Assembly (NCBI GenBank): GCA_019459455.1
Contig: JAIBEX010000020.1
Location: forward strand, 1 to 64,000
Length of the DNA stretch: 64,000 bases
Reading direction: 5' to 3'
From: Weeksellaceae bacterium
GTDB lineage: Bacteria > Bacteroidota > Bacteroidia > Flavobacteriales > Weeksellaceae
The translations under genes and the position numbers were made by a program. The notes beneath the pieces were generated by a model. That model searched no databases. It was not told the DNA's origin and saw only the letters and a program-made list of their open reading frames with translations. How positions within the stretch are numbered: the stretch's first letter is position 1; each line of letters begins with the position of its first letter. Positions 1-64,000 of the stretch are shown here, in pieces.

Positions 1-3
1 CCG

Positions 4-64
<61 letters not shown>

Positions 65-80
65 CTATTTTAAAAGACTA

Positions 81-115
81 AAAAAAGGACGCTCAAATTT
101 TGAGCAGCCTTTTTT
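81..115 (-). terminator. Rho-independent terminator after the LRR protein gene
   Basis: Nested inverted repeat: AAAAAAGG (81-88) pairs with CCTTTTTT (108-115) and GCTCA pairs with TGAGC inside. Read on the minus strand it ends in a T-run just after the stop codon at 131. The A/T symmetry would allow it to work in both directions. Confidence 0.8.
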
Positions 116-130
116 ATTTCACTAAAGGGA

Positions 131-2839
131 TTACTCTTTAAGCAGTTTCTTAATAATGATCTGGTCTTTCGTGTGAATCCTGATCAGGTAATTCCCTTTT
201 GGAAGTTCGGACAGGTCCACTGAGTTTTGAGATACACCTGAAGAACGGACAATTCTGCCCGACAGGTCATACACTTCGGCCTTCACGATTCGCTCTTTGG
301 TTTTAAAGTGCAGCAAATCCTTAACCGGGTTGGGGTAGATGCTGAACTCTTCAGTCACCGTTTCAGATGTGGAAAGGTTTGACTGTACGGTAGTCGTGTA
401 GGTATTGGTTACGATCGGTGCATTGTAATCAAAGTAGATATTCGCGGTATTGCTGAAGGCATTTCCTACCGTTAGGGTGGCGAGCGTTTTTATTTTGAAT
501 ACCACATATCCGTCGTTGGTGGCATCGGCAAAGGGCAGCTGTATGTTCTCAAAGATGAATTCAACTGTATTGGGACCGGTAATCCGCGTAACGAAACTGT
601 GGCTTCCGCCCACGGCTACGAGTGAACTGAGGTTGAATTTAGAGGTATCAATGATATCTTTCACCACCACGTTCTGTGCATTTGCGGTTCCGGTATTCTC
701 AAACCGGATCAGGTAGTGTACATAATCCCCGACCTGTGCCTGGGCAATGGCCGTTCCCTGCAGACAGGTCTTGTCGTTCGGGTCGAAGGAGTTTACCACC
801 GTTTGGTTCAGTGTAAAGGTGTTGTCCGCCGGGGTTTCATCGGTTGAGCCCGTGACCTGGGCTGTGTAGTTCAGGATTTGTCCGCCGGTTAAAGGTGGTG
901 TGGCTGTTGGCGTATTCAAAGTAAACGTCAATGTAACCTCCCGGGTTTCAAACGGGAGCAGATTGGTGAAATTCCAGTTCAGTGTACCTGTGCTCTGGGA
1001 TGCTGGGGCAACTGTTGCGGTGGTAAAGTTCATCAGATTATCATCATAACTGAAAGCCAGGCTGCCGGACTGTGCAGCGGTTCCTTTGTTCTTATAAATT
1101 ATTTTATACTTTGCACTGAATCCAGGAACTGCGGCTGTTATCGGAATAATGGCAGCTTCCAGGTCGTTGTGGTTGCCGTTTGCAGTAATACAGAAATTCT
1201 GCGTAAGTGGACTGGTTTGTGTTGGGAAATTGGCTGTTATACTTGCCGGAGAAATGGTAAAGTAGGTTGGGTCTTCCAGCACGGGAGTGATGGTGTGCGT
1301 TCCGGCCTGAACAGGAATAGAATAGTTTCCAGATGTATTGGAGATGATGTTTCCGGTTATACTTCCGTTTGTGATTGTGAATTTCTGAAAAGGTTTTAGA
1401 GGGTCAGAAGTATCACACCCATTGTTATTGGAATCGTACTTTGTATTTCCTTGTATGGTATAAAAAGTTCCACCGGGTGTGAAAGAGCAGTAGGAGTTGA
1501 CCGTAGTAGTATAATTATAATTTTGGATGTAAGAATGGAAGTATATGATTTCTGAGGGATCGATACAGATATATTGAAGTGCTGTATTTGGAAAGAACTG
1601 TGATGAATTTGTAGCTTGAGATGATCCATTTTTAACATTAAGTGATATTAAATAATCGTTATTATCACATTCAATTATATTTAGCGCTTGATTTTGACTG
1701 AAATCCAGCATAGTAAAATTATTATTCCTACAATTTAAAACATTCAAATTAGGTAGCATTGAAACATTTAAAGTACTCAAATTATTATATGCGCAATTTA
1801 AATTGTACATCAAGGGCGAATAACCAAAATTTAAGGCAGTTAATGCGTTATTTTCACAATATAGATTTGTTAATGCTGGAGTATTTTGAAGTGTAATATT
1901 GGTGATTTGATTATTATTACAGTTCACCATTTGAAGAAGGTTCAAATTACTGATATTTAATGTAGTAAGGAAGTTATTGCTAACGTTTAACTGCCTCAAA
2001 TTGCTCAAACTACTGACCTCAATGTTACTTAAGTTATTGTTATTTAAAACTAAATATTGCAGACCAGTGCACCCGTTTAGATTTAAGGATTGCAACAGGT
2101 TGTTGCCACTGCATACAAAATTGTATAATATAGTATGATTTTGAAGGTTGATATTGGTCAAAGCTGTACTACTAATCTGTAAATCGTATAAATTATTTGA
2201 CCCTTGAAAATTAATGTTTGTTAATTGTTGATGCCCTGCAATATCAGCTTTATTCAATAACAATAAATTTCCCAAATCCAAACTATTGATATTTGAATTA
2301 TGAAAATAAATTTCCTTTAGGGAAGGACAATTTTGGACATTCAAACCTGTCATACTATAATTCAACGCACTTGATAATTTTTCTAAACTTGAATTTTGAA
2401 TATTTAACGAAGAAAAATTATTTGCGGCGATGTTAAGAGTCTTTAGACTTGTGCAACCTTGAATATCTAGAGAAGATAGTTGATTGAAATTTAAATTTAA
2501 ATCTTGTAAAGAGCTTAAAGTTAAAGATAATGATGTTAACTGATTACTCTGTACCAATAAAGTTATTAGGTTAGAAAAGGAATTTATTCCGATAAGATTA
2601 CTGATTGAAGCTGATTGTAAGTCGAAATAGCTGACGTTTAAAGCTTCAGAATTTTGAATCTCTCCGTCACTATTTGCGTCCACCACGGTCCAGTTGCCTG
2701 CCAAGTTTTTTGCAATTTGGTTATTGGTCGTATTCGCAGCCAACAGCTTAGCCTTAAAATTCGCATCCGGAATATTTACAATTTGCGCATTGGAACCTGC
2801 GAAAAGCAGGATCAGAAAGAACAGGTAGATTTTTTTCAT
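131..2839 (-). CDS. Secreted leucine-rich-repeat protein with DUF7619-like region and T9SS type A sorting domain
   Basis: 902 aa. A signal peptide (MKKIYLFFLILLFAGSNAQ) is followed from about residue 50 to 410 by repeats with a ~20-residue period of LxxLxxxNNxLxxL type. A carboxypeptidase-regulatory/SdrD-like segment lies around 455-550. Next comes a DUF11/DUF7619-like beta domain containing FDPNDKTCLQG and YVHYLIRFENTGTA. The C-terminal ~75 residues are a T9SS type A sorting domain (FSIYPNPVKD, YDLSGR, LPKGNYLIRI). The product is probably exported across the outer membrane by the T9SS and attached to the surface or released, perhaps in adhesion or binding; the ligand is unknown. The LRR-coding DNA (about 1600-2650) is visibly more AT-rich than the 3' half, suggesting a mosaic gene. 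Family is clear, function is inference. Confidence 0.9.
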   Translation of the reverse strand: MKKIYLFFLILLFAGSNAQIVNIPDANFKAKLLAANTTNNQIAKNLAGNWTVVDANSDGEIQNSEALNVSYFDLQSASISNLIGINSFSNLITLLVQSNQLTSLSLTLSSLQDLNLNFNQLSSLDIQGCTSLKTLNIAANNFSSLNIQNSSLEKLSSALNYSMTGLNVQNCPSLKEIYFHNSNINSLDLGNLLLLNKADIAGHQQLTNINFQGSNNLYDLQISSTALTNINLQNHTILYNFVCSGNNLLQSLNLNGCTGLQYLVLNNNNLSNIEVSSLSNLRQLNVSNNFLTTLNISNLNLLQMVNCNNNQITNITLQNTPALTNLYCENNALTALNFGYSPLMYNLNCAYNNLSTLNVSMLPNLNVLNCRNNNFTMLDFSQNQALNIIECDNNDYLISLNVKNGSSQATNSSQFFPNTALQYICIDPSEIIYFHSYIQNYNYTTTVNSYCSFTPGGTFYTIQGNTKYDSNNNGCDTSDPLKPFQKFTITNGSITGNIISNTSGNYSIPVQAGTHTITPVLEDPTYFTISPASITANFPTQTSPLTQNFCITANGNHNDLEAAIIPITAAVPGFSAKYKIIYKNKGTAAQSGSLAFSYDDNLMNFTTATVAPASQSTGTLNWNFTNLLPFETREVTLTFTLNTPTATPPLTGGQILNYTAQVTGSTDETPADNTFTLNQTVVNSFDPNDKTCLQGTAIAQAQVGDYVHYLIRFENTGTANAQNVVVKDIIDTSKFNLSSLVAVGGSHSFVTRITGPNTVEFIFENIQLPFADATNDGYVVFKIKTLATLTVGNAFSNTANIYFDYNAPIVTNTYTTTVQSNLSTSETVTEEFSIYPNPVKDLLHFKTKERIVKAEVYDLSGRIVRSSGVSQNSVDLSELPKGNYLIRIHTKDQIIIKKLLKE

Positions 2840-2886
2840 CAGTGATTTTTTCGCTGATAAAGATAATTATATTTCGGTACCAAAAA

Positions 2887-4902
<2,016 letters not shown>

Positions 4903-4906
4903 TCAG

Positions 4907-4914
4907 CAAAAATA
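4907..4914 (-). promoter_or_regulatory. -7 element for ligA (TATTTTTG)
   Basis: CAAAAATA on the plus strand reads TATTTTTG on the minus strand, matching Bacteroidetes TAnnTTTG, 16 nt upstream of the ligA ATG. Confidence 0.55.
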
Positions 4915-5009
4915 AACAAAGTTGGGAAGCGGTACGAAAAAAAGTAAATTTTATGGCAGGTGTAACGGGCTACCAAGAGACCTCGTTTGGCAGAATGTGG
5001 TAATAAACG

Positions 5010-5017
5010 TACTTTTG
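5010..5017 (+). promoter_or_regulatory. -7 element for prmA (TACTTTTG)
   Basis: TACTTTTGC matches the Bacteroidetes TAnnTTTG consensus and lies 13 nt before the prmA ATG at 5031. Confidence 0.6.
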
Positions 5018-5030
5018 CAAAAATATTGCG

Positions 5031-5861
5031 ATGCAAAACTACCTGGAATTCGACTTTAAAATCACCCCACTGCAACCCTGGAATGAAATCCTTATGGCGG
5101 AACTTATAGAAGTCGGGTTTGACAGTTTTACCGAGGAGGATGAGGGTATTCTTGCCTATATTCCCAAAGATATTTTTGATGAAAATGAACTTTCGCAGGT
5201 GTCCTTACTCTGTAAAGAGGATGTCAGAATTTCCTATACTTACAAGGAAATGCCGAACATCAACTGGAATGAGGAGTGGGAAAAGAATTTCGAACCCATT
5301 TATGTTGCAGGTAAGGTGCTGATCCGCGCTGAATTTCATGAACCCAGGCTCGATCTTCATGAAATCGTGATCCAGCCCAAGATGTCCTTCGGAACCGGAC
5401 ATCACCCTACCACTCACCTGATGATACAGCAGATGCTGGAAATGGATTTTAAAGACAAAACCGTGCTGGACATGGGCTGCGGAACGTCGGTCCTGGCAAT
5501 TTTCGCAAAACAGAGGGGTGCAGGAAGGACCGTAGCAATAGACATCGATGAATGGTCGGTAGAAAATTCAAGGGAAAATGCCGAACGAAACAGGGTTGAA
5601 CTGGATATTTCACTGGGAACCGCTGAAAATCTTGGTGCCGAAAAATTCGACATTATCCTTGCCAACATCAACCGCAACATTCTCATTTCTGATATTCCTA
5701 CGTACGTATCTGTGCTGAACACAGGCGGACAACTTCTTCTTTCGGGACTTTGCTTTTTTGATGTAGATGATATTATGGAAGTCTGCACAGCACAAAACCT
5801 GATGTTAAAAAACAAGCAACAGCGCGAAGAATGGATGTCCTTATTGCTTGAGAAAGCCTAG
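5031..5861 (+). CDS. prmA: Ribosomal protein L11 methyltransferase PrmA
   Basis: 276 aa, the normal size. It is predicted to transfer methyl groups from S-adenosylmethionine to ribosomal protein L11 in the cytosol. FGTGHHPTT (about residues 124-132) is the characteristic PrmA loop. VLDMGCGTSVLAIFA is SAM motif I, AIDIDEWSVENS the acidic loop, and ILANINRNILI the NxxN-like catalytic segment. The N-terminal ~90 residues fit the L11-recognition domain. It is expressed from its own promoter and divergent from ligA. The 3' end lies 14 bp from the convergent glycosyltransferase gene. Confidence 0.96.
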   Translation: MQNYLEFDFKITPLQPWNEILMAELIEVGFDSFTEEDEGILAYIPKDIFDENELSQVSLLCKEDVRISYTYKEMPNINWNEEWEKNFEPIYVAGKVLIRAEFHEPRLDLHEIVIQPKMSFGTGHHPTTHLMIQQMLEMDFKDKTVLDMGCGTSVLAIFAKQRGAGRTVAIDIDEWSVENSRENAERNRVELDISLGTAENLGAEKFDIILANINRNILISDIPTYVSVLNTGGQLLLSGLCFFDVDDIMEVCTAQNLMLKNKQQREEWMSLLLEKA

Positions 5862-5875
5862 GCGTATAGTATAAT

Positions 5876-7096
5876 CTATTTTGAAGGCCGGTTTTTCTCC
5901 TCGATCCATTTGCCCAGGTATTTCGTGCTTTGGTGCTGATGGTGCTGAAGTATTTGTCCAAGAAAATTTTCGTTCCTTAATTGCTTAAGATTTTCAAAAA
6001 TATAGATTATTCTTGATGACAGTTCAGGTAAAAAAAGGTTTTTATCAAACCGATCATTAACAATTCGGTAGCCATTTTCCTGTGCGTTGCTCCATTCATC
6101 CGCGTTGGTGTACAGCAAAACCGATTTCTCAATAAAGCCTGCATCATTATCCACGATGTATCCGTTCCACGGCAGTTCACCGTGCATTCCTTCAGCACCC
6201 ACCGGAGTCGTCACATTCGGCAGTCCAAACGCCAAGCATTCCAGCAGTTTCCCTTTGATACCTGCACCGAAGGATATTGGAGCCAGCAACACCCTTGCGT
6301 CATCAAACACAGTTACAACATTTTCGGCGCGGCCTATTACCAGAAAGCCCTCTTTAACATTATGCAGTTGTAGTGCCTTTTCCGGCGTATAGGCCCCGTA
6401 AATGTGGACTTCGGCAGCGGGAATCCGGTTTTTAATCTGCTTCCACAGTCTTTTAATCTGTAAAACGGTCTGCCAGTTCGGTTCGTGAAGGAAATTGCCG
6501 ATGCTTACGAAATTTTTCCGCGCAGAAAAGGGAACGGAACTTTCTTTGTTTTCTGCAAATAAAGGCAGGTAATGCAAAATCTGAGGATCAATTTTGAATT
6601 TTAGGGTCAGCAGTTCCATCTCGAATTCCGAAATGATTAGTGACAGGTCACATCGTAAAATGGATGCCATTTCCCTCCTGAAAACGTCATTCAGAAGATC
6701 GCCGTTCTCAAAAGATTTATTCTGTTTAAAGGCTTCCTGTCTTGCTTTTCGCAGGAAATGCAGGTCTTCGGTATCTAAAATCTTTACTGCATCGGGACAT
6801 TTCTCCGTAATTTTCCAGCCAAACTGTTCCTCTGTAGTAAACCGGTCGAACAGGACGATATCGGGCTTCAGGGCTTCAATGACGGTCTCAAATGAGGCAT
6901 CATTCAGTTTAATGATCTGTGTTTTGAGGTCTTTTTCAGATAATTCTGCACTGAAATCTGAAGGATTGGCAGAAGAAAGAAACGTGATTCTATAATGTTC
7001 AGAACGGAAAAAATCAATGAGTTGAAGCATCCTTTTTCCCGCAGCAGTGGAGTTTGGTTCGGGAAAAACGGTTCCGATTATCGCAAGGTGCTTCAT
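5876..7096 (-). CDS. GT-B fold glycosyltransferase (GT4-like)
   Basis: About 406 aa. The N-terminal half starts MKHLAIIGTVFPEPNSTAAG, a typical Rossmann strand plus glycine loop. The C-terminal half carries the donor-binding signature ARVLLAPISFGAGIKGKLLECLAFGLPNVTTPVGAEGM, with the E of KLLE at the usual GT4 position. The sugar donor and acceptor cannot be told; envelope polysaccharide or glycoprotein assembly is likely. A longer reading starting at 7135 exists, but TATTTTTG lies exactly 4 nt before the ATG at 7096, and the conserved fold also starts there, so 7096 is preferred. It stands alone between convergent prmA and divergent aroC. Confidence 0.85.
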   Translation of the reverse strand: MKHLAIIGTVFPEPNSTAAGKRMLQLIDFFRSEHYRITFLSSANPSDFSAELSEKDLKTQIIKLNDASFETVIEALKPDIVLFDRFTTEEQFGWKITEKCPDAVKILDTEDLHFLRKARQEAFKQNKSFENGDLLNDVFRREMASILRCDLSLIISEFEMELLTLKFKIDPQILHYLPLFAENKESSVPFSARKNFVSIGNFLHEPNWQTVLQIKRLWKQIKNRIPAAEVHIYGAYTPEKALQLHNVKEGFLVIGRAENVVTVFDDARVLLAPISFGAGIKGKLLECLAFGLPNVTTPVGAEGMHGELPWNGYIVDNDAGFIEKSVLLYTNADEWSNAQENGYRIVNDRFDKNLFLPELSSRIIYIFENLKQLRNENFLGQILQHHQHQSTKYLGKWIEEKNRPSK

Positions 7097-7100
7097 ACGG

Positions 7101-7108
7101 CAAAAATA
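7101..7108 (-). promoter_or_regulatory. -7 element, near-leaderless, for the glycosyltransferase
   Basis: Minus-strand TATTTTTG followed by four bases and then ATG at 7096. Transcription would start at or within a few bases of the start codon. Confidence 0.55.
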
Positions 7109-7170
7109 CACAAAATAGCCAATTCCTTCTTTCATCTCCTGTAACGGGATATTACTTCGTCCCTTTTCAT

Positions 7171-7178
7171 TAACTTTG
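7171..7178 (+). promoter_or_regulatory. -7 element, near-leaderless, for aroC
   Basis: TAACTTTG, then TAAT, then ATG at 7183. The 4-nt gap implies an extremely short or absent 5' leader. Confidence 0.6.
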
Positions 7179-7182
7179 TAAT

Positions 7183-8244
7183 ATGTTCAGTTTAGGAAAT
7201 TTTCTTACCCTTTCAACTTTCGGCGAAAGCCACGGACCTGCCTACGGAGGCATCATTACCAATTTTCCGGCAGGATTGGAGGTGAATTTTCAGGATGTAC
7301 AGCACCAACTGGACCGGCGGAAACCGGGGCAGTCTGCGCTTGTGACTCAAAGAAAGGAAAGTGACACCGTGCAGTTCCTATCAGGAATATTTAATGGTAT
7401 TACTACCGGAACACCAATCGGCTTTACGGTTGAGAACGAAAATCAGAAATCAAAGGATTATGAACATCTTGCTGAAGCCTACCGTCCCAGCCATGCCGAC
7501 TTTACCTACGATCAGAAGTTCGGCATCCGGGATTACCGCGGGGGTGGAAAATCTTCGGCCCGGGAAACGGTGAACTGGGTCGTTGCCGGAAGTCTTGCAA
7601 AGCAGCTACTGCCGGGTAATGTGGAGTTCAGAGCCTATGTTTCTTCTGTGGGAGAAATTTTTTGTAAAGAGCCCTATTCGGAGCTTGATTTGGATTTGAT
7701 TGATTCCAACGAGGTCCGTTGTCCGGAGCAGGAAACCGCTACGAGGATGATCCGGAAAATAAAAGAGATAAAAAAGGAAGGCAATACCATTGGGGGCACG
7801 ATTACCTGTGTCATCAGGAATCTTCCGGCAGGAATTGGTGAACCGGTTTTCGGAAAACTCCAGGGAGAACTCGCCAAGGCGATGATGAACATCAATGCAG
7901 CAAAAGGTTTTGAATATGGTAGTGGCTTCGCCGGTGCGAGGATGACCGGCCGGGAACACAACGACCTTTTCAATGAGGATTTTTCAACGCAAACCAATTA
8001 CTCAGGTGGAATCCAGGGCGGAATTTCCAACGGTATGGATGTTTATTTCACGGTAGCATTCAAACCTGTGGCTACAATCCTCCAGAAGCAGGACAGCATC
8101 AATATGGTGGGAAATAGAGTAATTCTTGAAGGAAAAGGAAGGCATGATGCCTGCGTTTTACCTAGAGCGGTTCCTATTGTGGAGAACCTGGCGGCATTTG
8201 TGGTGGCGGACCTGTTCCTGGTTAACAAAATCAGAAGGATTTAG
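7183..8244 (+). CDS. aroC: Chorismate synthase AroC
   Basis: 353 aa. Last step of the shikimate pathway: converts EPSP to chorismate using reduced FMN as cofactor. Diagnostic segments are [20 protein letters not shown] at the N-terminus (with the active-site His), the DRRKPGQS motif around residue 45, the [17 protein letters not shown] loop around 110-125 and [15 protein letters not shown] near the C-terminus. Length and motifs match full-size bacterial AroC. It is apparently monocistronic, with a TAnnTTTG element directly before the ATG. Confidence 0.99.
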
Positions 8245-8302
8245 TGACACCGGTCACATTTAAAACGAATACTTAAACCGAATTTTGTAATAAATAATTG
8301 AT

Positions 8303-8866
8303 ATGCAAGAATACTGGACGAAGGCGGTGAACTTCGGAGAATATCTAAGGACAGCGGAAGAAAGGATGGCAACCCCCAAGACTGCTGAAGATACCGAGAA
8401 GAAGGAATATTATGAGCTCGGTCTGCAGCGAATGAACAGAACCCTAAAGACGTTTAAGAATGATGAGGCACAGATTGAGAAACTGCAGTCCAAAAATTTT
8501 AATGGAAAAATCCTCGTAATTTCCGAAGCCTGGTGCGGCGATGCCAGCGCTACAGTCCCCGCTTTGGTAAAGTTTTTTGAAGGTCGGAACGAAGTCAAGA
8601 TATTTTTACGCGACAGCGATACGTCCTTAATAGACAGGTATCTCACCAATGGAACCCAATCCATTCCCAAAGTTCTGATTCTGAACGAAGATTTTTCAGT
8701 ACGTGCCGTTTGGGGTCCCAGACCGGAATATGGAAATGAACTTTTAAGGAAATTCAAACAAAATCCAGAGTCCTATCCGCGGGATGATTTTTACAACGAC
8801 CTGCAGGTGTACTACGCCAGGAACCGCGGAAAAGATGCAATTAACGAAATTTTAAACCTCATTTGA
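8303..8866 (+). CDS. Thioredoxin-fold protein with single active-site Cys (WCGD)
   Basis: 187 aa, cytosolic, no signal peptide. Residues ~60-150 form a thioredoxin fold (ILVISEAWCGDASATVPALVKFF, SIPKVLILNEDF with the cis-Pro). The active site reads WCGD, so the second Cys of the usual CxxC is replaced by Asp. This matches the Thioredoxin_9-type group rather than classical reductases. Its role is unknown; a monothiol or peroxiredoxin-like activity is possible. It lies 1 nt before the TlpA-like gene, so the two are probably co-transcribed. Confidence 0.8.
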   Translation: MQEYWTKAVNFGEYLRTAEERMATPKTAEDTEKKEYYELGLQRMNRTLKTFKNDEAQIEKLQSKNFNGKILVISEAWCGDASATVPALVKFFEGRNEVKIFLRDSDTSLIDRYLTNGTQSIPKVLILNEDFSVRAVWGPRPEYGNELLRKFKQNPESYPRDDFYNDLQVYYARNRGKDAINEILNLI

Positions 8867-8867
8867 T

Positions 8868-9419
8868 ATGATTTTTTTTAAGAAGAATATCATTTACCTG
8901 GTCTTGTTGGTGTTACTTGCTTTTTTCGCTTTTGTACCGGGAGTCCGCACGTATGTGCAGCAGCATTTTCTGCCGGTTGCGGCGGTGCAGGATGCGGTGA
9001 TGGTAAATGAGGCAGATTACGACATCAAACTGAAAGGCATCAATACAACCAGTACAAATATGAAAAATTTCAGGGGTAAGAAACTGGTTTTCCTGAATTT
9101 CTGGGGCACTTGGTGCAAGCCCTGCCGCGAGGAGTGGCCTACGATCCAGAAGCTTTATGATTCCAAAAAAGGAGAGATGGATTTTGTGCTTATTGCGATG
9201 ATGGATAAGGAAGAAGATGTCCGTAAATTTCTGCAAGAAAATAATTATACAGTGCCCGTTTATATTGCAGAAAGCCCCATCAATGGCAAAATCCTTCCAA
9301 AAGTCTTTCCCACCACCTTTGTGCTGGATAAAAACGGCAGGATCCTTATGAAGGAAACTTCAACCAAAGACTGGAACACCGAGTCTGTTCACCAGTTCAT
9401 AGACAAACTGAGTCAGTAA
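8868..9419 (+). CDS. TlpA-family thiol-disulfide oxidoreductase, membrane-anchored
   Basis: 183 aa. An N-terminal hydrophobic segment (residues ~7-24) anchors the protein, which would face the periplasm. The thioredoxin fold contains LNFWGTWCKPCREEWP, a complete CxxC motif, and the cis-Pro segment FPTTFVLDKNG. It is predicted to reduce or oxidise periplasmic thiols, as in cytochrome c maturation or protein-disulfide reduction; the exact partner is unknown. It follows the WCGD thioredoxin-like gene with a 1-nt gap. Confidence 0.9.
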   Translation: MIFFKKNIIYLVLLVLLAFFAFVPGVRTYVQQHFLPVAAVQDAVMVNEADYDIKLKGINTTSTNMKNFRGKKLVFLNFWGTWCKPCREEWPTIQKLYDSKKGEMDFVLIAMMDKEEDVRKFLQENNYTVPVYIAESPINGKILPKVFPTTFVLDKNGRILMKETSTKDWNTESVHQFIDKLSQ

Positions 9420-9482
9420 AAATCTGCCATACTTTATATATTTCTTAACAGTGCCAGTACAACCTTTGGCAAGTTAATTGTT

Positions 9483-9490
9483 TAATTTTG
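9483..9490 (+). promoter_or_regulatory. -7 element for the YkvA-family gene (TAATTTTG)
   Basis: TAATTTTG ending at 9490, with TTTG at 9465-9468 as a possible -33 element. Its position argues for the ATG at 9519 instead of the in-frame GTG at 9492, which would lie at or before the transcription start. Confidence 0.5.
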
Positions 9491-9518
9491 TGTGTTCAAA
9501 AAATCACACCAAACACCT

Positions 9519-9866
9519 ATGAAATATTCAAAAATCGAACTCGCAAAGCAGGCTATCAAACATAAAGGATTCATAAAAAAGATACCTGATATTGTGCGGA
9601 TGGTTAACTATTGGAGAAAGGGACAGTACCCTGTAAATGCACTTGATTTGATTTTACCTTTGCTCGGACTCCTGTATGTAATCTCACCGATTGATTTACT
9701 TCCTGAAATAGCGATTCCGATCCTGGGTGTGGCTGATGACTTGGCAGTACTTTCACTGGCGCTTCCTAAACTGCTGAAGGAAGTAGACAGGTTTCTTCTT
9801 TGGGAGGCTGAGAGAAACGGGAGCCTTCAGAACGTAATTGATGCTGAAATAATAGAGGAGAAATAA
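9519..9866 (+). CDS. YkvA family (DUF1232) small membrane-associated protein
   Basis: About 115 aa. The central hydrophobic part PVNALDLILPLLGLLYVISPIDLLPEIAIPILGVADDLAVL carries the DUF1232 signature YxxSPIDLxPExxxxxGxxDD. The function of the family is not established; an association with the inner membrane is likely. The start at 9519 is chosen from promoter position. A hairpin terminator follows directly, so it is probably transcribed alone. Confidence 0.85.
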   Translation: MKYSKIELAKQAIKHKGFIKKIPDIVRMVNYWRKGQYPVNALDLILPLLGLLYVISPIDLLPEIAIPILGVADDLAVLSLALPKLLKEVDRFLLWEAERNGSLQNVIDAEIIEEK

Positions 9867-9885
9867 ATTCATCGGAAAAAATACC

Positions 9886-9912
9886 TACCCCGTTATTTCA
9901 CGGGGTATTTTT
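9886..9912 (+). terminator. Rho-independent terminator after the YkvA-family gene
   Basis: TACCCCG (9886-9892), 8-nt loop, CGGGGTA (9901-9907), then a T-run; upstream A-run pairs partly with it. Confidence 0.8.
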
Positions 9913-10034
9913 ATGTCCGGTTTTATCCTAATTAGCCCACGGACTGGTGTTGGTACATTATCTTCAGCAAAATAAGATCCGATTAAACTGTTTTTCAATT
10001 GATGAAATTTTGTTAATTTTAGAAAAAAATAAGG

Positions 10035-10490
10035 ATGAGAATAGAAGCCGAACATGTAGCCGATTATCTGAGTAAGGTTCCGGACGAACGCAAACCTGCA
10101 ATGCAGAAACTGTACGAAACAGTAAAGGAGAATCTGCCGGAGGGATTTGAGGAAGGCGTGAGTTATGGTATGATGGGATGGAATGTGCCGCTGGAAAACT
10201 ATCCAAACGGTTATCACTGTACTCCGGGAGAGCCGCTCCCGTTTATGGGGATGGCCTCACAGAAAAATTTCATTGCCTTTTATCATATGGGAATGTATGC
10301 AGACAAGGAGCTCCACGACTGGTTTGTGTCCGAATATCCAAAACACAGCAAACGAAAACTGGACATGGGAAAATCCTGCATCCGTTTCAAGAAACCTGAC
10401 GAAATCCCGTTAGAATTAATGGGTGAACTCGTGAAAAAGATGTCGGCTAAGGACTGGATTTCAATCTATGAGCAAAACCTGAAAAAGTAG
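10035..10490 (+). CDS. DUF1801 domain protein
   Basis: 151 aa, soluble. It resembles the DUF1801 (YdhG/YjhX-like, frataxin-type fold) family: EAEHVADYLSKVPDERKPAMQKLYETVKENLPEGFEEGVSYGMMGWNVP, then FIAFYHMGMY, and the C-terminal MGKSCIRFKKPDEIPLELMGELVKKM. The fold is known for this family but a biochemical role is not. It is convergent with the DUF7009 gene, with only 3 bp between stop codons. Confidence 0.8.
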   Translation: MRIEAEHVADYLSKVPDERKPAMQKLYETVKENLPEGFEEGVSYGMMGWNVPLENYPNGYHCTPGEPLPFMGMASQKNFIAFYHMGMYADKELHDWFVSEYPKHSKRKLDMGKSCIRFKKPDEIPLELMGELVKKMSAKDWISIYEQNLKK

Positions 10491-10493
10491 GAA

Positions 10494-10865
10494 TTAGCAG
10501 TTTGTTTTAGGGTTCTCATACATATCCGACTGGTCTTCAAAGGTGGTATCAAGACATTTAAGATCCTTTTCAATAAGGAGGAATAACTTTCCAGCCTCGC
10601 CGTTGTCCTGATAGCCCTGTACGGTGATTTCATCCGTTTCCGTAAGGATATCCAGTTCTTTTGTTGGGAGCAAAACCGAAATTTTACCATTCTCAAATGT
10701 AGAGTGAAGCGCCTCGGCAGTTTTATCCTGCTCCAAAGTGTAGGAAAATATTTTATTTTCACCTATCACGGTCTTTTCTTCCACCTTTCCTGTTAGTTTC
10801 AGGTTCTGTACGTCGGTCTTGGTCAGGCGAAGCCGGATGCTGTTGCCTTTGATTCTTATTTTCAT
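10494..10865 (-). CDS. DUF7009-type small protein linked to molybdenum-cofactor genes
   Basis: 123 aa, no signal peptide. It opens with KIRIKGNSIRLRLTKTDVQNL and is rich in beta-strand patterns. I recognise it as the DUF7009 type; no catalytic motif is visible. It lies 16 bp downstream of fdhD in the same direction, so it is probably the last gene of the fdhD unit and may help formate dehydrogenase or molybdoenzyme maturation. That role is inferred from position only. Confidence 0.65.
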   Translation of the reverse strand: MKIRIKGNSIRLRLTKTDVQNLKLTGKVEEKTVIGENKIFSYTLEQDKTAEALHSTFENGKISVLLPTKELDILTETDEITVQGYQDNGEAGKLFLLIEKDLKCLDTTFEDQSDMYENPKTNC

Positions 10866-10881
10866 GGCTTAAATTTAAAGA

Positions 10882-11703
10882 TTAGAACTGAATTTTTTCT
10901 GCACCGCAGTATACATTCGCATTTCCGTTTTTCAAAAAACCGATTAACGTCATGCCAAAATCTTCGGCTGTTTCCACCGCCAGTGAACTGGGTGCGCCTA
11001 TCGCGCAGACCACCTGGATTCCGGCCATCGCCGCTTTCTGTATCAGTTCAAAACTGGCTCTCCCGCTTAAAAGCAGAATTTTATCCTGCAAAAAGAATTC
11101 CTCTGAATTCGATTTCAGAAATTCAGCTCCAATGAGCTTATCCAGCGCATTATGCCGTCCTACATCTTCACGCAGTGAAGTGAGTTTCCCTTCGGAATCA
11201 AACAGTGCGGAGGCGTGGATTCCACCGGTGGCATCAAAGGTTTCCTGTGCACTTCGCAACTGACCCGGAAAGGTGAAGACATGTTTTATGTTTACCCTCA
11301 TTTCTGTTCTTATCTCCGGAATCCGGCATACCTGTTTTATGGCTTCTATACTTTCCTTGCCGCAAACCCCACAACTGCTGGTGGTATAGAAATTCCTTTT
11401 CAGTTTCTGCAGTTTTGCATCGAAGTGCGGATTCAGATTTATGGTGATTTTGTTTTCGGCAGAGGACGAGGATGCCGTTTTGCCGAGATCATTCCTTGAA
11501 AAAATAATTCCTTCAGTAAAAAGAAACCCAACAGCGAGGTCTTCATCGTTTCCGGGAGTCCTCATGGTAACCGATATCGTGGAAGTTTCGTTTCCCGATT
11601 TGAGGGCTATTTCCAGCGGTTCCTCCACAGCAAGTACATCTTCTTTCGGAATTATATTTGCGCCGAAATCTTTGATTTTTTTTATGAAAACTTCTTTAAT
11701 CAT
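10882..11703 (-). CDS. fdhD: Formate dehydrogenase accessory sulfurtransferase FdhD
   Basis: 273 aa. FdhD moves sulfur from a cysteine desulfurase (IscS) to the molybdenum cofactor to activate formate dehydrogenase. The signature SSCGVCGKESIEAI carries the CxxC essential for sulfur transfer. RTPGNDEDLAVGFLFTEGII and LREDVGRHNALDKLIGA are typical conserved blocks. It follows the NTPase-MobA fusion gene by 38 bp on the minus strand. No formate dehydrogenase gene is in the window, so its client is encoded elsewhere. Confidence 0.95.
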   Translation of the reverse strand: MIKEVFIKKIKDFGANIIPKEDVLAVEEPLEIALKSGNETSTISVTMRTPGNDEDLAVGFLFTEGIIFSRNDLGKTASSSSAENKITINLNPHFDAKLQKLKRNFYTTSSCGVCGKESIEAIKQVCRIPEIRTEMRVNIKHVFTFPGQLRSAQETFDATGGIHASALFDSEGKLTSLREDVGRHNALDKLIGAEFLKSNSEEFFLQDKILLLSGRASFELIQKAAMAGIQVVCAIGAPSSLAVETAEDFGMTLIGFLKNGNANVYCGAEKIQF

Positions 11704-11741
11704 TATTTTCTGATGTGAATTGGACTGATGGTTGAAGCTGA

Positions 11742-12815
11742 TTATCGTTTGTTAAAAAGGGGACTAAAGTTATGAAATTCCTCGCTGCTGTTAACGTTAA
11801 GAAGGAAGTCGGCATTTTCCGCTTCAATTTTTTCTGTTTTTATCCCGATCAGGAATCTGCTTACGGAATTTCCGCCCTCGGCAAAGTAACCCTGTAACTT
11901 TCCGACTGCCTCTTTTTCAAAGATGGAAATAAGCGGTTCTGTACGGTCGTTTTTCACGTAACAAATGGCTTCATGTTCTTCTCTTCTGGCATTGAAGAGT
12001 TTTATAAGATGCTCCGTTTTTAGGAGAGGATAATCGATGGCTGCTACAAAATAGCCGGTCTCCGGATCAGATTCCATCACACTTAACAGTCCTGTAAGCG
12101 GACCATTATCTTTAAAGTCCGCCTTGTCCACCACAAAAATCCCCTCTTCATTTTTTACCCAGGTCTTGTACTGATCTTCGTTAACGGATACCACTACTTC
12201 ATCGCAAAAAAGGCACAGCATTTCCCGTACTTTCTTCCATTGGATGGCATGGTCATACTGCAGCAGGGCTTTGTCCCTTTTCATTCTCGTGCTTTCACCA
12301 CCGCAGAGCACAAGTCCCTTCAATGGAACTGAACGATTGTTTTTAAAGAAATCCAGAGGCAAAATTTTGCAGGATGTTATTTTATAATGATCCAGGAATT
12401 CATCAACAAGAGTATCTCTCACCACAAAGAGAAGTTTTGGTTTTAACGGCCCGTTTTCATGGAGAATTTTGAGAAGAAATTCATGAAATCCCTGCTGTTT
12501 CCTCACTTCCAGAGGCCCGATCTCATCAATGACAAGCCATTCTGTGTCCCCCTGGAACTGCAGGTAAAGCTCTTCAGCAGCCCAACTGAAAGTTTCCTCA
12601 TCAAAAACATACTTTCCAACCTTTAACGTTGAGTTTTTGTTTTCCATTGGCCGCAATTCCCAGGTCTTCAGATTTTGAAAGGAGCGCTTACCATCAATTT
12701 TGGGAGAAAGGAAACCAGTTATATTTATAGATTTTTCAGCCCAGCGCAAAAGGGAGGTGGTTTTACCGCTTCCTTTTCTGCCTGAAAGGATGAAGATGTT
12801 CTCATTGAAAATCAT
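11742..12815 (-). CDS. Fusion of THEP1-like NTPase and MobA-like molybdenum cofactor guanylyltransferase
   Basis: 357 aa with two domains. Residues 1-~155 form a P-loop NTPase: Walker A GRKGSGKTT (12-20) and Walker B WLVIDEIGPLE (93-103), resembling THEP1/MobB-type nucleoside triphosphatases. Residues ~165-357 form a MobA-type nucleotidyltransferase with CGGESTRMKRDKALL (171-185) and a later YPLL segment. MobA joins GMP to molybdopterin to make the bis-MGD cofactor. The NTPase half could take the MobB-like role of assisting nucleotide delivery; this is inference. Next to fdhD, which serves bis-MGD formate dehydrogenases. Confidence 0.82.
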   Translation of the reverse strand: MIFNENIFILSGRKGSGKTTSLLRWAEKSINITGFLSPKIDGKRSFQNLKTWELRPMENKNSTLKVGKYVFDEETFSWAAEELYLQFQGDTEWLVIDEIGPLEVRKQQGFHEFLLKILHENGPLKPKLLFVVRDTLVDEFLDHYKITSCKILPLDFFKNNRSVPLKGLVLCGGESTRMKRDKALLQYDHAIQWKKVREMLCLFCDEVVVSVNEDQYKTWVKNEEGIFVVDKADFKDNGPLTGLLSVMESDPETGYFVAAIDYPLLKTEHLIKLFNARREEHEAICYVKNDRTEPLISIFEKEAVGKLQGYFAEGGNSVSRFLIGIKTEKIEAENADFLLNVNSSEEFHNFSPLFNKR

Positions 12816-12833
12816 TCCATAAAAATAGGGAAA

Positions 12834-13832
12834 TTATTCGTCGTCGGAAAAAAGAGCAAGCGCCATCCACGTTAAAAGGAATGTTTTTATTTTTCGGAAC
12901 ATACTACTTTCCTCTTCTGCTATAACATACGCATGCCTCGCATGGCTTCTGAATTGTGGCACAAACTCCAGCACTTCATTCAACTGTTTTTTATTCCTCA
13001 GTTTTTGTGAATTTTTCCAGCGTTGAAGCAAATATTTAAACAGGGGATTGATTACAAAGAACAGGATGCTCAAGGCGGCAAGGGTTCTTAAAAGGGAATA
13101 AATGGCCCTGTTCATAGAACCGGACAGAATGAAAACCAGGGCGATGAAAAGCATGATGAATGCAAGTCCGAGTATCCTTGTTTTCATTTTTCGTTTACGG
13201 GCTGGCGGAACATCTGCCACCCTCACCGTGCGCACTTTCATGATTGTGGCCTGTTTCTGAATGGCCTGCGGAAGCTGCACCGCAAAATTACCGGCTAAAA
13301 TCCCTCCAATAAAGTAAATGAGGCAATAAATGCCCACAATAACGACGGGCAGAAGTTCGAGACTCTGCAGGCTGAACTGTTTTGCCAGAGAACTGAAGAA
13401 TTCCTGAAAAGCTTCCCAAATGTTCTTTCCAAAGATGAGCACGAGCATCAGTAATTTCTGTAAAGCACTTTCCAGAAGCGCGATGACTCCGTACAGGATG
13501 GCAGAAAACCTGCTGACGTCCATTAATGTATAGATTGCGGCTCCCACGAGACCCTGAAACATGACGGCCACATAGGCAGTAATCGGGGAGTGCGGGCTCG
13601 CGATCGCTTTGATCAGGATTACGATAAGGGTAGCCTGAACAATGGTCCTGAATTTTCTTTCGGTATACATTGCCATAAAAGTCACGATCATCACCGCAAA
13701 ACTTCCGAGGATGAGTCCGCTGAATGGCAGTTTCATGGCGTGGAATATGCCGCCCAGACCGCTTTCGCTCACGGCCCAGAGTGCCGTAAGTTTGGTGATG
13801 AGGTTTGGTGAAATGTATCTTGCTTTACGCAT
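12834..13832 (-). CDS. Polytopic membrane protein, possible ECF S-component-like
   Basis: About 332 aa. Around eight hydrophobic segments are visible: five to six in residues ~15-200, then two after a basic linker (PPARKRKMKTR). The N-terminal half (GGIFHAMKLPFSGLILGSFAVMI, then ASPHSPITAYVAVMFQGLVGAAIY) recalls substrate-binding S components of ECF transporters, but I am not certain. The ATG at 13832 is preferred to an earlier one at 13868 because the basic MRKARYISPN is a more natural N-terminus. The NTPase-MobA gene starts 18 bp downstream and the gene follows murA in the same direction. Transport of a metal, oxyanion or vitamin is speculative. Confidence 0.6.
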   Translation of the reverse strand: MRKARYISPNLITKLTALWAVSESGLGGIFHAMKLPFSGLILGSFAVMIVTFMAMYTERKFRTIVQATLIVILIKAIASPHSPITAYVAVMFQGLVGAAIYTLMDVSRFSAILYGVIALLESALQKLLMLVLIFGKNIWEAFQEFFSSLAKQFSLQSLELLPVVIVGIYCLIYFIGGILAGNFAVQLPQAIQKQATIMKVRTVRVADVPPARKRKMKTRILGLAFIMLFIALVFILSGSMNRAIYSLLRTLAALSILFFVINPLFKYLLQRWKNSQKLRNKKQLNEVLEFVPQFRSHARHAYVIAEEESSMFRKIKTFLLTWMALALFSDDE

Positions 13833-13887
13833 GAAATCTATATAAGAAATGCAGCCTTGACGCTGCATTCTGTACTGAAGTTAAATG

Positions 13888-15195
13888 TTAAATTCTTTCA
13901 ATGTCGGCGCCCAGGGCTTTCAGTCTGCCGTCTATGTTTTCATATCCGCGGTCTATCTGTTCGATATTGTGAATGGTAGATTTCCCTTCCGCAGAAAGAG
14001 CGGCGATCAACAGTGCGTTTCCGGCTCTAATGTCCGGAGAAATCATGGTGGTTCCGCGCAGCGGCGATTCATGATTTAATCCAACTACCGTTGCCCGGTG
14101 CGGATCACACAGGATAATCTGTGCACCCATATCAATCAGCTTATCAACAAAGAATAACCGTGATTCAAACATTTTCTGATGAACGAGCACTGTTCCGTTA
14201 GCCTGAGTGGCTACCACAAGCACGATGGACAGTAGATCCGGCGTAAAACCCGGCCATGGTGCATCCGAAACCGTAAGGATCGATCCGTCGATGAATTTCT
14301 GGATCTTATAATGTTCCTGTGCGGGAATGAAGATGTCCTCCCCCGATTTTTCCAGCTGAATTCCCAGTTTTCTGAATGTGTTTGGAATAACCCCCAAATG
14401 GTTCCATTCTACATTTTTTATCGTAATTTCCGATTTGGTCATCGCTGCCAAACCAATCCAGGAGCCAATTTCTACCATATCCGGAAGCATCGTGTGCTCA
14501 GTGCCGCCCAGGTAAGTGACCCCTTCTATTGTTAAAAGATTGGATCCTATTCCGGTAATCTTTGCCCCCATCCTGTTCAGCATCTTGCAGAGCTGCTGCA
14601 AATATGGTTCACAGGCTGCGTTGTAAATCCTGGTTTTTCCTTTAGCTAAAACCGCTGCCATAACAATGTTGGCGGTACCTGTAACCGAGGCTTCCTCCAG
14701 TAAAATAAATTTACCACTAAGCTCCTTGGCCTTCAAACAGTAGCAGAATTCATTCTCATCATACAGAAATTCGGCACCCAATTCCACAAACCCCTGGAAA
14801 TGAGTGTCCAGACGTCTTCTGCCAATTTTGTCTCCGCCGGGCGTTGGCATGTATGCTTCTCCAAAGCGGGCAAGCATCGGACCCAGCAGCATAATGGACC
14901 CGCGTAGTTTTGCTCCGTCTTTCTTAAAATCTGCTGATTTTATATAGTCAAAATTGACTTTGTCGGCCTTAAAGGAGTAATCGCCATGTGCATGCTTGGT
15001 TATTTTCACTTCAAAATCGGCCAGAATTTCAATAAGCCGGTTTACATCGTGGATGTCCGGAATGTTTTTTATACGAACCTCTTCATTGGTAAGCAAGACG
15101 GCGCACAGGATTTGCAGCGCCTCATTTTTCGCCCCTTGAGGCGTAATTTCACCGTGAAGTTGTTTTCCGCCCCGTATCTGAAATGTTCCGCTCAT
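13888..15195 (-). CDS. murA: UDP-N-acetylglucosamine 1-carboxyvinyltransferase MurA with Asp at the fosfomycin-target position
   Basis: 435 aa. First committed step of peptidoglycan synthesis: transfers enolpyruvate from PEP to UDP-GlcNAc in the cytosol. PQGAKNEALQ near the N-terminus carries the conserved Lys23. The catalytic loop reads PGGDKIGRRRLDTH, so Asp122 (codon GAC at 14832-14830) stands where E. coli has Cys115. An Asp at this site keeps activity but blocks covalent inactivation by fosfomycin. It overlaps the upstream DUF4290 gene by 1 nt (TAATG), implying translational coupling. Identity is certain; the resistance phenotype is predicted. Confidence 0.98.
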   Translation of the reverse strand: MSGTFQIRGGKQLHGEITPQGAKNEALQILCAVLLTNEEVRIKNIPDIHDVNRLIEILADFEVKITKHAHGDYSFKADKVNFDYIKSADFKKDGAKLRGSIMLLGPMLARFGEAYMPTPGGDKIGRRRLDTHFQGFVELGAEFLYDENEFCYCLKAKELSGKFILLEEASVTGTANIVMAAVLAKGKTRIYNAACEPYLQQLCKMLNRMGAKITGIGSNLLTIEGVTYLGGTEHTMLPDMVEIGSWIGLAAMTKSEITIKNVEWNHLGVIPNTFRKLGIQLEKSGEDIFIPAQEHYKIQKFIDGSILTVSDAPWPGFTPDLLSIVLVVATQANGTVLVHQKMFESRLFFVDKLIDMGAQIILCDPHRATVVGLNHESPLRGTTMISPDIRAGNALLIAALSAEGKSTIHNIEQIDRGYENIDGRLKALGADIERI

Positions 15196-15845
15196 TACTT
15201 CCTTCTGTTTTGATTCTGTGGATTCCGGTGCCTGTTTTGATTTTTAGGGTTCTGTCCCTGGCTTTGGTTTTTCTGGTTTTTATTGCGGGTGCTGCTGTGG
15301 TAAATCTTGCTTTTTTCAAGTGATTCCAACCCGGTCAAATCCAGACGGTCTTCAGAAAGTTCCTTCAGGTGCCTGAAAATAACATCATCAGTAACATGTT
15401 CTTTATTATAGATGTTGTAAGATTTCTTCATGTTATTGGCAATAACCTCGATCAATGCCTCTTTTTCATCGCCTTCTTCGAGTACGATGGCCTTCTCTAT
15501 CAACTGGAGAATGCTTTTTCCGTAGAATTTAAAATCTCCCTGGAGCTTTGGGTATTCCATTTTCTTTGGTTTTTCAGCAAGCTGCTCGCGTGTCGGGAAA
15601 GGGTAGGGTGAAGTTACATCAAGGTCATATTCGGCAAGGATATAAAGGTGATCCCAAAGTTTATGTTTGTAATTCTCTTCATCACGGAGTTGTGGGTTTC
15701 TCTGACCCATAAAATCTACAATGGCTACTGCCATTTCATCCCGCTCTTCTTTGTTTTCAAGTTCCTTGCAGCGTTCAACCAGCTGCTGTATGATGCGGCC
15801 GTATTCCGGCATATGTAGTTGTGTTCGGTCGGTATTGTATTCCAT
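15195..15845 (-). CDS. DUF4290 family protein
   Basis: About 216 aa. A Bacteroidetes-specific family, mostly helical (YNTDRTQLHMPEYGRIIQQLVERCKELENKEERDEMAVAIVDFMGQRNPQLRD). The last ~35 residues are a low-complexity tail of N, Q, R and K (NQNRHRNPQNQNRRK) that could bind nucleic acid. A start at 15944 is possible, but TATATTTG lies 5 nt before the ATG at 15845, which also matches the usual family N-terminus MEYNTDR. It is coupled to murA by TAATG. Function unknown; its conserved place beside murA suggests a link to envelope growth. Confidence 0.88.
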   Translation of the reverse strand: MEYNTDRTQLHMPEYGRIIQQLVERCKELENKEERDEMAVAIVDFMGQRNPQLRDEENYKHKLWDHLYILAEYDLDVTSPYPFPTREQLAEKPKKMEYPKLQGDFKFYGKSILQLIEKAIVLEEGDEKEALIEVIANNMKKSYNIYNKEHVTDDVIFRHLKELSEDRLDLTGLESLEKSKIYHSSTRNKNQKNQSQGQNPKNQNRHRNPQNQNRRK

Positions 15846-15850
15846 AGGTG

Positions 15851-15858
15851 CAAATATA
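15851..15858 (-). promoter_or_regulatory. -7 element, near-leaderless, for DUF4290-murA
   Basis: Minus-strand TATATTTG, then CACCT, then ATG at 15845. It lies inside non-coding DNA between the DCC gene stop and the DUF4290 start. Confidence 0.5.
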
Positions 15859-15898
15859 AGGTTTTGTTGGAAGTTGGAAATCGGTAAGGTCTGTAGAT

Positions 15899-16303
15899 TT
15901 AGGAAATCATCTTTTTTCGCTGTGCTTCGTTGGGTACAAAACATTTCTGCGAAGATAGTTTCAGTCTGTTTGCTGCGATTTTATCATAGATTTTATCCGA
16001 AAAGAACCTCGGAAAAATATTGAGCTGCGCCAGTAAACCGTACGTGCCGCCCAAAATTTTTGCGATCTCAAGGACTGCCTTCGATTTTACGAGATAAAAA
16101 GCATGGGGTTTCCAGAGATAAAGGGTGTTGAACTGATTGGACTGCAAACCTCTTTCCCTTAGGAATTGCTGGCCAAAGTCGGACTGTAAGGCGGAAAATA
16201 AAAACCGGTCGTCGCGGTCTTTTTCTATAATCCATTGAACCCAGTAATTGCAGAAACCGCAGTCCCCGTCATAAAAAACGTAATATTTTGTAGGAGCGGT
16301 CAA
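15899..16303 (-). CDS. DCC family thiol-disulfide oxidoreductase-like protein (DUF393)
   Basis: 134 aa. The N-terminal signature VFYDGDCGFCNYWVQWI contains the DxDCxFC motif that names the DCC family, and LFSALQSDFGQQFL follows as in other members. A thioredoxin-like fold with a redox-active CxxC is expected; the substrate is unknown. There is no ATG; the reading frame begins at a TTG only 6 nt after the stop of the upstream heme-binding gene, so re-initiation after that gene is likely. Confidence 0.85.
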   Translation of the reverse strand: MTAPTKYYVFYDGDCGFCNYWVQWIIEKDRDDRFLFSALQSDFGQQFLRERGLQSNQFNTLYLWKPHAFYLVKSKAVLEIAKILGGTYGLLAQLNIFPRFFSDKIYDKIAANRLKLSSQKCFVPNEAQRKKMIS

Positions 16304-16309
16304 AGCAAG

Positions 16310-16792
16310 CTATTTTTTTGCCTCCTCTGGGGGAAGGTCATATTCTGTGCGGATGTCACTTTCCACAGACTTGAAATATCTGACGATTTCGTCCCGCTGC
16401 GCCGTGGTGAATTTCGCTTCCGGATGGCCTAAGATATATGATTCCAATGGCATTTCGCCTGTTTCAACCATCTCTACTGCTTCGTAAAGTTTATGGGCCT
16501 GCCTTTTCGGTTCATAAGTCGCAAATGTGGAGAAGTTAAGTTTTTTACGACCCTCATCAATATGGGACTTCAGAAACCAGGCTATCGGTTGGATATTGGT
16601 GTACCACGGATATTTTGTTTCGTTGCTGTGACAGTCGTAGCAGCCATTGCGTATCAGGTTTGCCGTGTTTTGCGGAGTATTTTTTATGGTCAGGAAATCC
16701 ATTCCCTGATTCACAGGTGGATTGGTCCTATCGATCCTGAAAAACTGAATAAGTATAAAAGCGACCAGCAAAACGACGAGTATTTTCTTCAT
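16310..16792 (-). CDS. Heme-binding domain protein, periplasmic, with one CxxCH
   Basis: 160 aa. An N-terminal hydrophobic helix (ILVVLLVAFILIQFF) is a signal anchor. NLIRNGCYDCHSNETKYPWYTNIQPIAWFL contains a CxxCH c-type heme site and matches the haem_bd family in Bacteroidetes. It is probably a membrane-anchored periplasmic monoheme protein. PLESYILGHPEAKFTTAQRDEIVRYF is the conserved C-terminal part. It is divergent from der and begins a likely operon with the DCC protein, two redox-type genes side by side. Confidence 0.88.
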   Translation of the reverse strand: MKKILVVLLVAFILIQFFRIDRTNPPVNQGMDFLTIKNTPQNTANLIRNGCYDCHSNETKYPWYTNIQPIAWFLKSHIDEGRKKLNFSTFATYEPKRQAHKLYEAVEMVETGEMPLESYILGHPEAKFTTAQRDEIVRYFKSVESDIRTEYDLPPEEAKK

Positions 16793-16859
16793 TTAAAATG
16801 ATTTGATCAGGTGAATTTACAAAATTAATAGGAAAAAGACTTCTTAAAATTTTAAAACC

Positions 16860-16867
16860 TATCTTTG
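16860..16867 (+). promoter_or_regulatory. -7 element for der (TATCTTTG)
   Basis: TATCTTTGC matches the consensus and lies 65 nt before the der ATG, giving a leader of about 60 nt, unlike the near-leaderless genes elsewhere. Confidence 0.6.
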
Positions 16868-16932
16868 CAAAAATTTTTGGGCTTCAAAGGATGAAGTAAC
16901 CCATTAATAATTACATTATTAAACAAAATTTT

Positions 16933-18243
16933 ATGAGCAATATCGTTGCAATCGTTGGGCGCCCCAACGTAGGAAAATCAACCCTTTTTAACCGTTTTCT
17001 AGAAAGAAGAGAAGCCATTGTAGATTCCACTTCAGGTGTTACAAGAGACCGTCATTACGGAAAATCTGACTGGAACGGTGTAGAATTCACCGTAATTGAC
17101 ACCGGTGGTTATGAAGTAAATACCGATGATGTCTTTCAGGAAGAAATCTCTAAGCAGGTGCAGCTTGCGATCGACGAAGCAACGTCCATCATATTTATGC
17201 TGAATGTGGAAGAAGGCCTGACGGATACCGACCAGGAAATATTCGAGATGCTCCGCCGTTCAAACAAGCCGGTTTATGTAACGATTAACAAAGTGGATTC
17301 CGCAAAGGAGGAACTTGCGGCTACAGAATTCTATCAGTTAGGCATTGAAAAATATTTTACCCTTTCTTCTGCAACGGGTTCCGGTACAGGAGAGCTGCTG
17401 GATGCAATCGTAAGTGAATTTCCCACTACAGATTATAAGGATCCGTTTGAAGGCCTTCCGAAAATTACAATCGCCGGAAGACCTAATGTGGGTAAATCTA
17501 CTTTAACCAATGCGCTTCTCGATAAGGAACAAAATATCGTAACCGACGTTGCGGGAACAACAAGAGATTCCATACAGACTTTATACAATAAATTCGGGCA
17601 CGAATTTGTTCTGGTGGACACTGCCGGTATGCGCCGTAAGGCAAAGGTTAAGGAAGACCTGGAATTTTATTCCGTCATGCGTTCCATCCGTTCCATTGAA
17701 TACTCAGATGTTGTAATAATCATGGTGGATGCAACCATCGGCTGGGAATCTCAGGATATGAACATTTTCGGCCTTGCCCAGAAAAACAGGAAAGGAATTG
17801 TGATTGTCGTGAACAAATGGGATTTGGTGGAAGAGAAAAAGACCAACACCACCCGTGATTTCGAGAATCAGATTAAAGACAAAATCGGCCAGTTTACAGA
17901 TATTCCGATTCTGTTTATCTCCGCTTTAACTAAGCAGAGGATACTGAAAGCCGTGGAAATGGCCATGGAAGTCTACGAAAACAGGGCGAAGAAAATTAAG
18001 ACATCGAAACTGAATGAAGTGATGCTGCCCGTTTTTGAACATACTCCGCCACCGGCCAACAAAGGGAAATATGTTAAGATAAAATATTGTGTTCAGCTGC
18101 CGACCCCAAGCCCGCAGTTTGTGTTTTTCTGCAACCTGCCACAGTATGTGAAGGAGCCGTATAAAAGATTTACGGAAAACCAACTTCGCAAATACTTCGG
18201 GTTTACCGGTGTTCCGATAGAAGTGTATTTCCGTCAGAAATAA
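16933..18243 (+). CDS. der: Ribosome assembly GTPase Der (EngA)
   Basis: 436 aa. A double-GTPase needed for 50S ribosomal subunit assembly. G1 motifs GRPNVGKS occur twice (about residues 8-15 and 182-189), each followed by DTxG (DTGGYE, DTAGMRR) and N/TKxD motifs (NKVD, NKWD). A C-terminal KH-like domain (PPANKGKYVKIKYCVQ...FTGVPIEVYFRQK) completes the standard layout. Own promoter and terminator, so it is transcribed alone. Confidence 0.99.
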   Translation: MSNIVAIVGRPNVGKSTLFNRFLERREAIVDSTSGVTRDRHYGKSDWNGVEFTVIDTGGYEVNTDDVFQEEISKQVQLAIDEATSIIFMLNVEEGLTDTDQEIFEMLRRSNKPVYVTINKVDSAKEELAATEFYQLGIEKYFTLSSATGSGTGELLDAIVSEFPTTDYKDPFEGLPKITIAGRPNVGKSTLTNALLDKEQNIVTDVAGTTRDSIQTLYNKFGHEFVLVDTAGMRRKAKVKEDLEFYSVMRSIRSIEYSDVVIIMVDATIGWESQDMNIFGLAQKNRKGIVIVVNKWDLVEEKKTNTTRDFENQIKDKIGQFTDIPILFISALTKQRILKAVEMAMEVYENRAKKIKTSKLNEVMLPVFEHTPPPANKGKYVKIKYCVQLPTPSPQFVFFCNLPQYVKEPYKRFTENQLRKYFGFTGVPIEVYFRQK

Positions 18244-18250
18244 GACATTG

Positions 18251-18281
18251 GCCTTTCAGTTTTTCTGAAAGGCTTTTTTTT
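18251..18281 (+). terminator. Rho-independent terminator after der
   Basis: GCCTTTCAG (18251-18259), TTTTT loop, CTGAAAGGC (18265-18273), then eight T. Confidence 0.92.
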
Positions 18282-18319
18282 ACATTTTTTTTCCGAAATT
18301 TGACTTATAAATACGATTT

Positions 18320-18970
18320 ATGACAACTGTTTTATCCGAACAATTCTCCCTTGTAAATACCTGGATTAACGAACTTCGCAATGTAGACCTTCAGACTGAC
18401 CGTCTGAAATTCCGCAGGAATATGGAACGCATCGGGGAAATCGCGGCTTTCGAAATCAGTAAGCATCTTGAACAGAAGGAAATTGAAATTACCACACCAC
18501 TTGATAAGATTAAGGTTCGGGAGATTGCTGTTCAGCCCGTTATCACCACCATTTTGCGGGCCGGTGTGCCTTTGTTCCAGGGAATTCTGAATTATATTGA
18601 TAAAGCAGACTGCGGCTTTGTAGCCGCCTACAGAAAGCACGATGCAAATGACTATTTTTCCATAAAGCAGGATTATCTGACCTGCCCTAACATTGATGGC
18701 CGGCCACTGATTGTCGCGGATCCGATGCTGGCTACCGGCGCAAGTCTTATTGAAGCCATAAAGGACCTGCTGAACCACGGAAAGCCCACGCAACTCCATA
18801 TCGTAGCAGCAATCGCGTCAAAACAGGGGGTTGAAACCATCCGCAGTGCTTATCCGGAAGCGTATATTTGGGTGGGCGTAGTTGACGAAAACTTAACTTC
18901 GAAAGGGTATATTACCCCTGGTCTGGGCGACGCCGGCGATTTGTCATACGGTGAAAAACTGCAGCGATAA
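18320..18970 (+). CDS. upp: Uracil phosphoribosyltransferase
   Basis: 216 aa. Pyrimidine salvage: makes UMP from uracil and PRPP. The PRPP-binding motif VADPMLATGASLIEAI and the uracil-site C-terminal segment YITPGLGDAGDLSYGEKL are both complete. TTILRAGVPLFQGIL is the other conserved block. No obvious operon partner; convergent with the ComF-like gene. Confidence 0.97.
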   Translation: MTTVLSEQFSLVNTWINELRNVDLQTDRLKFRRNMERIGEIAAFEISKHLEQKEIEITTPLDKIKVREIAVQPVITTILRAGVPLFQGILNYIDKADCGFVAAYRKHDANDYFSIKQDYLTCPNIDGRPLIVADPMLATGASLIEAIKDLLNHGKPTQLHIVAAIASKQGVETIRSAYPEAYIWVGVVDENLTSKGYITPGLGDAGDLSYGEKLQR

Positions 18971-18993
18971 CGTTTTCAACTTTAACCTTCACC

Positions 18994-19647
18994 TTAATCC
19001 ACGGCCATTACCAGCACTGAGACCTTATTGTTTCCTGTTTTCAGGATTTCCCAGGCTACGGAACTCATCGTATTTCCGGTGGTGAACACGTCATCTATGA
19101 GCAGGATGTGTTTATTTTCTATAGTTCTCGTGATGGAAAAAAGGTCTCCAGTCTCCGCACGGTGTGATTTGTCTTTTTTTGCCTGTGCCCTGCGGTAATG
19201 ATTCCTCCGGATTAAGCCGTGGTCAAAAGGAATGTTAAGTGTTTGTGATAAGGTCTCTGTGAAAAGGTGAAGCTGGTTGTAGCCCCTTTCTCTTAGTTTT
19301 TTCGGATGAAGCGGAACGGTAACCATCAAATCGGGTTTTGTACCTTTAAACTCCAACCGTTCGTAAACCCAATGCGCCAGGACCTTTCCGGTTTTTTCCC
19401 TTTTTCCGTATTTAAGCTGATGAACTATTTTCCGGCTCAGGCTGTCTTTTTCAAACTGCATCAGCGCTAGGGCATTTTCAACCGGAAATAAGAGTTTGCA
19501 TCTTTCCTTCAGCATATTGTCTTCTGCAAATACTTGGTGTGTGAAATGAATCTGGCCAAAACAGATTTCACAGACCAGTTCCTCACCGCTTATGATACGG
19601 TTGCATTCCAGACAGCGGTTTGGGAAAATGAGATCTAGGAGGCTCAT
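18994..19647 (-). CDS. ComF family phosphoribosyltransferase-like protein
   Basis: About 217 aa. An N-terminal zinc-binding Cys pair set (FPNRCLECNRII...VCEICFGQI) precedes a phosphoribosyltransferase domain with HILLIDDVFTTGNTM. This is the ComF/GntX family, linked to DNA uptake in competent bacteria, although many carriers are not known to be competent. A TTG at 19668 would add seven residues, but the ATG at 19647 gives the usual MSLLDLIFPNRC N-terminus. Transcribed toward upp. Confidence 0.9.
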   Translation of the reverse strand: MSLLDLIFPNRCLECNRIISGEELVCEICFGQIHFTHQVFAEDNMLKERCKLLFPVENALALMQFEKDSLSRKIVHQLKYGKREKTGKVLAHWVYERLEFKGTKPDLMVTVPLHPKKLRERGYNQLHLFTETLSQTLNIPFDHGLIRRNHYRRAQAKKDKSHRAETGDLFSITRTIENKHILLIDDVFTTGNTMSSVAWEILKTGNNKVSVLVMAVD

Positions 19648-19705
19648 CGCATTTTTTTTATCGAACAATAAAGTTTTTTGTTAAAGACTTATTAATTTAA
19701 TCACG

Positions 19706-21190
19706 TCATTCCTGAATACCATAGACCAAATCCTTTTTTATCATAAGGATAGATTTCTTCATATTCTCATTGAAAATTTCTTTTTCCAGACGAAGCGGCG
19801 GTGCCTGTCGGACTTCGCAGTTAGGAATGCTGCAGAATTCGCAGGTCACACCTACGTTTACCGTTTTAATGCGGTCACTTTTCGCAAAATTTATCTTTTT
19901 AAGGGAATTTGAATTAAGTAAAATCCCCAGACAGTAACTTCTGTTGGTACCGTCTGAAAACGGATTTTTCTGTGAGGTTGAAAATACAAGATACGTAAGT
20001 CCGCTGTCCTTGTAGTGGGAGATCTGGGCATCGGTAACGGTTTCGTTTTCCTTCAGATTCATCAGATTTTTTACCGCAATCCATCGTCTGCAATAGTGTT
20101 CATTCGTCGCATTGGCATGCGGTGCCTGCTGTTGGTTTAAATGGAGTTCCTTTAAAATTTCGAGTTTGTCTGAATTTTTCTTCTTGGTAAAGCAGAGATA
20201 GAATAAATCCTTTATTCCCAGTTCCTGAGGCAGGATGTTGGTCAGCCGGTAATAAAAGGTTTCCGGTGAATTGGTGAATTCGGCGATAAGGTTTTCAAAA
20301 TTCTGAGGTTCCCATTCATCAGCTTTAAAAAATTGGGTGATTTTCTCCGTTAGAATTCCCTTATGAATCAGCAAACACCCCGCAAAATAAGAAGCGTAAT
20401 AATTGTTGAGCAGTTCCTCGAAACTCGTAAAATCCAGCCAGGAGTAGGTGTTAGGTCTTGGGTGGAGTTTTAGAACGTTATAGCCGATCTCTTTGGCAAA
20501 TATGAAAGTTTTCTGGTCTTCGTCCAGGAGTTCATTTAGAAGGAGGAGCCGTTGTTCCGGGATAAAAAGTGACCGCAGTTTGCCGGTAGCACCGTACGTT
20601 TCAAAATCAAGCTGGCGGATTTCGTACATAAACTGTTCGCTCAGAATTTTTTCCAAGTCTGCCGATCCTGGTTTTAAGGGGAGCACCTGTTCGCGCGCAT
20701 ATTCCGAAGCTTTTTCCTCTATTGCGGGGAAATAATTGTCATACAGTTCCTGAAAACTGCGGACTACCGCAAAATAGAACCGTTCCTTGCTCAGGTTGTA
20801 GTTTTTGGATATCTCAATAAGGGTATTCACGAAAGCAGTCACCTTTTTCGGTGCGTCACTGATGATGCTGATGAGGTTGTTTTTGCTGATCCCGAAAAGT
20901 TCCAGCGGAATTTCCTTAAAGAAATCGGACTGTATGATTTCAACAATCGGGGAGAGGCTTTTGTCAAGCTTCGTTGAGACCAGATCGTTGTACGGGCAGT
21001 TCAGCGCGGCTGCAAGTTGGGCGATTTTGTCGTGTTTCGGATATTTTTTGCCGTTTTCAATCTCGTTGAGGTAGGACTTGGAAAGGCCGGTCAGATTCGA
21101 AAGATCCTGAAGCGAAAGATTTTTCTTTTGCCGGTACTGTTTCATTTTCAGTCCGAAAACGGTTCTGATGAATTCGCCGTCATGCATCAT
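19706..21190 (-). CDS. RamB/ScfR-like XRE transcriptional regulator, divergent from the glyoxylate shunt genes
   Basis: 494 aa. The helix-turn-helix lies at about residues 15-70 (KKNLSLQDLSNLTGLSKSYLNEIENGKKYP). The middle is an ImmA/IrrE-type domain whose HExxH is degenerate: AKEIGYN at 232-238, so both metal-binding His are lost and protease activity is unlikely. The C-terminus has CEFCSIPNCEVRQAPP (450-465), like the CxxCxxxxC...PP element of DUF2083 in RamB/ScfR regulators. RamB controls aceA and aceB in Corynebacterium and other ScfR proteins respond to short acyl-CoAs. Its position divergent from aceB-aceA therefore suggests the same job here, sensing acetyl- or propionyl-CoA; this is inference. 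Confidence 0.85.
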   Translation of the reverse strand: MMHDGEFIRTVFGLKMKQYRQKKNLSLQDLSNLTGLSKSYLNEIENGKKYPKHDKIAQLAAALNCPYNDLVSTKLDKSLSPIVEIIQSDFFKEIPLELFGISKNNLISIISDAPKKVTAFVNTLIEISKNYNLSKERFYFAVVRSFQELYDNYFPAIEEKASEYAREQVLPLKPGSADLEKILSEQFMYEIRQLDFETYGATGKLRSLFIPEQRLLLLNELLDEDQKTFIFAKEIGYNVLKLHPRPNTYSWLDFTSFEELLNNYYASYFAGCLLIHKGILTEKITQFFKADEWEPQNFENLIAEFTNSPETFYYRLTNILPQELGIKDLFYLCFTKKKNSDKLEILKELHLNQQQAPHANATNEHYCRRWIAVKNLMNLKENETVTDAQISHYKDSGLTYLVFSTSQKNPFSDGTNRSYCLGILLNSNSLKKINFAKSDRIKTVNVGVTCEFCSIPNCEVRQAPPLRLEKEIFNENMKKSILMIKKDLVYGIQE

Positions 21191-21246
21191 TTATGCTGAA
21201 TTAAAATTTATAATCTTTCTAAATAGTTTCGGAAAACCGATGGATG

Positions 21247-21254
21247 CAAAGTTA
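21247..21254 (-). promoter_or_regulatory. -7 element for the RamB-like regulator (TAACTTTG)
   Basis: CAAAGTTA on the plus strand reads TAACTTTG on the minus strand, 56 nt before the regulator start codon at 21190. Confidence 0.5.
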
Positions 21255-21271
21255 TAGAAAATTTAACAGTT

Positions 21272-21282
21272 GTTCGCATAAT
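21272..21282. promoter_or_regulatory. Operator-like half site near the regulator promoter
   Basis: GTTCGCATAAT resembles one arm (GTTCGCTAAT) of the nearby palindrome with one inserted base. It lies about 18 bp upstream of the regulator -7 element, a place suited to autoregulation. Confidence 0.4.
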
Positions 21283-21296
21283 TGTTTTCTAATTTA

Positions 21297-21316
21297 ATTA
21301 GCGAACGTTCGCTAAT
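21297..21316. promoter_or_regulatory. Perfect 20-bp palindrome, candidate operator for aceB-aceA
   Basis: ATTAGCGAAC followed directly by its exact reverse complement GTTCGCTAAT. It covers the expected -33 region of the aceB promoter (-7 at 21334), so a bound protein would block RNA polymerase. No T-run follows, so it is not a terminator. The divergent RamB-like regulator is the obvious candidate ligand. Confidence 0.7.
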
Positions 21317-21333
21317 AGTGAAAAAATTTATTT

Positions 21334-21341
21334 TAGCTTTG
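21334..21341 (+). promoter_or_regulatory. -7 element for aceB-aceA (TAGCTTTG)
   Basis: TAGCTTTG fits TAnnTTTG and lies 28 nt before the aceB ATG, just downstream of the palindrome. Confidence 0.6.
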
Positions 21342-21369
21342 TCCATGAATTCATTAAATATCAGGCAGC

Positions 21370-22947
21370 ATGGAAACATCAATTCAGTTTAAGATTCTTG
21401 CAACAGAGCAATACAGGGATATCTTTTTGCCGGAACTCACCGACTTTTTATCCGAACTACATTCGCGGTTTGATGAAGAAAGAAAAAATTTATTGAATGC
21501 CAGGAAAATGGTCCATGTCGAATTTGATCATCACCAATTGCCTGTGTTTTTGCCCGAAACCGAAGGAATACGAACCGGTAATTGGGTATGCAGTCCGCTT
21601 CCCGATGATTTGTTGGATAGAAGGGTAGAGATTACCGGTCCCGTGGAACGCAAGATGATTATCAACGCGCTGAATTCAGGAGCCTCCACTTTTATGGCCG
21701 ATTTCGAGGACAGCAATTCGCCCACCTGGGAAAACTGCATGGAAGGACAGAGAAATCTTACGGAGGCAGTAAGCCGGACTATCGGCTTTGAAAATGAGAG
21801 TGGCAAAAAATATGAATTGTGCGAGAAAACTGCAGTTCTTTTGGTTCGTCCGAGAGGTTTGCATCTGGAAGAAACGAATATTGAGATTGAGGGACAGCCC
21901 GCATCCGGTTCGCTGGTTGATTTTGGAATTTATTTTTTCCGGAATGCAAAGAAACTTATAGAAAACGGAAGCGGACCTTATTTTTATCTTCCCAAACTGG
22001 AACATTATAAGGAAGCCCGCTGGTGGAATGAGGTCTTTAAATTTTCTCAGGATTATTTGAAGATTCCGCAAGGGACTATTAAAGCTACGGTGCTTATCGA
22101 AACCATTACGGCGGCTTTTCAGCTCGATGAAATTTTATATGAACTGAAAGAGCACAGTGCCGGACTGAATTGTGGACGGTGGGATTATATCTTTTCCTAC
22201 ATCAAGAAATTCAGAAATCTCCCGGAATTTCTTGTTCCCGACAGAGATCAGGTGACCATGACCTCACCATTTATGAGCGCGTACTCAAAACGGGTCATTC
22301 AGGTCTGCCATAAAAGAAATGTACATGCCATGGGCGGAATGGCTGCGCAGATACCTGTAAAAAATAATGAAGAGGAAAACAAAACGGCTTATGGAAAAGT
22401 TCGTGCCGATAAAGAACGCGAGGTAAAAAACGGCCACGACGGAACCTGGGTCGCCCATCCCGGGTTGGTGCCGGTCGCAAAAAAAATATTTGACGAACTG
22501 ATGCCTGGGAAAAACCAAATCCACAATAAGTTTGAGGAGTACAACATTTCTGAGGGGGACTTGCTTGAGATTCCGAAAGGAACCATCACTGAAAACGGGG
22601 TCCGGAAAAACATCAATGTGGGGATTCTTTATATCGAGTCCTGGCTCATGGGTGTGGGCGCTGCAGCGCTTTACAATCTGATGGAAGATGCAGCAACTGC
22701 CGAAATCTCCCGGACTCAGGTTTGGCAATGGCTTAAAAATGAAGCCAGGTTGGAGGATGGCAGGACCTTATTACCGGGTTTGGTTTTGAGATGGCAGGAA
22801 GAAGAACTCACAAAGATTAAAGAATACGTTGGTGAAGAGCGCTATGAGAACGGAAAATTCAAACTGGCGGCCGAAATTTTCGACGAACTGGTTTTGAACG
22901 ATCATTTTGAAGAATTCCTGACCCTGAAAGCCTATTCATTTATATAA
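21370..22947 (+). CDS. aceB: Malate synthase A
   Basis: 525 aa, the size of malate synthase A. Condenses glyoxylate with acetyl-CoA to malate in the glyoxylate shunt. [44 protein letters not shown] and [12 protein letters not shown] are conserved family blocks, and [19 protein letters not shown] near the C-terminus is typical. The intergenic gap to aceA is 20 bp, so they form an operon. Expression is likely controlled at the upstream palindrome, allowing growth on acetate or fatty acids. Confidence 0.98.
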
Positions 22948-22967
22948 AATCATCAAACCCAAATACA

Positions 22968-24254
22968 ATGAAAAATCAAGAACAAATCCAGAATCTGGAA
23001 AAAGACTGGCTGGAAAACCCTAGATGGGATGGTATCAAGAGACCTTATTCCGCCGTAGAAGTATTAAAATTGAGAGGTTCTTACCAACTCGATTACACCA
23101 TCGCAAAACTGATGTCCGAAAAATTATGGCAACAGCTTACCACTCAGGATTTCGTGGCCGGATTAGGTGCCCTCACCGGAAACCAGGCAGTGCAGGAAGT
23201 TGATGCCGGTCTCGAAGCCATTTATCTGTCCGGATGGCAGGTGGCGGCAGATGCCAACCTTTCCGGAGAAATGTACCCGGATCAGAGTCTTTATCCAGCG
23301 AATTCTGTCCCAAGTGTGGTGAAAAGGATTAACAGTGCCTTGCTGAGGGCGGACCAAATTCAGTCAGTGAATGGTGTAGAAGAATCAGAAAAGAAAGAAT
23401 ACCTCGTTCCAATTGTGGCAGATGCTGAAGCGGGTTTTGGCGGGAACCTGAATGCCTACGAACTCATGAAGCAGATGATTGAAGCGGGTGCGGCCGGAGT
23501 CCATTTCGAAGACCAGCTTTCTTCCGCGAAAAAGTGCGGCCACTTGGGTGGAAAAGTTTTAGTTCCCACCCAGGAAGCCATCAACAAACTCATTGCAGCG
23601 CGTCTTGCAGCCGATGTGTGCGGAGTTCCTGCCATAGTGGTGGCAAGAACCGATGCCGATGCGGCCGATTTACTGACCTCAGACATCGATGCACGCGACC
23701 AAAAATTTGTGACAGGAAAAAGAACCACCGAAGGTTTTTTTGAAGTGAATAATGGGGTAGACCAAGGCATCGACCGGGGTCTTTCATACGCGCCATACGC
23801 CGATCTGATCTGGATGGAAACCTCCAATCCTGACCTGGATTATGCCAGGAAATTTGCAGAAGGCATCCACGCAAAATTCCCCGGAAAAATGTTGGCGTAC
23901 AACTGTTCCCCATCCTTCAACTGGGCGGCGAAACTGTCGGTTCCGGAGATGGAAACCTTTCGAGAAGAACTGGCGAAAATGGGTTATAAATTCCAGTTCA
24001 TCACGCTTGCCGGCTTCCATGCCTTAAATACCTCGATGTTTGAACTGGCTTTGGCTTACAAAAGACGAGGGATGGCCGGGTACAGCGAACTTCAGGAAAG
24101 GGAATTTGCTTTGCAGAAAGAAGGATTCCGTGCGGTGAAACACCAGAATTTTGTAGGAACTTCCTATTTTGATGCACTGCAAACCGTCATCACTTCCGGG
24201 AATTCCTCTGTAGTGGCGATGAAAGATTCCACCGAGGCCGCACAGTTCCATTAA
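22968..24254 (+). CDS. aceA: Isocitrate lyase
   Basis: 428 aa. Cleaves isocitrate to succinate and glyoxylate, the first glyoxylate-shunt step. The active-site signature [18 protein letters not shown] (Cys near residue 188) is intact. [29 protein letters not shown] and YNCSPSFNW are further catalytic blocks. Second gene of the aceB-aceA operon and followed by a strong terminator. Confidence 0.99.
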
Positions 24255-24292
24255 GAGAATCCCAGAAAAAGTAATTAAATTATTGTTGTTAG

Positions 24293-24326
24293 AAGATCCT
24301 TCCATTTTCAGTGGAGGGATCTTTTT
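24293..24326 (+). terminator. Rho-independent terminator after aceA
   Basis: AAGATCCTTCCA (24293-24304) pairs with TGGAGGGATCTT (24312-24323) with one wobble, followed by a T-run. Confidence 0.88.
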
Positions 24327-24426
24327 GGTCGTGTCTTTTCCATTGCTGTCTTGCCACGAAAAGACGAAATTAGTTTTCAGGAAAATCGCCCAATCACCAA
24401 ATCATTACATTATCACCTCAAAATCT

Positions 24427-24434
24427 TATCTTTG
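24427..24434 (+). promoter_or_regulatory. -7 element, near-leaderless, for queD
   Basis: TATCTTTG, then CCAA, then ATG at 24439. Confidence 0.6.
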
Positions 24435-24438
24435 CCAA

Positions 24439-24885
24439 ATGATTAGAATCACCAAAATCTTCACTTTTGAAACAGCCCATGTCCTCTACAATTACGACGG
24501 TAAATGCAAAAACATGCACGGGCATTCATACAAACTGTTCGTGACCGTAAAGGGAAATCCAGTCAACGTTCTGGAAAACCCAAAGAACGGAATGGTTGTG
24601 GATTTTGGTGATATAAAGGACATCGTGAAATCAGAGATCATCGATGTTTGGGACCATGCGGTATTGCTTAATGCTGGTTCGCCCCACAGAGATTTGGGCG
24701 AAGACCTGGAACAGAAAGGCCACAAGGTGATTTTCTGTAATTTCCAGCCCACCTGCGAAAACATGCTCTATGAAATTGCTGAAAAGGTAAAAGGCAAACT
24801 TCCGGAGGATGTTTCGCTGGCCTATCTCAAACTTCACGAAACCGAAAACTCTTACGGTGAGTGGTTTGCGGAGGAGAACCTTTAA
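24439..24885 (+). CDS. queD: 6-pyruvoyl tetrahydropterin synthase / QueD family protein
   Basis: 148 aa. The family makes 6-carboxytetrahydropterin for queuosine synthesis. Zinc-ligand histidines are in FETAHVLYNYDGKCKNMHGHSYK (HGHSY), the active-site Cys is in the same segment, DHAVLL and the C-terminal LHETENSYGEW complete the pattern. An upstream in-frame extension to 24283 exists but runs through the aceA terminator; the promoter 4 nt before 24439 fixes the start. The product could instead serve another pterin route, since no other queuosine genes are nearby. Confidence 0.9.
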   Translation: MIRITKIFTFETAHVLYNYDGKCKNMHGHSYKLFVTVKGNPVNVLENPKNGMVVDFGDIKDIVKSEIIDVWDHAVLLNAGSPHRDLGEDLEQKGHKVIFCNFQPTCENMLYEIAEKVKGKLPEDVSLAYLKLHETENSYGEWFAEENL

Positions 24886-24983
24886 CCACAGCGACCTAGC
24901 TATAGCACAGCGGAGGAGGAATTTTCTCCGATAACACTTTGAAAAACCGAGATTATCGTGGTATAAAAAATTAATAATCTTTT

Positions 24984-25751
24984 GTGAATAAAATAGACCT
25001 TCTTCCAAATAGAAAAATATATTTCGCTTCCGACCAGCACTTCGGCGCTCCCAACCCCAGGGAGAGCAAGGTTCGTGAAGAGAAATTCATCCGCTGGCTC
25101 GACTCAATAAAAGCCGACGCGCAGGTTCTTTTTTTGATGGGGGATCTCTTTGATTTCTGGCACGAATGGAACCACGTAATCCCAAAAGGATATGTGCGCG
25201 TCCTGGGAAAACTCGCCGAGATGAAAGATTCCGGAATTGAACTGTACATGTTTGTCGGAAACCACGATCTGTGGATGAAGAGTTATTTTGAAGACGAAAT
25301 AGGCTGTACCGTTTTTTTCGACAAGAAGTATTTTGAGATCGGCGGGAAAAATTTCCTGCTGGCCCATGGTGACGGGCTTGGTCCGGGAGACAAGGGCTAT
25401 AAAAGGATGAAAAAACTTTTTACCAATCCTCTGGCGCAGTGGGGTTTCAAGTGGCTCCATCCCGATATTGCGATGAAAGTCGCACTCTATTTTTCCCAAA
25501 AAAACAAAATGATTTCCGGCGAGGAAGACAAGGAATTTCTGGGTGAAGACAAAGAGTTTCTCATCATTTACTCCAAAGAAAAACTTCAAACAGAGAAGAT
25601 CGATTACTTCATCTACGGACACCGGCATTTGCCGATGGTTCTGGATTTGGAAGGTAAAGCCAAATACATCAATCTTGGGGACTGGATTTCGTATTTTACG
25701 TATGGCGTTTTGGGTGAGGAGGGGTTCAAATTGAAAACTTTTGAAAATTAA
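24984..25751 (+). CDS. UDP-2,3-diacylglucosamine diphosphatase-like metallophosphoesterase (LpxH type)
   Basis: 255 aa, probable GTG start. All calcineurin-type metal motifs are present: SDQHFG (D-x-H), GDLFDFW, GNHDLW, AHGDGLG and GHRHLP. This set and the length fit LpxH, which cleaves UDP-diacylglucosamine to lipid X in lipid A synthesis at the inner membrane face. Flavobacteria are Gram-negative, so the step is expected. It lies ~100 bp after queD on the same strand. Confidence 0.87.
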   Translation: MNKIDLLPNRKIYFASDQHFGAPNPRESKVREEKFIRWLDSIKADAQVLFLMGDLFDFWHEWNHVIPKGYVRVLGKLAEMKDSGIELYMFVGNHDLWMKSYFEDEIGCTVFFDKKYFEIGGKNFLLAHGDGLGPGDKGYKRMKKLFTNPLAQWGFKWLHPDIAMKVALYFSQKNKMISGEEDKEFLGEDKEFLIIYSKEKLQTEKIDYFIYGHRHLPMVLDLEGKAKYINLGDWISYFTYGVLGEEGFKLKTFEN

Positions 25752-25815
25752 CCACTTGTAATACATTTAGATCAGAAAGTTTTTTCTTCTTGTAAGAATT
25801 TCATCCACTATTATA

Positions 25816-26802
25816 ATGCAAAACATCTTCAACATACAGACAGAATCTATTTTCCGGCAGAAATGCCTGGAAACATTCCGCTATCAGTATGAAAATGTGG
25901 AGGTCTACCACAGATTTGTGGATTATTTGAATATTGATCCAAATACGGTTGATACTGTGAATAAAATTCCATTCCTTCCGGTTGAAATGTTCAAGAACCA
26001 TAAGGTTTTGAACCGGAAAATGAGCACGGACCTGTTCTTCCAGAGCTCGGGCACGACCCGGATGAACCTCTCCAGGCATTGGATTGCCGATGCAAACATT
26101 TATCAGGAAAGTATTTACAGGAGTTTTGAACAGTTTATCGGGCCACCGGAAGATTACATTTTCCTTGGGTTGCTGCCGAGTTATCTTGAAAAACAAAATT
26201 CCTCATTGATTTACATGGTCGATTTCCTGATGACAAAATCAGCAAAACCCGAAAATGGCTACTTTCTTTACAACCACGCTGAGTTATCTCAGCTTTTAAA
26301 ACAACTTTCCCGGCAAAATAAAAAGGTAATTCTCTTCGGAGTTTCCTTTGCTTTACTCGATTATTTGGATTTCTGTAATGATCACTCAATCGATCACTCA
26401 ATCACTCAATCATTTACTGTAATCGAAACCGGCGGTATGAAAGGCCGGAAAGAGGAAATGACGAAAGATGAACTGCTGAAGATTCTGCAAAAAGGTTTTG
26501 AAACCGACAAGATCTATTCGGAATATTCTATGGCTGAACTGCTGTCCCAGGCCTATTCCCTTGGTAATAATATTTACGAAAGTCCTGCCTGGATGCGCGT
26601 CCTCATACGGAATACGGAAGACCCGTTTTCTTACGTTGAAGAGGGAAGGACCGGCGCCATCAACATCATAGACCTGGCAAACATCCATTCCTGCAGTTTT
26701 ATTGCGACCCAGGATTTGGGTAAGTCATTTGCCGGAAAATTTCAGGTTTTAGGGCGCATTGACCATTCCGATATCCGCGGCTGTAGTTTGCTGGTATCTT
26801 AA
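25816..26802 (+). CDS. LuxE/PaaK-like acyl-protein synthetase
   Basis: 328 aa. Resembles the LuxE family (acyl-protein synthetase; ANL superfamily). FFQSSGTTRMNLSRHWI is the phosphate-binding loop, VIETGGMKGRKEEMTKDEL and YSEYSMAELLSQAYS are conserved nucleotide-site segments. There are no lux genes nearby, so bioluminescence is not implied; a role in activating an acyl or aryl acid for a surface polymer or secondary product is possible. It contains a short in-frame tandem repeat (DHSI units). Confidence 0.85.
   Translation: MQNIFNIQTESIFRQKCLETFRYQYENVEVYHRFVDYLNIDPNTVDTVNKIPFLPVEMFKNHKVLNRKMSTDLFFQSSGTTRMNLSRHWIADANIYQESIYRSFEQFIGPPEDYIFLGLLPSYLEKQNSSLIYMVDFLMTKSAKPENGYFLYNHAELSQLLKQLSRQNKKVILFGVSFALLDYLDFCNDHSIDHSITQSFTVIETGGMKGRKEEMTKDELLKILQKGFETDKIYSEYSMAELLSQAYSLGNNIYESPAWMRVLIRNTEDPFSYVEEGRTGAINIIDLANIHSCSFIATQDLGKSFAGKFQVLGRIDHSDIRGCSLLVS
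26380..26411 (+). repeat. 12-bp tandem repeat inside the LuxE-like gene
   Basis: GATCACTCAATC occurs twice in tandem (26380-26391, 26392-26403) followed by a partial copy ACTCAATC. The unit is a multiple of three, so copy changes would stay in frame; it encodes DHSI repeats in a loop. Confidence 0.85.
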
Positions 26803-26815
26803 TTTGATTACGCAC

Positions 26816-27355
26816 ATGCTAAAGATAGAAGAACTCACCTATAATTTTATTGCTCATTTTTATGATTTTGAGAAGGATCTGGTCCTGACCAACCATTTCC
26901 ACTCCGATTGGGAAGCGGATATTTTGGTTGTTGATGTCGAAGGTTTAAGTCATGAGTTTGAAATCAAGTACTCAAAGAGCGATTTCAGTAATGATTTCAA
27001 AAAAAAATACGAGAATGCCATAACCAGGGAAAAGTTCCTGAAACACGACAAGATTTCGTGCGGCGATTATATCTGCAACCGGTTCAGTTTTCTCTTACCC
27101 ATGGGGTTGATTGAGCCCGAAAAGATTCCCGGACACTGTGGGATCATCGAGTTTTATCACAATCCAGACACCTGGGAAACCACTTTTTATGAAGTCCGCA
27201 AGCCCCGGAAAGTCCATGAGGAAAAATTCTGGAATTTGGTAGACAAGGATTTTATGCTGAAGATGATGGCGCGCAACCTCTACTTCAAAAAGTTGGAAGT
27301 GAAAGGTAAACTGGAGGAGCTCATTCTTCCTCCCAAATACACCCATAAAAAATAA
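26816..27355 (+). CDS. Putative PD-(D/E)XK-type nuclease-like protein, resembling MmcB
   Basis: 179 aa from the ATG at 26816 (an earlier in-frame start at 26759 would overlap the LuxE-like gene). DWEADILVVDVEGLSHEFEIKYSKSDFSNDF has an acidic residue, a beta hairpin and ExK, spaced as in PD-(D/E)XK nucleases, and recalls the MmcB DNA-repair family (ADxx..VEIKxSxxDF). FSFLLPMGLI follows as in that family. Activity is unproven. It starts 13 bp after the LuxE-like gene. Confidence 0.55.
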   Translation: MLKIEELTYNFIAHFYDFEKDLVLTNHFHSDWEADILVVDVEGLSHEFEIKYSKSDFSNDFKKKYENAITREKFLKHDKISCGDYICNRFSFLLPMGLIEPEKIPGHCGIIEFYHNPDTWETTFYEVRKPRKVHEEKFWNLVDKDFMLKMMARNLYFKKLEVKGKLEELILPPKYTHKK

Positions 27356-27540
27356 CCGCTCAACTTAGATGGTTATTGTTCTTAAACTTGATACCTACTC
27401 TGGCAGTTTTTCATTAACTTGCAGTAAATTTATGACCTATTTTATATTCAGTTACTGACTTTTTATGTTATTTGAGTGCACAGTTTTGCACGGGTTTTGT
27501 TGATGTTGAGCATTTAAGAAAACATTATCTTTACCGTAAA

Positions 27541-28263
27541 ATGCAGCATATGGGCTCAAATAAATTTAAAATCATTCTTTGGTCACTGGGCATCTTACTG
27601 GTGGTTTTTTTAGGCTTTTTTCTTTATCAGATGACCCAGGCGGAGTCCTTCAATTCCATGATGACCGTTTTAATGCTTCTGCTGGGACTTTTGTTGGGCG
27701 GAGTGATTGCCTTTTTAGCTTCAAAGAAACTGACTTCACAACCGCCTGTGGTAACTGAAAGTTCCCACACGATTGCAGAAAGCATGCGTAAAGTCTTCAA
27801 GATCGTTTCCGCCGAGGGACAGTTCCAGGAAATTTATAACTATGAGGAATCCACCAAGCTCTTTAACTTCATCCCCTCAAAAAAGAAAGCCCTTGTCATT
27901 GTTCAGGCAAAAATCCTTGTCGGCTACGATTTTGAAAAGCTGAAATGGGAAGTGGATGAACTCAGCAGGAAGGTGAAACTCATCGATTTTCCACCTCCCG
28001 AAATCCTTTCTACAGAAACGGATTATAAATATTACAATATGGAAGAGCAATTTTTCAACCTGTTCAGTAAGGACGATCTTGCAAAAATTCAACAGAACAG
28101 TAAACAGCAGGTCATAGAAGCCGCTAAAAAATCACATTTGCCGGAAGTAGCTGCAGAGCAGATGCGTATGTTAATGACAGAACTTCTGAGTTCCAAAAAT
28201 TTCCTTCTGGAAAATCCTGCGACCATCACAGAAAACAGCAAACGCCTTGAAATGAAGATATAG
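27541..28263 (+). CDS. DUF4230 domain membrane-anchored protein
   Basis: About 240 aa. Two hydrophobic helices at the N-terminus (FKIILWSLGILLVVFLGFFLYQM and MTVLMLLLGLLLGGVIAFLA) precede a soluble domain with ALVIVQAKILVGYDFEKLKWEVDELSRKVKLIDFPPPEIL, the DUF4230 signature. Function unknown. The ATG at 27541 is chosen because a TATCTTTA element lies ~8 nt before it and the residues encoded upstream look non-conserved. Confidence 0.82.
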   Translation: MQHMGSNKFKIILWSLGILLVVFLGFFLYQMTQAESFNSMMTVLMLLLGLLLGGVIAFLASKKLTSQPPVVTESSHTIAESMRKVFKIVSAEGQFQEIYNYEESTKLFNFIPSKKKALVIVQAKILVGYDFEKLKWEVDELSRKVKLIDFPPPEILSTETDYKYYNMEEQFFNLFSKDDLAKIQQNSKQQVIEAAKKSHLPEVAAEQMRMLMTELLSSKNFLLENPATITENSKRLEMKI

Positions 28264-28407
28264 TATTCTGTAAATAATTGATAATAAATCCATTGTCTTG
28301 ATTTTAAAAATTATGTAATTTTTTGATATTAATGTTGTAAAGCTTTCAGTTTCGGCAATTCTGATATTTGAATCTGTAATTTTTTCAATCAGATTCCAGA
28401 ACTTGCA

Positions 28408-28812
28408 ATGAAAAAGTTGTTTAATCTCCTTCTCATATTTACAAGCTTTGTTATGTACGCCCAGGTGAACCGGTACGCGTCTTTCGCAGTATCGAACAGT
28501 GAGCGTTCGGATTTTTTAGTTGATATGGAGGAGGATAACCCTGATAATCGTGACTTCAATACTTTTATACATCTGTATATTTCTTCACACCTTAATGATG
28601 CTGAAATAAAAGGGCAGGGCAAATCAGAAACAGTGCTGGTACTGAAGTTTGCAGACAACGGAACGCTTCGCATGGCTGCAACGACCGGGCGGAACACCTC
28701 ACTTAATAACGCGGTTCTAAAAATTTTTAAACACCGGGCGGGAAAAAGATTCAGGAATATGCCTGCACTCCATGCGCATCAGTTCCGCATACCAATTACG
28801 CTGCTACATTAA
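28408..28812 (+). CDS. Small secreted protein, TonB C-terminal-like
   Basis: 134 aa with signal peptide (MKKLFNLLLIFTSFVMYAQ). The rest (VLVLKFADNGTLRMAATTGRNTSLNNAVLKIFKHRAGKRF...FRIPITLLH) has the strand-helix-strand rhythm of TonB C-terminal or energy-transducer-like domains in Bacteroidetes, but lacks a proline-rich linker. I cannot name a function. It is followed by a terminator, so it is likely monocistronic. Confidence 0.6.
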   Translation: MKKLFNLLLIFTSFVMYAQVNRYASFAVSNSERSDFLVDMEEDNPDNRDFNTFIHLYISSHLNDAEIKGQGKSETVLVLKFADNGTLRMAATTGRNTSLNNAVLKIFKHRAGKRFRNMPALHAHQFRIPITLLH

Positions 28813-28832
28813 TTATAAATAAACTATTTAGG

Positions 28833-28862
28833 AAAGCCGCTCTGATTTTCAGGCGGCTTTTT
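28833..28862 (+). terminator. Rho-independent terminator
   Basis: AAAGCCGC (28833-28840) pairs with GCGGCTTT (28853-28860), with CTGA/TCAG pairing inside, then TT. Confidence 0.88.
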
Positions 28863-28887
28863 ATTCGTTAAAGTCCTTCAAAATCAC

Positions 28888-28895
28888 TACTTTTG
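28888..28895 (+). promoter_or_regulatory. -7 element for the ABC-F gene (TACTTTTG)
   Basis: TACTTTTGC, 38 nt upstream of the ABC-F ATG at 28934. Confidence 0.6.
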
Positions 28896-28933
28896 CAGCC
28901 GGAAAAAACTTCACATTAAATCCATCACAAGTT

Positions 28934-30877
28934 ATGCTATCAGTTCAGGGTCTAGGTCTACATCATTCAGGAAATTATCTTTTCCGCGACGCAAATTTTA
29001 CCATCAAAAAAGCCGACAAGATTGGATTGGTGGGGAAAAACGGAGCAGGTAAGTCCACGTTACTCAAGATCCTTTCCGGAGAAATAAATTTCTTTGAGGG
29101 TAGCGTCGTACCGGATGGGAGCATTACGATGGGTTTCCTGAAACAGGACCTGGAGTTTGTTAAAGGAAGAACGGTTTGGGAGGAAACCAAACAGGCTTTT
29201 GAACAGATCAATCTCTGGAAAAATGAACTTGAAGAGGTGAACCACCAGTTGGCCACCCGTACGGATTATGAAAGCGAAGCTTATCATGACCTCATTCACC
29301 GGATGACGGATCTGAACGACACCCTTCACCACCATGATGCCTACAATCTGGAAGGCGATATGGAAAAGGTGCTGTTGGGACTCGGATTCAGGGCGGAAGA
29401 TTTTCACCGGCTTACCGATGAATTTTCAGGCGGGTGGCGAATGAGGATTGAACTTGCAAAACTGCTGCTTCAGAACAATGACCTTCTGCTTCTGGATGAG
29501 CCTACCAACCACCTCGATATGGAAAGTATCATCTGGCTTGAGAATTTCCTGAAGGATTACAGTGGTGCCATCGTTTTGGTAAGTCACGACAAACAGTTCA
29601 TGACCGCGGTTTGCAACCGTACTTTTGATGTGAATAACAGGAAAATTGACGACTATAAGGCGAACTATACCAAATATCTGGAGTTGAGAAAGGAACGCCG
29701 CGAGAAACTGGAGCAGGCAAAGAAAAACCAGGATGTCGAGATTAAGCAGATGGAGGACAATATCAACAAGTTCCGTGCTTCTGCTACCAAAGCCTCCTTT
29801 GCACAGTCACTGATCAAAAAGCTCGACAAGCTGGACCGTATTGAGCTCGATAATGAGGACGTTTCCAAATTCAATATCCGTTTTGTACAGTCGGTAGTGC
29901 CCGGAAAAGTGATTTTTGAGGCCGAAAATCTAGGGAAAGCCTACGGAAACAAGCAGATTTTTGATGACGTGGATTTTTTCATTGAGCGCGGAGACCGGAT
30001 TGCCCTTTTGGGGCAGAACGGACAGGGTAAGACAACACTTGCCAAAATTCTTTCCGGAGATATTAAAGATTATACCGGTTCATGGAAACTGGGACATAAC
30101 GTCAACATCGGATATTTTGCACAGAATCAGGAAGAGGTGCTGACGCCTAACAAAACCGTGCTTCAGGAAGCTGAAGATGCCGCTACAGAAGAAACCCGGC
30201 CCAGGGTGCGGGACCTGCTCGGAAGTTTCCTTTTTTCAGGAGAGGATGTGGACAAGAAGACACAGGTGCTCTCAGGAGGAGAAAGGAACCGTCTGGCACT
30301 CTGTAAACTGCTGCTAAGGCCGTTCAATACACTGATCATGGATGAACCTACAAACCACCTTGACATCCAGTCCAAGGAAATCATCAAGATCGCGCTTCAG
30401 AAGTTTGAGGGTACCCTGATTGTGATTTCCCACGACCGGGAATTCCTGCAGGGGCTTGCCGATAAGATTTTTGAATTCCGCGACGGTAAGATGAAGGAAT
30501 TCCTCGGGTCGGTGGATGAGTATCTGGATTACCGTGAAAAAGAAAGCCTGCGGGAAATTTCCATGGAAAAAGCAAAACTCGAGGTGAAGAATCAGGAGAT
30601 AAGGCAAGCCAGAAATGCAGCTGAAGAGATAAAGCAAACTCCCGATCCGCCTGCGGCACCGGTGTTCATTTCAAAGGAACAGAAACAGTTACAGAGCAAA
30701 CTGAAAAAGACCGAGGAGAAGATTGCTGACTACGAAAAGGAGATTAAAAACCTGGAGGAAATTTTCGCCAAGACCAATCCGAATGCGGATGAACTCTCAA
30801 AATACGAAGAGCTGAAAACCGAGCTTACGGATACCATGCAGCTTTGGGAGGACCTCGGTCTCCAGTTGGAACAATAA
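28934..30877 (+). CDS. ABC-F family ATPase (EttA/Uup-like)
   Basis: 647 aa, soluble, two ABC domains and no membrane segment, which defines ABC-F. Walker A motifs GKNGAGKST and GQNGQGKTT; signatures FSGGWRMR and LSGGERNR; Walker B LLLLDEPTNHLD and LIMDEPTNHLD. The linker between the domains and a C-terminal coiled coil (KKTEEKIADYEKEIKNLEE) resemble Uup. ABC-F proteins act on the ribosome, relieving stalls or, in some cases, giving antibiotic protection; which applies here cannot be told. Confidence 0.95.
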   Translation: MLSVQGLGLHHSGNYLFRDANFTIKKADKIGLVGKNGAGKSTLLKILSGEINFFEGSVVPDGSITMGFLKQDLEFVKGRTVWEETKQAFEQINLWKNELEEVNHQLATRTDYESEAYHDLIHRMTDLNDTLHHHDAYNLEGDMEKVLLGLGFRAEDFHRLTDEFSGGWRMRIELAKLLLQNNDLLLLDEPTNHLDMESIIWLENFLKDYSGAIVLVSHDKQFMTAVCNRTFDVNNRKIDDYKANYTKYLELRKERREKLEQAKKNQDVEIKQMEDNINKFRASATKASFAQSLIKKLDKLDRIELDNEDVSKFNIRFVQSVVPGKVIFEAENLGKAYGNKQIFDDVDFFIERGDRIALLGQNGQGKTTLAKILSGDIKDYTGSWKLGHNVNIGYFAQNQEEVLTPNKTVLQEAEDAATEETRPRVRDLLGSFLFSGEDVDKKTQVLSGGERNRLALCKLLLRPFNTLIMDEPTNHLDIQSKEIIKIALQKFEGTLIVISHDREFLQGLADKIFEFRDGKMKEFLGSVDEYLDYREKESLREISMEKAKLEVKNQEIRQARNAAEEIKQTPDPPAAPVFISKEQKQLQSKLKKTEEKIADYEKEIKNLEEIFAKTNPNADELSKYEELKTELTDTMQLWEDLGLQLEQ

Positions 30878-30884
30878 ATTTTAG

Positions 30885-30892
30885 TACTTTTG
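30885..30892 (+). promoter_or_regulatory. -7 element, near-leaderless, for the His/Cys-rich small protein
   Basis: TACTTTTG, then AACC, then GTG at 30897; supports GTG as the start codon. Confidence 0.5.
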
Positions 30893-30896
30893 AACC

Positions 30897-31253
30897 GTGA
30901 AAGTCTCAGCTAAAGATAAAAGCGTGTTGGCGTCCACTCTGTTGGCCGTGTATGTTTTTATTGCCTTTTTTGCGGTGAACCTGCATCATCACAAGAGTGG
31001 TCTGGAATTCCGTGACTTTAAGTTTAAAAAATCACACGATACCTTTTCACAGGATTCTGCGACAGCCGAATTCACCGACTGTCTCTCCTGCCACCTGCTG
31101 CACGACGGTAAGAGCCTGGTGCCCCAGGAATTTCAATTCAGCATCTTTAGTGCAGCGTATTTTCAGCTTCAGGTTTCTTACTATAAAGCTAAATTCTCGA
31201 CACTTCAGCACGCGCTGGTTCAGTTGCGCGGGCCACCTTCCGTTTTCATTTAG
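30897..31253 (+). CDS. Small membrane-anchored protein with HHH and CxxCH, possible metal binding (DUF2946-like)
   Basis: 118 aa, GTG start. An N-terminal hydrophobic helix (VLASTLLAVYVFIAFFAVNL) is followed by HHHKSG, a central DCLSCHLLHDGK and a C-terminal QLRGPPSVFI. The Cys pair plus the terminal RGPP recall DUF2946-type proteins found near metal transport genes. CxxCH could bind heme, but the His cluster more suggests Zn or Cu. It lies 84 bp before the TonB-dependent receptor gene, so a shared role in metal uptake is inferred. Confidence 0.6.
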   Translation: MKVSAKDKSVLASTLLAVYVFIAFFAVNLHHHKSGLEFRDFKFKKSHDTFSQDSATAEFTDCLSCHLLHDGKSLVPQEFQFSIFSAAYFQLQVSYYKAKFSTLQHALVQLRGPPSVFI

Positions 31254-31337
31254 AAACTTTCGAAAAAGTATGTATTAAGGAACTGTTCCGGTTTCTTATC
31301 ATGCGCCTAGCTCATTCTTTACGTAAAAAAAATTAAA

Positions 31338-33725
31338 ATGAAAACGACATTCAGTATCTTGTTGGTCTTCTTTGGACTGACACTTTTTACTGCACAGAAC
31401 TATTTCGATATTCAGGGAGTGGTCTATGATTTCCACGATAAAACGGTTTTGGTAAACGCCAGGATTTCGGTCGGAAAACTTGCCACTACCTCCGGTTCAG
31501 ACGGAAAATTTAAATTAGCCAGTGTACCGGCAGGAACCCATGTGCTCACCGTTACACACCCAGACTGCAGTCCTTTTTCCGAAAACATCACACTGGACCG
31601 CGACCTCCAGCTTACCATTAATCTGGAGCATCATGAAGAGGATATCCAGGAGGTTGTTCTGCAGGGAGGACATAAAACTACGGGTTCACTGGTTTTAAAA
31701 ACCCTGGAAAAAGAAGATATTTCCCGTAATTCCACCGAAAATCTTGGGAATGTATTGTCCCGGATTTCCGGTGTAGGAGCCCTGAAGACAGGAAACAACG
31801 TTGCGAAACCTGTAATACATGGTCTGTACGGCAGCCGCATATCCATCCTGAACAACGGTGTGAAATTGGCCGAACAGGAATGGGGTGTCGAGCATGCTCC
31901 CAATGTGGACATCAACAGTTTTGAACACATTGATGTGATTAAAGGGGCGTCCGCATTAAAATACGGCAGCGATGCCATTGGCGGAGTCATCGTGCTACAG
32001 CCGGAAATTTTTAAAAAAACCGATACCCTGAAAGGACACCTTAACCTCTCCGCTATTTCGAACGGACGCGGACTGGGATTTGATGCCGCCGTAACAAAGA
32101 CGTGGGAAAACAGTTGGTTTGTCGCCGTAAACGGAGGCTTTAAGAAACTTGGCGACCTTCACAGTGCGGATTACAACCTCTGGAATACGGGCATGAATGC
32201 CAATTCCTTTAATTTCCATGCCGGAAGAAATGATTTTATGAAGGGGTATAATGTCAATTATGCCTTCACCAACCAGGAAATCGGAATTTTTCGCGGGTCG
32301 CATATAGGCAATCTGGAGGACTTCTACCGGGTAATCAATTCCGGCGAACCTATTTATTTACGTGATTTCAGTTATGAGCTGGACAATCCTAAACAGGACA
32401 TCCAGCATCATCTTGCAAAGATTTCGGGATACAGAAGGTTAGAGAACATCGGAAAAATTTCCGCCGACTACAGCTTCCAGTATAACCACAGAAAGGAATT
32501 CGACATCCGTAGGGAAGAATTTTCCGGACTTCCGTCATTGGATCTGGAACTTTTTACCAATCAAATTAACGTAAATCATTTCATTGAAAGAGGGAAATGG
32601 AATCTTGAAAGCGGTATTGACCTGCTGTACCAGTATAATTACTCGACGGCAGAAACGATGGCAAAGCGCCTTGTTCCGAATTACCATAAGTACTCAGGAG
32701 GGGTATATTCGGTTCTTAAATATCGCTTTTCACCCGATTTCCGTCTGGAAAGCGGCCTGCGTTATGACTACACGAAATATAAGGTTAAAATGTGGTACGA
32801 TCATGACGACTGGGACAACCGTTTTGCTTCAGAATTTTCGCAGTTTTTCCAATATGAAACCGACGGTGGGCGTGTATTCACCATCCCGGTCCTGACCTAT
32901 AAGAATCTGTCCTTTAACGCAGGGCTTGAATACAGTCCGTCCAGGGCGCTGAATGTTAAACTCAACTATGCAAAAGTGGGCCGAACCCCCAATATTGCCG
33001 AACTGTTTTCAGACGGCCTGCACCATTCAGCGGCAGTTATTGAACTGGGTGATATGCGGCTTGAGAATGAAACGGGACATCAGATCAATATGAATCTGAC
33101 GACTTCGCTGAACATACTCCAGGGCATGGAGGTTTCCTTTAATCCTTATCTTTTCATCACAAAAAATTTCATAAACCAGGTTCCAGATGGAATCCAGAAT
33201 ACGATCCGCGGCATTTTTCCGCTGTGGAAATATGAACAGATTCGGGCCACGATGGCCGGACTGGACCTCGATGTTGACTGGAAGCTTTCTAATGAACTCA
33301 GATACAAAGGGAACTTTGCCTATGTGTACGGACAGGACGAGACAAACAGCCAACCACTCATCATGATGCTGCCACCCAATTTCTCCAACAGCCTGGAATT
33401 TAAAAATGAAGCTTGGAAGAAGATGTACATCAGTGTCTCGAACCATACCTTTTTGCAGCAGAAAAGATTTCCGGTCTATAATCCTGAAGTGGAACTTAGT
33501 GAGAATGGCGTTGATGTGACCCGGACCCTGGACTTGTCTACACCACCGAAAGGGTATTCACTCTGGAACCTGCAGGCCGGGTTGGAGGTCACCCGAAATT
33601 TATCAGCCGGTCTGACGGTGAGCAATGTTTTTGACTCAAGCTATCGCGACTACCTGAACCGCATGCGCTTTTTCTCCAGCGAGATGGGCAGAAATGTGAT
33701 TTTTAATGTAAAGTTTAACTTTTAA
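31338..33725 (+). CDS. TonB-dependent outer-membrane receptor, possibly metal-specific
   Basis: 795 aa. Signal peptide (residues 1-19), a CarboxypepD_reg-like domain (about 24-100: IQGVVYDFHDKTVLVNARISVG), a plug domain (NLGNVLSRISGVGALKTGNNVAKPVIHGLYGSRISILNNG) and a ~22-strand beta barrel ending in ...GRNVIFNVKFNF with a terminal aromatic. The plug block GVEHAPNVDINSFEHIDVIKGASALKYGSDAIGGVI resembles ZnuD-type zinc receptors. Import of zinc or another metal is plausible but not proven. The lipoprotein gene follows by 10 bp. Confidence 0.88.
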   Translation: MKTTFSILLVFFGLTLFTAQNYFDIQGVVYDFHDKTVLVNARISVGKLATTSGSDGKFKLASVPAGTHVLTVTHPDCSPFSENITLDRDLQLTINLEHHEEDIQEVVLQGGHKTTGSLVLKTLEKEDISRNSTENLGNVLSRISGVGALKTGNNVAKPVIHGLYGSRISILNNGVKLAEQEWGVEHAPNVDINSFEHIDVIKGASALKYGSDAIGGVIVLQPEIFKKTDTLKGHLNLSAISNGRGLGFDAAVTKTWENSWFVAVNGGFKKLGDLHSADYNLWNTGMNANSFNFHAGRNDFMKGYNVNYAFTNQEIGIFRGSHIGNLEDFYRVINSGEPIYLRDFSYELDNPKQDIQHHLAKISGYRRLENIGKISADYSFQYNHRKEFDIRREEFSGLPSLDLELFTNQINVNHFIERGKWNLESGIDLLYQYNYSTAETMAKRLVPNYHKYSGGVYSVLKYRFSPDFRLESGLRYDYTKYKVKMWYDHDDWDNRFASEFSQFFQYETDGGRVFTIPVLTYKNLSFNAGLEYSPSRALNVKLNYAKVGRTPNIAELFSDGLHHSAAVIELGDMRLENETGHQINMNLTTSLNILQGMEVSFNPYLFITKNFINQVPDGIQNTIRGIFPLWKYEQIRATMAGLDLDVDWKLSNELRYKGNFAYVYGQDETNSQPLIMMLPPNFSNSLEFKNEAWKKMYISVSNHTFLQQKRFPVYNPEVELSENGVDVTRTLDLSTPPKGYSLWNLQAGLEVTRNLSAGLTVSNVFDSSYRDYLNRMRFFSSEMGRNVIFNVKFNF

Positions 33726-33735
33726 ATTATTGAAG

Positions 33736-34287
33736 ATGAAAAACGGTATTCAAATAAAATATTCGCTCCTGATTATGCTGTTGTTACTGATGGTGTCCTG
33801 CAGCAGGGCTGATGAGAATGATGATGTACTGGCCCAGGAGGAGATATCAAGCATGATCCTGAACGTGGAGGACGAACTCACCGGGGTCTCGCAATCCTAT
33901 ACCTACGTCGTGAATTCTGCGAACACCCCAGTCATCAAACTGCAGGATGGTAAAAGCTACAGCGTTTCTGTTGTTTTCCGAAATGGCAGCGAGGACATCA
34001 CGCAGGAGATTATTGATGAGCGGGATGAACATTTCCTGATTTTCAGTTTCAGTGATTCCGACATAACGGTGACGAGGACCGACAACGAAGTCCGCAGCGA
34101 CGGAAAACGCATCGGCATCCTGACCAATTGGCAGGTTAATGATGCAGTGACCGGAACCGCCCCGCAACTGAACCTGAAACTTATTCATGATGCCCTCTCG
34201 GTGGACGAGAGCCAGGATGGGACGTCCTGGGGCAGCGTGACGGGAGGGGAGACGGATGCACTTGCCATTTTCGGCATTAGCGACTGA
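33736..34287 (+). CDS. Lipoprotein encoded with the TonB-dependent receptor
   Basis: 183 aa. A lipoprotein signal peptide ends in LLLMVSC, the lipobox Cys followed by SRADEND, an acidic sequence typical for Bacteroidetes surface-exposed lipoproteins. The mature part is beta-rich with many acidic residues and no catalytic motif. A TTG at 33730 would add two residues; the ATG at 33736 is preferred. It probably assists the receptor gene just upstream in binding or delivering the substrate. Confidence 0.72.
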   Translation: MKNGIQIKYSLLIMLLLLMVSCSRADENDDVLAQEEISSMILNVEDELTGVSQSYTYVVNSANTPVIKLQDGKSYSVSVVFRNGSEDITQEIIDERDEHFLIFSFSDSDITVTRTDNEVRSDGKRIGILTNWQVNDAVTGTAPQLNLKLIHDALSVDESQDGTSWGSVTGGETDALAIFGISD

Positions 34288-34338
34288 TTTTAAGTATTTT
34301 TAGCATAATTTGAGGTTAAGATTCTAAAATAAAATTCA

Positions 34339-34346
34339 TACTTTTG
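34339..34346 (+). promoter_or_regulatory. -7 element for tig (TACTTTTG)
   Basis: TACTTTTGC, 25 nt upstream of the tig ATG. Confidence 0.6.
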
Positions 34347-34371
34347 CAACTCTTAAAATTTCGATATAACA

Positions 34372-35706
34372 ATGAATGTAACAGCAAAAAACCACGATGA
34401 GGTTAGCGCTTTACTTACCGTAACGGTAGACAGAGCAGATTATAAAGACAAAGTAGAAAAGCAGCTTCACAACTACGCAAAAAATGCGCAGGTACCGGGA
34501 TTCAGAAAAGGAAAAGTACCTATGAGCCTTGTTAAAAGGCAGTACGAAGCCCCTATTGCTTTTGAGGAGATCAATAAACTGGTTAACGAAAGCCTGAACA
34601 ATTACATTACAGAAAACAAATTGAGGATGGTGGGCCAACCGGTTCCTGAACCGGTGAATGATTTTGACCATACAGCGGAGCAGCTTTCAGTTGCTTTTGA
34701 AGTGGGCTACGAGCCGGATTTCACCATCGACCTGTCCAAATACGAGGCACCGCACTATAAGGTGGAAGCTTCAGAAAAAGAAATCGGACAGTCTATCGAA
34801 AATATGCAGAAGCGTTTTGCAGAACAGGTTCCGCAGGACAAAATCGGTAAGGACAGCTATGTAGCCCTTGAGGTTTCTCAGGTGGTGGAAGATGATGCCG
34901 AAGGAACGCACAATCATCCTGCTAAAAAGGTGACCATCAATGCGGAAAACAAAGAAGCATTCAAACTGGTAAAATCCCTGAAAATGGATGAGTCGGTTAA
35001 AGTTTCCAAAACAGATTTACAGGCCAACGAAGATCTTGCAAAAGAACTCGGTTTCAGCAAAGCAGATGCCGAGCATCTGCACCACGACGAGATTGAAGTG
35101 AAAGTAAAGGACTTTTATGGCCTTAACAATCATGAACTGAACCAGGAACTTTTTGACAAGGTGTACGGCGAAGGAAACATCAAGACTGAAGAGGAACTGA
35201 AAGACAAGGTAAAAACTGAACTGGATGAGTATTTTCAGCAAAATGCAGATGTGTATTTCGTAAACAATATTCTGGAGCAGATTACCGAAAAAGAAGAAGT
35301 TCAGCTTCCTGAAAACTTCCTTGCAAAATGGTTGGTTTTCAGCAATCAGAACATCACAAATGAAGCTCAGGCAAAAGAAGTGCTTGAGAACGAAAAGGCA
35401 TCCATCAAACATCAGATCATTGAAGGAAAACTGATGAATGACAACGATATTAAGCTTGATTATGAAGATGTTTTGGCTCAGGCCGAGCAGTTGGTTAGAA
35501 ACCAGCTGGCGATTTACGGTATCCACCACCTTCCGGATGAGGAGGTACAGAAGTACGCTGTAGAAATGCTGAAAGATCAGGAGCAGGTTCGCCAGATTTC
35601 TTCCGAAGTTGCCATGGCAAAACTGAAGGATGTAATTCTGGAAAAAGCGACAAAAAAAGAAACGGCTATTTCACACGACGAGTTTGTGGAAATGCTGAAG
35701 AAATAG
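34372..35706 (+). CDS. tig: Trigger factor
   Basis: 444 aa. Ribosome-associated chaperone. The ribosome-binding signature VPGFRKGKVPMSLVKRQY (GFRxGKxP, about residues 43-50) is intact. The middle region, which should be the FKBP-like domain, is divergent (KDSYVALEVSQVVEDDAEGTHNHPAKKV), as commonly seen in Bacteroidetes, so proline isomerase activity may be weak. The long C-terminal helical arms follow. Own promoter and terminator. Confidence 0.95.
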   Translation: MNVTAKNHDEVSALLTVTVDRADYKDKVEKQLHNYAKNAQVPGFRKGKVPMSLVKRQYEAPIAFEEINKLVNESLNNYITENKLRMVGQPVPEPVNDFDHTAEQLSVAFEVGYEPDFTIDLSKYEAPHYKVEASEKEIGQSIENMQKRFAEQVPQDKIGKDSYVALEVSQVVEDDAEGTHNHPAKKVTINAENKEAFKLVKSLKMDESVKVSKTDLQANEDLAKELGFSKADAEHLHHDEIEVKVKDFYGLNNHELNQELFDKVYGEGNIKTEEELKDKVKTELDEYFQQNADVYFVNNILEQITEKEEVQLPENFLAKWLVFSNQNITNEAQAKEVLENEKASIKHQIIEGKLMNDNDIKLDYEDVLAQAEQLVRNQLAIYGIHHLPDEEVQKYAVEMLKDQEQVRQISSEVAMAKLKDVILEKATKKETAISHDEFVEMLKK

Positions 35707-35736
35707 TGCTTGGGCCTTGGCTCATCATGTGATAGA

Positions 35737-35773
35737 AAATCCGTCCCGCAGTTATGGGACGGATTTCTTTTTG
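35737..35773 (+). terminator. Rho-independent terminator after tig
   Basis: AAATCCGTCCC (35737-35747) pairs with GGGACGGATTT (35756-35766), then CTTTTT. Because of the A-run it may also serve the convergent MgtC gene. Confidence 0.9.
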
Positions 35774-35788
35774 AAGCAGATTTCAGGT

Positions 35789-36433
35789 TTAATAGCTGAA
35801 AAATTCCAAGTCTTTGTTTTCCACCAGGTAGGTTTCCAAATTTTCAATTTCTTTACTGCTGATGTACACTTCCAAAGTGACGGTAATGCTTCCTTCCTCC
35901 TTTTCCAGGGCAATCTCGTTGACTTCCTTCGCGATGTTCCTTATGTCTTTCAGTATGTTGGATTTCCTGACGAAGCGCTCAGTTGATATACGCAGTTTAA
36001 GGATTTTGTTGTGGTGCTGGGGCAGCATGCGCCTAGTGAAAAATTTGGCGGTGTTGATGATTACAATCGCTGCGGCGAGAAAGGTAAAACCCATGTATAC
36101 CTCGCCGAAACCGATTGCCATGCCTATCGCAGCCGCAATCCAGATAATTCCCGCTGTGGTCAGTCCGTACACATTGAAGCCTTCCTTAAAGATTACGCCC
36201 GCTCCCAGAAAACCGATACCGCTTACGATATAGGAGGCAATCCTAGTCGGGTCGCCCTCGCCTGCAAGTTTATACGAAAGAATTGAGAAGAGGGTGGAAC
36301 CCAGACAGATGACGGTAATGGTCTTCAGGCCGGCAGATTTATCCTTCATTTCCCTTTCAAACCCCAGGATAAGCCCGGCAATTACCGAGAAGATGGCTTT
36401 GTAAACATCTAATAGCTCAAAATGTTCCGACAT
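35789..36433 (-). CDS. MgtC/SapB family membrane protein
   Basis: 214 aa. Four to five membrane helices in residues ~10-130 with the family blocks GLILGFEREMKDKSAGLKTITVICLGSTLFS, RIASYIVSGIGFLGAGVIFKEG and GLTTAGIIWIAAAIGMAIG. The C-terminal ~80 residues are a soluble ACT-like extension. MgtC proteins help adaptation to low Mg2+ or regulate F-ATPase; the specific role here is unknown. Confidence 0.93.
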   Translation of the reverse strand: MSEHFELLDVYKAIFSVIAGLILGFEREMKDKSAGLKTITVICLGSTLFSILSYKLAGEGDPTRIASYIVSGIGFLGAGVIFKEGFNVYGLTTAGIIWIAAAIGMAIGFGEVYMGFTFLAAAIVIINTAKFFTRRMLPQHHNKILKLRISTERFVRKSNILKDIRNIAKEVNEIALEKEEGSITVTLEVYISSKEIENLETYLVENKDLEFFSY

Positions 36434-36457
36434 TTTTTATTTAAAGATAGATTTTTT

Positions 36458-37042
36458 TTATGAACTGAATTCCTTCTTCCACTCATCAGCGGCTTCCGAG
36501 AGGGTAAGGTAAAATTCTTCGCCGTATTTCCGGATAAGAGGCGTTTTTAAAAACTTATAGACCGGGACCTGAAGTTCTTTACCCAGGACACAGGCATCGC
36601 TGCAAATAGGCCATTCATGATAGTTAAGTGCGGTAAATGTTGAATACTGTGTTACACGGATGGGGTACAGGTGACATGAAATGGGTTTCTGCCAGTCCAC
36701 AGCGCCATCTTCATATGCTTTTTCAATTCCGCATTTGGTGATTCCCCTTTCATCAAAAATGACATACGCACACTCTTCACCATTCACCATCGGCGTTACA
36801 AAGTCGCCGTCCTGAGGATCCACAGTCCACGTTCCCTGTTCTTCTAGTGCTTTTACCCCCTCGGGCCGCAGATAGGGTTTCACCTTTTCAAAAATGGCTT
36901 CCAGGATTATAGTTTCCTCTTTATCCAACGGAGCTCCCACGTCACCTTCCACACAGCACGCACCTTTGCACTTGGTGAGGTTGCATACAAATTCCTCGGA
37001 AAAAATATCTTCGGAAATCAATTTATCGTCTATCTGAATCAT
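36458..37042 (-). CDS. DUF3109 family Cys-rich protein
   Basis: About 194 aa. Conserved cysteines in CNLTKCKGACCVEGDVGAPLD, ITKCGIE, ISCHLYPIR and ICSDACVLGK fit DUF3109, a Bacteroidetes family related to zinc/iron-chelating (YkgJ-like) proteins. It probably binds a metal or Fe-S cluster; no biochemical role is known. The ATG at 37042 is preferred; the longer reading to 37093 would overlap the upstream DUF6427 gene. It follows that gene by 16 bp. Confidence 0.9.
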   Translation of the reverse strand: MIQIDDKLISEDIFSEEFVCNLTKCKGACCVEGDVGAPLDKEETIILEAIFEKVKPYLRPEGVKALEEQGTWTVDPQDGDFVTPMVNGEECAYVIFDERGITKCGIEKAYEDGAVDWQKPISCHLYPIRVTQYSTFTALNYHEWPICSDACVLGKELQVPVYKFLKTPLIRKYGEEFYLTLSEAADEWKKEFSS

Positions 37043-37058
37043 GTTGTTCGTATAAAAG

Positions 37059-37955
37059 TTAAAGGAAGCTGAGCAGTTTAAAGGCAACCACACAGCCTAT
37101 AATGACCCACAACCCCAGTTCCTTTTGCCAGTATCTTTTTGTAAAACGCAGAAATCTGCTTAAGATTATACTGGCTGGCAATGCTAGTAGCAACAGAAAT
37201 TCGAAGCTGCTGCCCATATACAGAAATACAGTGATGAGCTGTGCTATAAAGAAGATAAGCAAAAAAGAGTATTTAAACTTGCTGATCGGACTTTTTTTGT
37301 TGTAATGTTTAAAATGGTCAAAAACGGCATAAACCATCATCAGTGCAGCGGGTAAAAGGTACATAAGCTGTTTATATCCGGTATGGAATCTGAATCCTGT
37401 AAAAGGAAAGTAGGCGTCATTCCAGGAGCGCCAACCAATGAAGTACATGACCGAAAAATAGCTTAAGATAATAAGGAAAATGCCGAATATGAGCCGGAAA
37501 ATGTGAAGCCCGATCCGGTTGGAAGTGGCCATGATATGCAGGATGACAAAAATAGCCATGGGCCAGGTCGCAGGCAGAAAAATATAATTCACGGCAAGTA
37601 TGGCACCCACAATAAGATAAGATTTCCTGCGGAAGTCATCGTTGGTGCTGGTGAGGATGAGGATTAGAAATGAATTGGTGAGCAGGGCCACTGCAATTCC
37701 GATGTCCAGGTTTCCGGGGTAAAATGAAAAGATAAAAAAGGTATAAAGGAAGAGCGGAAGATGGGTGTGATAGGTAAGTCCAATGGTGTTGAAACAGAAA
37801 TATCCCAACGCGATCCCCGCAAAGGTGAGCAAAGTGGAGAATGTATATAAAGTACTGAAATTAAATATGTTAAATGCTATTACAATTAAAAGTAAAAAGC
37901 CAATATATACCGGTACCGAAAAAATATTGCTTTCTTTTGAAAGTAATCTGAACAT
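37059..37955 (-). CDS. DUF6427 family polytopic membrane protein
   Basis: 298 aa, about eight to nine hydrophobic helices, few charged residues between them. FRLLSKESNIFSVPVYIGFL at the N-terminus is typical for DUF6427, a flavobacterial family of unknown function. It is divergent from the small DUF6341 membrane protein gene and followed by DUF3109; this arrangement suggests an envelope function. Confidence 0.85.
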   Translation of the reverse strand: MFRLLSKESNIFSVPVYIGFLLLIVIAFNIFNFSTLYTFSTLLTFAGIALGYFCFNTIGLTYHTHLPLFLYTFFIFSFYPGNLDIGIAVALLTNSFLILILTSTNDDFRRKSYLIVGAILAVNYIFLPATWPMAIFVILHIMATSNRIGLHIFRLIFGIFLIILSYFSVMYFIGWRSWNDAYFPFTGFRFHTGYKQLMYLLPAALMMVYAVFDHFKHYNKKSPISKFKYSFLLIFFIAQLITVFLYMGSSFEFLLLLALPASIILSRFLRFTKRYWQKELGLWVIIGCVVAFKLLSFL

Positions 37956-37961
37956 TTTTCT

Positions 37962-37969
37962 TAAATTTG
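37962..37969 (+). promoter_or_regulatory. -7 element for the DUF6341 gene (TAAATTTG)
   Basis: TAAATTTG, 27 nt upstream of the ATG at 37997, in a 41-bp divergent intergenic region. Confidence 0.5.
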
Positions 37970-37971
37970 TG

Positions 37972-37979
37972 CAAAGTTA
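37972..37979 (-). promoter_or_regulatory. -7 element for DUF6427-DUF3109 (TAACTTTG)
   Basis: CAAAGTTA on the plus strand, 16 nt upstream of the DUF6427 ATG; only 2 bp from the opposing -7 element, so the two promoters are mutually exclusive in occupancy. Confidence 0.55.
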
Positions 37980-37996
37980 ATCTAAAAAAGAAAATA

Positions 37997-38227
37997 ATGA
38001 CGTCTTTCTTCCTGTTCTTAAGCGATGTTTTCAAATGGTCTTACGGCTTTTTCGAGGTTTTTGGAAATGTGGTAAACTGGCTGCTGTTCTTTGGATCCTG
38101 CATTTTGTTTGTGTATTGGTGCTGGATGCTCTATGTGAAACTGGGTAACAACAAAGACAAGGATTACACTTCACCTTCCAAAGAGATCCGTCCGTATTAC
38201 GATCCTGAAATTTACAAGAAAGGTTAA
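37997..38227 (+). CDS. DUF6341 family small membrane protein
   Basis: 76 aa. Two hydrophobic stretches (FFLFLSDVFKWSYGFF and WLLFFGSCILFVYWCWMLYVKLG) and a polar tail SPSKEIRPYYDPEIYKKG. It matches the flavobacterial DUF6341 type. The ATG at 37997 is preferred over a GTG at 37967 that would start in the divergent promoter region. Followed by a very strong terminator. Function unknown. Confidence 0.78.
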   Translation: MTSFFLFLSDVFKWSYGFFEVFGNVVNWLLFFGSCILFVYWCWMLYVKLGNNKDKDYTSPSKEIRPYYDPEIYKKG

Positions 38228-38246
38228 ATAAATTGATTATAAATAG

Positions 38247-38278
38247 AAACCCGTTTTTCAAGTGAAAAACGGGTTTTT
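38247..38278 (+). terminator. Rho-independent terminator, 14-bp stem
   Basis: AAACCCGTTTTTCA (38247-38260) pairs perfectly with TGAAAAACGGGTTT (38263-38276), then more T. It can act on both strands and separates DUF6341 from the convergent universal stress protein gene. Confidence 0.93.
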
Positions 38279-38295
38279 TCTTTGGAAAAGTCTTC

Positions 38296-38733
38296 TTATT
38301 TGTGGCACGGGATGACGACTACCGGTATCGGTGACGTTTTAGTGAGGTCTTTGGTCAGGCTCCCTACAAACACATCGTAAATTCCGCTCCTGCCGTGTGA
38401 TCCCATTACGATGTAGGCCGCGTTCTTTTCTGCCGCATATTCCAGGATGATATCCTTCGCTATGCCCTGTCTCAGCAGATGTTCGCATTCAACCCCATTC
38501 GAGGTGATTTCCTCCTGAAGTTTGTTCAGCTGCTGGAGTTCTTCCTTTATTTCATTCTGTTCAACCTCAGGAAAATACTGGAAACCCATGTCTCCGATTG
38601 CAAATCCGATATCCGACGGAGCTACATGGATCAGATGGATTTTCCCGTTGGTTTCTTTCGCGAATTTAACCGCACCTGCAATCAGTTTTTCTGCTGTTTC
38701 AGAGAAATCGATTGGCAAAACAATATTAACCAT
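38296..38733 (-). CDS. Universal stress protein (UspA family)
   Basis: 145 aa, one Usp domain. NIVLPIDFSETAEKLIAGAVKFA at the N-terminus and the ATP-binding signature VMGSHGRSGIYDVFVGSLTKDL (GxxGxxG(9)GS/T type) near residue 110 are present, so ATP binding is expected. It supports survival under stress; its trigger is unknown. Confidence 0.94.
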   Translation of the reverse strand: MVNIVLPIDFSETAEKLIAGAVKFAKETNGKIHLIHVAPSDIGFAIGDMGFQYFPEVEQNEIKEELQQLNKLQEEITSNGVECEHLLRQGIAKDIILEYAAEKNAAYIVMGSHGRSGIYDVFVGSLTKDLTKTSPIPVVVIPCHK

Positions 38734-38788
38734 GATTATAATTTTTGTTCTTTAAAGTTACGAAAGTTTCTTCAAACGGTAAAGCAGG

Positions 38789-39397
38789 TCACTGAATTCG
38801 TAGGTCAAGCATTTTGTTGCCCCCCAGAAAAGCTTCCAGAATATCATTCTCCACAACCCTGCCGACTCCCTTCGGAGTCCCGGTGAAAATAAGGTCGCCA
38901 ACCTTGAGTGTGAAGTACTGTGACACAAAAGCGATGATCTTTTCCGGTGAAAAAAGCATTAAGGACGTATTTCCGTTTTGCACCTCAGTTTTGTTTTTTA
39001 GTAAAGTAAAGCTGAGGTTGTGGAGGTCGAAATCTTTCTTTTTACAGAAATCTGAAATCACGGCAGAACCGTCAAATCCTTTTGCCAGTTCCCACGGAAG
39101 GCCTTTTGATTTAAGTTCGCTTTGTAAGTCGCGTGCGGTAAAATCGATGCCCACGGCAATTTCATCAAAATAACTGGCTGCATGGGCTTCCTGTATATAT
39201 TTACCTCCTTTGGATATTTTCAGCACGACCTCAAGCTCATAATGAACATCACTGGAAAATTCAGGGATATAAAAATCCGAACCTTTCTTTAAGACCGCGG
39301 TATCGGGTTTCATAAAGATTACAGGGTTTTCGGGGATTTCATTGCCGAGTTCCTTTGCGTGTTCTGCGTAATTCCTCCCGATGCAAATGATTTTCAT
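38789..39397 (-). CDS. Fumarylacetoacetate hydrolase family protein
   Basis: 202 aa, a single FAH domain. KIICIGRNYAEHAKELGNEIPENPVIFMKP is the classical start, HYELEVVLKI carries metal-binding Glu residues, VGIDFTARDLQ and FTGTPKGVG follow. Members act as acylpyruvate hydrolases or oxaloacetate decarboxylases; the substrate cannot be assigned from sequence alone. Next downstream is the universal stress protein gene, 55 bp away. Confidence 0.92.
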   Translation of the reverse strand: MKIICIGRNYAEHAKELGNEIPENPVIFMKPDTAVLKKGSDFYIPEFSSDVHYELEVVLKISKGGKYIQEAHAASYFDEIAVGIDFTARDLQSELKSKGLPWELAKGFDGSAVISDFCKKKDFDLHNLSFTLLKNKTEVQNGNTSLMLFSPEKIIAFVSQYFTLKVGDLIFTGTPKGVGRVVENDILEAFLGGNKMLDLRIQ

Positions 39398-39416
39398 AAA
39401 AGATGTATTGAATTTT

Positions 39417-39839
39417 TTATACTTTAAATTCCTTATCGCAGTAATAGCAGTGGTAAAGCGTACTTTTTGATTTTAGCGGCAACCCCAGGAACAAAAGCGA
39501 GATACCGAATAATCCGCCGGGCTGTTCGTCGCGGTACAGGTGATTGGAACCACAGTTTGGACACTTAAAATCGAATTCCGGATTGGCAATCGTGTGGTCA
39601 ACATCCAGTCTGGCTTCCTGATTCTCTGCGAAATCACTTAAGATCCCTGCTGCTTTTTCCTTCTCATTCTCAAATACCTGCAGCTGAATCCCGCCTAACG
39701 CTTGCGACAACAGCCAGTCTGACTGTATCGTTTGCTCATTGGCGATAAAACTTTCAATGCCATGATTGGCCAGAATCTGTTTATCACGATTGGCTTCTAT
39801 ACTGCTGTTGTAATATTTAAATTTTACCAGTGAAGGCAT
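39417..39839 (-). CDS. DUF2007 protein with zinc ribbon
   Basis: 140 aa. The N-terminal ~70 residues (VKFKYYNSSIEANRDKQILANHGIESFIANE...GGIQLQVFENEKEKAAGIL) match DUF2007, a small PII-like signal-transducing fold. The C-terminal CPNCGSNHLYRD...YHCYYCDKEF is a CxxC-CxxC zinc ribbon. Function unknown. It lies 7 bp after the exonuclease gene on the same strand. Confidence 0.8.
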   Translation of the reverse strand: MPSLVKFKYYNSSIEANRDKQILANHGIESFIANEQTIQSDWLLSQALGGIQLQVFENEKEKAAGILSDFAENQEARLDVDHTIANPEFDFKCPNCGSNHLYRDEQPGGLFGISLLFLGLPLKSKSTLYHCYYCDKEFKV

Positions 39840-39846
39840 AGCTCTG

Positions 39847-40611
39847 TTAAAATTTAGACCTTAATTGGATTCCGGTAAGAACTTTCTTGGTATACCGCGG
39901 AAAATCTGCGTTCTGTATCCATCCGTAATAACCCAAGTCTTTCTGAAAGACGTCCTTTACGCGCTGTCCTTTATATTTCCCAAAGCTGAAAATTTCCTTA
40001 TGGTCCTCATCAAACCCGATAAATCCGGCCAGGTCGGCAAATTTTGAATGAAATGAAAATTCACTCAGGCCGGCAATATCATTGGGGAGTTCATCGTAAT
40101 GTCCCACCTGTGCATCCAGCACTTCAAACGTCGCTAAAACATCTGCTTCAGCGGAATGCGCGTCCACAAGTTCCTTTTGGCAGTAGAATTTATAAGCTGC
40201 GGTCAGATTCCGCGGTTCCATTTTATGGAAAATGGTTTGGGCATCCACCAGTTTGAATTTGCTGAGGTCAAAGTCGATTCCGGCTCTCAGAAGTTCCTCC
40301 GCAAGCAGTGGCACATCGAACCGGTTGGAATTGAATCCTCCAAGGTCCGAACCTACAATCATTTCCATCACCTTTGCCCCGATCTCACTGAATTTGGGGG
40401 CGTCTTTTACATCCTCATCACTGATGCCGTGCACAGCTGTGGATTCTTTTGGAATGTACATGTCCGGATTCACGAGCCAGGTTTTGCTTTCACGCGATGC
40501 ATCGGGATTCACCTTCAGAATACTTATTTCCACAATCCTGTCCTTTGCAACGTTTGTACCGGTAGTTTCCAGATCGAATATGCAGAGAGGCTTAAATAGT
40601 TTTAAATTCAT
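39847..40611 (-). CDS. DnaQ-like 3'-5' exonuclease
   Basis: 254 aa. ExoI motif FDLETTGTNVAKDRIVEI (D-x-E), ExoII NSNRFDVPLL and ExoIII HSAEADVLAT (HxxxxD) form a DEDDh exonuclease. The C-terminal ~60 residues (IFSFGKYKGQRVKDVFQKDLGYYGWIQNADFP) resemble the exonuclease X C-terminal / DUF3820 DNA-binding module. It probably trims DNA or RNA in repair or processing; it is not the replicative epsilon subunit with certainty. Confidence 0.9.
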   Translation of the reverse strand: MNLKLFKPLCIFDLETTGTNVAKDRIVEISILKVNPDASRESKTWLVNPDMYIPKESTAVHGISDEDVKDAPKFSEIGAKVMEMIVGSDLGGFNSNRFDVPLLAEELLRAGIDFDLSKFKLVDAQTIFHKMEPRNLTAAYKFYCQKELVDAHSAEADVLATFEVLDAQVGHYDELPNDIAGLSEFSFHSKFADLAGFIGFDEDHKEIFSFGKYKGQRVKDVFQKDLGYYGWIQNADFPRYTKKVLTGIQLRSKF

Positions 40612-40666
40612 AGTTTACTAATCCTTGTGTTGAGTTTCATTTGTTCGTCTACCCGAACCGCTAAAT

Positions 40667-41380
40667 TTATCTTAACTGCTTTTGAAATACAAGTGAGATG
40701 ATCATATAGTATAGAATCACCAACGGTATTCCCACCATTCCAAAGATGATCAGGAGCAATATTCCCCCGATTAAAAGCGCAATCTTTGGATAATTATCCA
40801 TGGGTTTCAGCGACTTGAATTTCATTGCAATCATTTTTATGGGACTGATGAGTAGCCACGATGATAGCGCGGTAAGCAGCAGTAAAAGGAGGGGGTTATC
40901 AAAGAGAGATGCAAAGGTGCCGCTTTCCATAAAGACATAATACAGACCGAAGATGAGAACCGTATTGGATGGGGTATTCAAACCTTTAAAATAATATTTC
41001 TGCTCATCATCAATGTTAAAGATCGCAAGGCGCAGACAGGAGAAAAGGGTAATGAAAAATGCAAGGTATTTGATTTCAAAAGGCATCATGACTCCCAGCA
41101 GCTCACTGCCGAAAGGTTCCAGAGCCATGTACATTGCAATTCCCGGCAGTAAGCCAAAACTCACCATATCGGCAAGCGAATCCAGCTGGCCTCCCAGGTT
41201 GGAGGAGGTTTTGGTCAGGCGCGCAACGAAACCATCGAAAAAATCAAGAACGAGGCTTATGATGATGCAGACTGCTGCGGTTCTGTAATCACCGCCAATA
41301 AGGTGTACGACACCAACGGAACCGGAAAAAAGATTCCCGAGCGTAAAGATATTGGCCAGGTTTTTTTTAAGAAAAGTCAT
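40667..41380 (-). CDS. pssA: CDP-diacylglycerol-serine O-phosphatidyltransferase
   Basis: About 237 aa, around seven membrane helices. The CDP-alcohol phosphotransferase motif is complete: DGFVARLTKTSSNLGGQLDSLAD (DGxxARx8GxxxDxxxD). It makes phosphatidylserine, the precursor of phosphatidylethanolamine, the major membrane lipid. A longer reading to 41413 exists, but TATTTTTG lies 5 nt before the ATG at 41380. Confidence 0.93.
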   Translation of the reverse strand: MTFLKKNLANIFTLGNLFSGSVGVVHLIGGDYRTAAVCIIISLVLDFFDGFVARLTKTSSNLGGQLDSLADMVSFGLLPGIAMYMALEPFGSELLGVMMPFEIKYLAFFITLFSCLRLAIFNIDDEQKYYFKGLNTPSNTVLIFGLYYVFMESGTFASLFDNPLLLLLLTALSSWLLISPIKMIAMKFKSLKPMDNYPKIALLIGGILLLIIFGMVGIPLVILYYMIISLVFQKQLR

Positions 41381-41385
41381 ATCAG

Positions 41386-41393
41386 CAAAAATA
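41386..41393 (-). promoter_or_regulatory. -7 element, near-leaderless, for pssA
   Basis: Minus-strand TATTTTTG, then CTGAT, then ATG at 41380. Confidence 0.55.
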
Positions 41394-41461
41394 AGGCTTT
41401 TTTCCTCTTCCAAAGGACAATTCTTATGTTACGGCAATTTTAACAGAACATTAATTTAATG

Positions 41462-41469
41462 TAATTTTG
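41462..41469 (+). promoter_or_regulatory. -7 element, near-leaderless, for the LTA-synthase-like gene
   Basis: TAATTTTG, then CGGGT, then ATG at 41475. Confidence 0.55.
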
Positions 41470-41474
41470 CGGGT

Positions 41475-43403
41475 ATGAATTTTTTTAAGGAATTTCGGTC
41501 CAGAGAGGTTCTGGTGCTTACGTACAGGCTTCTGCTGGTGTATTTCTTTTATCAGGTGGCCCGTTTTCTCTTCTGGATATTCAACAGTGACCTGATAAAG
41601 GTGGAGAGCGTTCAGGACTACCTAAATATCGCCTACCACGGATTTGCTTTTGATACGACCGCCATCCTGTATGTAAACAGCCTTTTTATATTGCTCAGCC
41701 TCCTGCCGCTAATCATCAATATGAAAAGTTATTACCAGAAAATGTTGTTTTGGCTCTACTTTATCACCAACGGCATCGCCTACGGCATGAACTTCGGTGA
41801 TTTTGTATACTACCGCTTCAGTCAGGCCCGCCTTACCACTGCAGCCATGCATGTGGCGGAGCACGAAAGCAACCTCTTCAAAGTATTTTTAGTCTCTGTA
41901 TTGCAGAATCCATTTGTACTGATATCCTTTGTGGGTTTAATGGCCGCCTGGGTGTACCTGTACAGAATAGTAAAGATCGGAGAGAGAAAACCGCTGAAAC
42001 TTGTTCCTTATTTCATACTCTCTGTTCTCACCCTCTGTGCAGTGGCCACGTTGGTGGTAGGTGGTATCCGGGGCGATTTCCGGTATTCCACGCGACCCAT
42101 CAACCTGGTAGATGCCAACAAGCATGTTAAGAATCCGGTGCAGGGCAATTTGGTTTTGAACAGTGTCTTTTCATTTTTCAGGACCCTGGGTACCAATAAC
42201 TTCGAGCTGGTGAATTTTGTAGATAAGCGGTTTATAGAGGAGAACATTCATCCCTACAAACAGTATGACCGGTCAGTAGCACAGCGTCCCAATGTCGTCA
42301 TTCTGATCGTGGAATCTTTTGGAAGGGAGTATTCAGGCGCATTCAACAGGGATAACAAAATCCGGGACTACGTTTCGTACACGCCGTTTATAGACAGTCT
42401 TGCAGCTGAAAGCCTAATTTTCCCCAATTCGTTTGCAAACGGCCGGCAGTCCATCCACGGAATGAGCAGTATCTTAGCAGGAATTCCAAGTCTTACCGAT
42501 GCCTTTACCAGTTCTCCTTACTCCAACCAGAAAATACAGAGCATTGTATCGGTCTGTAACGAACTCGGTTATGATACTTCGTTCTACCACGGTGCTCCGA
42601 ATGGCTCTATGGGTTTCCAGGGATTTGGTAATATCTTGGGCTTCAAGGATTATTTCGGGAAAGACGAATACAATAACAATGTGGATTTTGATGGGATGTG
42701 GGCCATCTGGGACGAACCGTTCCTGCAGTATTTTGCTCACAATACAGGCAAGAACCAACCCTTTATGGCTACTGTTTTCACCGCATCCTCTCATCATCCG
42801 TTTACGCTGCCGGCGCAATACAGGGACGAATTCAAAGAAGGAAAGGTGGAAATGCATAAACCGATGCAGTATACCGATATGGCGATTAAAAAGTACTTTG
42901 AGACCGCAAAGGGGAAACCGTGGTTTAGGAATACCATTTTTGTAATCACCGGCGATCACCCGAATCAGGTATATTACGGGGAATATGAAAAGATGTTGAA
43001 CAGATTTGCCGTTCCCATTCTTTTTTACTCACCAAATCCGGAGTACCGGCTGAAAGGTGTAAACATGGAAAATGCACAGCAGATGGACATTTACCCTACA
43101 TTGGCTGATTTGGTGGGGTATAATAAAAGAATCCGGAGCTGGGGCAGAAGTTTGGTATCCAAACAGAAATTCAAACCGCTTATCATAAATTCGGATGCCG
43201 TAAACAATCAGGTGATCAGCGGGAATTTCATTTACCGGTTTAATGGGAAAGAAGTGGAAGGTGTTTACGACATCAATGACCTCAACATGGACAGGAATCT
43301 TAAAGGAAAAGTGACCGGCAGTGAGGTTTCACAGGGTGAGAAATTAACAAAAGCATGGTATCAGGATTATATGGACAGGGTCATCAACCGCAGACTTTAT
43401 TAA
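41475..43403 (+). CDS. LTA synthase / MdoB-like alkaline-phosphatase-fold membrane enzyme
   Basis: 642 aa. Five membrane helices in residues ~1-200 are followed by an extracytoplasmic sulfatase-type domain: NVVILIVESFGREY (metal Glu), GRQSIHGMSSILAGIPSL, FYHGAPNGSMGFQGF, ASSHHPFTLP and VITGDHPNQVYYG. The nucleophile position, usually Thr, seems to be Ser in QSIHG. Family members transfer phosphoglycerol or phosphoethanolamine. A flavobacterium makes no lipoteichoic acid, so the acceptor may be a glycan or lipid A; this is inference. Confidence 0.88.
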   Translation: MNFFKEFRSREVLVLTYRLLLVYFFYQVARFLFWIFNSDLIKVESVQDYLNIAYHGFAFDTTAILYVNSLFILLSLLPLIINMKSYYQKMLFWLYFITNGIAYGMNFGDFVYYRFSQARLTTAAMHVAEHESNLFKVFLVSVLQNPFVLISFVGLMAAWVYLYRIVKIGERKPLKLVPYFILSVLTLCAVATLVVGGIRGDFRYSTRPINLVDANKHVKNPVQGNLVLNSVFSFFRTLGTNNFELVNFVDKRFIEENIHPYKQYDRSVAQRPNVVILIVESFGREYSGAFNRDNKIRDYVSYTPFIDSLAAESLIFPNSFANGRQSIHGMSSILAGIPSLTDAFTSSPYSNQKIQSIVSVCNELGYDTSFYHGAPNGSMGFQGFGNILGFKDYFGKDEYNNNVDFDGMWAIWDEPFLQYFAHNTGKNQPFMATVFTASSHHPFTLPAQYRDEFKEGKVEMHKPMQYTDMAIKKYFETAKGKPWFRNTIFVITGDHPNQVYYGEYEKMLNRFAVPILFYSPNPEYRLKGVNMENAQQMDIYPTLADLVGYNKRIRSWGRSLVSKQKFKPLIINSDAVNNQVISGNFIYRFNGKEVEGVYDINDLNMDRNLKGKVTGSEVSQGEKLTKAWYQDYMDRVINRRLY

Positions 43404-43577
43404 TCGATTTTTACAGCTTAAGGGATTTATACTGTTTTTTGCGTTTATTTTAAACATATCTGTGAACTGTTAAAGGTGCGGCTCAATCCTTATGAATAGA
43501 ATAATAAAAAGATTGCCGTTTAACATTTTTTAATTATTTTTATCAAATAATAAATCCATACAAAATATCAAAAGATT

Positions 43578-43997
43578 ATGAAAAAATTTGCACTTGCTTT
43601 CGCAGCATTATTCGTTTCAGTCCTTTCGTTTGCTCAAATTGAAGGAAAATGGAAAACGATTGACGATGAAACCGGAAAGCCAAAATCAATTGTTGAAATA
43701 ACTAAAAATTCCAAAGGTCAGTACGTAGGTAAGATTGTACAGCTACTTGCAAAGCCCGAAAACAACACGTGTATAAAATGCACAGATGACAGGAAAAACA
43801 AACCGCTCATTGGCCTTGAGATTATACGCGGCCTTAAAAAAGAAGGGAAGGAATTTTCCGGTGGAACCATCACGGATCCGAAAACCGGAAAAACCTATAA
43901 GTGTAACATCAAAAGGGAAGGGGATAAACTTAATGTGAGAGGCTATGTTGGTTTTTCACTTATCGGGAGAACCCAAACCTGGCATAAGGTTAACTGA
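43578..43997 (+). CDS. DUF2147 family secreted protein
   Basis: 139 aa with signal peptide (MKKFALAFAALFVSVLSFAQ). IEGKWKTIDDETGKPKSIVEITKNSKGQYVGKIVQLL and DPKTGKTYKCNIKREGDKLNVRGYVGFSLIGRTQTWHKV are the DUF2147 lipocalin-like signature. Two Cys (CIKC) may form a disulfide. Periplasmic; function unknown. The 174-bp gap before it shows no clear TAnnTTTG element. Confidence 0.9.
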   Translation: MKKFALAFAALFVSVLSFAQIEGKWKTIDDETGKPKSIVEITKNSKGQYVGKIVQLLAKPENNTCIKCTDDRKNKPLIGLEIIRGLKKEGKEFSGGTITDPKTGKTYKCNIKREGDKLNVRGYVGFSLIGRTQTWHKVN

Positions 43998-44072
43998 TTT
44001 ATTTCATAAGATATATACCGAGCAGTTCAGGAATGAGCTGCTTTTTTGTTTATCGTTTCAATAAAAATTCAT

Positions 44073-44080
44073 TAATTTTG
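44073..44080 (+). promoter_or_regulatory. -7 element for pdhB (TAATTTTG)
   Basis: TAATTTTG, 25 nt upstream of the pdhB ATG. Confidence 0.55.
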
Positions 44081-44105
44081 TGCTCTAATTAATTTTTTAC
44101 CAACT

Positions 44106-45089
44106 ATGGCAGAATATACTTTCCGGGAGGTGATTGCGCAGGCAATGAGCGAGGAAATGCGTAAAGACGAATCCATTTTTCTGATGGGTGAAGAAGTGGC
44201 GGAGTACAATGGAGCGTATAAGGCTTCCAAGGGGATGCTGGATGAATTCGGAGCGAAAAGGGTTATTGATACTCCCATTGCAGAGCTTGGTTTTACAGGT
44301 ATAGCGGTGGGATCTGCGATGAACGGGAACCGCCCGATTGTGGAATACATGACCTTTAATTTTGCTATGGTTGGGATTGATCAGATCATAAATAACGCCG
44401 CCAAAATCCGACAGATGAGCGGCGGACAGTGGAACTGCCCAATTGTTTTCCGTGGACCTACAGCTTCGGCCGGACAGTTGGGAGCAACCCATTCCCAGGC
44501 TTTTGAGTCATGGTATGCAAACTGCCCGGGACTTAAGGTAGTGGTTCCATCAAACCCTTACGATGCAAAAGGCCTGTTGAAAGCAGCCATTCAGGATAAC
44601 GATCCCGTAATTTTTATGGAATCCGAGCAAATGTACGGGGACAAGATGGATATTCCAGAGGAAGAATATTATCTTCCCATAGGTAAAGCCGATATTAAGA
44701 GGGAAGGTACAGATGTCACCCTCGTTTCTTTTGGGAAAATTATGAAACTTGCCATGCAGGCAGCCGAAGATATGGAAAAGGAAGGGATTTCGGTTGAAGT
44801 GATTGACCTTAGGACCGTAAGACCGCTGGATTATGAAACGGTGCTGAACTCCGTGAAGAAAACCAACAGACTGGTTGTCCTGGAGGAGGCCTGGCCTTTC
44901 GGATCTGTAGCTTCAGAAATCACCTATATGGTTCAGCAGAAAGCCTTCGATTACCTTGATGCACCAATAAAGAGAATTACTACGCCGGATGCACCTGCAC
45001 CCTATTCCTCTGCGTTGTTTGCAGAATGGTTTCCTAAGCTGGAGACGGTGAAAAATGAAATTAAGAAGGTCATGTATATCAAGGCTTAA
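44106..45089 (+). CDS. pdhB: Pyruvate dehydrogenase E1 component beta subunit
   Basis: 327 aa. With the alpha subunit it decarboxylates pyruvate using thiamine diphosphate. FLMGEEVAEYNGAYKASKGMLDEFG, DTPIAELGFTGIAVG (TPP-binding Glu) and EEAWPFGSVASEI are conserved. The alpha subunit and E2 are not adjacent, so the complex genes are split in this genome. It is bracketed by its own promoter and a strong terminator. A branched-chain 2-oxoacid specificity is less likely. Confidence 0.93.
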   Translation: MAEYTFREVIAQAMSEEMRKDESIFLMGEEVAEYNGAYKASKGMLDEFGAKRVIDTPIAELGFTGIAVGSAMNGNRPIVEYMTFNFAMVGIDQIINNAAKIRQMSGGQWNCPIVFRGPTASAGQLGATHSQAFESWYANCPGLKVVVPSNPYDAKGLLKAAIQDNDPVIFMESEQMYGDKMDIPEEEYYLPIGKADIKREGTDVTLVSFGKIMKLAMQAAEDMEKEGISVEVIDLRTVRPLDYETVLNSVKKTNRLVVLEEAWPFGSVASEITYMVQQKAFDYLDAPIKRITTPDAPAPYSSALFAEWFPKLETVKNEIKKVMYIKA

Positions 45090-45098
45090 AATAGATAG

Positions 45099-45122
45099 AA
45101 ACTCTCGAAAGAGAGTTTTTTC
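45099..45122 (+). terminator. Rho-independent terminator after pdhB
   Basis: AAACTCTC (45099-45106), GAAA tetraloop, GAGAGTTT (45111-45118), then T-run. Confidence 0.92.
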
Positions 45123-45160
45123 ATTTATAAAAAGTAATAAGTATTAGCCTGTAAATAGAA

Positions 45161-45168
45161 TAACTTTG
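45161..45168 (+). promoter_or_regulatory. -7 element for kup (TAACTTTG)
   Basis: TAACTTTGC, 18 nt upstream of the kup ATG. Confidence 0.6.
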
Positions 45169-45186
45169 CCGATATTTTTAGAATAA

Positions 45187-47178
45187 ATGGCAACAGAAAC
45201 GGACGGGCAGCACTTTGACCTTAAGAAACTTTCCTATATGGGAGTTTTGGTCTCCCTTGGAATAGTTTTCGGTGATATCGGGACTTCTCCTCTTTACGTA
45301 ATGAAAGCGATTGTTGGTGCGCGGGAAGATTCTGCAACACTTCCGGTGGATGAATATATAGAAGGTGCACTCTCCTGCATCATCTGGACCCTCACCCTGC
45401 AGACCACAATAAAATATGTAATTATTGCCCTGCGCGCCGATAACAAGGGAGAGGGTGGTATTCTGGCGCTCTACTCCCTGGTGAAGAAATTCAGGAAACG
45501 CTGGCTGTACATCATCGCACTGATTGGAGCAGCTACTTTGGTCGCCGACAGTGTGATCACTCCATCGCTTACGGTCATGTCCGCTATTGAAGGTTTGAAA
45601 ATTTACAATCCCGAAACCCCCGTTGTACTGATTACCTGCGGAATCCTCCTTGTCATTTTCCTGGTACAGCAGTTTGGAACCAGTTTTATCGGAAAATTTT
45701 TCGGTCCTGTGATGGTGATTTGGTTTTTGGCGCTCGGAATATTTGGGTCTCTTCATATTTGGGATCATGTCGAAATTTTTAAATCCTTTAACCCCTTTTA
45801 TGCCTATCAGCTCATCACGCATTCACCGAGCGCGATCATCATCCTCGGTGCCGTTTTTCTCTGTACAACGGGGGCGGAAGCGCTTTACTCCGACCTGGGG
45901 CATTGCGGTATAAAAAACATCCGTGTCAGCTGGATCTTTGTCAAGGTCATGCTGATCCTTAATTATCTTGGTCAGGGTGCCTGGCTGTTGGATAACATAG
46001 AAGTTGTGCAGACAAAAGGACTCAATCCTTTTTTTGGAATCATGCCCGAATATCTTATTCTGCCAGGGGTTATTTTGGCCTCGGCGGCAGCGATTATCGC
46101 AAGTCAGGCAGTAATTACCGGATCTTTTACGATGTTTACGGAGGCCATGTCCATCAATTTCTGGCCTAACCAAAAAATTGATTATCCTTCGGGGGTTAAA
46201 GGTCAGATGTATATTTCAAGGATCAATTGGGGACTCCTGCTCATGTGTATCATCGTAGTCCTGTATTTCCAGGAATCAGGGAAGATGGAAGCAGCCTATG
46301 GGCTTACGATTACCATCACCATGCTCATGACCACTATTCTGCTGCTGTTCTGGCTTCGAAGGAAAAGGATTAACCCACTGCTTATAATTCTCTTCGGGAG
46401 CGTTTACCTTTTCATAGAGCTGGGGTTCTTCAGTGCAAACATAATCAAGTTTTTTGATGGCGGATGGCTTACCATGGTCCTTGGAGGTTTTATCGGAGTC
46501 TGTATGTACGCCTGGTATAACGGCCGGCGCATCAAGAATAAATTCATCAAGTTCATCAGGTTTGATAAATATGTTCCGGTGATAAAGGAAATGAAACTGG
46601 ACGAAACCATTCCGAAGTATGCCACCAATCTGGCCTTCCTGAGCCGCGCAAAACGGGAAGACGAAATTGAAGCCAAGATTATCTATTCCATCCTCCGCAA
46701 GCAGCCGAAGAGGGCCGATCACTATTTCATCCTCAACATCGTAAATCAGGAGGATCCTTATACCTTTAAATATACCGTTGATGAAATCGTTCCCGGCACT
46801 ATTTACCGCGTGAATTTCCTGCTCGGTTTCAAAGTGGACCGCCGTATCAATGATTATTTTGATGATGTACTGAAAGACCTGATGGCTGAAGGGATCCTGC
46901 CTTCGCGCAGCAGCCACCCTTCCCTTCGGGCGCATAACATCCCGCCGGACCTGAAGTATGTCATCATCGACAATACCTACATCAATGACACCTTACTCAC
47001 CGTTAAGGAAAAAATCACCCTGAACATCTACAACTTCGTGAAGTATATCGGAAGCGACGATTTCAAGGCGTGGGGCGTATCGCCGCACAATGTTGTGGTG
47101 GAATCTGCACCTTTGCTGGACCAGGACATCATGGTCAAGAAAATCCAGCAGGTCGCTTTCAGAAGGTCCGAAAACTAA
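45187..47178 (+). CDS. kup: KUP/HAK/KT-type potassium transporter
   Basis: 663 aa. About 12 membrane helices, then a ~170-residue cytosolic tail. The family signature GVLVSLGIVFGDIGTSPLYVMKAI opens the protein; GALYSDLGHCG-like text (GAEALYSDLGHCGIKNIRVSW) and the conserved ASQAVITGSFTMFTEAM follow. It takes up K+ with H+ into the cytosol. Own promoter and terminator. Confidence 0.97.
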   Translation: MATETDGQHFDLKKLSYMGVLVSLGIVFGDIGTSPLYVMKAIVGAREDSATLPVDEYIEGALSCIIWTLTLQTTIKYVIIALRADNKGEGGILALYSLVKKFRKRWLYIIALIGAATLVADSVITPSLTVMSAIEGLKIYNPETPVVLITCGILLVIFLVQQFGTSFIGKFFGPVMVIWFLALGIFGSLHIWDHVEIFKSFNPFYAYQLITHSPSAIIILGAVFLCTTGAEALYSDLGHCGIKNIRVSWIFVKVMLILNYLGQGAWLLDNIEVVQTKGLNPFFGIMPEYLILPGVILASAAAIIASQAVITGSFTMFTEAMSINFWPNQKIDYPSGVKGQMYISRINWGLLLMCIIVVLYFQESGKMEAAYGLTITITMLMTTILLLFWLRRKRINPLLIILFGSVYLFIELGFFSANIIKFFDGGWLTMVLGGFIGVCMYAWYNGRRIKNKFIKFIRFDKYVPVIKEMKLDETIPKYATNLAFLSRAKREDEIEAKIIYSILRKQPKRADHYFILNIVNQEDPYTFKYTVDEIVPGTIYRVNFLLGFKVDRRINDYFDDVLKDLMAEGILPSRSSHPSLRAHNIPPDLKYVIIDNTYINDTLLTVKEKITLNIYNFVKYIGSDDFKAWGVSPHNVVVESAPLLDQDIMVKKIQQVAFRRSEN

Positions 47179-47183
47179 GTAAC

Positions 47184-47206
47184 AAGCCTCTGCAAAGAGG
47201 TTTTTT
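47184..47206 (+). terminator. Rho-independent terminator after kup
   Basis: CCTCT (47187-47191), short GCAA loop, AGAGG (47196-47200), then six T. Confidence 0.8.
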
Positions 47207-47228
47207 ATTTTGAAAGAAAAAAATTCAA

Positions 47229-47236
47229 TAAATTTG
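47229..47236 (+). promoter_or_regulatory. -7 element for the Fur-family gene and OstA-like operon (TAAATTTG)
   Basis: TAAATTTGC, 15 nt upstream of the Fur-family ATG. Confidence 0.55.
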
Positions 47237-47251
47237 CCGTAAATAGTAACA

Positions 47252-47725
47252 ATGGATTCGGCACAGAAAGAAAAGAATGTAGCACAGATAAAGGATGTCT
47301 TAAGACAGTATCTTATGGAGAAGGGGTTCCGGAATACACCGGAGCGTTATACCATCCTGGAGGAGATTTACAACATGGACCATCACTTCAATGTGGATGA
47401 CCTGTATTTGCTCATGATGCAGAAGAAGTACCACGTATCCAAGGCCACCATTTACAATACCATTGAAATTTTCCTCGATGCCGGGCTTATCCGCAAGCAC
47501 CAGTTCGGCGAAAAGACCCTCACATCCTCATCATACGAAAAATCCTACTTCGACAAGCAGCATGACCATCTGGTCATCTACAAGCGGGATTCCGACAAGG
47601 AAATAGCGGAGATCATCGAATTCTGCGACCCCCGTATCCAGAGTATCAAGCAGTCCATTGAAGATGCCTTTGGTGTAAATATTGATTCTCACTCGCTTTA
47701 CTTCTACGGAACCAAAAAAGATTGA
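47252..47725 (+). CDS. Fur family transcriptional regulator
   Basis: 157 aa. Winged helix RNTPERYTILEEIYNMDHHFNVDDLYLLMMQKKYHVSKATIYNTIEIFLDAGLI is typical of Fur/PerR/Zur. The metal-site region reads KQHDHLVIYK, in place of the usual HHHH/HHDH. The C-terminal structural CxxC pairs are absent. Metal specificity cannot be told. The OstA-like gene overlaps its stop codon by 1 nt (TGATG), so the two are translationally coupled. Confidence 0.93.
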   Translation: MDSAQKEKNVAQIKDVLRQYLMEKGFRNTPERYTILEEIYNMDHHFNVDDLYLLMMQKKYHVSKATIYNTIEIFLDAGLIRKHQFGEKTLTSSSYEKSYFDKQHDHLVIYKRDSDKEIAEIIEFCDPRIQSIKQSIEDAFGVNIDSHSLYFYGTKKD

Positions 47726-49458
47726 TGAAGAAACTTTTTGCGCTTTTCCTCTTTGCATCGGTACAGCTTTTTGCACAGATTACCACCCAGCCGAAAGATC
47801 CCCTGGTAAAAGATCCGTTCTTTAACCAGCAGCAGGCCCAACAGCAGCAGGGAGAGAAGGTGAAGCTCATTCATTCTGATTTTGTAAAGAAGGATCCCAC
47901 AAAATTCAACGGAAACACTTTTTTTGAAGGCAATGTTCAGTTCGACCATCAGGGTTCTGTGGTGACTTCCGATTTCGTGATCTGGTACGAAAAGGAGAAT
48001 TTCGTAAAAGCCATCGGCAACGTAAAACTCCAGAATGCGGACGGGTCTGTAATCACGGCCGGCGAAATGGAATACGACGGAAATACCCAGCGCGGCATCG
48101 CACGCAAGAATGTCGTCCTTACTGATCCCAAACAGACCATCAGGACAGAAACCCTGTACTACGACCGAATCACGAACAAGGCTTACTTCAACACGGGCGG
48201 AACCATCACCGACGGACAGGGCGTAATGTATGCAAAGTCGGCAACCTACAACATCTCGACAAAGATGATCGACTTCACCGGCAATGTGAAAATTGAGAAC
48301 AACCAGTATATTGTGGACGGTACCAACATCGTTCAGAACCAGAATACGAATGTGGCTACCTTCAACGGGCCTACAACCATCATCAACAGGCAGAATCCTA
48401 CCAACAGGGTGTATACCGAAAGCGGCACCTACAACCAGAATACGAAGGAAGTGTGGCTCAACAGAAATTCAGTCATCTACTACAACAACAAAACGCTGGT
48501 GGGAGACAAGATGTACTACAACCAGATTACCGGCTTTGGTACCGCTACCGGAAACGTGACGCTGAACGATCCTCAGGAACGCCGCTATATTAAGGGCGGC
48601 TACGGGGAGATTTACGAGAAAATAGATTCCGCGATGGTTACGGAAAGGGCCTATGCCGTAAAAATCCTTGAGAATGATTCCATTTATTTTTCAGCGAACC
48701 GTATCCTGGCGTACCAGAAATTGGACTCCATGAACGTGAAGAAGAGTTTCCTGCGCGCCTACCGTCAGGCCAGGTTCTTCAAATCGAATATCCAGTCCCG
48801 GTCGGATTCTTTAAGTTTCAATGAGACTGACGGGGTGCTGCACCTCGCGGGCAGCCCGATTGCCTGGAGCGGAGCCAAACAGGTCTCCGGAGATAAGATC
48901 GAGGCTTATTTCGATACCGAAAACGAATACATCGACTCCCTGAAGGTCATCGGGAACGCATTTGCCATAAGTAAAGCCGATTCGCTGAACCTGAAAGACG
49001 AATTCAACCAGGTGAAGGGCAAGCTGATGATTGTATATTATAAGGAAAACGAGGTGAACATTGCTAAAGTCATTGGCAATGCACAGGCCGTAACCTATGC
49101 CGACGATGAGAACGAAAGGACCAGAGAGACCGAAAGAATCGGCGTTGCACTTTCCACCTGCGGGATCATTGAAGCACTTTTCGAAGAGCGACGGGTACAG
49201 ATCATTTCCTGTAATATTGGTGCTTTGACCGATATTTATCCGATGAGCATGATTTCCAAAGAACTTCGGTTCCTACCCGGTTTCAACTGGAATACCAAAG
49301 ACCGCCTGCTCAAGTGGCAGGACATCTTCCTGGATACGCCCAATTACGAAGAGGTGCAGTACACCGCAGACAATCCGCTTTTCGATGCCGCGCAGGCCGA
49401 GGTAGACAGGGCAAAAGCTGCGGAAGAAGCAAAGAAGCCAAAACGCGTCAGGAGGTAG
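47725..49458 (+). CDS. OstA/LptA-like outer-membrane biogenesis protein
   Basis: 577 aa with signal peptide (MKKLFALFLFASVQLFAQ). Repeated beta-jellyroll units such as FEGNVQFDHQGSVVTSDFVIWYEKENFVKAIGNVKLQNADGSVITAGEMEYDGNTQ match the OstA-like N-terminal domain that carries LPS across the periplasm. It is much longer than LptA and lacks the LptD barrel, as in other Bacteroidetes OstA-like proteins. The last residues are basic and Ala-rich (DRAKAAEEAKKPKRVRR). A TTG one codon upstream is also possible; ATG 47725 is chosen. Confidence 0.9.
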   Translation: MKKLFALFLFASVQLFAQITTQPKDPLVKDPFFNQQQAQQQQGEKVKLIHSDFVKKDPTKFNGNTFFEGNVQFDHQGSVVTSDFVIWYEKENFVKAIGNVKLQNADGSVITAGEMEYDGNTQRGIARKNVVLTDPKQTIRTETLYYDRITNKAYFNTGGTITDGQGVMYAKSATYNISTKMIDFTGNVKIENNQYIVDGTNIVQNQNTNVATFNGPTTIINRQNPTNRVYTESGTYNQNTKEVWLNRNSVIYYNNKTLVGDKMYYNQITGFGTATGNVTLNDPQERRYIKGGYGEIYEKIDSAMVTERAYAVKILENDSIYFSANRILAYQKLDSMNVKKSFLRAYRQARFFKSNIQSRSDSLSFNETDGVLHLAGSPIAWSGAKQVSGDKIEAYFDTENEYIDSLKVIGNAFAISKADSLNLKDEFNQVKGKLMIVYYKENEVNIAKVIGNAQAVTYADDENERTRETERIGVALSTCGIIEALFEERRVQIISCNIGALTDIYPMSMISKELRFLPGFNWNTKDRLLKWQDIFLDTPNYEEVQYTADNPLFDAAQAEVDRAKAAEEAKKPKRVRR

Positions 49459-49462
49459 CATC

Positions 49463-49520
49463 TTCTTGCTTCTTTGTTCTTTTCCTTTTCCCTTTTCCTT
49501 TTGCCTTTTTTCTTTTTTTT
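49463..49520 (+). other. Polypyrimidine tract
   Basis: About 58 nt of nearly pure C/T (CTTTTCCTTTTCCC-type), then TTTTTTTTCAGG, just after the OstA-like stop. No partner arm or ORF is visible. It could aid termination or be low-complexity DNA at the edge of the accessory patch. Confidence 0.7.
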
Positions 49521-49576
49521 CAGGACGCCTTTATCCGCCCTTAGTTCATAGTGAGCAATGCCGAAGTATTCCCGCT

Positions 49577-49610
49577 TCTCCCGTCAAAAAATTTTTTTTT
49601 AAACGGGAGA
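49577..49610. other. Inverted repeat with A/T-rich inner stem
   Basis: TCTCCCGT (49577-49584) pairs with ACGGGAGA (49603-49610), and the inner A6 pairs with part of a T9 run. It lies 66 nt before the amber-split gene and could be a leader hairpin or a mobile-element remnant. Confidence 0.65.
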
Positions 49611-49676
49611 GAGCTCCACTCAGGTCGGGACGCAACCAACTCCTACATCATTAGGATATTGTGTACCTTAGTTCTT

Positions 49677-50252
49677 ATGAAACTCCTGCAGATATTTCTT
49701 GTAATCCTTTCCGTTTCCGCTTCGGCGCAGAACTTCAATATTTCTGTTGTTGGCGAAAATATCACCTATGATAAAAAGGTAATTTATAAGGTTGTGTTGG
49801 ACCGGGACAACAGCTATGTCATTCATTCCAAAAAAGACAGTGTTTCAAAAGCATTTCAGGAGGACAGAAGGGTACAGGCCATCTGGAAATTTTTTCGTAG
49901 ACAAAAAAATATTGATATTTAGGACCCTAAACTTCTTAAACGTCTTACTGAACTAAAGGCTCTGAAGGAAAAATACAGTTATTACCATACGGATACCGTC
50001 CGTATATCAAACCAAACCGCCGACCAGTTACGACAGTTGCTGGCAGCAGTTGAAAAGACTCCAACCGATGAATTAGAGGTTATCACTCCTGGATTTATTA
50101 TGATTGGTGAAATGCAGTTGCGCTATCATTTTACACTCCCCTACAATGGACAAATGCGGGAAATACGGTTTACGAAAACAAAGCAGAGCCATCCCTTACT
50201 GTACGAACTCATTTCGGTGATTGAAGAAGCAACTTCCCGAGGAGAGCCCTAA
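49677..50252 (+). pseudogene. Secreted protein gene split by one in-frame TAG
   Basis: The frame opens with a signal peptide (MKLLQIFLVILSVSASAQ) and runs 81 codons to TAG at 49920-49922, then continues open in the same frame for 109 sense codons (DPKLLKRLTELKALKEKYSYYH onward) to the TAA... stop region ending at 50252. Both parts have normal codon use, and the second half has no own ATG start at a sensible place, so this was one ~190-residue periplasmic protein. Single nonsense mutation, amber read-through or a base-call error are all possible. The family is not recognised; it is probably a flavobacterial hypothetical. Confidence 0.75.
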
Positions 50253-50302
50253 CATTATTAGTTCAGCATCGCCAGAAATTATGCTGATTTTGAGGATCCG
50301 TT

Positions 50303-50390
50303 AGATGTCGTTGTGGTATTTATGGGATGGGAAAATCCCAAGATGTAACGGTTACGGATTGCAAATCCGCGACATCTGGAAATGTTTCCA
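50303..50390. repeat. Nested inverted-repeat cluster (REP/MITE-like)
   Basis: Outer arms AGATGTCG (50303-50310) and CGACATCT (50370-50377) enclose three smaller hairpins: GGGAT..ATCCC, GTAACgGTTAC and CGGATTgcaAATCCG. A fourth, TGGAAATGTTTCCA (50377-50390), follows. The clover-like set resembles extragenic palindromes mobilised by REP-associated transposases, but no transposase is in the window. Confidence 0.6.
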
Positions 50391-50447
50391 AGATAAAACT
50401 TAACGCAGATGGAACTACAGTCCTTGAATCCTGTTAATAAAAAAATT

Positions 50448-51032
50448 ATGAAAAATATAGTAAAACAAGTACTGATTAGCAGTATGTTTCTCACGGGATT
50501 ATTTTCCTGTACAGCGCAACAGATTAAACCTTTGCACACGGCTTGGGCTGATGCGCCTACTAGTTCCTATTTCAAAGATTCTAACAATGAGTTTGATCCG
50601 TATGTAGGAGTATGGGTCGCAAGCTACAGCGGTAAGACCATTGTGCTTAGTATTTGTAAGGAATTACAAAAACCTTTTACATTTTTTGGCAAGTCGTTTT
50701 TTCGAGATATATTGTCTGTTAAATTTGAAGTCAGAGATAACATTCACAATATAATTAAATCGACCTTTAATAGTAGCTTTTCTTTTAATGGAGATCACGC
50801 GATAAATAGTGTGGGTAAAGATCCCAATAGCAACGATTATCTCTTTGTTTATAACGGAGGTGACTGTGCCATTGGTATGGGTGTTATTTACTTGAAAAAA
50901 ATTAGTTCAAACCAAATGTACTGGACTTATAAGCCCGAAACCGCTACGCTAAATGATATTACGTGCCCACCTCCTGTAAATCTCAATATATACCTGCCAA
51001 AAATCAATAATTTAATTTTCACAAAACAATAA
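50448..51032 (+). CDS. DUF6705-type lipoprotein
   Basis: 194 aa. The signal peptide ends in LISSMFLTGLFSCTAQQ, a probable lipobox Cys. DPYVGVWVASYSGKTIVLSICKEL and the later NDYLFVYNGGDCAIGMGVIYLKKISSNQMYWTYKPE look like the DUF6705 family, a lipocalin-like group frequent in flavobacteria. Function unknown. The start at 50448 is preferred over one at 50409. DNA here is AT-richer than the flanking genes, supporting acquisition. Confidence 0.7.
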   Translation: MKNIVKQVLISSMFLTGLFSCTAQQIKPLHTAWADAPTSSYFKDSNNEFDPYVGVWVASYSGKTIVLSICKELQKPFTFFGKSFFRDILSVKFEVRDNIHNIIKSTFNSSFSFNGDHAINSVGKDPNSNDYLFVYNGGDCAIGMGVIYLKKISSNQMYWTYKPETATLNDITCPPPVNLNIYLPKINNLIFTKQ

Positions 51033-51059
51033 TTCAAACCGCCACAGGGCAGTTTTTCT

Positions 51060-51067
51060 TATTTTTG
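51060..51067 (+). promoter_or_regulatory. -7 element, near-leaderless, for the class III aminotransferase gene
   Basis: TATTTTTG, then CACC, then ATG at 51072. Confidence 0.55.
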
Positions 51068-51071
51068 CACC

Positions 51072-52247
51072 ATGCAAAACGATTTCTTTAAATACCAGGC
51101 TCAGACCACCCAATTCGCAGCCGGCTTCGAAGTGGAAAAAGCAGAAGGAAGTTACATCTATGGCAAAGACGGCCGGAAATATCTGGATTTTGTGGCAGGA
51201 GTTTCCGCCAATACCCTGGGACACTCGCACCCTAAAATTATTTCCGCCATAAAAGATCAGGCGGATAAATACCTGCACGTGATGGTCTACGGCGAATATG
51301 CTCAGGAAATGCCCGTGAAACTGTGTAAACTGCTTGCAGAGGCGACTCCCGACCCGCTGGAAGTCACCTACCTCGTAAACTCGGGAGCCGAAGCGATAGA
51401 TGGCGCCCTCAAGCTGGCCAAAAGATATACCGGCCGGGAAGAAATCGTTTCCTTTCACAATTCCTACCACGGAAATACCCACGGCGCGCTGTCGGTTTCC
51501 GGTAACGAATATCACAAAAGGGAATTCCGGCCGCTGCTTCCTTTGGTTGATTTTATCGAATTCAACAAAGAGGAGGATCTGGACAACATCACACACAAAA
51601 CCGCCTGCGTCATTCTGGAAACGATTCAGGGAGCGGCGGGTTTTCTCCTGCCTGAGGAGGACTACCTTAAAAAACTGAAAGCGCGTTGCGAAGAGGTAGG
51701 GGCATTGCTGATTCTGGACGAAATCCAGCCGGGTTTCGGCAGGACAGGTAAACTGTTTGCTTTCGAACATTACGGCATCGTACCCGACATCCTTGTCATG
51801 GGCAAAGGCATGGGCGGTGGGGTACCGGTAGGTGCTTTCATGAGTTCAAGCGAAATAATGGAAAGCCTTTCCCATTCGCCCAAACTGGGACACATTACGA
51901 CCTTTGGCGGGAATCCGCTTATTGCAGCCGCCAGTCACGCCACTCTGAAGGAAGTGCTGGACAGTGGTTTGATGAGTGAAATAGCTGAAAAGGAAAAGCT
52001 CTTCCGGGATCTGCTTGTCCATCCTAAAATAAAGAACATCAATGGAAAGGGGCTTATGCTCGCGGTTAATCTGGGCGACCCCGAATACACCCTGCACGTA
52101 GCAAAACGCTGTATGGAAAAGGGTCTGATTGTATTTTGGCAACTGTACAGAAACGAATATCTGCGTATTTCCCCACCACTGATTTTAACCCTGGACCAAA
52201 TCATGTTGGGTTGTAAAATTATTTTGGAGGTTTTGGACGAAGCGTAG
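51072..52247 (+). CDS. Class III PLP-dependent aminotransferase
   Basis: 391 aa. Related to acetylornithine and ornithine/4-aminobutyrate aminotransferases. VNSGAEAIDGALKLAKRYTGR, HGALSVSG, LLILDEIQPGFGRTGKLFAFEHYGI (the PLP-contacting DEIQ) and VMGKGMGGGVPVGAFM with the Schiff-base Lys are all present. Substrate cannot be fixed from sequence; there are no arginine genes nearby. It heads a row of genes often kept together in flavobacteria. Confidence 0.92.
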   Translation: MQNDFFKYQAQTTQFAAGFEVEKAEGSYIYGKDGRKYLDFVAGVSANTLGHSHPKIISAIKDQADKYLHVMVYGEYAQEMPVKLCKLLAEATPDPLEVTYLVNSGAEAIDGALKLAKRYTGREEIVSFHNSYHGNTHGALSVSGNEYHKREFRPLLPLVDFIEFNKEEDLDNITHKTACVILETIQGAAGFLLPEEDYLKKLKARCEEVGALLILDEIQPGFGRTGKLFAFEHYGIVPDILVMGKGMGGGVPVGAFMSSSEIMESLSHSPKLGHITTFGGNPLIAAASHATLKEVLDSGLMSEIAEKEKLFRDLLVHPKIKNINGKGLMLAVNLGDPEYTLHVAKRCMEKGLIVFWQLYRNEYLRISPPLILTLDQIMLGCKIILEVLDEA

Positions 52248-52321
52248 AAAAATCATATGCTTTCTGTTGCATCGTTGTAAAATTAATTTATATATTGCGC
52301 AACAATAAAAAAGTGAACAGT

Positions 52322-52708
52322 ATGGCGAAGCAGAAAGTGCAGTACGAATATCCAATGCACTGTCTTTCAGAGATTTTATACGAATACCTTGCGAGTGCCG
52401 AAGGCCTTTCGGAGTGGTTTGCCGATGACGTAATTGAAAAGGGGGATGACTTTTTTTTCAGTTGGGGAGGCGGTCCGGAAGAGAAGGCAACACTGATCCG
52501 TTATAAGCCTGAAAGTTTTGTACGCTTCCGCTGGGAAGAGGACGAAGGAACCAAGAATTTCTTCGAAATGACCATCGTGATTGATGAGATTACGGAGGAC
52601 CTCTCCCTCAACATCACCGATTTCTGTAATCCGGGCGATGAGGAAGAAAACCGTCTGTACTGGGAAAACCTGATCGAGAACCTCCAGATTAAACTCGGAG
52701 CCGCCTAA
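52322..52708 (+). CDS. START-like (SRPBCC/AHSA1) domain protein
   Basis: 128 aa. QYEYPMHCLSEILYEYLASAEGLSEWFADDVIEKGDDFFFSWGG and VRFRWEEDEGTKNFFEMTIVIDEIT follow the AHSA1/START-like fold with an expected hydrophobic cavity. The ligand is unknown. The ATG at 52322 gives the common MAKQKVQYEYP start. It is conserved upstream of the class IV aminotransferase gene in flavobacteria, to my knowledge. Confidence 0.88.
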   Translation: MAKQKVQYEYPMHCLSEILYEYLASAEGLSEWFADDVIEKGDDFFFSWGGGPEEKATLIRYKPESFVRFRWEEDEGTKNFFEMTIVIDEITEDLSLNITDFCNPGDEEENRLYWENLIENLQIKLGAA

Positions 52709-52769
52709 ACGAAACCGAATACACTACAAATTCATGGACGAGCGATCGTTCATTTGTTTTTTATAAAAA

Positions 52770-53573
52770 ATGACGTCTTCTTTTACCACCGACAATTTTG
52801 AGCTGATAAACCGGGGTTTCCTCTACGGGGACGCGGTTAAGGTTTCTTTTTTCATCAGGAACGGACAGCTCATTATGGCTGAAGAGTGCTATTTCTTCCT
52901 GATGGCCTCCATGAGAAAGATGAGGATGAAGATCCCCCTTTCCTATACCCTGGATTTTTTCCGGAATTTACTGACGGAAAACATACTCCTACATGGCGTT
53001 ACAGACGCCACGGTGCAGTTCATGGTGTACAGAAACACGGACGGGCAGCAACGTCATAAATCGGAAGTTTCTTTTTATTTTGAGGTGCAGGAAAATGGAG
53101 ATGTACTGCAGCTAAGGAACGGTGTTGAACTTGATCTTATTAAAGAAATCAATGTAAACAGTAACCTGCTAAGCAACATCCGGGTGCATTGTCCGGAAAA
53201 CATTTATGCGGAGATCTATGCGAAAGAGAATGACCTGGACGACGTAATTCTGCTTAATCCCCACAAAAGGATTGCCCGGTCCATCTCTGGGAATCTTATG
53301 TTTTTGGAAGGTAACGTTATCAAAGTTCCTAAGCAGTCTGAAGGTGCTTATATTTCACCACTAATGGAAAACCTGGTCACCTTTATCCACAACAACGGCC
53401 TGGCGGAAATACGTGAAGAGGAACTGATAGCATTCGAAAGCCAGAAATCGGAAGAAATCCTATTGGTTTCCGATAAAAAGGGACTGTTTCCAGTGCAAAA
53501 AATCAGGAACAAAACCTTTGAGAAAAACCGTTTTGCGGGGATGGTGGAACAGTGGCAGGCCTCTTTCCTCTGA
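52770..53573 (+). CDS. Class IV aminotransferase-like protein lacking the catalytic Lys
   Basis: 267 aa. The fold type IV pattern is recognisable (NRGFLYGDAVKVSFFIRNGQL at the start, DLDDVILLNPHKRIARSISGNLMFLEG for the xxLNxxxxxxExxxxN block). The segment that should hold the PLP-binding Lys (K-x-x-N) reads VHCPENIY, so Lys is absent, and the usual Glu in the later block is Arg-Ser (RSISGN). It may bind PLP without transamination or have a structural role. It lies between START-like and YqgE genes. Confidence 0.8.
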   Translation: MTSSFTTDNFELINRGFLYGDAVKVSFFIRNGQLIMAEECYFFLMASMRKMRMKIPLSYTLDFFRNLLTENILLHGVTDATVQFMVYRNTDGQQRHKSEVSFYFEVQENGDVLQLRNGVELDLIKEINVNSNLLSNIRVHCPENIYAEIYAKENDLDDVILLNPHKRIARSISGNLMFLEGNVIKVPKQSEGAYISPLMENLVTFIHNNGLAEIREEELIAFESQKSEEILLVSDKKGLFPVQKIRNKTFEKNRFAGMVEQWQASFL

Positions 53574-53610
53574 GCTTCTGAGTTTCCCGGCCGTGACGTT
53601 ATGTATTGAC

Positions 53611-53654
53611 AAACCCGGGAAACAACGTTTTGTTAAAGTCATTTACCGGGTTTT
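53611..53654 (+). terminator. Likely terminator after the class IV aminotransferase-like gene
   Basis: AAACCCGG (53611-53618) pairs with CCGGGTTT (53646-53653) across an inner AACA/TGTT stem; a T-rich tail follows. Confidence 0.6.
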
Positions 53655-53750
53655 ATTTAATGTGTTATCAACAGAACGGGGAAGGTCATCTAAAAATTAC
53701 ATGATGATTTGTTAAACTTTAGTTAAACTACGCATTCTGGTTACTGCAGT

Positions 53751-54299
53751 TTAATTAAGCGATACATCTTCGGGCGCGTTGGCCCAGATCAGAAATTCAC
53801 CGCCTAAATTCTGCATGATTTTTTTCCAAAGGTTATGATCGTTGGACAGGGTGTAATCCAGATCGTAGATGTCCACGACGGTCCAGAATTTCCTTTTGAC
53901 CTCATTTTCCAGTTGCTGTGCGGCCCATCCTGAGTATCCTGAGAATACCTTCACGTTGTGAACATCCAGCCGATTATTGATCATTTCTTCGATAATGGTC
54001 TGTGTATCTTCGGTCAGGTAATATTCGTCGTTGATTTTAAGATGGAATTCGTTTACAGCCTTGCCTTTTACAATGAAGAAGGTTTTGTCGTTTTCTACGG
54101 GCCCCCCTTCATATACTTCCACTTTAAAGCCGAAAAGGTCAGCCACGCCCCGGCTTACATCTTCATTTTTTTTATTCAGGATAAGGCCAAATGCTCCGCT
54201 TTCGTTATGGTCCACCATAAGCACCACCGAACGGGAAAAAATGTCCCCGGACACGTCAGGAGTGGATATTAAAATTTTACCTTTGTAGGAATAATTCAT
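53751..54299 (-). CDS. YqgE/AlgH family protein
   Basis: 182 aa. GKILISTPDVSGDIFSRSVVLMVDHNESGAFGLILNKK and the later YEGGPVENDKTFFIVKG, VKVFSGYSGWAAQQLENEVKRKFW are the family hallmarks. AlgH proteins are linked to transcription control in Pseudomonas, but the biochemical role is not known. ATG 54299 gives MNYSYKGK; the longer reading to 54329 would lie over the divergent promoter. Divergent from pdxH. Confidence 0.94.
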   Translation of the reverse strand: MNYSYKGKILISTPDVSGDIFSRSVVLMVDHNESGAFGLILNKKNEDVSRGVADLFGFKVEVYEGGPVENDKTFFIVKGKAVNEFHLKINDEYYLTEDTQTIIEEMINNRLDVHNVKVFSGYSGWAAQQLENEVKRKFWTVVDIYDLDYTLSNDHNLWKKIMQNLGGEFLIWANAPEDVSLN

Positions 54300-54331
54300 G
54301 GCGGTTTCTTTGACGGGCAAAACCCTCAAAT

Positions 54332-54339
54332 CAAAATTA
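54332..54339 (-). promoter_or_regulatory. -7 element for the YqgE gene (TAATTTTG)
   Basis: CAAAATTA on the plus strand, 32 nt upstream of the YqgE ATG. Confidence 0.5.
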
Positions 54340-54351
54340 GCAAAAAAAATA

Positions 54352-54996
54352 ATGGAAAACCTACACGATAAGAGAAAAATTTACGACAGATCCGAACTTT
54401 TTGAAAGTCAGATTAAGCAAAACCCAATTGAGCAGTTCCGGGACTGGTTCATTGATGCGGAACAGTATCCCGCCATTTCAGAGCCCAATGCCATGGCTGT
54501 TTCGACGCTGGAAAACGACGGATGCCCGCGCACACGGATGGTTCTTTTGAAATCGTACACGTGGGAAGGTTTTATATTCTATACAAATTATGAAAGCCGG
54601 AAAGGGAAGGCCATTGAACTTACAAAAAGGGCGTGCCTCCACTTCTTCTGGCCACCCCTGGAACGGCAGGTGATCATAAAAGCGGAACTGGAGCGCCTTC
54701 CGGAAAACCTTAGTGACGGTTATTTTGCTTCGCGCCCGCGCGGCAGCCAGTTAGGAGCAGCAGTATCGCCACAGAGCGAGGTTATTCCCAATCGTGAATA
54801 TCTGGAAGTAAAACTAAAAAACCTTGAGCAGGAATATGAAGGAAAGGAGATTCCGCGGCCCAGAAACTGGGGCGGTTTCATGGCGCGGCCCTATGAGATT
54901 GAATTCTGGCAGGGGAGGCCAAATCGCCTGCATGACAGGATTCTGTACGAACTCACCAGTGATTTTGACTGGAAGATTTCAAGGCTTGCGCCTTGA
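54352..54996 (+). CDS. pdxH: Pyridoxamine 5'-phosphate oxidase
   Basis: 214 aa. Oxidises pyridoxine or pyridoxamine 5'-phosphate to PLP using FMN. RTRMVLLKSYTWEGFIFYTNYESRKGKAIE, FFWPPLERQVIIKAELERL, SRPRGSQLGAAVSPQSEVI and FWQGRPNRLHDRILY are the diagnostic FMN/PLP-site blocks. The start at 54352 is preferred; the in-frame ATG at 54298 overlaps the divergent YqgE gene. PLP supply next to two aminotransferase-type genes may be meaningful. Confidence 0.96.
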   Translation: MENLHDKRKIYDRSELFESQIKQNPIEQFRDWFIDAEQYPAISEPNAMAVSTLENDGCPRTRMVLLKSYTWEGFIFYTNYESRKGKAIELTKRACLHFFWPPLERQVIIKAELERLPENLSDGYFASRPRGSQLGAAVSPQSEVIPNREYLEVKLKNLEQEYEGKEIPRPRNWGGFMARPYEIEFWQGRPNRLHDRILYELTSDFDWKISRLAP

Positions 54997-55047
54997 CGGC
55001 AAACTTTCCCAGATAAAAACATCAAAAGCCACTTTTTACGGCATAAA

Positions 55048-55073
55048 AAAACCTCATCCGAAGATGAGGTTTT
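55048..55073. terminator. Bidirectional terminator between pdxH and HU
   Basis: AAAACCTCATC (55048-55058), CGAA loop, GATGAGGTTTT (55063-55073). A and T runs on both sides suit the two convergent genes. Confidence 0.9.
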
Positions 55074-55093
55074 AATCTTTAAATAATCTGAAA

Positions 55094-55381
55094 TTATTTT
55101 TTCTTACCGGATACTGCCGTAGCCAGATCAGCACCTGCCTTAAACTTGGCAACTTTTTTAGCAGCAATTTTGATCGGCTTTTTTGTAGCTGGGTTGATAC
55201 CTTGTCTTGCAGCTCTCTCAGCAACAGAGAAAGTTCCGAAACCTACTAAAGAAACTTTTCCTTCTTTTTTCTGTAGCGTAGACATTACGTTAGACATGAA
55301 AGATTCTAGAGCAGCTTTTGCAGCAACTTTAGTAATTGCGGCATCCTTTGCCATTACCTCGATTAATTCAGACTTGTTCAT
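55094..55381 (-). CDS. HU family DNA-binding protein
   Basis: 95 aa. MNKSELIEVMAKDAAITKVAAKAALESFM, KVSLVGFGTFSVAERAARQGINPATKKPIKIAAKKVAKFKAGADLATAV is a complete HU/IHF fold with the GFGxF turn and the DNA-intercalating NPxT beta arm. It is a nucleoid protein that bends DNA. The Lys/Ala-rich C-terminus is short. A full -33/-7 promoter lies upstream. Confidence 0.97.
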   Translation of the reverse strand: MNKSELIEVMAKDAAITKVAAKAALESFMSNVMSTLQKKEGKVSLVGFGTFSVAERAARQGINPATKKPIKIAAKKVAKFKAGADLATAVSGKKK

Positions 55382-55424
55382 AATTTTAATATTAAAAAGT
55401 TAGTGTTGTACTTTGTTATGATAG

Positions 55425-55455
55425 CAAATATAGTATAAAATTCAATATGTGCAAA
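55425..55455 (-). promoter_or_regulatory. HU promoter with full -33 and -7 elements
   Basis: On the minus strand TTTG (55455-55452), 19 nt, then TATATTTG (55432-55425), an ideal match to Bacteroidetes TTTG-N19-TAnnTTTG. The leader is about 40 nt. Confidence 0.75.
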
Positions 55456-55767
55456 TTTTTTAGGAAAAAATAATGAAAGTTTTATTAAAATATCTTTAAA
55501 CGTTCAAAAATGATAATTCATAGCGCATACAGTTAATGGGTGTTTGCTAAACAGAGGATTACGAATTTAGCCCTTAGTTGTCATGTTTTCGGCTTTGATA
55601 TTCATTTTGGTTATTAATTGCGAATTCCTAAAATATATTATATTTATCATAAATATCAATTATTTAGTGTTTTATTGTTAATAAACTCCTTTAAACGGTG
55701 GTTTTTTCTGAAAACAGTGGAAAGAGCTCCTGTTTTTAATTTTAGGATATATTCGGATATTTATTAA
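55456..55767. other. AT-rich intergenic region between HU and panD promoters
   Basis: About 310 bp without a credible gene on either strand. It is very AT-rich with many short A/T runs (for example around 55620-55680) and no T-run hairpin. It may be an upstream activating or nucleoid-binding region for HU or panD; nothing more is visible. Confidence 0.5.
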
Positions 55768-55775
55768 TAAATTTG
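55768..55775 (+). promoter_or_regulatory. -7 element, near-leaderless, for panD
   Basis: TAAATTTG, then CGCC, then ATG at 55780. Confidence 0.6.
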
Positions 55776-55779
55776 CGCC

Positions 55780-56130
55780 ATGCTTATTGAAGTTTTTAAA
55801 TCCAAGATTCACAGGGTCCGCGTCACGGAATCAGACCTTAATTATATTGGCAGTATTACCATTGATGAGGATTTGCTGGAAGCTTCAGGAATAGTGGTGG
55901 GCGAACGCGTTTATATTGTGAATGTAAACAACGGCGAACGTTTTGACACCTATGCCATCAAGGGAAAAAGAAAATCCGGTGAAATATGCCTGAATGGTCC
56001 CGCGGCCAGGCGTGTACAGCGGGGCGACATCATTATCATCATTTCCTATGCCCAGATGACCCCGGAAGAGGCCAAAACCTTCCAGCCAAAAATTATATTT
56101 CCAAATGAAAAAACAAATCTTTTAACGTAA
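55780..56130 (+). CDS. panD: Aspartate 1-decarboxylase PanD
   Basis: 116 aa. Makes beta-alanine for pantothenate and coenzyme A. The self-cleavage site is Gly24-Ser25 in YIGSITID, which yields the pyruvoyl group on Ser25. [34 protein letters not shown] is the conserved core of the beta chain. The next gene starts 7 nt later, so they form an operon. Confidence 0.97.
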
Positions 56131-56137
56131 CCTGTAT

Positions 56138-57181
56138 TTGGAAACAATCAAAAAAAATAATCCGGTAAAGATGATCTTAACCATTGCCATTTCTCTGGCA
56201 GTGGCTGTTTTTTTTATGTGGTTGGCATTCCGGGGTCTGGATTTCGGTAAGATTAAAAGCTATTTTGGAAAAGCGAATTATTTCTGGGTCGCCCTGGCTG
56301 CTGTATTTGGCGTTCTGGCTTATTGGTTCCGCGCAGTCCGGTGGAATCTGCTGCTGGAGCCCATGGGCTATAAGATTTCGAATTCAAATTCCCTCTGGAC
56401 CATCTCCTTCGGATATCTGATGAACCTTACCATCCCCAGAAGCGGCGAACTGGCGCGTTCCACTGCACTTTACGGCGTTGAAAAAGTTCCTGTGGACAAA
56501 TCGTTCGGAACGATCATCCTTGAAAGGGTCGTGGACCTGCTCTGTATGATCGGTTTCCTTGCTTTAACCCTTGCCTTCAAATACGATGCAATCCTAGCTT
56601 TCTATGATTTCGCAACCAAGAAGAAAGGGGGAGATACCGGTGGTTCCTCATTATGGATTTGGCTTGTTTTGGCTGGTGGAATTATGGGGGCGGTGCTCTT
56701 TTTTACGTTGCGGAGAAAACTTGAAAGAATCGCTTTTTTCGGAAAGATCTATAGTATTGTCGATGGATTGCTGCAGGGCATTATGTCGATCTTCCGGCTG
56801 AAACAACCGGTTAAGTTCATCCTGTATTCACTGGCGATCTGGATCTGTTATTATTTGGCCGCCTACCTTGTCTGCTTTTCCCTGCCGGAAACCTTCGGTT
56901 TCACCGTAGCCGACGGCTTTTTTATCATTGTCGTGGGAACGCTGGGAATGATGGTTCCTGCGTCCGGAGGGATCGGAGCCTTCCATTTTGCCTTGAAAAT
57001 CGGTATTGGGGCACTCTTTCTTTCGATGGGGAAATCCTTTGAAGAAGGGGCCGAAGTCGGACTGGCTTACGCCTTTATCTCACACACCATGCAGCTCGTG
57101 ATTATGGCGGTGATGGGATTCATTTCCATTCCCATATTGGCTAAGTCCAGAAACAACGTGAAGAAGCAAGTGATGGAATAA
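56138..57181 (+). CDS. Lysylphosphatidylglycerol synthase-like/flippase-like integral membrane protein (UPF0104)
   Basis: 347 aa, about eight membrane helices. RAVRWNLLLEPMGYKISNSNSLWTISFGYLMNLTIPRSGELARSTALYGVEKVPVDKSFGTIILERVVDLLC is the family signature, as is VVGTLGMMVPASGGIGAFHFALK. Members act as flippases or as the membrane part of lipid-modifying enzymes. A TTG start 7 nt after panD is preferred because it keeps the basic KKNNPVKM N-terminus; ATG 56171 is the alternative. Confidence 0.9.
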   Translation: METIKKNNPVKMILTIAISLAVAVFFMWLAFRGLDFGKIKSYFGKANYFWVALAAVFGVLAYWFRAVRWNLLLEPMGYKISNSNSLWTISFGYLMNLTIPRSGELARSTALYGVEKVPVDKSFGTIILERVVDLLCMIGFLALTLAFKYDAILAFYDFATKKKGGDTGGSSLWIWLVLAGGIMGAVLFFTLRRKLERIAFFGKIYSIVDGLLQGIMSIFRLKQPVKFILYSLAIWICYYLAAYLVCFSLPETFGFTVADGFFIIVVGTLGMMVPASGGIGAFHFALKIGIGALFLSMGKSFEEGAEVGLAYAFISHTMQLVIMAVMGFISIPILAKSRNNVKKQVME

Positions 57182-57348
57182 ACGGTACTGATTTATACAC
57201 TAAATTATTACGGTCTCCTTTTCTTCGTTGAAGGTGGATTTCCACATATTATCATGCCGGTGGTTTTAACCTCACCAGGTTTCAGCCTTTCCGAGGCCAA
57301 TCAATCCCTTTCTATACTACATCTTGCTGATTACAAAATCTCGCGTAT
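57182..57348. other. Intergenic DNA left of the tRNA remnant
   Basis: Between the flippase-like gene and the tRNA terminator, about 167 bp, no credible gene, hairpin with T-run or promoter on either strand. Confidence 0.5.
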
Positions 57349-57375
57349 AAAAAAGACCCTGCAAAATGCAGGGTC
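57349..57375 (-). terminator. Terminator of the ancestral tRNA-Arg gene
   Basis: GACCCTGCA (57355-57363), 3-nt loop, TGCAGGGTC (57367-57375). On the minus strand it is followed by a T-run (57354-57349), so it terminates transcription coming from the tRNA fragment to its right. Confidence 0.85.
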
Positions 57376-57389
57376 CTGATAATAAGGAG

Positions 57390-57435
57390 TGAGCGCGACA
57401 GGATTCGAACCTGTGACCGTCTGCTTAGAAGGCAG
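57390..57435 (-). other. 3' fragment of tRNA-Arg(TCT), left attachment site of an integrative element
   Basis: Reading the minus strand gives CTGCCTTCTAAGCAGACGG (anticodon arm, loop CTTCTAA, anticodon TCT), a T-arm ACAGGTTCGAATCCTGT, acceptor 3' strand CGCGCTC and discriminator A. The 5' half (acceptor 5' strand, D-arm) is missing: identity stops inside the anticodon stem at 57435. This is the classic remnant left when a tyrosine-recombinase element inserts in a tRNA gene and restores the intact gene at its far end. Confidence 0.85.
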
Positions 57436-57540
57436 TGCATCTTTGTTGTTTTTGTTTTCTATTATTTGTTAAAGTGGCTTAAAGACTGGTGTATGAGCTG
57501 TCTTATTATTTTTTGATTTCTATTACTTTCTTTTTATTGG

Positions 57541-57548
57541 TAAATTTG
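57541..57548 (+). promoter_or_regulatory. -7 element for the integrase gene (TAAATTTG)
   Basis: TAAATTTG, 34 nt upstream of the integrase ATG, partly overlapping the first tandem repeat. Confidence 0.5.
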
Positions 57549-57568
57549 TGTTACCTATGTGTTACCTA
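57547..57568 (+). repeat. Tandem 11-bp direct repeat over the integrase transcription start
   Basis: TGTGTTACCTA occurs twice without a gap (57547-57557, 57558-57568), just downstream of the -7 element and 14 bp before the integrase start codon. Candidate repressor or integrase arm-type binding sites. Confidence 0.8.
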
Positions 57569-57582
57569 TATAAAATTACTTA

Positions 57583-58794
57583 ATGGCCACTTTTAAAATT
57601 ATACAGAAGGAGAAGGTGCTGTCCTCCGGTCTTTTCCCAATCTACCTTCGAGTCACCAAAGATAGGAAAAGAAGATACATCTCCACGGGTTTCTCATGTG
57701 AAAAAATGCAATGGAATCCCTTGAAAGAAAGCTTCCGCAGGAACTTTCTGGATCACGAGCAATATAACAGTATACTATTAACATTAAAACGACGAGCAGA
57801 AAAAATATTTGCAGATGCACACAGTGAGGGAATTGAACTGACATTAGAAGAATTTGACTCTCTTTTCTTTGATTTCAAAAAAGGTGAAAGAATTACAGTG
57901 AAGAAATACTGGGAACAGAAAATTGAAAATCTTCAAACAGCTAAGCAAGTTGGTAATGCCAGATCCTATAAGGATGGTAAAAACAGCTTTTTTAAGTTCG
58001 TTGGGGACCGAAAGGAATTATACTTCACAGATATAACTCCTGATTTGCTAAATAGGTATGAAAATTATTTAAGGTCTAATAATGGCACTGATGGTGGTAT
58101 TTCAGTAAAGATGAGAACCATAAGATCACTTTATAATAAAGCTATTGGAGATAAACTGGTTTCGAAAGATGATTATCCTTTTGATACCTACAAGATCTCC
58201 AAGCTTAAATCAGCAAATACTAAGAGAGCTCTGGATATTACAGATGTTGAAAAAATTAGATCCTTAAATATGGAGCTGTTCCCTGATCTATTAGATTCAC
58301 GGAATTACTTCGTTTTTAGCTATTATACAAGGGGGATGAATTTTTACGATATGATGCTGCTTGAATGGACAAATATTGAGGGAGGTAAGATTTTATATAC
58401 GAGGAGGAAGACCAAAACGAATTTTTCTATAAAGATTACAGCTCCTGTACAGGAGATTCTTGACTATTATCGTTCACAGGGAAGATTGAGCAGATATATA
58501 TTTCCAATATTAACTTCCGAAAATCTGACAGCACAGCAGATTGAATACCGGAAAGATAAGGTATTGAAAAAGTATAATAAGGACCTAAAAAAAATAGCAG
58601 CTAAATGCGGAATAGATACAAAAATCACAAGCTATGTCGCAAGGCATAGCTTTGCAACCAATCTAAAACAAAAAGGAGTCTCTACAGATATTATTTCTGA
58701 AGCCATGGGTCATCATAATGTAGGAATAACTCAGGTGTACCTAAAGCAATTGGAGAGTTCGATTCTTGAAGAAGCAGTTGATAAACTATTATAA
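57583..58794 (+). CDS. Site-specific tyrosine recombinase (integrase)
   Basis: 403 aa. N-terminal arm-binding domain (FKIIQKEKVLSSGLFPIYLRVTKDRKRRYIST), a SAM-like core-binding domain (about 105-195), and the catalytic domain with Arg in FSYYTRGMNFYDMMLLEW, RHSFATNL (HxxR box), GHHNVGITQVYL with the Tyr nucleophile. This is the Bacteroidetes-type integrase of islands and conjugative transposons. It is next to the tRNA-Arg fragment, which it very likely uses as its target. Confidence 0.95.
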   Translation: MATFKIIQKEKVLSSGLFPIYLRVTKDRKRRYISTGFSCEKMQWNPLKESFRRNFLDHEQYNSILLTLKRRAEKIFADAHSEGIELTLEEFDSLFFDFKKGERITVKKYWEQKIENLQTAKQVGNARSYKDGKNSFFKFVGDRKELYFTDITPDLLNRYENYLRSNNGTDGGISVKMRTIRSLYNKAIGDKLVSKDDYPFDTYKISKLKSANTKRALDITDVEKIRSLNMELFPDLLDSRNYFVFSYYTRGMNFYDMMLLEWTNIEGGKILYTRRKTKTNFSIKITAPVQEILDYYRSQGRLSRYIFPILTSENLTAQQIEYRKDKVLKKYNKDLKKIAAKCGIDTKITSYVARHSFATNLKQKGVSTDIISEAMGHHNVGITQVYLKQLESSILEEAVDKLL

Positions 58795-58856
58795 GTGATA
58801 AAGTGACAGATTTTTTTAATCTCAACCTTTCATGAGAGGAAATTTCTTATAAATAA

Positions 58857-58887
58857 TAATCTTAACATTAAGAAACATTAATCTTAA
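58857..58887. repeat. Short inverted repeats in the integrase-ATPase gap
   Basis: TCTTAAcaTTAAGA and a second pairing of ATTAAGA with TCTTAAT overlap each other. Possible regulator site; too AT-rich to be sure. Confidence 0.35.
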
Positions 58888-58912
58888 TCCTTGCTGCGAG
58901 CAGGGATTTTTC
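58886..58912 (+). terminator. Terminator after the integrase gene
   Basis: AATCCTTGCT (58886-58895), GCG loop, AGCAGGGATT (58899-58908) with one wobble, then TTTT. Confidence 0.75.
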
Positions 58913-58942
58913 ATTTTTATATTAACTCTTTTAAATTAAATT

Positions 58943-59947
58943 ATGCAGTTAAGACAATCAGAACGCAAGCAAGCCAAAATTAAGATGGCTTTGCAAGGAT
59001 CAGCAGGCTCAGGAAAAACTTACTCAAGTTTATTACTGGCAAAAGGACTCACTGGTGGAGACTTATCCAAAGTAGCCATCATTGACACAGAAAATGGAAG
59101 TGCAGACTTGTATGCCCATCTGGGAAATTACAATGTTCTTTCATTAGCACCGCCATTTACACCTGAAAACTACATTAAAGCTATTGAAGTGTGTGAAAGT
59201 GCGGGCATGGAGGTTATCATCCTGGATTCCTTATCCCATAGCTGGGATGAGTTACTGGACTTTCATTCTAAGCTTGCAGGGAACAGCTTTACCAATTGGG
59301 CAAAGATCACTCCAAGACTAAATGCTTTAATCAACAAAGTTTTGCAGTGTAATTCCCATGTAATTGCTACCATGAGAACCAAGCAGGACTATGTGTTGAA
59401 TGAAAAGGATGGAAAAAAGGTTCCTGAAAAAGTGGGGCTTAAAAGTGTAATGCGTGATGGGGTGGACTATGAATTCACTTTAGTCTTTGATGTGGATATA
59501 AAGCACTTTGCAGTATCAAGTAAGGACAGGACAGGGTTATTTATGGGTAAGCCTGATTTCATCATTTCAGAAGATACAGGAAAGCAAATTCTGGAGTGGT
59601 GTAGTTCAGGCAGTGTGGTAAAGAAACAGGTGAACAATTCTCCTGATTTTTCCATGCCTATTAAACCTGGGAAAAATTCATTGCCAAGGATTGATCCTGC
59701 TGATGCATTTAAGTGTGATGGAGTACAAAGTTTTGTGCCCAGTCAGAATTTGAAGAGTACTACAGAAGAAGAGGTTTATGAAGCCATAGGATGCTGTAAA
59801 ACCATTCAGGAACTTGCTGCTCTACACAATGCCTTCCCACAGTTCCAAAGTAGCTTAAAAGTGGACTTTGAGGCTAAGAAATCACTGTTATTAAGTCTAA
59901 CCAACCCAAACAACTTTTCACAAAATGGAAAATCAAGATTTCAGTAA
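58943..59947 (+). CDS. AAA/RecA-like ATPase of mobile-element type (Sak4-like)
   Basis: 334 aa. Walker A GSAGSGKTYSS (about 19-29), an IIDTENGSADLYA segment, Walker B VIILDSLSHSWDELL and a sensor region ATMRTKQDYVL. This is the phage-type AAA_24/Sak4 RecA-like family that works with single-strand annealing or recombination proteins. A DNA-recombination or element-maintenance role is inferred. The next gene begins 23 nt before its stop, an overlap suggesting coupling. Confidence 0.8.
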   Translation: MQLRQSERKQAKIKMALQGSAGSGKTYSSLLLAKGLTGGDLSKVAIIDTENGSADLYAHLGNYNVLSLAPPFTPENYIKAIEVCESAGMEVIILDSLSHSWDELLDFHSKLAGNSFTNWAKITPRLNALINKVLQCNSHVIATMRTKQDYVLNEKDGKKVPEKVGLKSVMRDGVDYEFTLVFDVDIKHFAVSSKDRTGLFMGKPDFIISEDTGKQILEWCSSGSVVKKQVNNSPDFSMPIKPGKNSLPRIDPADAFKCDGVQSFVPSQNLKSTTEEEVYEAIGCCKTIQELAALHNAFPQFQSSLKVDFEAKKSLLLSLTNPNNFSQNGKSRFQ

Positions 59948-61124
59948 TTCTACTACCATAATAGGGAATAATAAGAGCAGGGATGTTGATCTGATTCTTA
60001 AGAGTGTAGCAGATAAGAAATCAATCAGGGATTTATTACTTGAAGATTCTGAAGATGCACAAATAATGCAATATATTGAACCTAGGTTAATATCCAAGGA
60101 AAATACAGTTCATAAGGAGGCTGAGCATATAGAAAATGTTCAGCCTTTTTATTTGGATAAAGTTTCCCAGGCATCACCTCATATCAGGCCAGAAACTAAT
60201 AGTGATCATGTAGCACCTTTTATTGTAGCTAATACAGTAGAGGTGCCATTGATACATTTGCGAAAGGACTGTATCATCCCTGTGTTCAGTAAGGACAATG
60301 AGAAGACCATTGCACATCAGGAGTTCATTGAGGTGATATTGGATGCTGTAACAAAGGTATTTCCACAACATAGTATTGCAGATCCAGAGATACGTGTATC
60401 TCACCAGATTAAGGGCAGAACCCCTTCAGCTATCCATAAATCAGCAAAAGATCTCTTGGAGGAGGATAAAACCATCTATTATGAAAGGATGGCTTTTATG
60501 GTTAAGATTCCTAGCATCACTGAAGAGATTAATGGTAATAAACTGTCATTGTGTGTAGGAGGGGTCAGAAGTTATAATCAGGAAAATCTGTACTCTAGGA
60601 AGTCATTAGAGAAGTTTAAGTTCTTCATTGGCTTTCAGAATTTTGTATGTATGAATATGTGTATTTCAACTGATGGATTTCTGGAAAACCTTAGGGTCTC
60701 CAATGTACAGGAATTGGAGAGTAAGGCTGTTGAAGTTATGCGGAATTATAATGCAGAATTGCACCTGATGGAAATGAAGGAGCTGACCCAAGACTATTTA
60801 TCTGAGCACCAGTTTGCACAGCTTATTGGTAAGTCAAGGTTATATCAACACTTACCTAAATCTGAAAGACAGAGAATCCCTGAACTTAATTTTAATGACA
60901 GTCATATTAACACAATGGCAAAGGATTATTATGAAGATCAGAACTTTTCCAGAATGGAAGATGGCAGGATTAACTTATGGAATGTGTTTAATCTCTTCAC
61001 ACAGGCTAATAAGTCCTCTTATATAGACACTTTCCTGGACCGGAATCTGAATGCCTTTGAATTTTCCAAAGGGCTTCAGAAAACGCTCAATGGTGATTCA
61101 GATTATCATTGGTTTTTGAGTTAG
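59925..61124 (+). CDS. DUF3871 family protein
   Basis: 399 aa, soluble. The region HIRPETNSDHVAPFIVANTVEVPLIHLRKDCIIPVFSKDNEKTIAHQEFIEV, then PEIRVSHQIKGRTPSAIHK and LSLCVGGVRSYNQENLYS, is typical for DUF3871, found almost only in Bacteroidetes mobile elements. Its appearance suggests a replication/recombination accessory protein, comparable with phage DUF932-type proteins. It overlaps the ATPase gene by 23 nt, so the two products probably work together. Confidence 0.82.
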   Translation: MENQDFSNSTTIIGNNKSRDVDLILKSVADKKSIRDLLLEDSEDAQIMQYIEPRLISKENTVHKEAEHIENVQPFYLDKVSQASPHIRPETNSDHVAPFIVANTVEVPLIHLRKDCIIPVFSKDNEKTIAHQEFIEVILDAVTKVFPQHSIADPEIRVSHQIKGRTPSAIHKSAKDLLEEDKTIYYERMAFMVKIPSITEEINGNKLSLCVGGVRSYNQENLYSRKSLEKFKFFIGFQNFVCMNMCISTDGFLENLRVSNVQELESKAVEVMRNYNAELHLMEMKELTQDYLSEHQFAQLIGKSRLYQHLPKSERQRIPELNFNDSHINTMAKDYYEDQNFSRMEDGRINLWNVFNLFTQANKSSYIDTFLDRNLNAFEFSKGLQKTLNGDSDYHWFLS

Positions 61125-61127
61125 ATG

Positions 61128-61154
61128 ATACCCCACAGAAATGTGGGGTATTTT
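61128..61154 (+). terminator. Terminator after the DUF3871 gene
   Basis: ATACCCCACA (61128-61137), GAAA tetraloop, TGTGGGGTAT (61142-61151), then TTT. It separates this unit from the convergent defence-like operon. Confidence 0.88.
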
Positions 61155-62385
61155 AGTAATTTCTTGCTCTATCTCGTTCCAAAGATTGCTGCCTTATTTT
61201 TTCCATGTTATCTAATGGTGAATAAGTAGCATTCTTAGTAGAATATGATGGGTCAATTATTAAAATTTTTAAATCTAGCAAGCGATATTTTATTACAGTT
61301 TTTGTTGTATTAAAAGTTGCGCAAAGATGATTGCTTAAGTTAATGTAATCTTCTTTATTTACCCTTTGTTTATCAAGAAAAATAGTTCCTTTATTTCTTA
61401 TACTATTCTTCGTCTGCCACATTACTATTGCATTATAAAGCATATGCTCTGGTAATAAAAGACATGCTGCTAAATAATTTGCCTGCCATTCTATCCAATT
61501 TTTAGCATTATTTAATGAATATTTATTTTCAACAAAATCAAATTGAGCATCTGTGAAAGATTCGTATAAATTACCGTTAATTCTAACGTTTCGATGTAAA
61601 AAATAGTGAGCAACTTCATGGAAGACAATAAAACTATATTTATTGGAGCCTACAAGATTTTGATTAATCAAAATGGTATTTGTTTTTGGTATGAACTGTC
61701 CAAATTCATTGCAGGAGGAAGTTAAGAAGCCAAAAGTAACATTATGATATTTTTCTAAAAATAATATAAAATTTTCAATGTTTAGATACTTATATTCATT
61801 TCTACTGATAAAATCATTTAATATTCCTATGGATATTTTTGAAATCTCTTTCTTTGTAATCTTTTTTAAACCATAAATAGAATTTGTAAGAAATGATTCA
61901 TATATCTTATTTCTAATATTTTCTAAAACCAATTCCGAATCTTCTCTTAAAATTCTTTCTTTTTTATCTAATATAATATTGTAGCCATCGTCATTTAATT
62001 GAATGAACATAAAACCTTTATTATTAGCGATTTTTTTTCCACTTTTTTGAAGTGGTTTCTTTGCGATAAAAACCCCCTTAGTTTGAAACCCCTTAATGCC
62101 AGAAAGTTTAGATTGAAACTCTTCGACATCATCAACAGGAATATTATGATTTAAATCCTTACACTCTATGATATATACTAAGGTGGGTTTTTTAGATCTA
62201 GGTAATGTTACTTCAATTGATAAGTCAAATACTATATCATCCTCCCTATCAGAAGAATAATATTTCTTCTTTTGAAATATCTGACAATTTTGCGGTATAA
62301 TTCCTAATTCCCCATTTTGTAATGCGGTATTTAAAACATCATAGCATTTTTGCTCAAATATATCTCCCTTTTCTGTAGAATTCAT
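61153..62385 (-). CDS. Fusion of PD-(D/E)XK (Mrr-like) endonuclease domain and ImmA/IrrE metalloprotease
   Basis: 410 aa. Residues ~1-140: KGDIFEQKCYDVL is an Mrr-like entry helix, FDLSIEV (Asp54) and YIIECKDLNH (Glu74, Lys76) give D-ExK, and FQTKGVFIAKK follows, as in restriction-type nuclease domains. Residues ~200-320: FIVFHEVAHYFLH (HExxH at 256-260) and NWIEWQANYLAACLLLP (Glu299) form an ImmA/IrrE zinc-protease site; unlike the RamB-like protein above, it is intact. ImmA/IrrE proteins cleave repressors or partners. Start codon abuts the stop of the nucleosidase gene (TAAATG), so expression is coupled. Confidence 0.82.
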   Translation of the reverse strand: MNSTEKGDIFEQKCYDVLNTALQNGELGIIPQNCQIFQKKKYYSSDREDDIVFDLSIEVTLPRSKKPTLVYIIECKDLNHNIPVDDVEEFQSKLSGIKGFQTKGVFIAKKPLQKSGKKIANNKGFMFIQLNDDGYNIILDKKERILREDSELVLENIRNKIYESFLTNSIYGLKKITKKEISKISIGILNDFISRNEYKYLNIENFILFLEKYHNVTFGFLTSSCNEFGQFIPKTNTILINQNLVGSNKYSFIVFHEVAHYFLHRNVRINGNLYESFTDAQFDFVENKYSLNNAKNWIEWQANYLAACLLLPEHMLYNAIVMWQTKNSIRNKGTIFLDKQRVNKEDYINLSNHLCATFNTTKTVIKYRLLDLKILIIDPSYSTKNATYSPLDNMEKIRQQSLERDRARNY

Positions 62386-63597
62386 TTAAATAATATCATT
62401 TGCAATAATATATTCTAAAACTTTCGCACTGGTCCATGCAGCTGTTTGTTTAGCACCATCGGTCTTATCCTGTGTATTATCCATTACAGATTTAATAATC
62501 ATAGGGATTGTTCTTCCCCCATTAACTATTTCGCATGCTCTAGCGATGCCATAGCTTTCCATCTCCAATCCAATCGCTTTTCTATCTACAGTCGAAATAT
62601 TTTCCACAAAAAACCCCTCATTATCAATTACTGATCGAACACAGGCAATTGGCTCAAAATGTAGCTGGACCCTAATGTTATGAATTGGATCACTATCAGA
62701 AATAAAAGCAATTATTTCTCTTCTATGTCTAGTGATTTCGGTAGTGAATGAGCTTGTAGTTGAGGTGGCTTCTATCTCTTTTCTAAATTCATCATCAGTA
62801 ACCTTACCCTTATCTATAGTGAATACTTTTGTAGAAATAACTACATCACCCAGGTTTGTATCATCTGGCTTGCCTCCCATCACACCAGTCATTATCACAA
62901 ATTTTGGATCAAATCGCACAATTAATTCTGTTGCTAAAATTGAAGCGTCAATCATACCTGTTGTTAATTGAGATGCATAGATTACTGATTTTTCTGGTTT
63001 AGATTTGAAAAATCCAAGCTCTATGAGATGTTTGTCATTTGGGATTTTTTTTATTTTTTCAATAAGTGGTAAAACTTTCTCCATTTCATCCTGCTCTAAA
63101 GCTGTAATTATAATATAATCCACTTGTAAATTGTCTTCTTGAAAATTGTCTTCACTTACTTGGCTCCCATTCTCCAGATGCTCATGTATAGTATATAAAT
63201 TTAATTCGCCATTTTCTATGCTAGATCTAACTTTGTGGTATTTCTGCAGATTCATATTGATATATTGTTCTTCTTGTTCTGAAAACTCTTTATTTACAAC
63301 ATCGGATTTTACAACTTGCAATGTGCCGTCAGATATAAACTTGGTTTCAAGAAGTGGATATTTCTCTCTAATACCGGAAGATATAAACTGTTGAATTCCC
63401 CTTATATCTGAATAAAAGATATGAACCACCAAATGAATGTAGAAATTATTATTTAGTAATCCCAGTTCATGCTCAAACGATTCCCGACTATCAATTCTTG
63501 TAATCTTTTTAAAAGAATCTTTCCCCAAATTATTAATGTTGTTAAGAAAATGTTCTTCTTCATCCCAAACTAAAAGGACCACATCTTTACTATCCAT
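62386..63597 (-). CDS. Pseudo-receiver fused to MTAN/PNP-type nucleosidase (DtcC-like)
   Basis: 403 aa. Residues ~1-95 follow a receiver rhythm: VVLLVWDEEEHF (acidic pocket), then NFYIHLVVHIFYSDIRGIQQF, where the phospho-Asp position appears to be His59. Residues ~159-403 are a nucleoside phosphorylase/nucleosidase domain: DYIIITALEQDE, FVIMTGVMGGKPDDTNLGDVVIS, AIGLEMESYGIARAC (Glu345, Glu347) and IIKSVMDNTQ (Asp373), with catalytic residues intact. Receiver-PNP proteins occur as DtcC in the Detocs phage-defence system, where the PNP part destroys ATP. That activity is inferred here. It overlaps the upstream kinase-like gene by 8 nt. Confidence 0.8.
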   Translation of the reverse strand: MDSKDVVLLVWDEEEHFLNNINNLGKDSFKKITRIDSRESFEHELGLLNNNFYIHLVVHIFYSDIRGIQQFISSGIREKYPLLETKFISDGTLQVVKSDVVNKEFSEQEEQYINMNLQKYHKVRSSIENGELNLYTIHEHLENGSQVSEDNFQEDNLQVDYIIITALEQDEMEKVLPLIEKIKKIPNDKHLIELGFFKSKPEKSVIYASQLTTGMIDASILATELIVRFDPKFVIMTGVMGGKPDDTNLGDVVISTKVFTIDKGKVTDDEFRKEIEATSTTSSFTTEITRHRREIIAFISDSDPIHNIRVQLHFEPIACVRSVIDNEGFFVENISTVDRKAIGLEMESYGIARACEIVNGGRTIPMIIKSVMDNTQDKTDGAKQTAAWTSAKVLEYIIANDII

Positions 63598-64000
63598 GTA
63601 TATTAAATTTTAAGATTTGAATAAATTTTTGATTTTTTAATTCTACGCTGTAGTCGTATTTAAAATTAAAAAGAGAGCTCTCCGAAAGAGTATTTAGACA
63701 ATTTATTCCTTCATTGCTGGAGAATTCCTTTACAATATCCAGAAAAGAATTTTCAATCTTTACTTCCACATAATCAGTATCTGCTGAGAAAGTTAGATCG
63801 ATTGCTTTTGTATTATCTGCATAGAATTTTAAATTATTTAATATTTCCTCTAAAATAATTTTCTCAACATATTTTTGAGGAATATTTATAACGAAGTCAT
63901 TAATTACAACTGTGTTTGTATTTACATTGTTTGGCAAACTATTAAGACCAATAAATAATTTATCGCGAAATAGTTGAAACTGAGTTGTAGAGTTTCTAAA
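63590..64000 (-). CDS. Histidine-kinase-like ATPase protein, C-terminal part (cut by the window edge)
   Basis: The frame is open to the window end; an apparent TTG start at 63937 is only internal, since codons upstream (reading FRNSTTQFQLFRDKLFIGLNS) continue in frame. QKYVEKIILEEILNNLKFYADNTKAIDLTFSADTDYVEVKIENSF resembles the HATPase_c N-box (ExxxNNLKFYA) followed by strands. The glycine-rich G boxes look degenerate (EFSSNEGINCLNTL may be the G2-like loop). It is probably the sensor of the operon; a Detocs DtcA-like role is inference. Confidence 0.6.
   Translation of the reverse strand, partial: FRNSTTQFQLFRDKLFIGLNSLPNNVNTNTVVINDFVINIPQKYVEKIILEEILNNLKFYADNTKAIDLTFSADTDYVEVKIENSFLDIVKEFSSNEGINCLNTLSESSLFNFKYDYSVELKNQKFIQILKFNIHG

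Follow-up and report, generated by a model that had tools for sequence, protein, structure and literature searches.

In Actinomycetota and Proteobacteria, acetate and propionate genes are under the control of ScfR/IsaR family members. The closest described systems are the prototype MtPrpR, the RamB proteins of C. glutamicum and M. tuberculosis, and the RamB of Paracoccus denitrificans. The portions of PMC6765138 drawn on here describe MtPrpR as lacking HExxH, with cluster ligands that include Cys363 and 447-C-X2-C-X4-C-455, and describe RamB as a repressor of icl1 in M. tuberculosis. In C. glutamicum, according to excerpts of PMC4448153, RamB represses aceA and aceB and its sites precede about 30 genes. 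Partial accounts also state that MtRamB carries a histidine (His143) where PrpR has Phe155, and that the F155H form of PrpR binds succinyl-CoA. In P. denitrificans, RamB activates the shunt under a section heading that calls it activator and repressor, and its operator, read off the oligonucleotide bs_wt, consists of two TGACAA-type boxes with an 18-bp spacer (sections of PMC10370305).

We analyzed a stretch of 64,000 nucleotides from a Weeksellaceae bacterium (the window), in which the gene order is upp-comF-[regulator]<>[aceB-aceA]-queD-lpxH, with the neighbors named from a reading of their open reading frames (Table 1). A first-pass annotation of this DNA had described a regulator divergent from aceB-aceA, and this arrangement holds; both genes score above the curated cut-offs for malate synthase A and isocitrate lyase. 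The regulator is the sole match to the ScfRs family in the 2.59-Mb genome.

Table 1. Coordinates of the features discussed in the text (positions in the window).
Feature	Position	Strand	Basis or remark
ScfR/IsaR-type transcriptional regulator, 494 aa	19706..21190	-	Pfam, invariant cysteines, AF2 model, fold match
Regulator parts: XRE HTH; IrrE-like and GAF-like acyl-CoA part; C-terminal C-X2-C-X4-C	19706..21190	-	
Putative regulator -7 element TAACTTTG	21247..21254	-	Sequence; spacing in relatives
Decayed second operator AACAGTTGTTCGCA	21265..21278		Score 9/12; centre 35 bp from main operator
Main operator, perfect 20-bp palindrome ATTAGCGAACGTTCGCTAAT	21297..21316		Sequence and conservation
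Conserved core of the operator (14-mer) AGCGAACGTTCGCT	21300-21313		General form AGCGAA-N2-TTCGCT
Putative aceB -7 element TAGCTTTG	21334..21341	+	Sequence; distance to operator in relatives
aceB, malate synthase A	21370..22947	+	TIGR01344, 767.3 bits (cut-off 594.5)
aceA, isocitrate lyase	22968..24254	+	PRK15063, 743.3 bits (cut-off 562)

The regulator shows the domain set of the ScfR/IsaR family: an N-terminal XRE HTH (residues ~12-73, PF12844/PF01381), an IrrE-like domain (residues 202-317, PF06114) and a C-terminal ScfRs domain (PF09856). PF12844, PF06114 and PF09856 each exceeded their cut-offs, the last just barely (25.4 bits vs 24). The degenerate HExxH and the CxxC(x4)C...APP tail read in the first pass are both present, the former as AKEIGYN at residues 232-238 and the latter as C450-X2-C453-X4-C458 followed by EVRQAPP. 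These three cysteines and C367 are invariant in alignments of 23 and 34 relatives, whose protein stretches begin at a codon estimated by tblastn that may differ from the true start. A protease function was considered and dropped because HExxH is absent.

Plain phmmer searches of the regulator against solved structures matched HTH domains only. A profile of the regulator gave a weak match to PrpR (E 0.16, or E 0.021 without the HTH), and the C-terminal profile alone gave no PrpR match, so the likeness to PrpR was settled by fold search. For the AF2 model (mean pLDDT 82.2, pTM 0.74), the best structural match was MtPrpR (6cz6; Z 25.4, rmsd 4.1, 299 residues aligned), and Foldseek against MtPrpR gave E 1.2e-11 and a TM score of 0.63 by target length. 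The second-best full-domain match was PprI/IrrE (Z 13.7). The Deinococcus protein shares the scaffold but has the HExxH protease motif that is absent in the regulator, and it is not known to have a ScfRs C-terminal part. The regulator and MtPrpR, as far as the latter is described in the sections used, both lack HExxH and both carry a C-X2-C-X4-C motif with an upstream cysteine, 84 residues before the motif in MtPrpR and 83 in the regulator; C367 was equated with MtPrpR Cys363 by this spacing and without a residue alignment. Domains, four cysteines, missing HExxH and fold all agree with an ScfR/PrpR type; the first pass had likened the protein to RamB/ScfR. By sequence and modeled fold, the regulator represents a Bacteroidota branch among the acyl-CoA regulators that depend on a [4Fe4S] cluster, and its C-terminal part would hold this cluster and the acyl-CoA. 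A search of a plasmid collection for relatives of the regulator returned two matches in Persicobacter (Bacteroidota) and one partial match in Arthrobacter.

Residues of the CoA pocket could be compared in part. R144, R206 and F229, invariant in 29 rows, align with R159, K217 and F240 of PrpR, in an alignment that excludes H319, R338, K347, R348 and K410, which could not be aligned. F140 lies opposite PrpR F155 when placed by counting four residues back from R144, which would give both proteins a phenylalanine at the acyl end of the pocket. Counted in the same way from the aligned R159/R144, the acyl-end residue among the 29 rows is Leu in 17, Phe in 11 and Met in one, and at this putative position the regulator has no RamB-type histidine. 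The name RamB, used in the first pass, therefore does not suit the family: the regulator reaches 37.4 bits against the NCBIfam RamB equivalog NF038139, for which the cut-off is 700, and its acyl end would carry Phe, Leu or Met, not His. Replacement of the RamB histidine by Phe or Leu predicts a ligand other than succinyl-CoA; for Phe140, CoA, acetyl-CoA or propionyl-CoA would be expected instead.

Between the regulator and aceB, ATTAGCGAAC/GTTCGCTAAT form a perfect inverted repeat. Its inner 18-mer occurs at a single place in the window, and likewise in the whole genome, at up to three mismatches, and any match was found in 2 of 100 shuffles. With one mismatch allowed, a genome search with AGCGAANNTTCGCT returned one exact site and three one-mismatch sites (one in the reversed control), and we take these three as chance; GCGAACGTTCGC returned two further sites (two in the reversed control).

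To place the repeat in its family, we took a census of 197 Weeksellaceae genomes, after dropping three loci (L124-L126) from repeats of genomes already counted. The regulator is present in 118 of them and aceA in 115, and 114 of these 115 also have the regulator. The core AGCGAACGTTCGCT occurs in exactly one copy in each of 104 genomes (reversed control, one genome). Reading all 118 regulator loci, we found the exact core upstream of the regulator in 104, which accounts for every core-bearing genome; therefore, none of the 79 regulator-less genomes contains it. Conservation of the palindrome upstream of aceB had been set beforehand as the refuting test of the first-pass proposal, and the outcome (104 of 118 vs 0 of 79) supports it. 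The remaining 14 loci have variants with one or two mismatches in the same place, eight of which differ in the two central bases only. In all, the operator arms are exact in 112 of the 118 loci, and six have one arm mismatch. Before an intact aceB (101 loci), the exact core ends 32-106 bp from the estimated start codon, and in 80 of the 101 at 52-57 bp. One locus (L077) has an insert of ~0.8 kb between regulator and operator, and the operator remains with aceB.

Some loci depart from this arrangement. In L102, L113 and L118, aceB is a remnant, the regulator and the exact operator are kept, and the genome has no aceA at E 1e-100; here the regulator may be in the course of being lost, or may serve another target. 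In one genome (L106), the regulator gene was matched in two pieces and is apparently broken, and the exact operator and aceBA remain (G179).

The regulator-aceBA block is a clean unit of en-bloc loss (or gain). In five relatives that lack the shunt, three of them from the genus of the window, comF and queD are directly adjacent, and exactly the whole block (window 19669-24439) is missing between them. Of 80 named relatives with the shunt, 52 have comF next to the module and 18 have queD within 4 kb of it. Regulator, lyase and palindrome site are all missing from three other species of the genus. A recent gain of the module was considered and dropped, as the comF/queD neighbors and the exact gap fit a loss as well or better.

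We extended the survey to 395 genomes of the class, of which 61 have the regulator and 47 have isocitrate lyase at the threshold used. Besides the window, the other 60 regulator-bearing genomes were inspected: in 46 the regulator is divergent from an adjacent aceB, in 13 it has no adjacent aceB, and in one (G565, L282) the locus ends at a contig end and was counted on neither side. The motif AGCGAA-N2-TTCGCT, with at most one mismatch in its 12 fixed positions, is present in 45 of the 46 regulator/aceB gaps, 38 of which have no mismatch; the remaining pair (L283, from G582) has no operator site. Among the 13 genomes whose regulator has no adjacent aceB, three have an exact upstream site (in G545, one of two copies), two have a one-mismatch site, and eight have no site upstream of the regulator with up to one arm mismatch. 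None of 11 aceB genes from regulator-less genomes carries the site. Ten of these 11 come from one family and are more distant (41-48% identity), so this control comes largely from one lineage; four stretches with aceA and without aceB (L271, L273, L274 and L276) were excluded from it. In family f44 (L262-L270, L293), aceBA occurs without the regulator and without the site. In one genome (G237), the regulator and aceBA are on different contigs (L243, L275) and aceB keeps the site, centered 66 bp upstream, which speaks for action in trans.

Open reading frames were listed for ten of the loci that lack aceB, and nine proteins from five of these were scanned. In three of the five, the regulator has a recognized neighbor together with an operator site: acetyl-CoA synthetase (acs) lies upstream on the same strand with an exact site between (L242), PEP carboxykinase and fructose bisphosphatase (pckA-fbp) are divergent with an exact site between (L248), and a divergent aconitase has a one-mismatch site (L250). 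The neighbor in L247 is a short-chain dehydrogenase, and L253, which has an exact site, showed no recognized neighbor in the protein scan. The site in L248 is the exact AGCGAACGTTCGCT, and the second regulator copy of the same genome (G545), in L247, has no site. In seven further loci (L244, L254, L256, L286, L287, L289 and L292), aceB has a like operator, and the isocitrate lyase encoded after it is only remotely similar to that of the window (29-32% identity), as if one lyase had been exchanged for another while the control stayed in place. L256 has an exact site behind aceB as well.

Bacteroidota promoters have a -33 element TTTG and a -7 element TAnnTTTG, ~19-20 bp apart. By this consensus, we take TAGCTTTG to be the aceB -7 element. 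In Weeksellaceae-type regions, TAnn(T/A)TTG follows the operator centre in 117 of 134 distinct regions, nearly always at 23-27 bp. It does so in 27 of 28 Flavobacteriaceae-type regions, at 28-29 bp, and in 33 of 36 regions from other Bacteroidia, mostly at 22-29 bp with one or two at 37. On the regulator side, 186 distinct gaps contain 130 occurrences of CAAAnnTA that end 49-53 bp ahead of the operator centre. If the promoter elements are assigned by the consensus, the operator centre would lie near -37 to -41, and the operator would cover or touch the aceB -33 element. The first pass had placed a perfect 20-bp palindrome over the -33 region of aceB as a control site for aceBA. The repeat is indeed perfect and conserved, it goes together with the regulator across genomes, and it overlaps the predicted -33 region.

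The related half site noted earlier upstream of the regulator's own promoter belongs to a half-decayed second operator, with one intact half, TTCGCA (21273-21278). Of 125 distinct upstream regions of the Weeksellaceae type, 81 have a second site that scores at least 10/12 and lies 35-36 bp upstream of the main operator (centre to centre), vs 2 of 125 shuffled ones. It probably overlaps the regulator's own promoter, near its -33. Regions outside the Weeksellaceae type have extra half sites at different places. Upstream, 14 of 30 Flavobacteriaceae-type regions carry a further AGCGAA (at -43/-42 for 11 of these 14 copies), as do 9 of 36 regions from other Bacteroidia (at -24 or -41). A further TTCGCT stands at +19/+20 in 13 of 35 regions from other Bacteroidia; the shuffles had none of these. 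Weeksellaceae-type regions were at about shuffle level for such extra half sites (1 of 118 and 1 of 93).

For column profiles, 222 sites (named and unnamed copies of one species may both be included) were reduced to 88 regions at <80% identity, and 70 of these were profiled, excluding regions without a divergent aceB or with <140 bases. The 70 comprise 31 Weeksellaceae-type regions (a label that throughout takes in one record titled Sphingobacterium, L172), 23 Flavobacteriaceae-type regions and 16 from other Bacteroidia. The operator arms are 91-100% conserved, vs mostly 30-75% for columns 45-80 bp upstream. The two central bases are free in the profile of other Bacteroidia, and among relatives the centres AT, AA, TT and TA all occur. 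Conservation extends to further columns, such as a T-run left of the operator in the Weeksellaceae profile. To the right, each column of a GTGAAA block (window 21318-21323; +12 to +17 relative to the operator centre) reaches 80-96% in Weeksellaceae, but the block is not conserved in the Flavobacteriaceae profile.

The half-site TTAGCGAA matches 7 of the 8 bases of the mycobacterial PrpR/RamB box TTTGC(A/G)AA, as given in partial descriptions of that system; 87 of 20,000 shuffled operators came as close, with the flanking TT chosen post hoc. By this match, the operator is probably a variant of the actinobacterial one, and the first-pass view that it is unlike it is not supported. The MtPrpR system, so far as described, differs in its methylcitrate target genes, in its phylum and in having two boxes 1 bp apart instead of one inverted repeat with a 2-bp spacing, and the two proteins are 18% identical in the structural alignment. 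The RamB proteins of C. glutamicum and M. tuberculosis resemble the regulator in their isocitrate lyase and malate synthase targets, which the regulator probably shares, in domain order and in a box that may be related. They differ in the equivalog score and the acyl-end residue given above and, in the excerpts on C. glutamicum, in having about 30 genes preceded by sites vs one exact site in the genome of the window. The P. denitrificans RamB shares the divergent order with malate synthase-isocitrate lyase and, like the regulator as we picture it, responds to CoA esters (parts of PMC10370305), but it differs in its paired boxes and in activating the shunt. The gap of the window contains no TGACAA/TTGTCA; among the 118 family gaps, 19 have one copy and none has two. 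The family is known, and on sequence grounds the branch is set apart by its failure against the RamB model, its likely acyl-end residue and an inverted-repeat operator without paired TGACAA boxes.

Sequence comparison and the structural model establish the domain make-up, the predicted fold, the cysteine set and a conserved, regulator-linked operator before aceB. We consider the regulator-operator pair almost certainly genuine. Together, regulator and palindrome very probably act as a genetic switch for growth on acetate or fatty acids. It is very unlikely that the palindrome is the site of another transcription factor while the neighboring XRE protein acts elsewhere. The eight of 13 class genomes in which a regulator away from aceB has no upstream site would fit such a factor, but the single exact copy is confined to 104 regulator-bearing genomes and missing from all 79 regulator-less ones, the site recurs where the regulator adjoins pckA-fbp, acs or aconitase, and none of the 11 regulator-less aceB genes carries it. 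That the palindrome arose by chance or acts at the RNA level (hairpin or terminator), with no operator function, is more improbable still. AT-rich gaps often contain short inverted repeats, but the arms are conserved across the class where most flanking columns are not, and the genome of the window has one copy. The hairpin/terminator version was dropped, because the palindrome lies upstream of both putative -7 elements and hence outside both predicted transcripts.

How the switch works is a question of repression or activation. We think it probable that the locus is a self-contained glyoxylate-shunt module in which the regulator controls aceBA through one operator, AGCGAA-N2-TTCGCT, and we favor repression as the likely main mode. 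The XRE domains would bind the palindrome and, without an acyl-CoA signal, the bound regulator would cover -33 and repress aceBA. Less certainly, it may also repress its own gene by way of the weaker second site. During growth on acetate or fatty acids, the regulator loaded with acyl-CoA would be released or would rearrange on the DNA. Three points favor repression. The expected -33 position is covered or touched by the operator. Within the class, the distance from operator to -7 varies between 22 and 29 bp, which amounts to much of a helical turn, where a class II activator would be expected to keep a fixed spacing. RamB is a repressor of the homologous genes in two Actinomycetota: aceA/aceB in Corynebacterium and icl1 in Mycobacterium (portions of PMC4448153 and PMC6765138). 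At 25-27 bp, moreover, the expected -33 would fall inside the operator. Alternatively, and with distinctly lower probability, the acyl-CoA-loaded regulator beside -33 could act as a class II activator that brings RNA polymerase to aceB, and repress only its own gene. Such activators bind close to where the operator centre lies (about -37 to -41), and no separate -33 TTG was seen in Weeksellaceae regions, as in activated promoters; both count against repression. In the Flavobacteriaceae-type regions (-7 at 28-29 bp in 27 of 28), a TTG stands just beside the palindrome, which puts the centre near -40. MtPrpR is an activator, and sections of PMC10370305 describe activation of the shunt by P. denitrificans RamB, whose gene is divergent in the same way. 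Of the 115 family genomes with aceA, just one has no regulator, as would be expected if activation were obligatory.

Among the matches listed from the open-access literature, we found neither an account of glyoxylate-shunt control in Bacteroidota nor a paper on this regulator branch; a 2015 classification of ScfR proteins may list Bacteroidota members. Searches with the operator motif gave only titles on CpG oligonucleotides, immunology and vaccines.

Beyond the aceBA genes of the window, the branch may, as a tentative broader reading, represent a class-wide acyl-CoA/iron-sulfur switch of Bacteroidota. With about one operator per genome and a PrpR-type pocket, such a switch would join the shunt to acyl-CoA supply and iron status, and in other lineages would have come to serve acs, pckA-fbp or aconitase after moving together with its operator. 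The class-wide operator makes it possible to test directly which acyl-CoA and which DNA are recognized by PrpR/RamB-like proteins in this phylum. It could serve as an annotation marker for many genomes, given that at least 577 stretches encode a relative of the regulator, and operator and regulator together may provide a compact, possibly acetate-responsive part for flavobacterial genetics.
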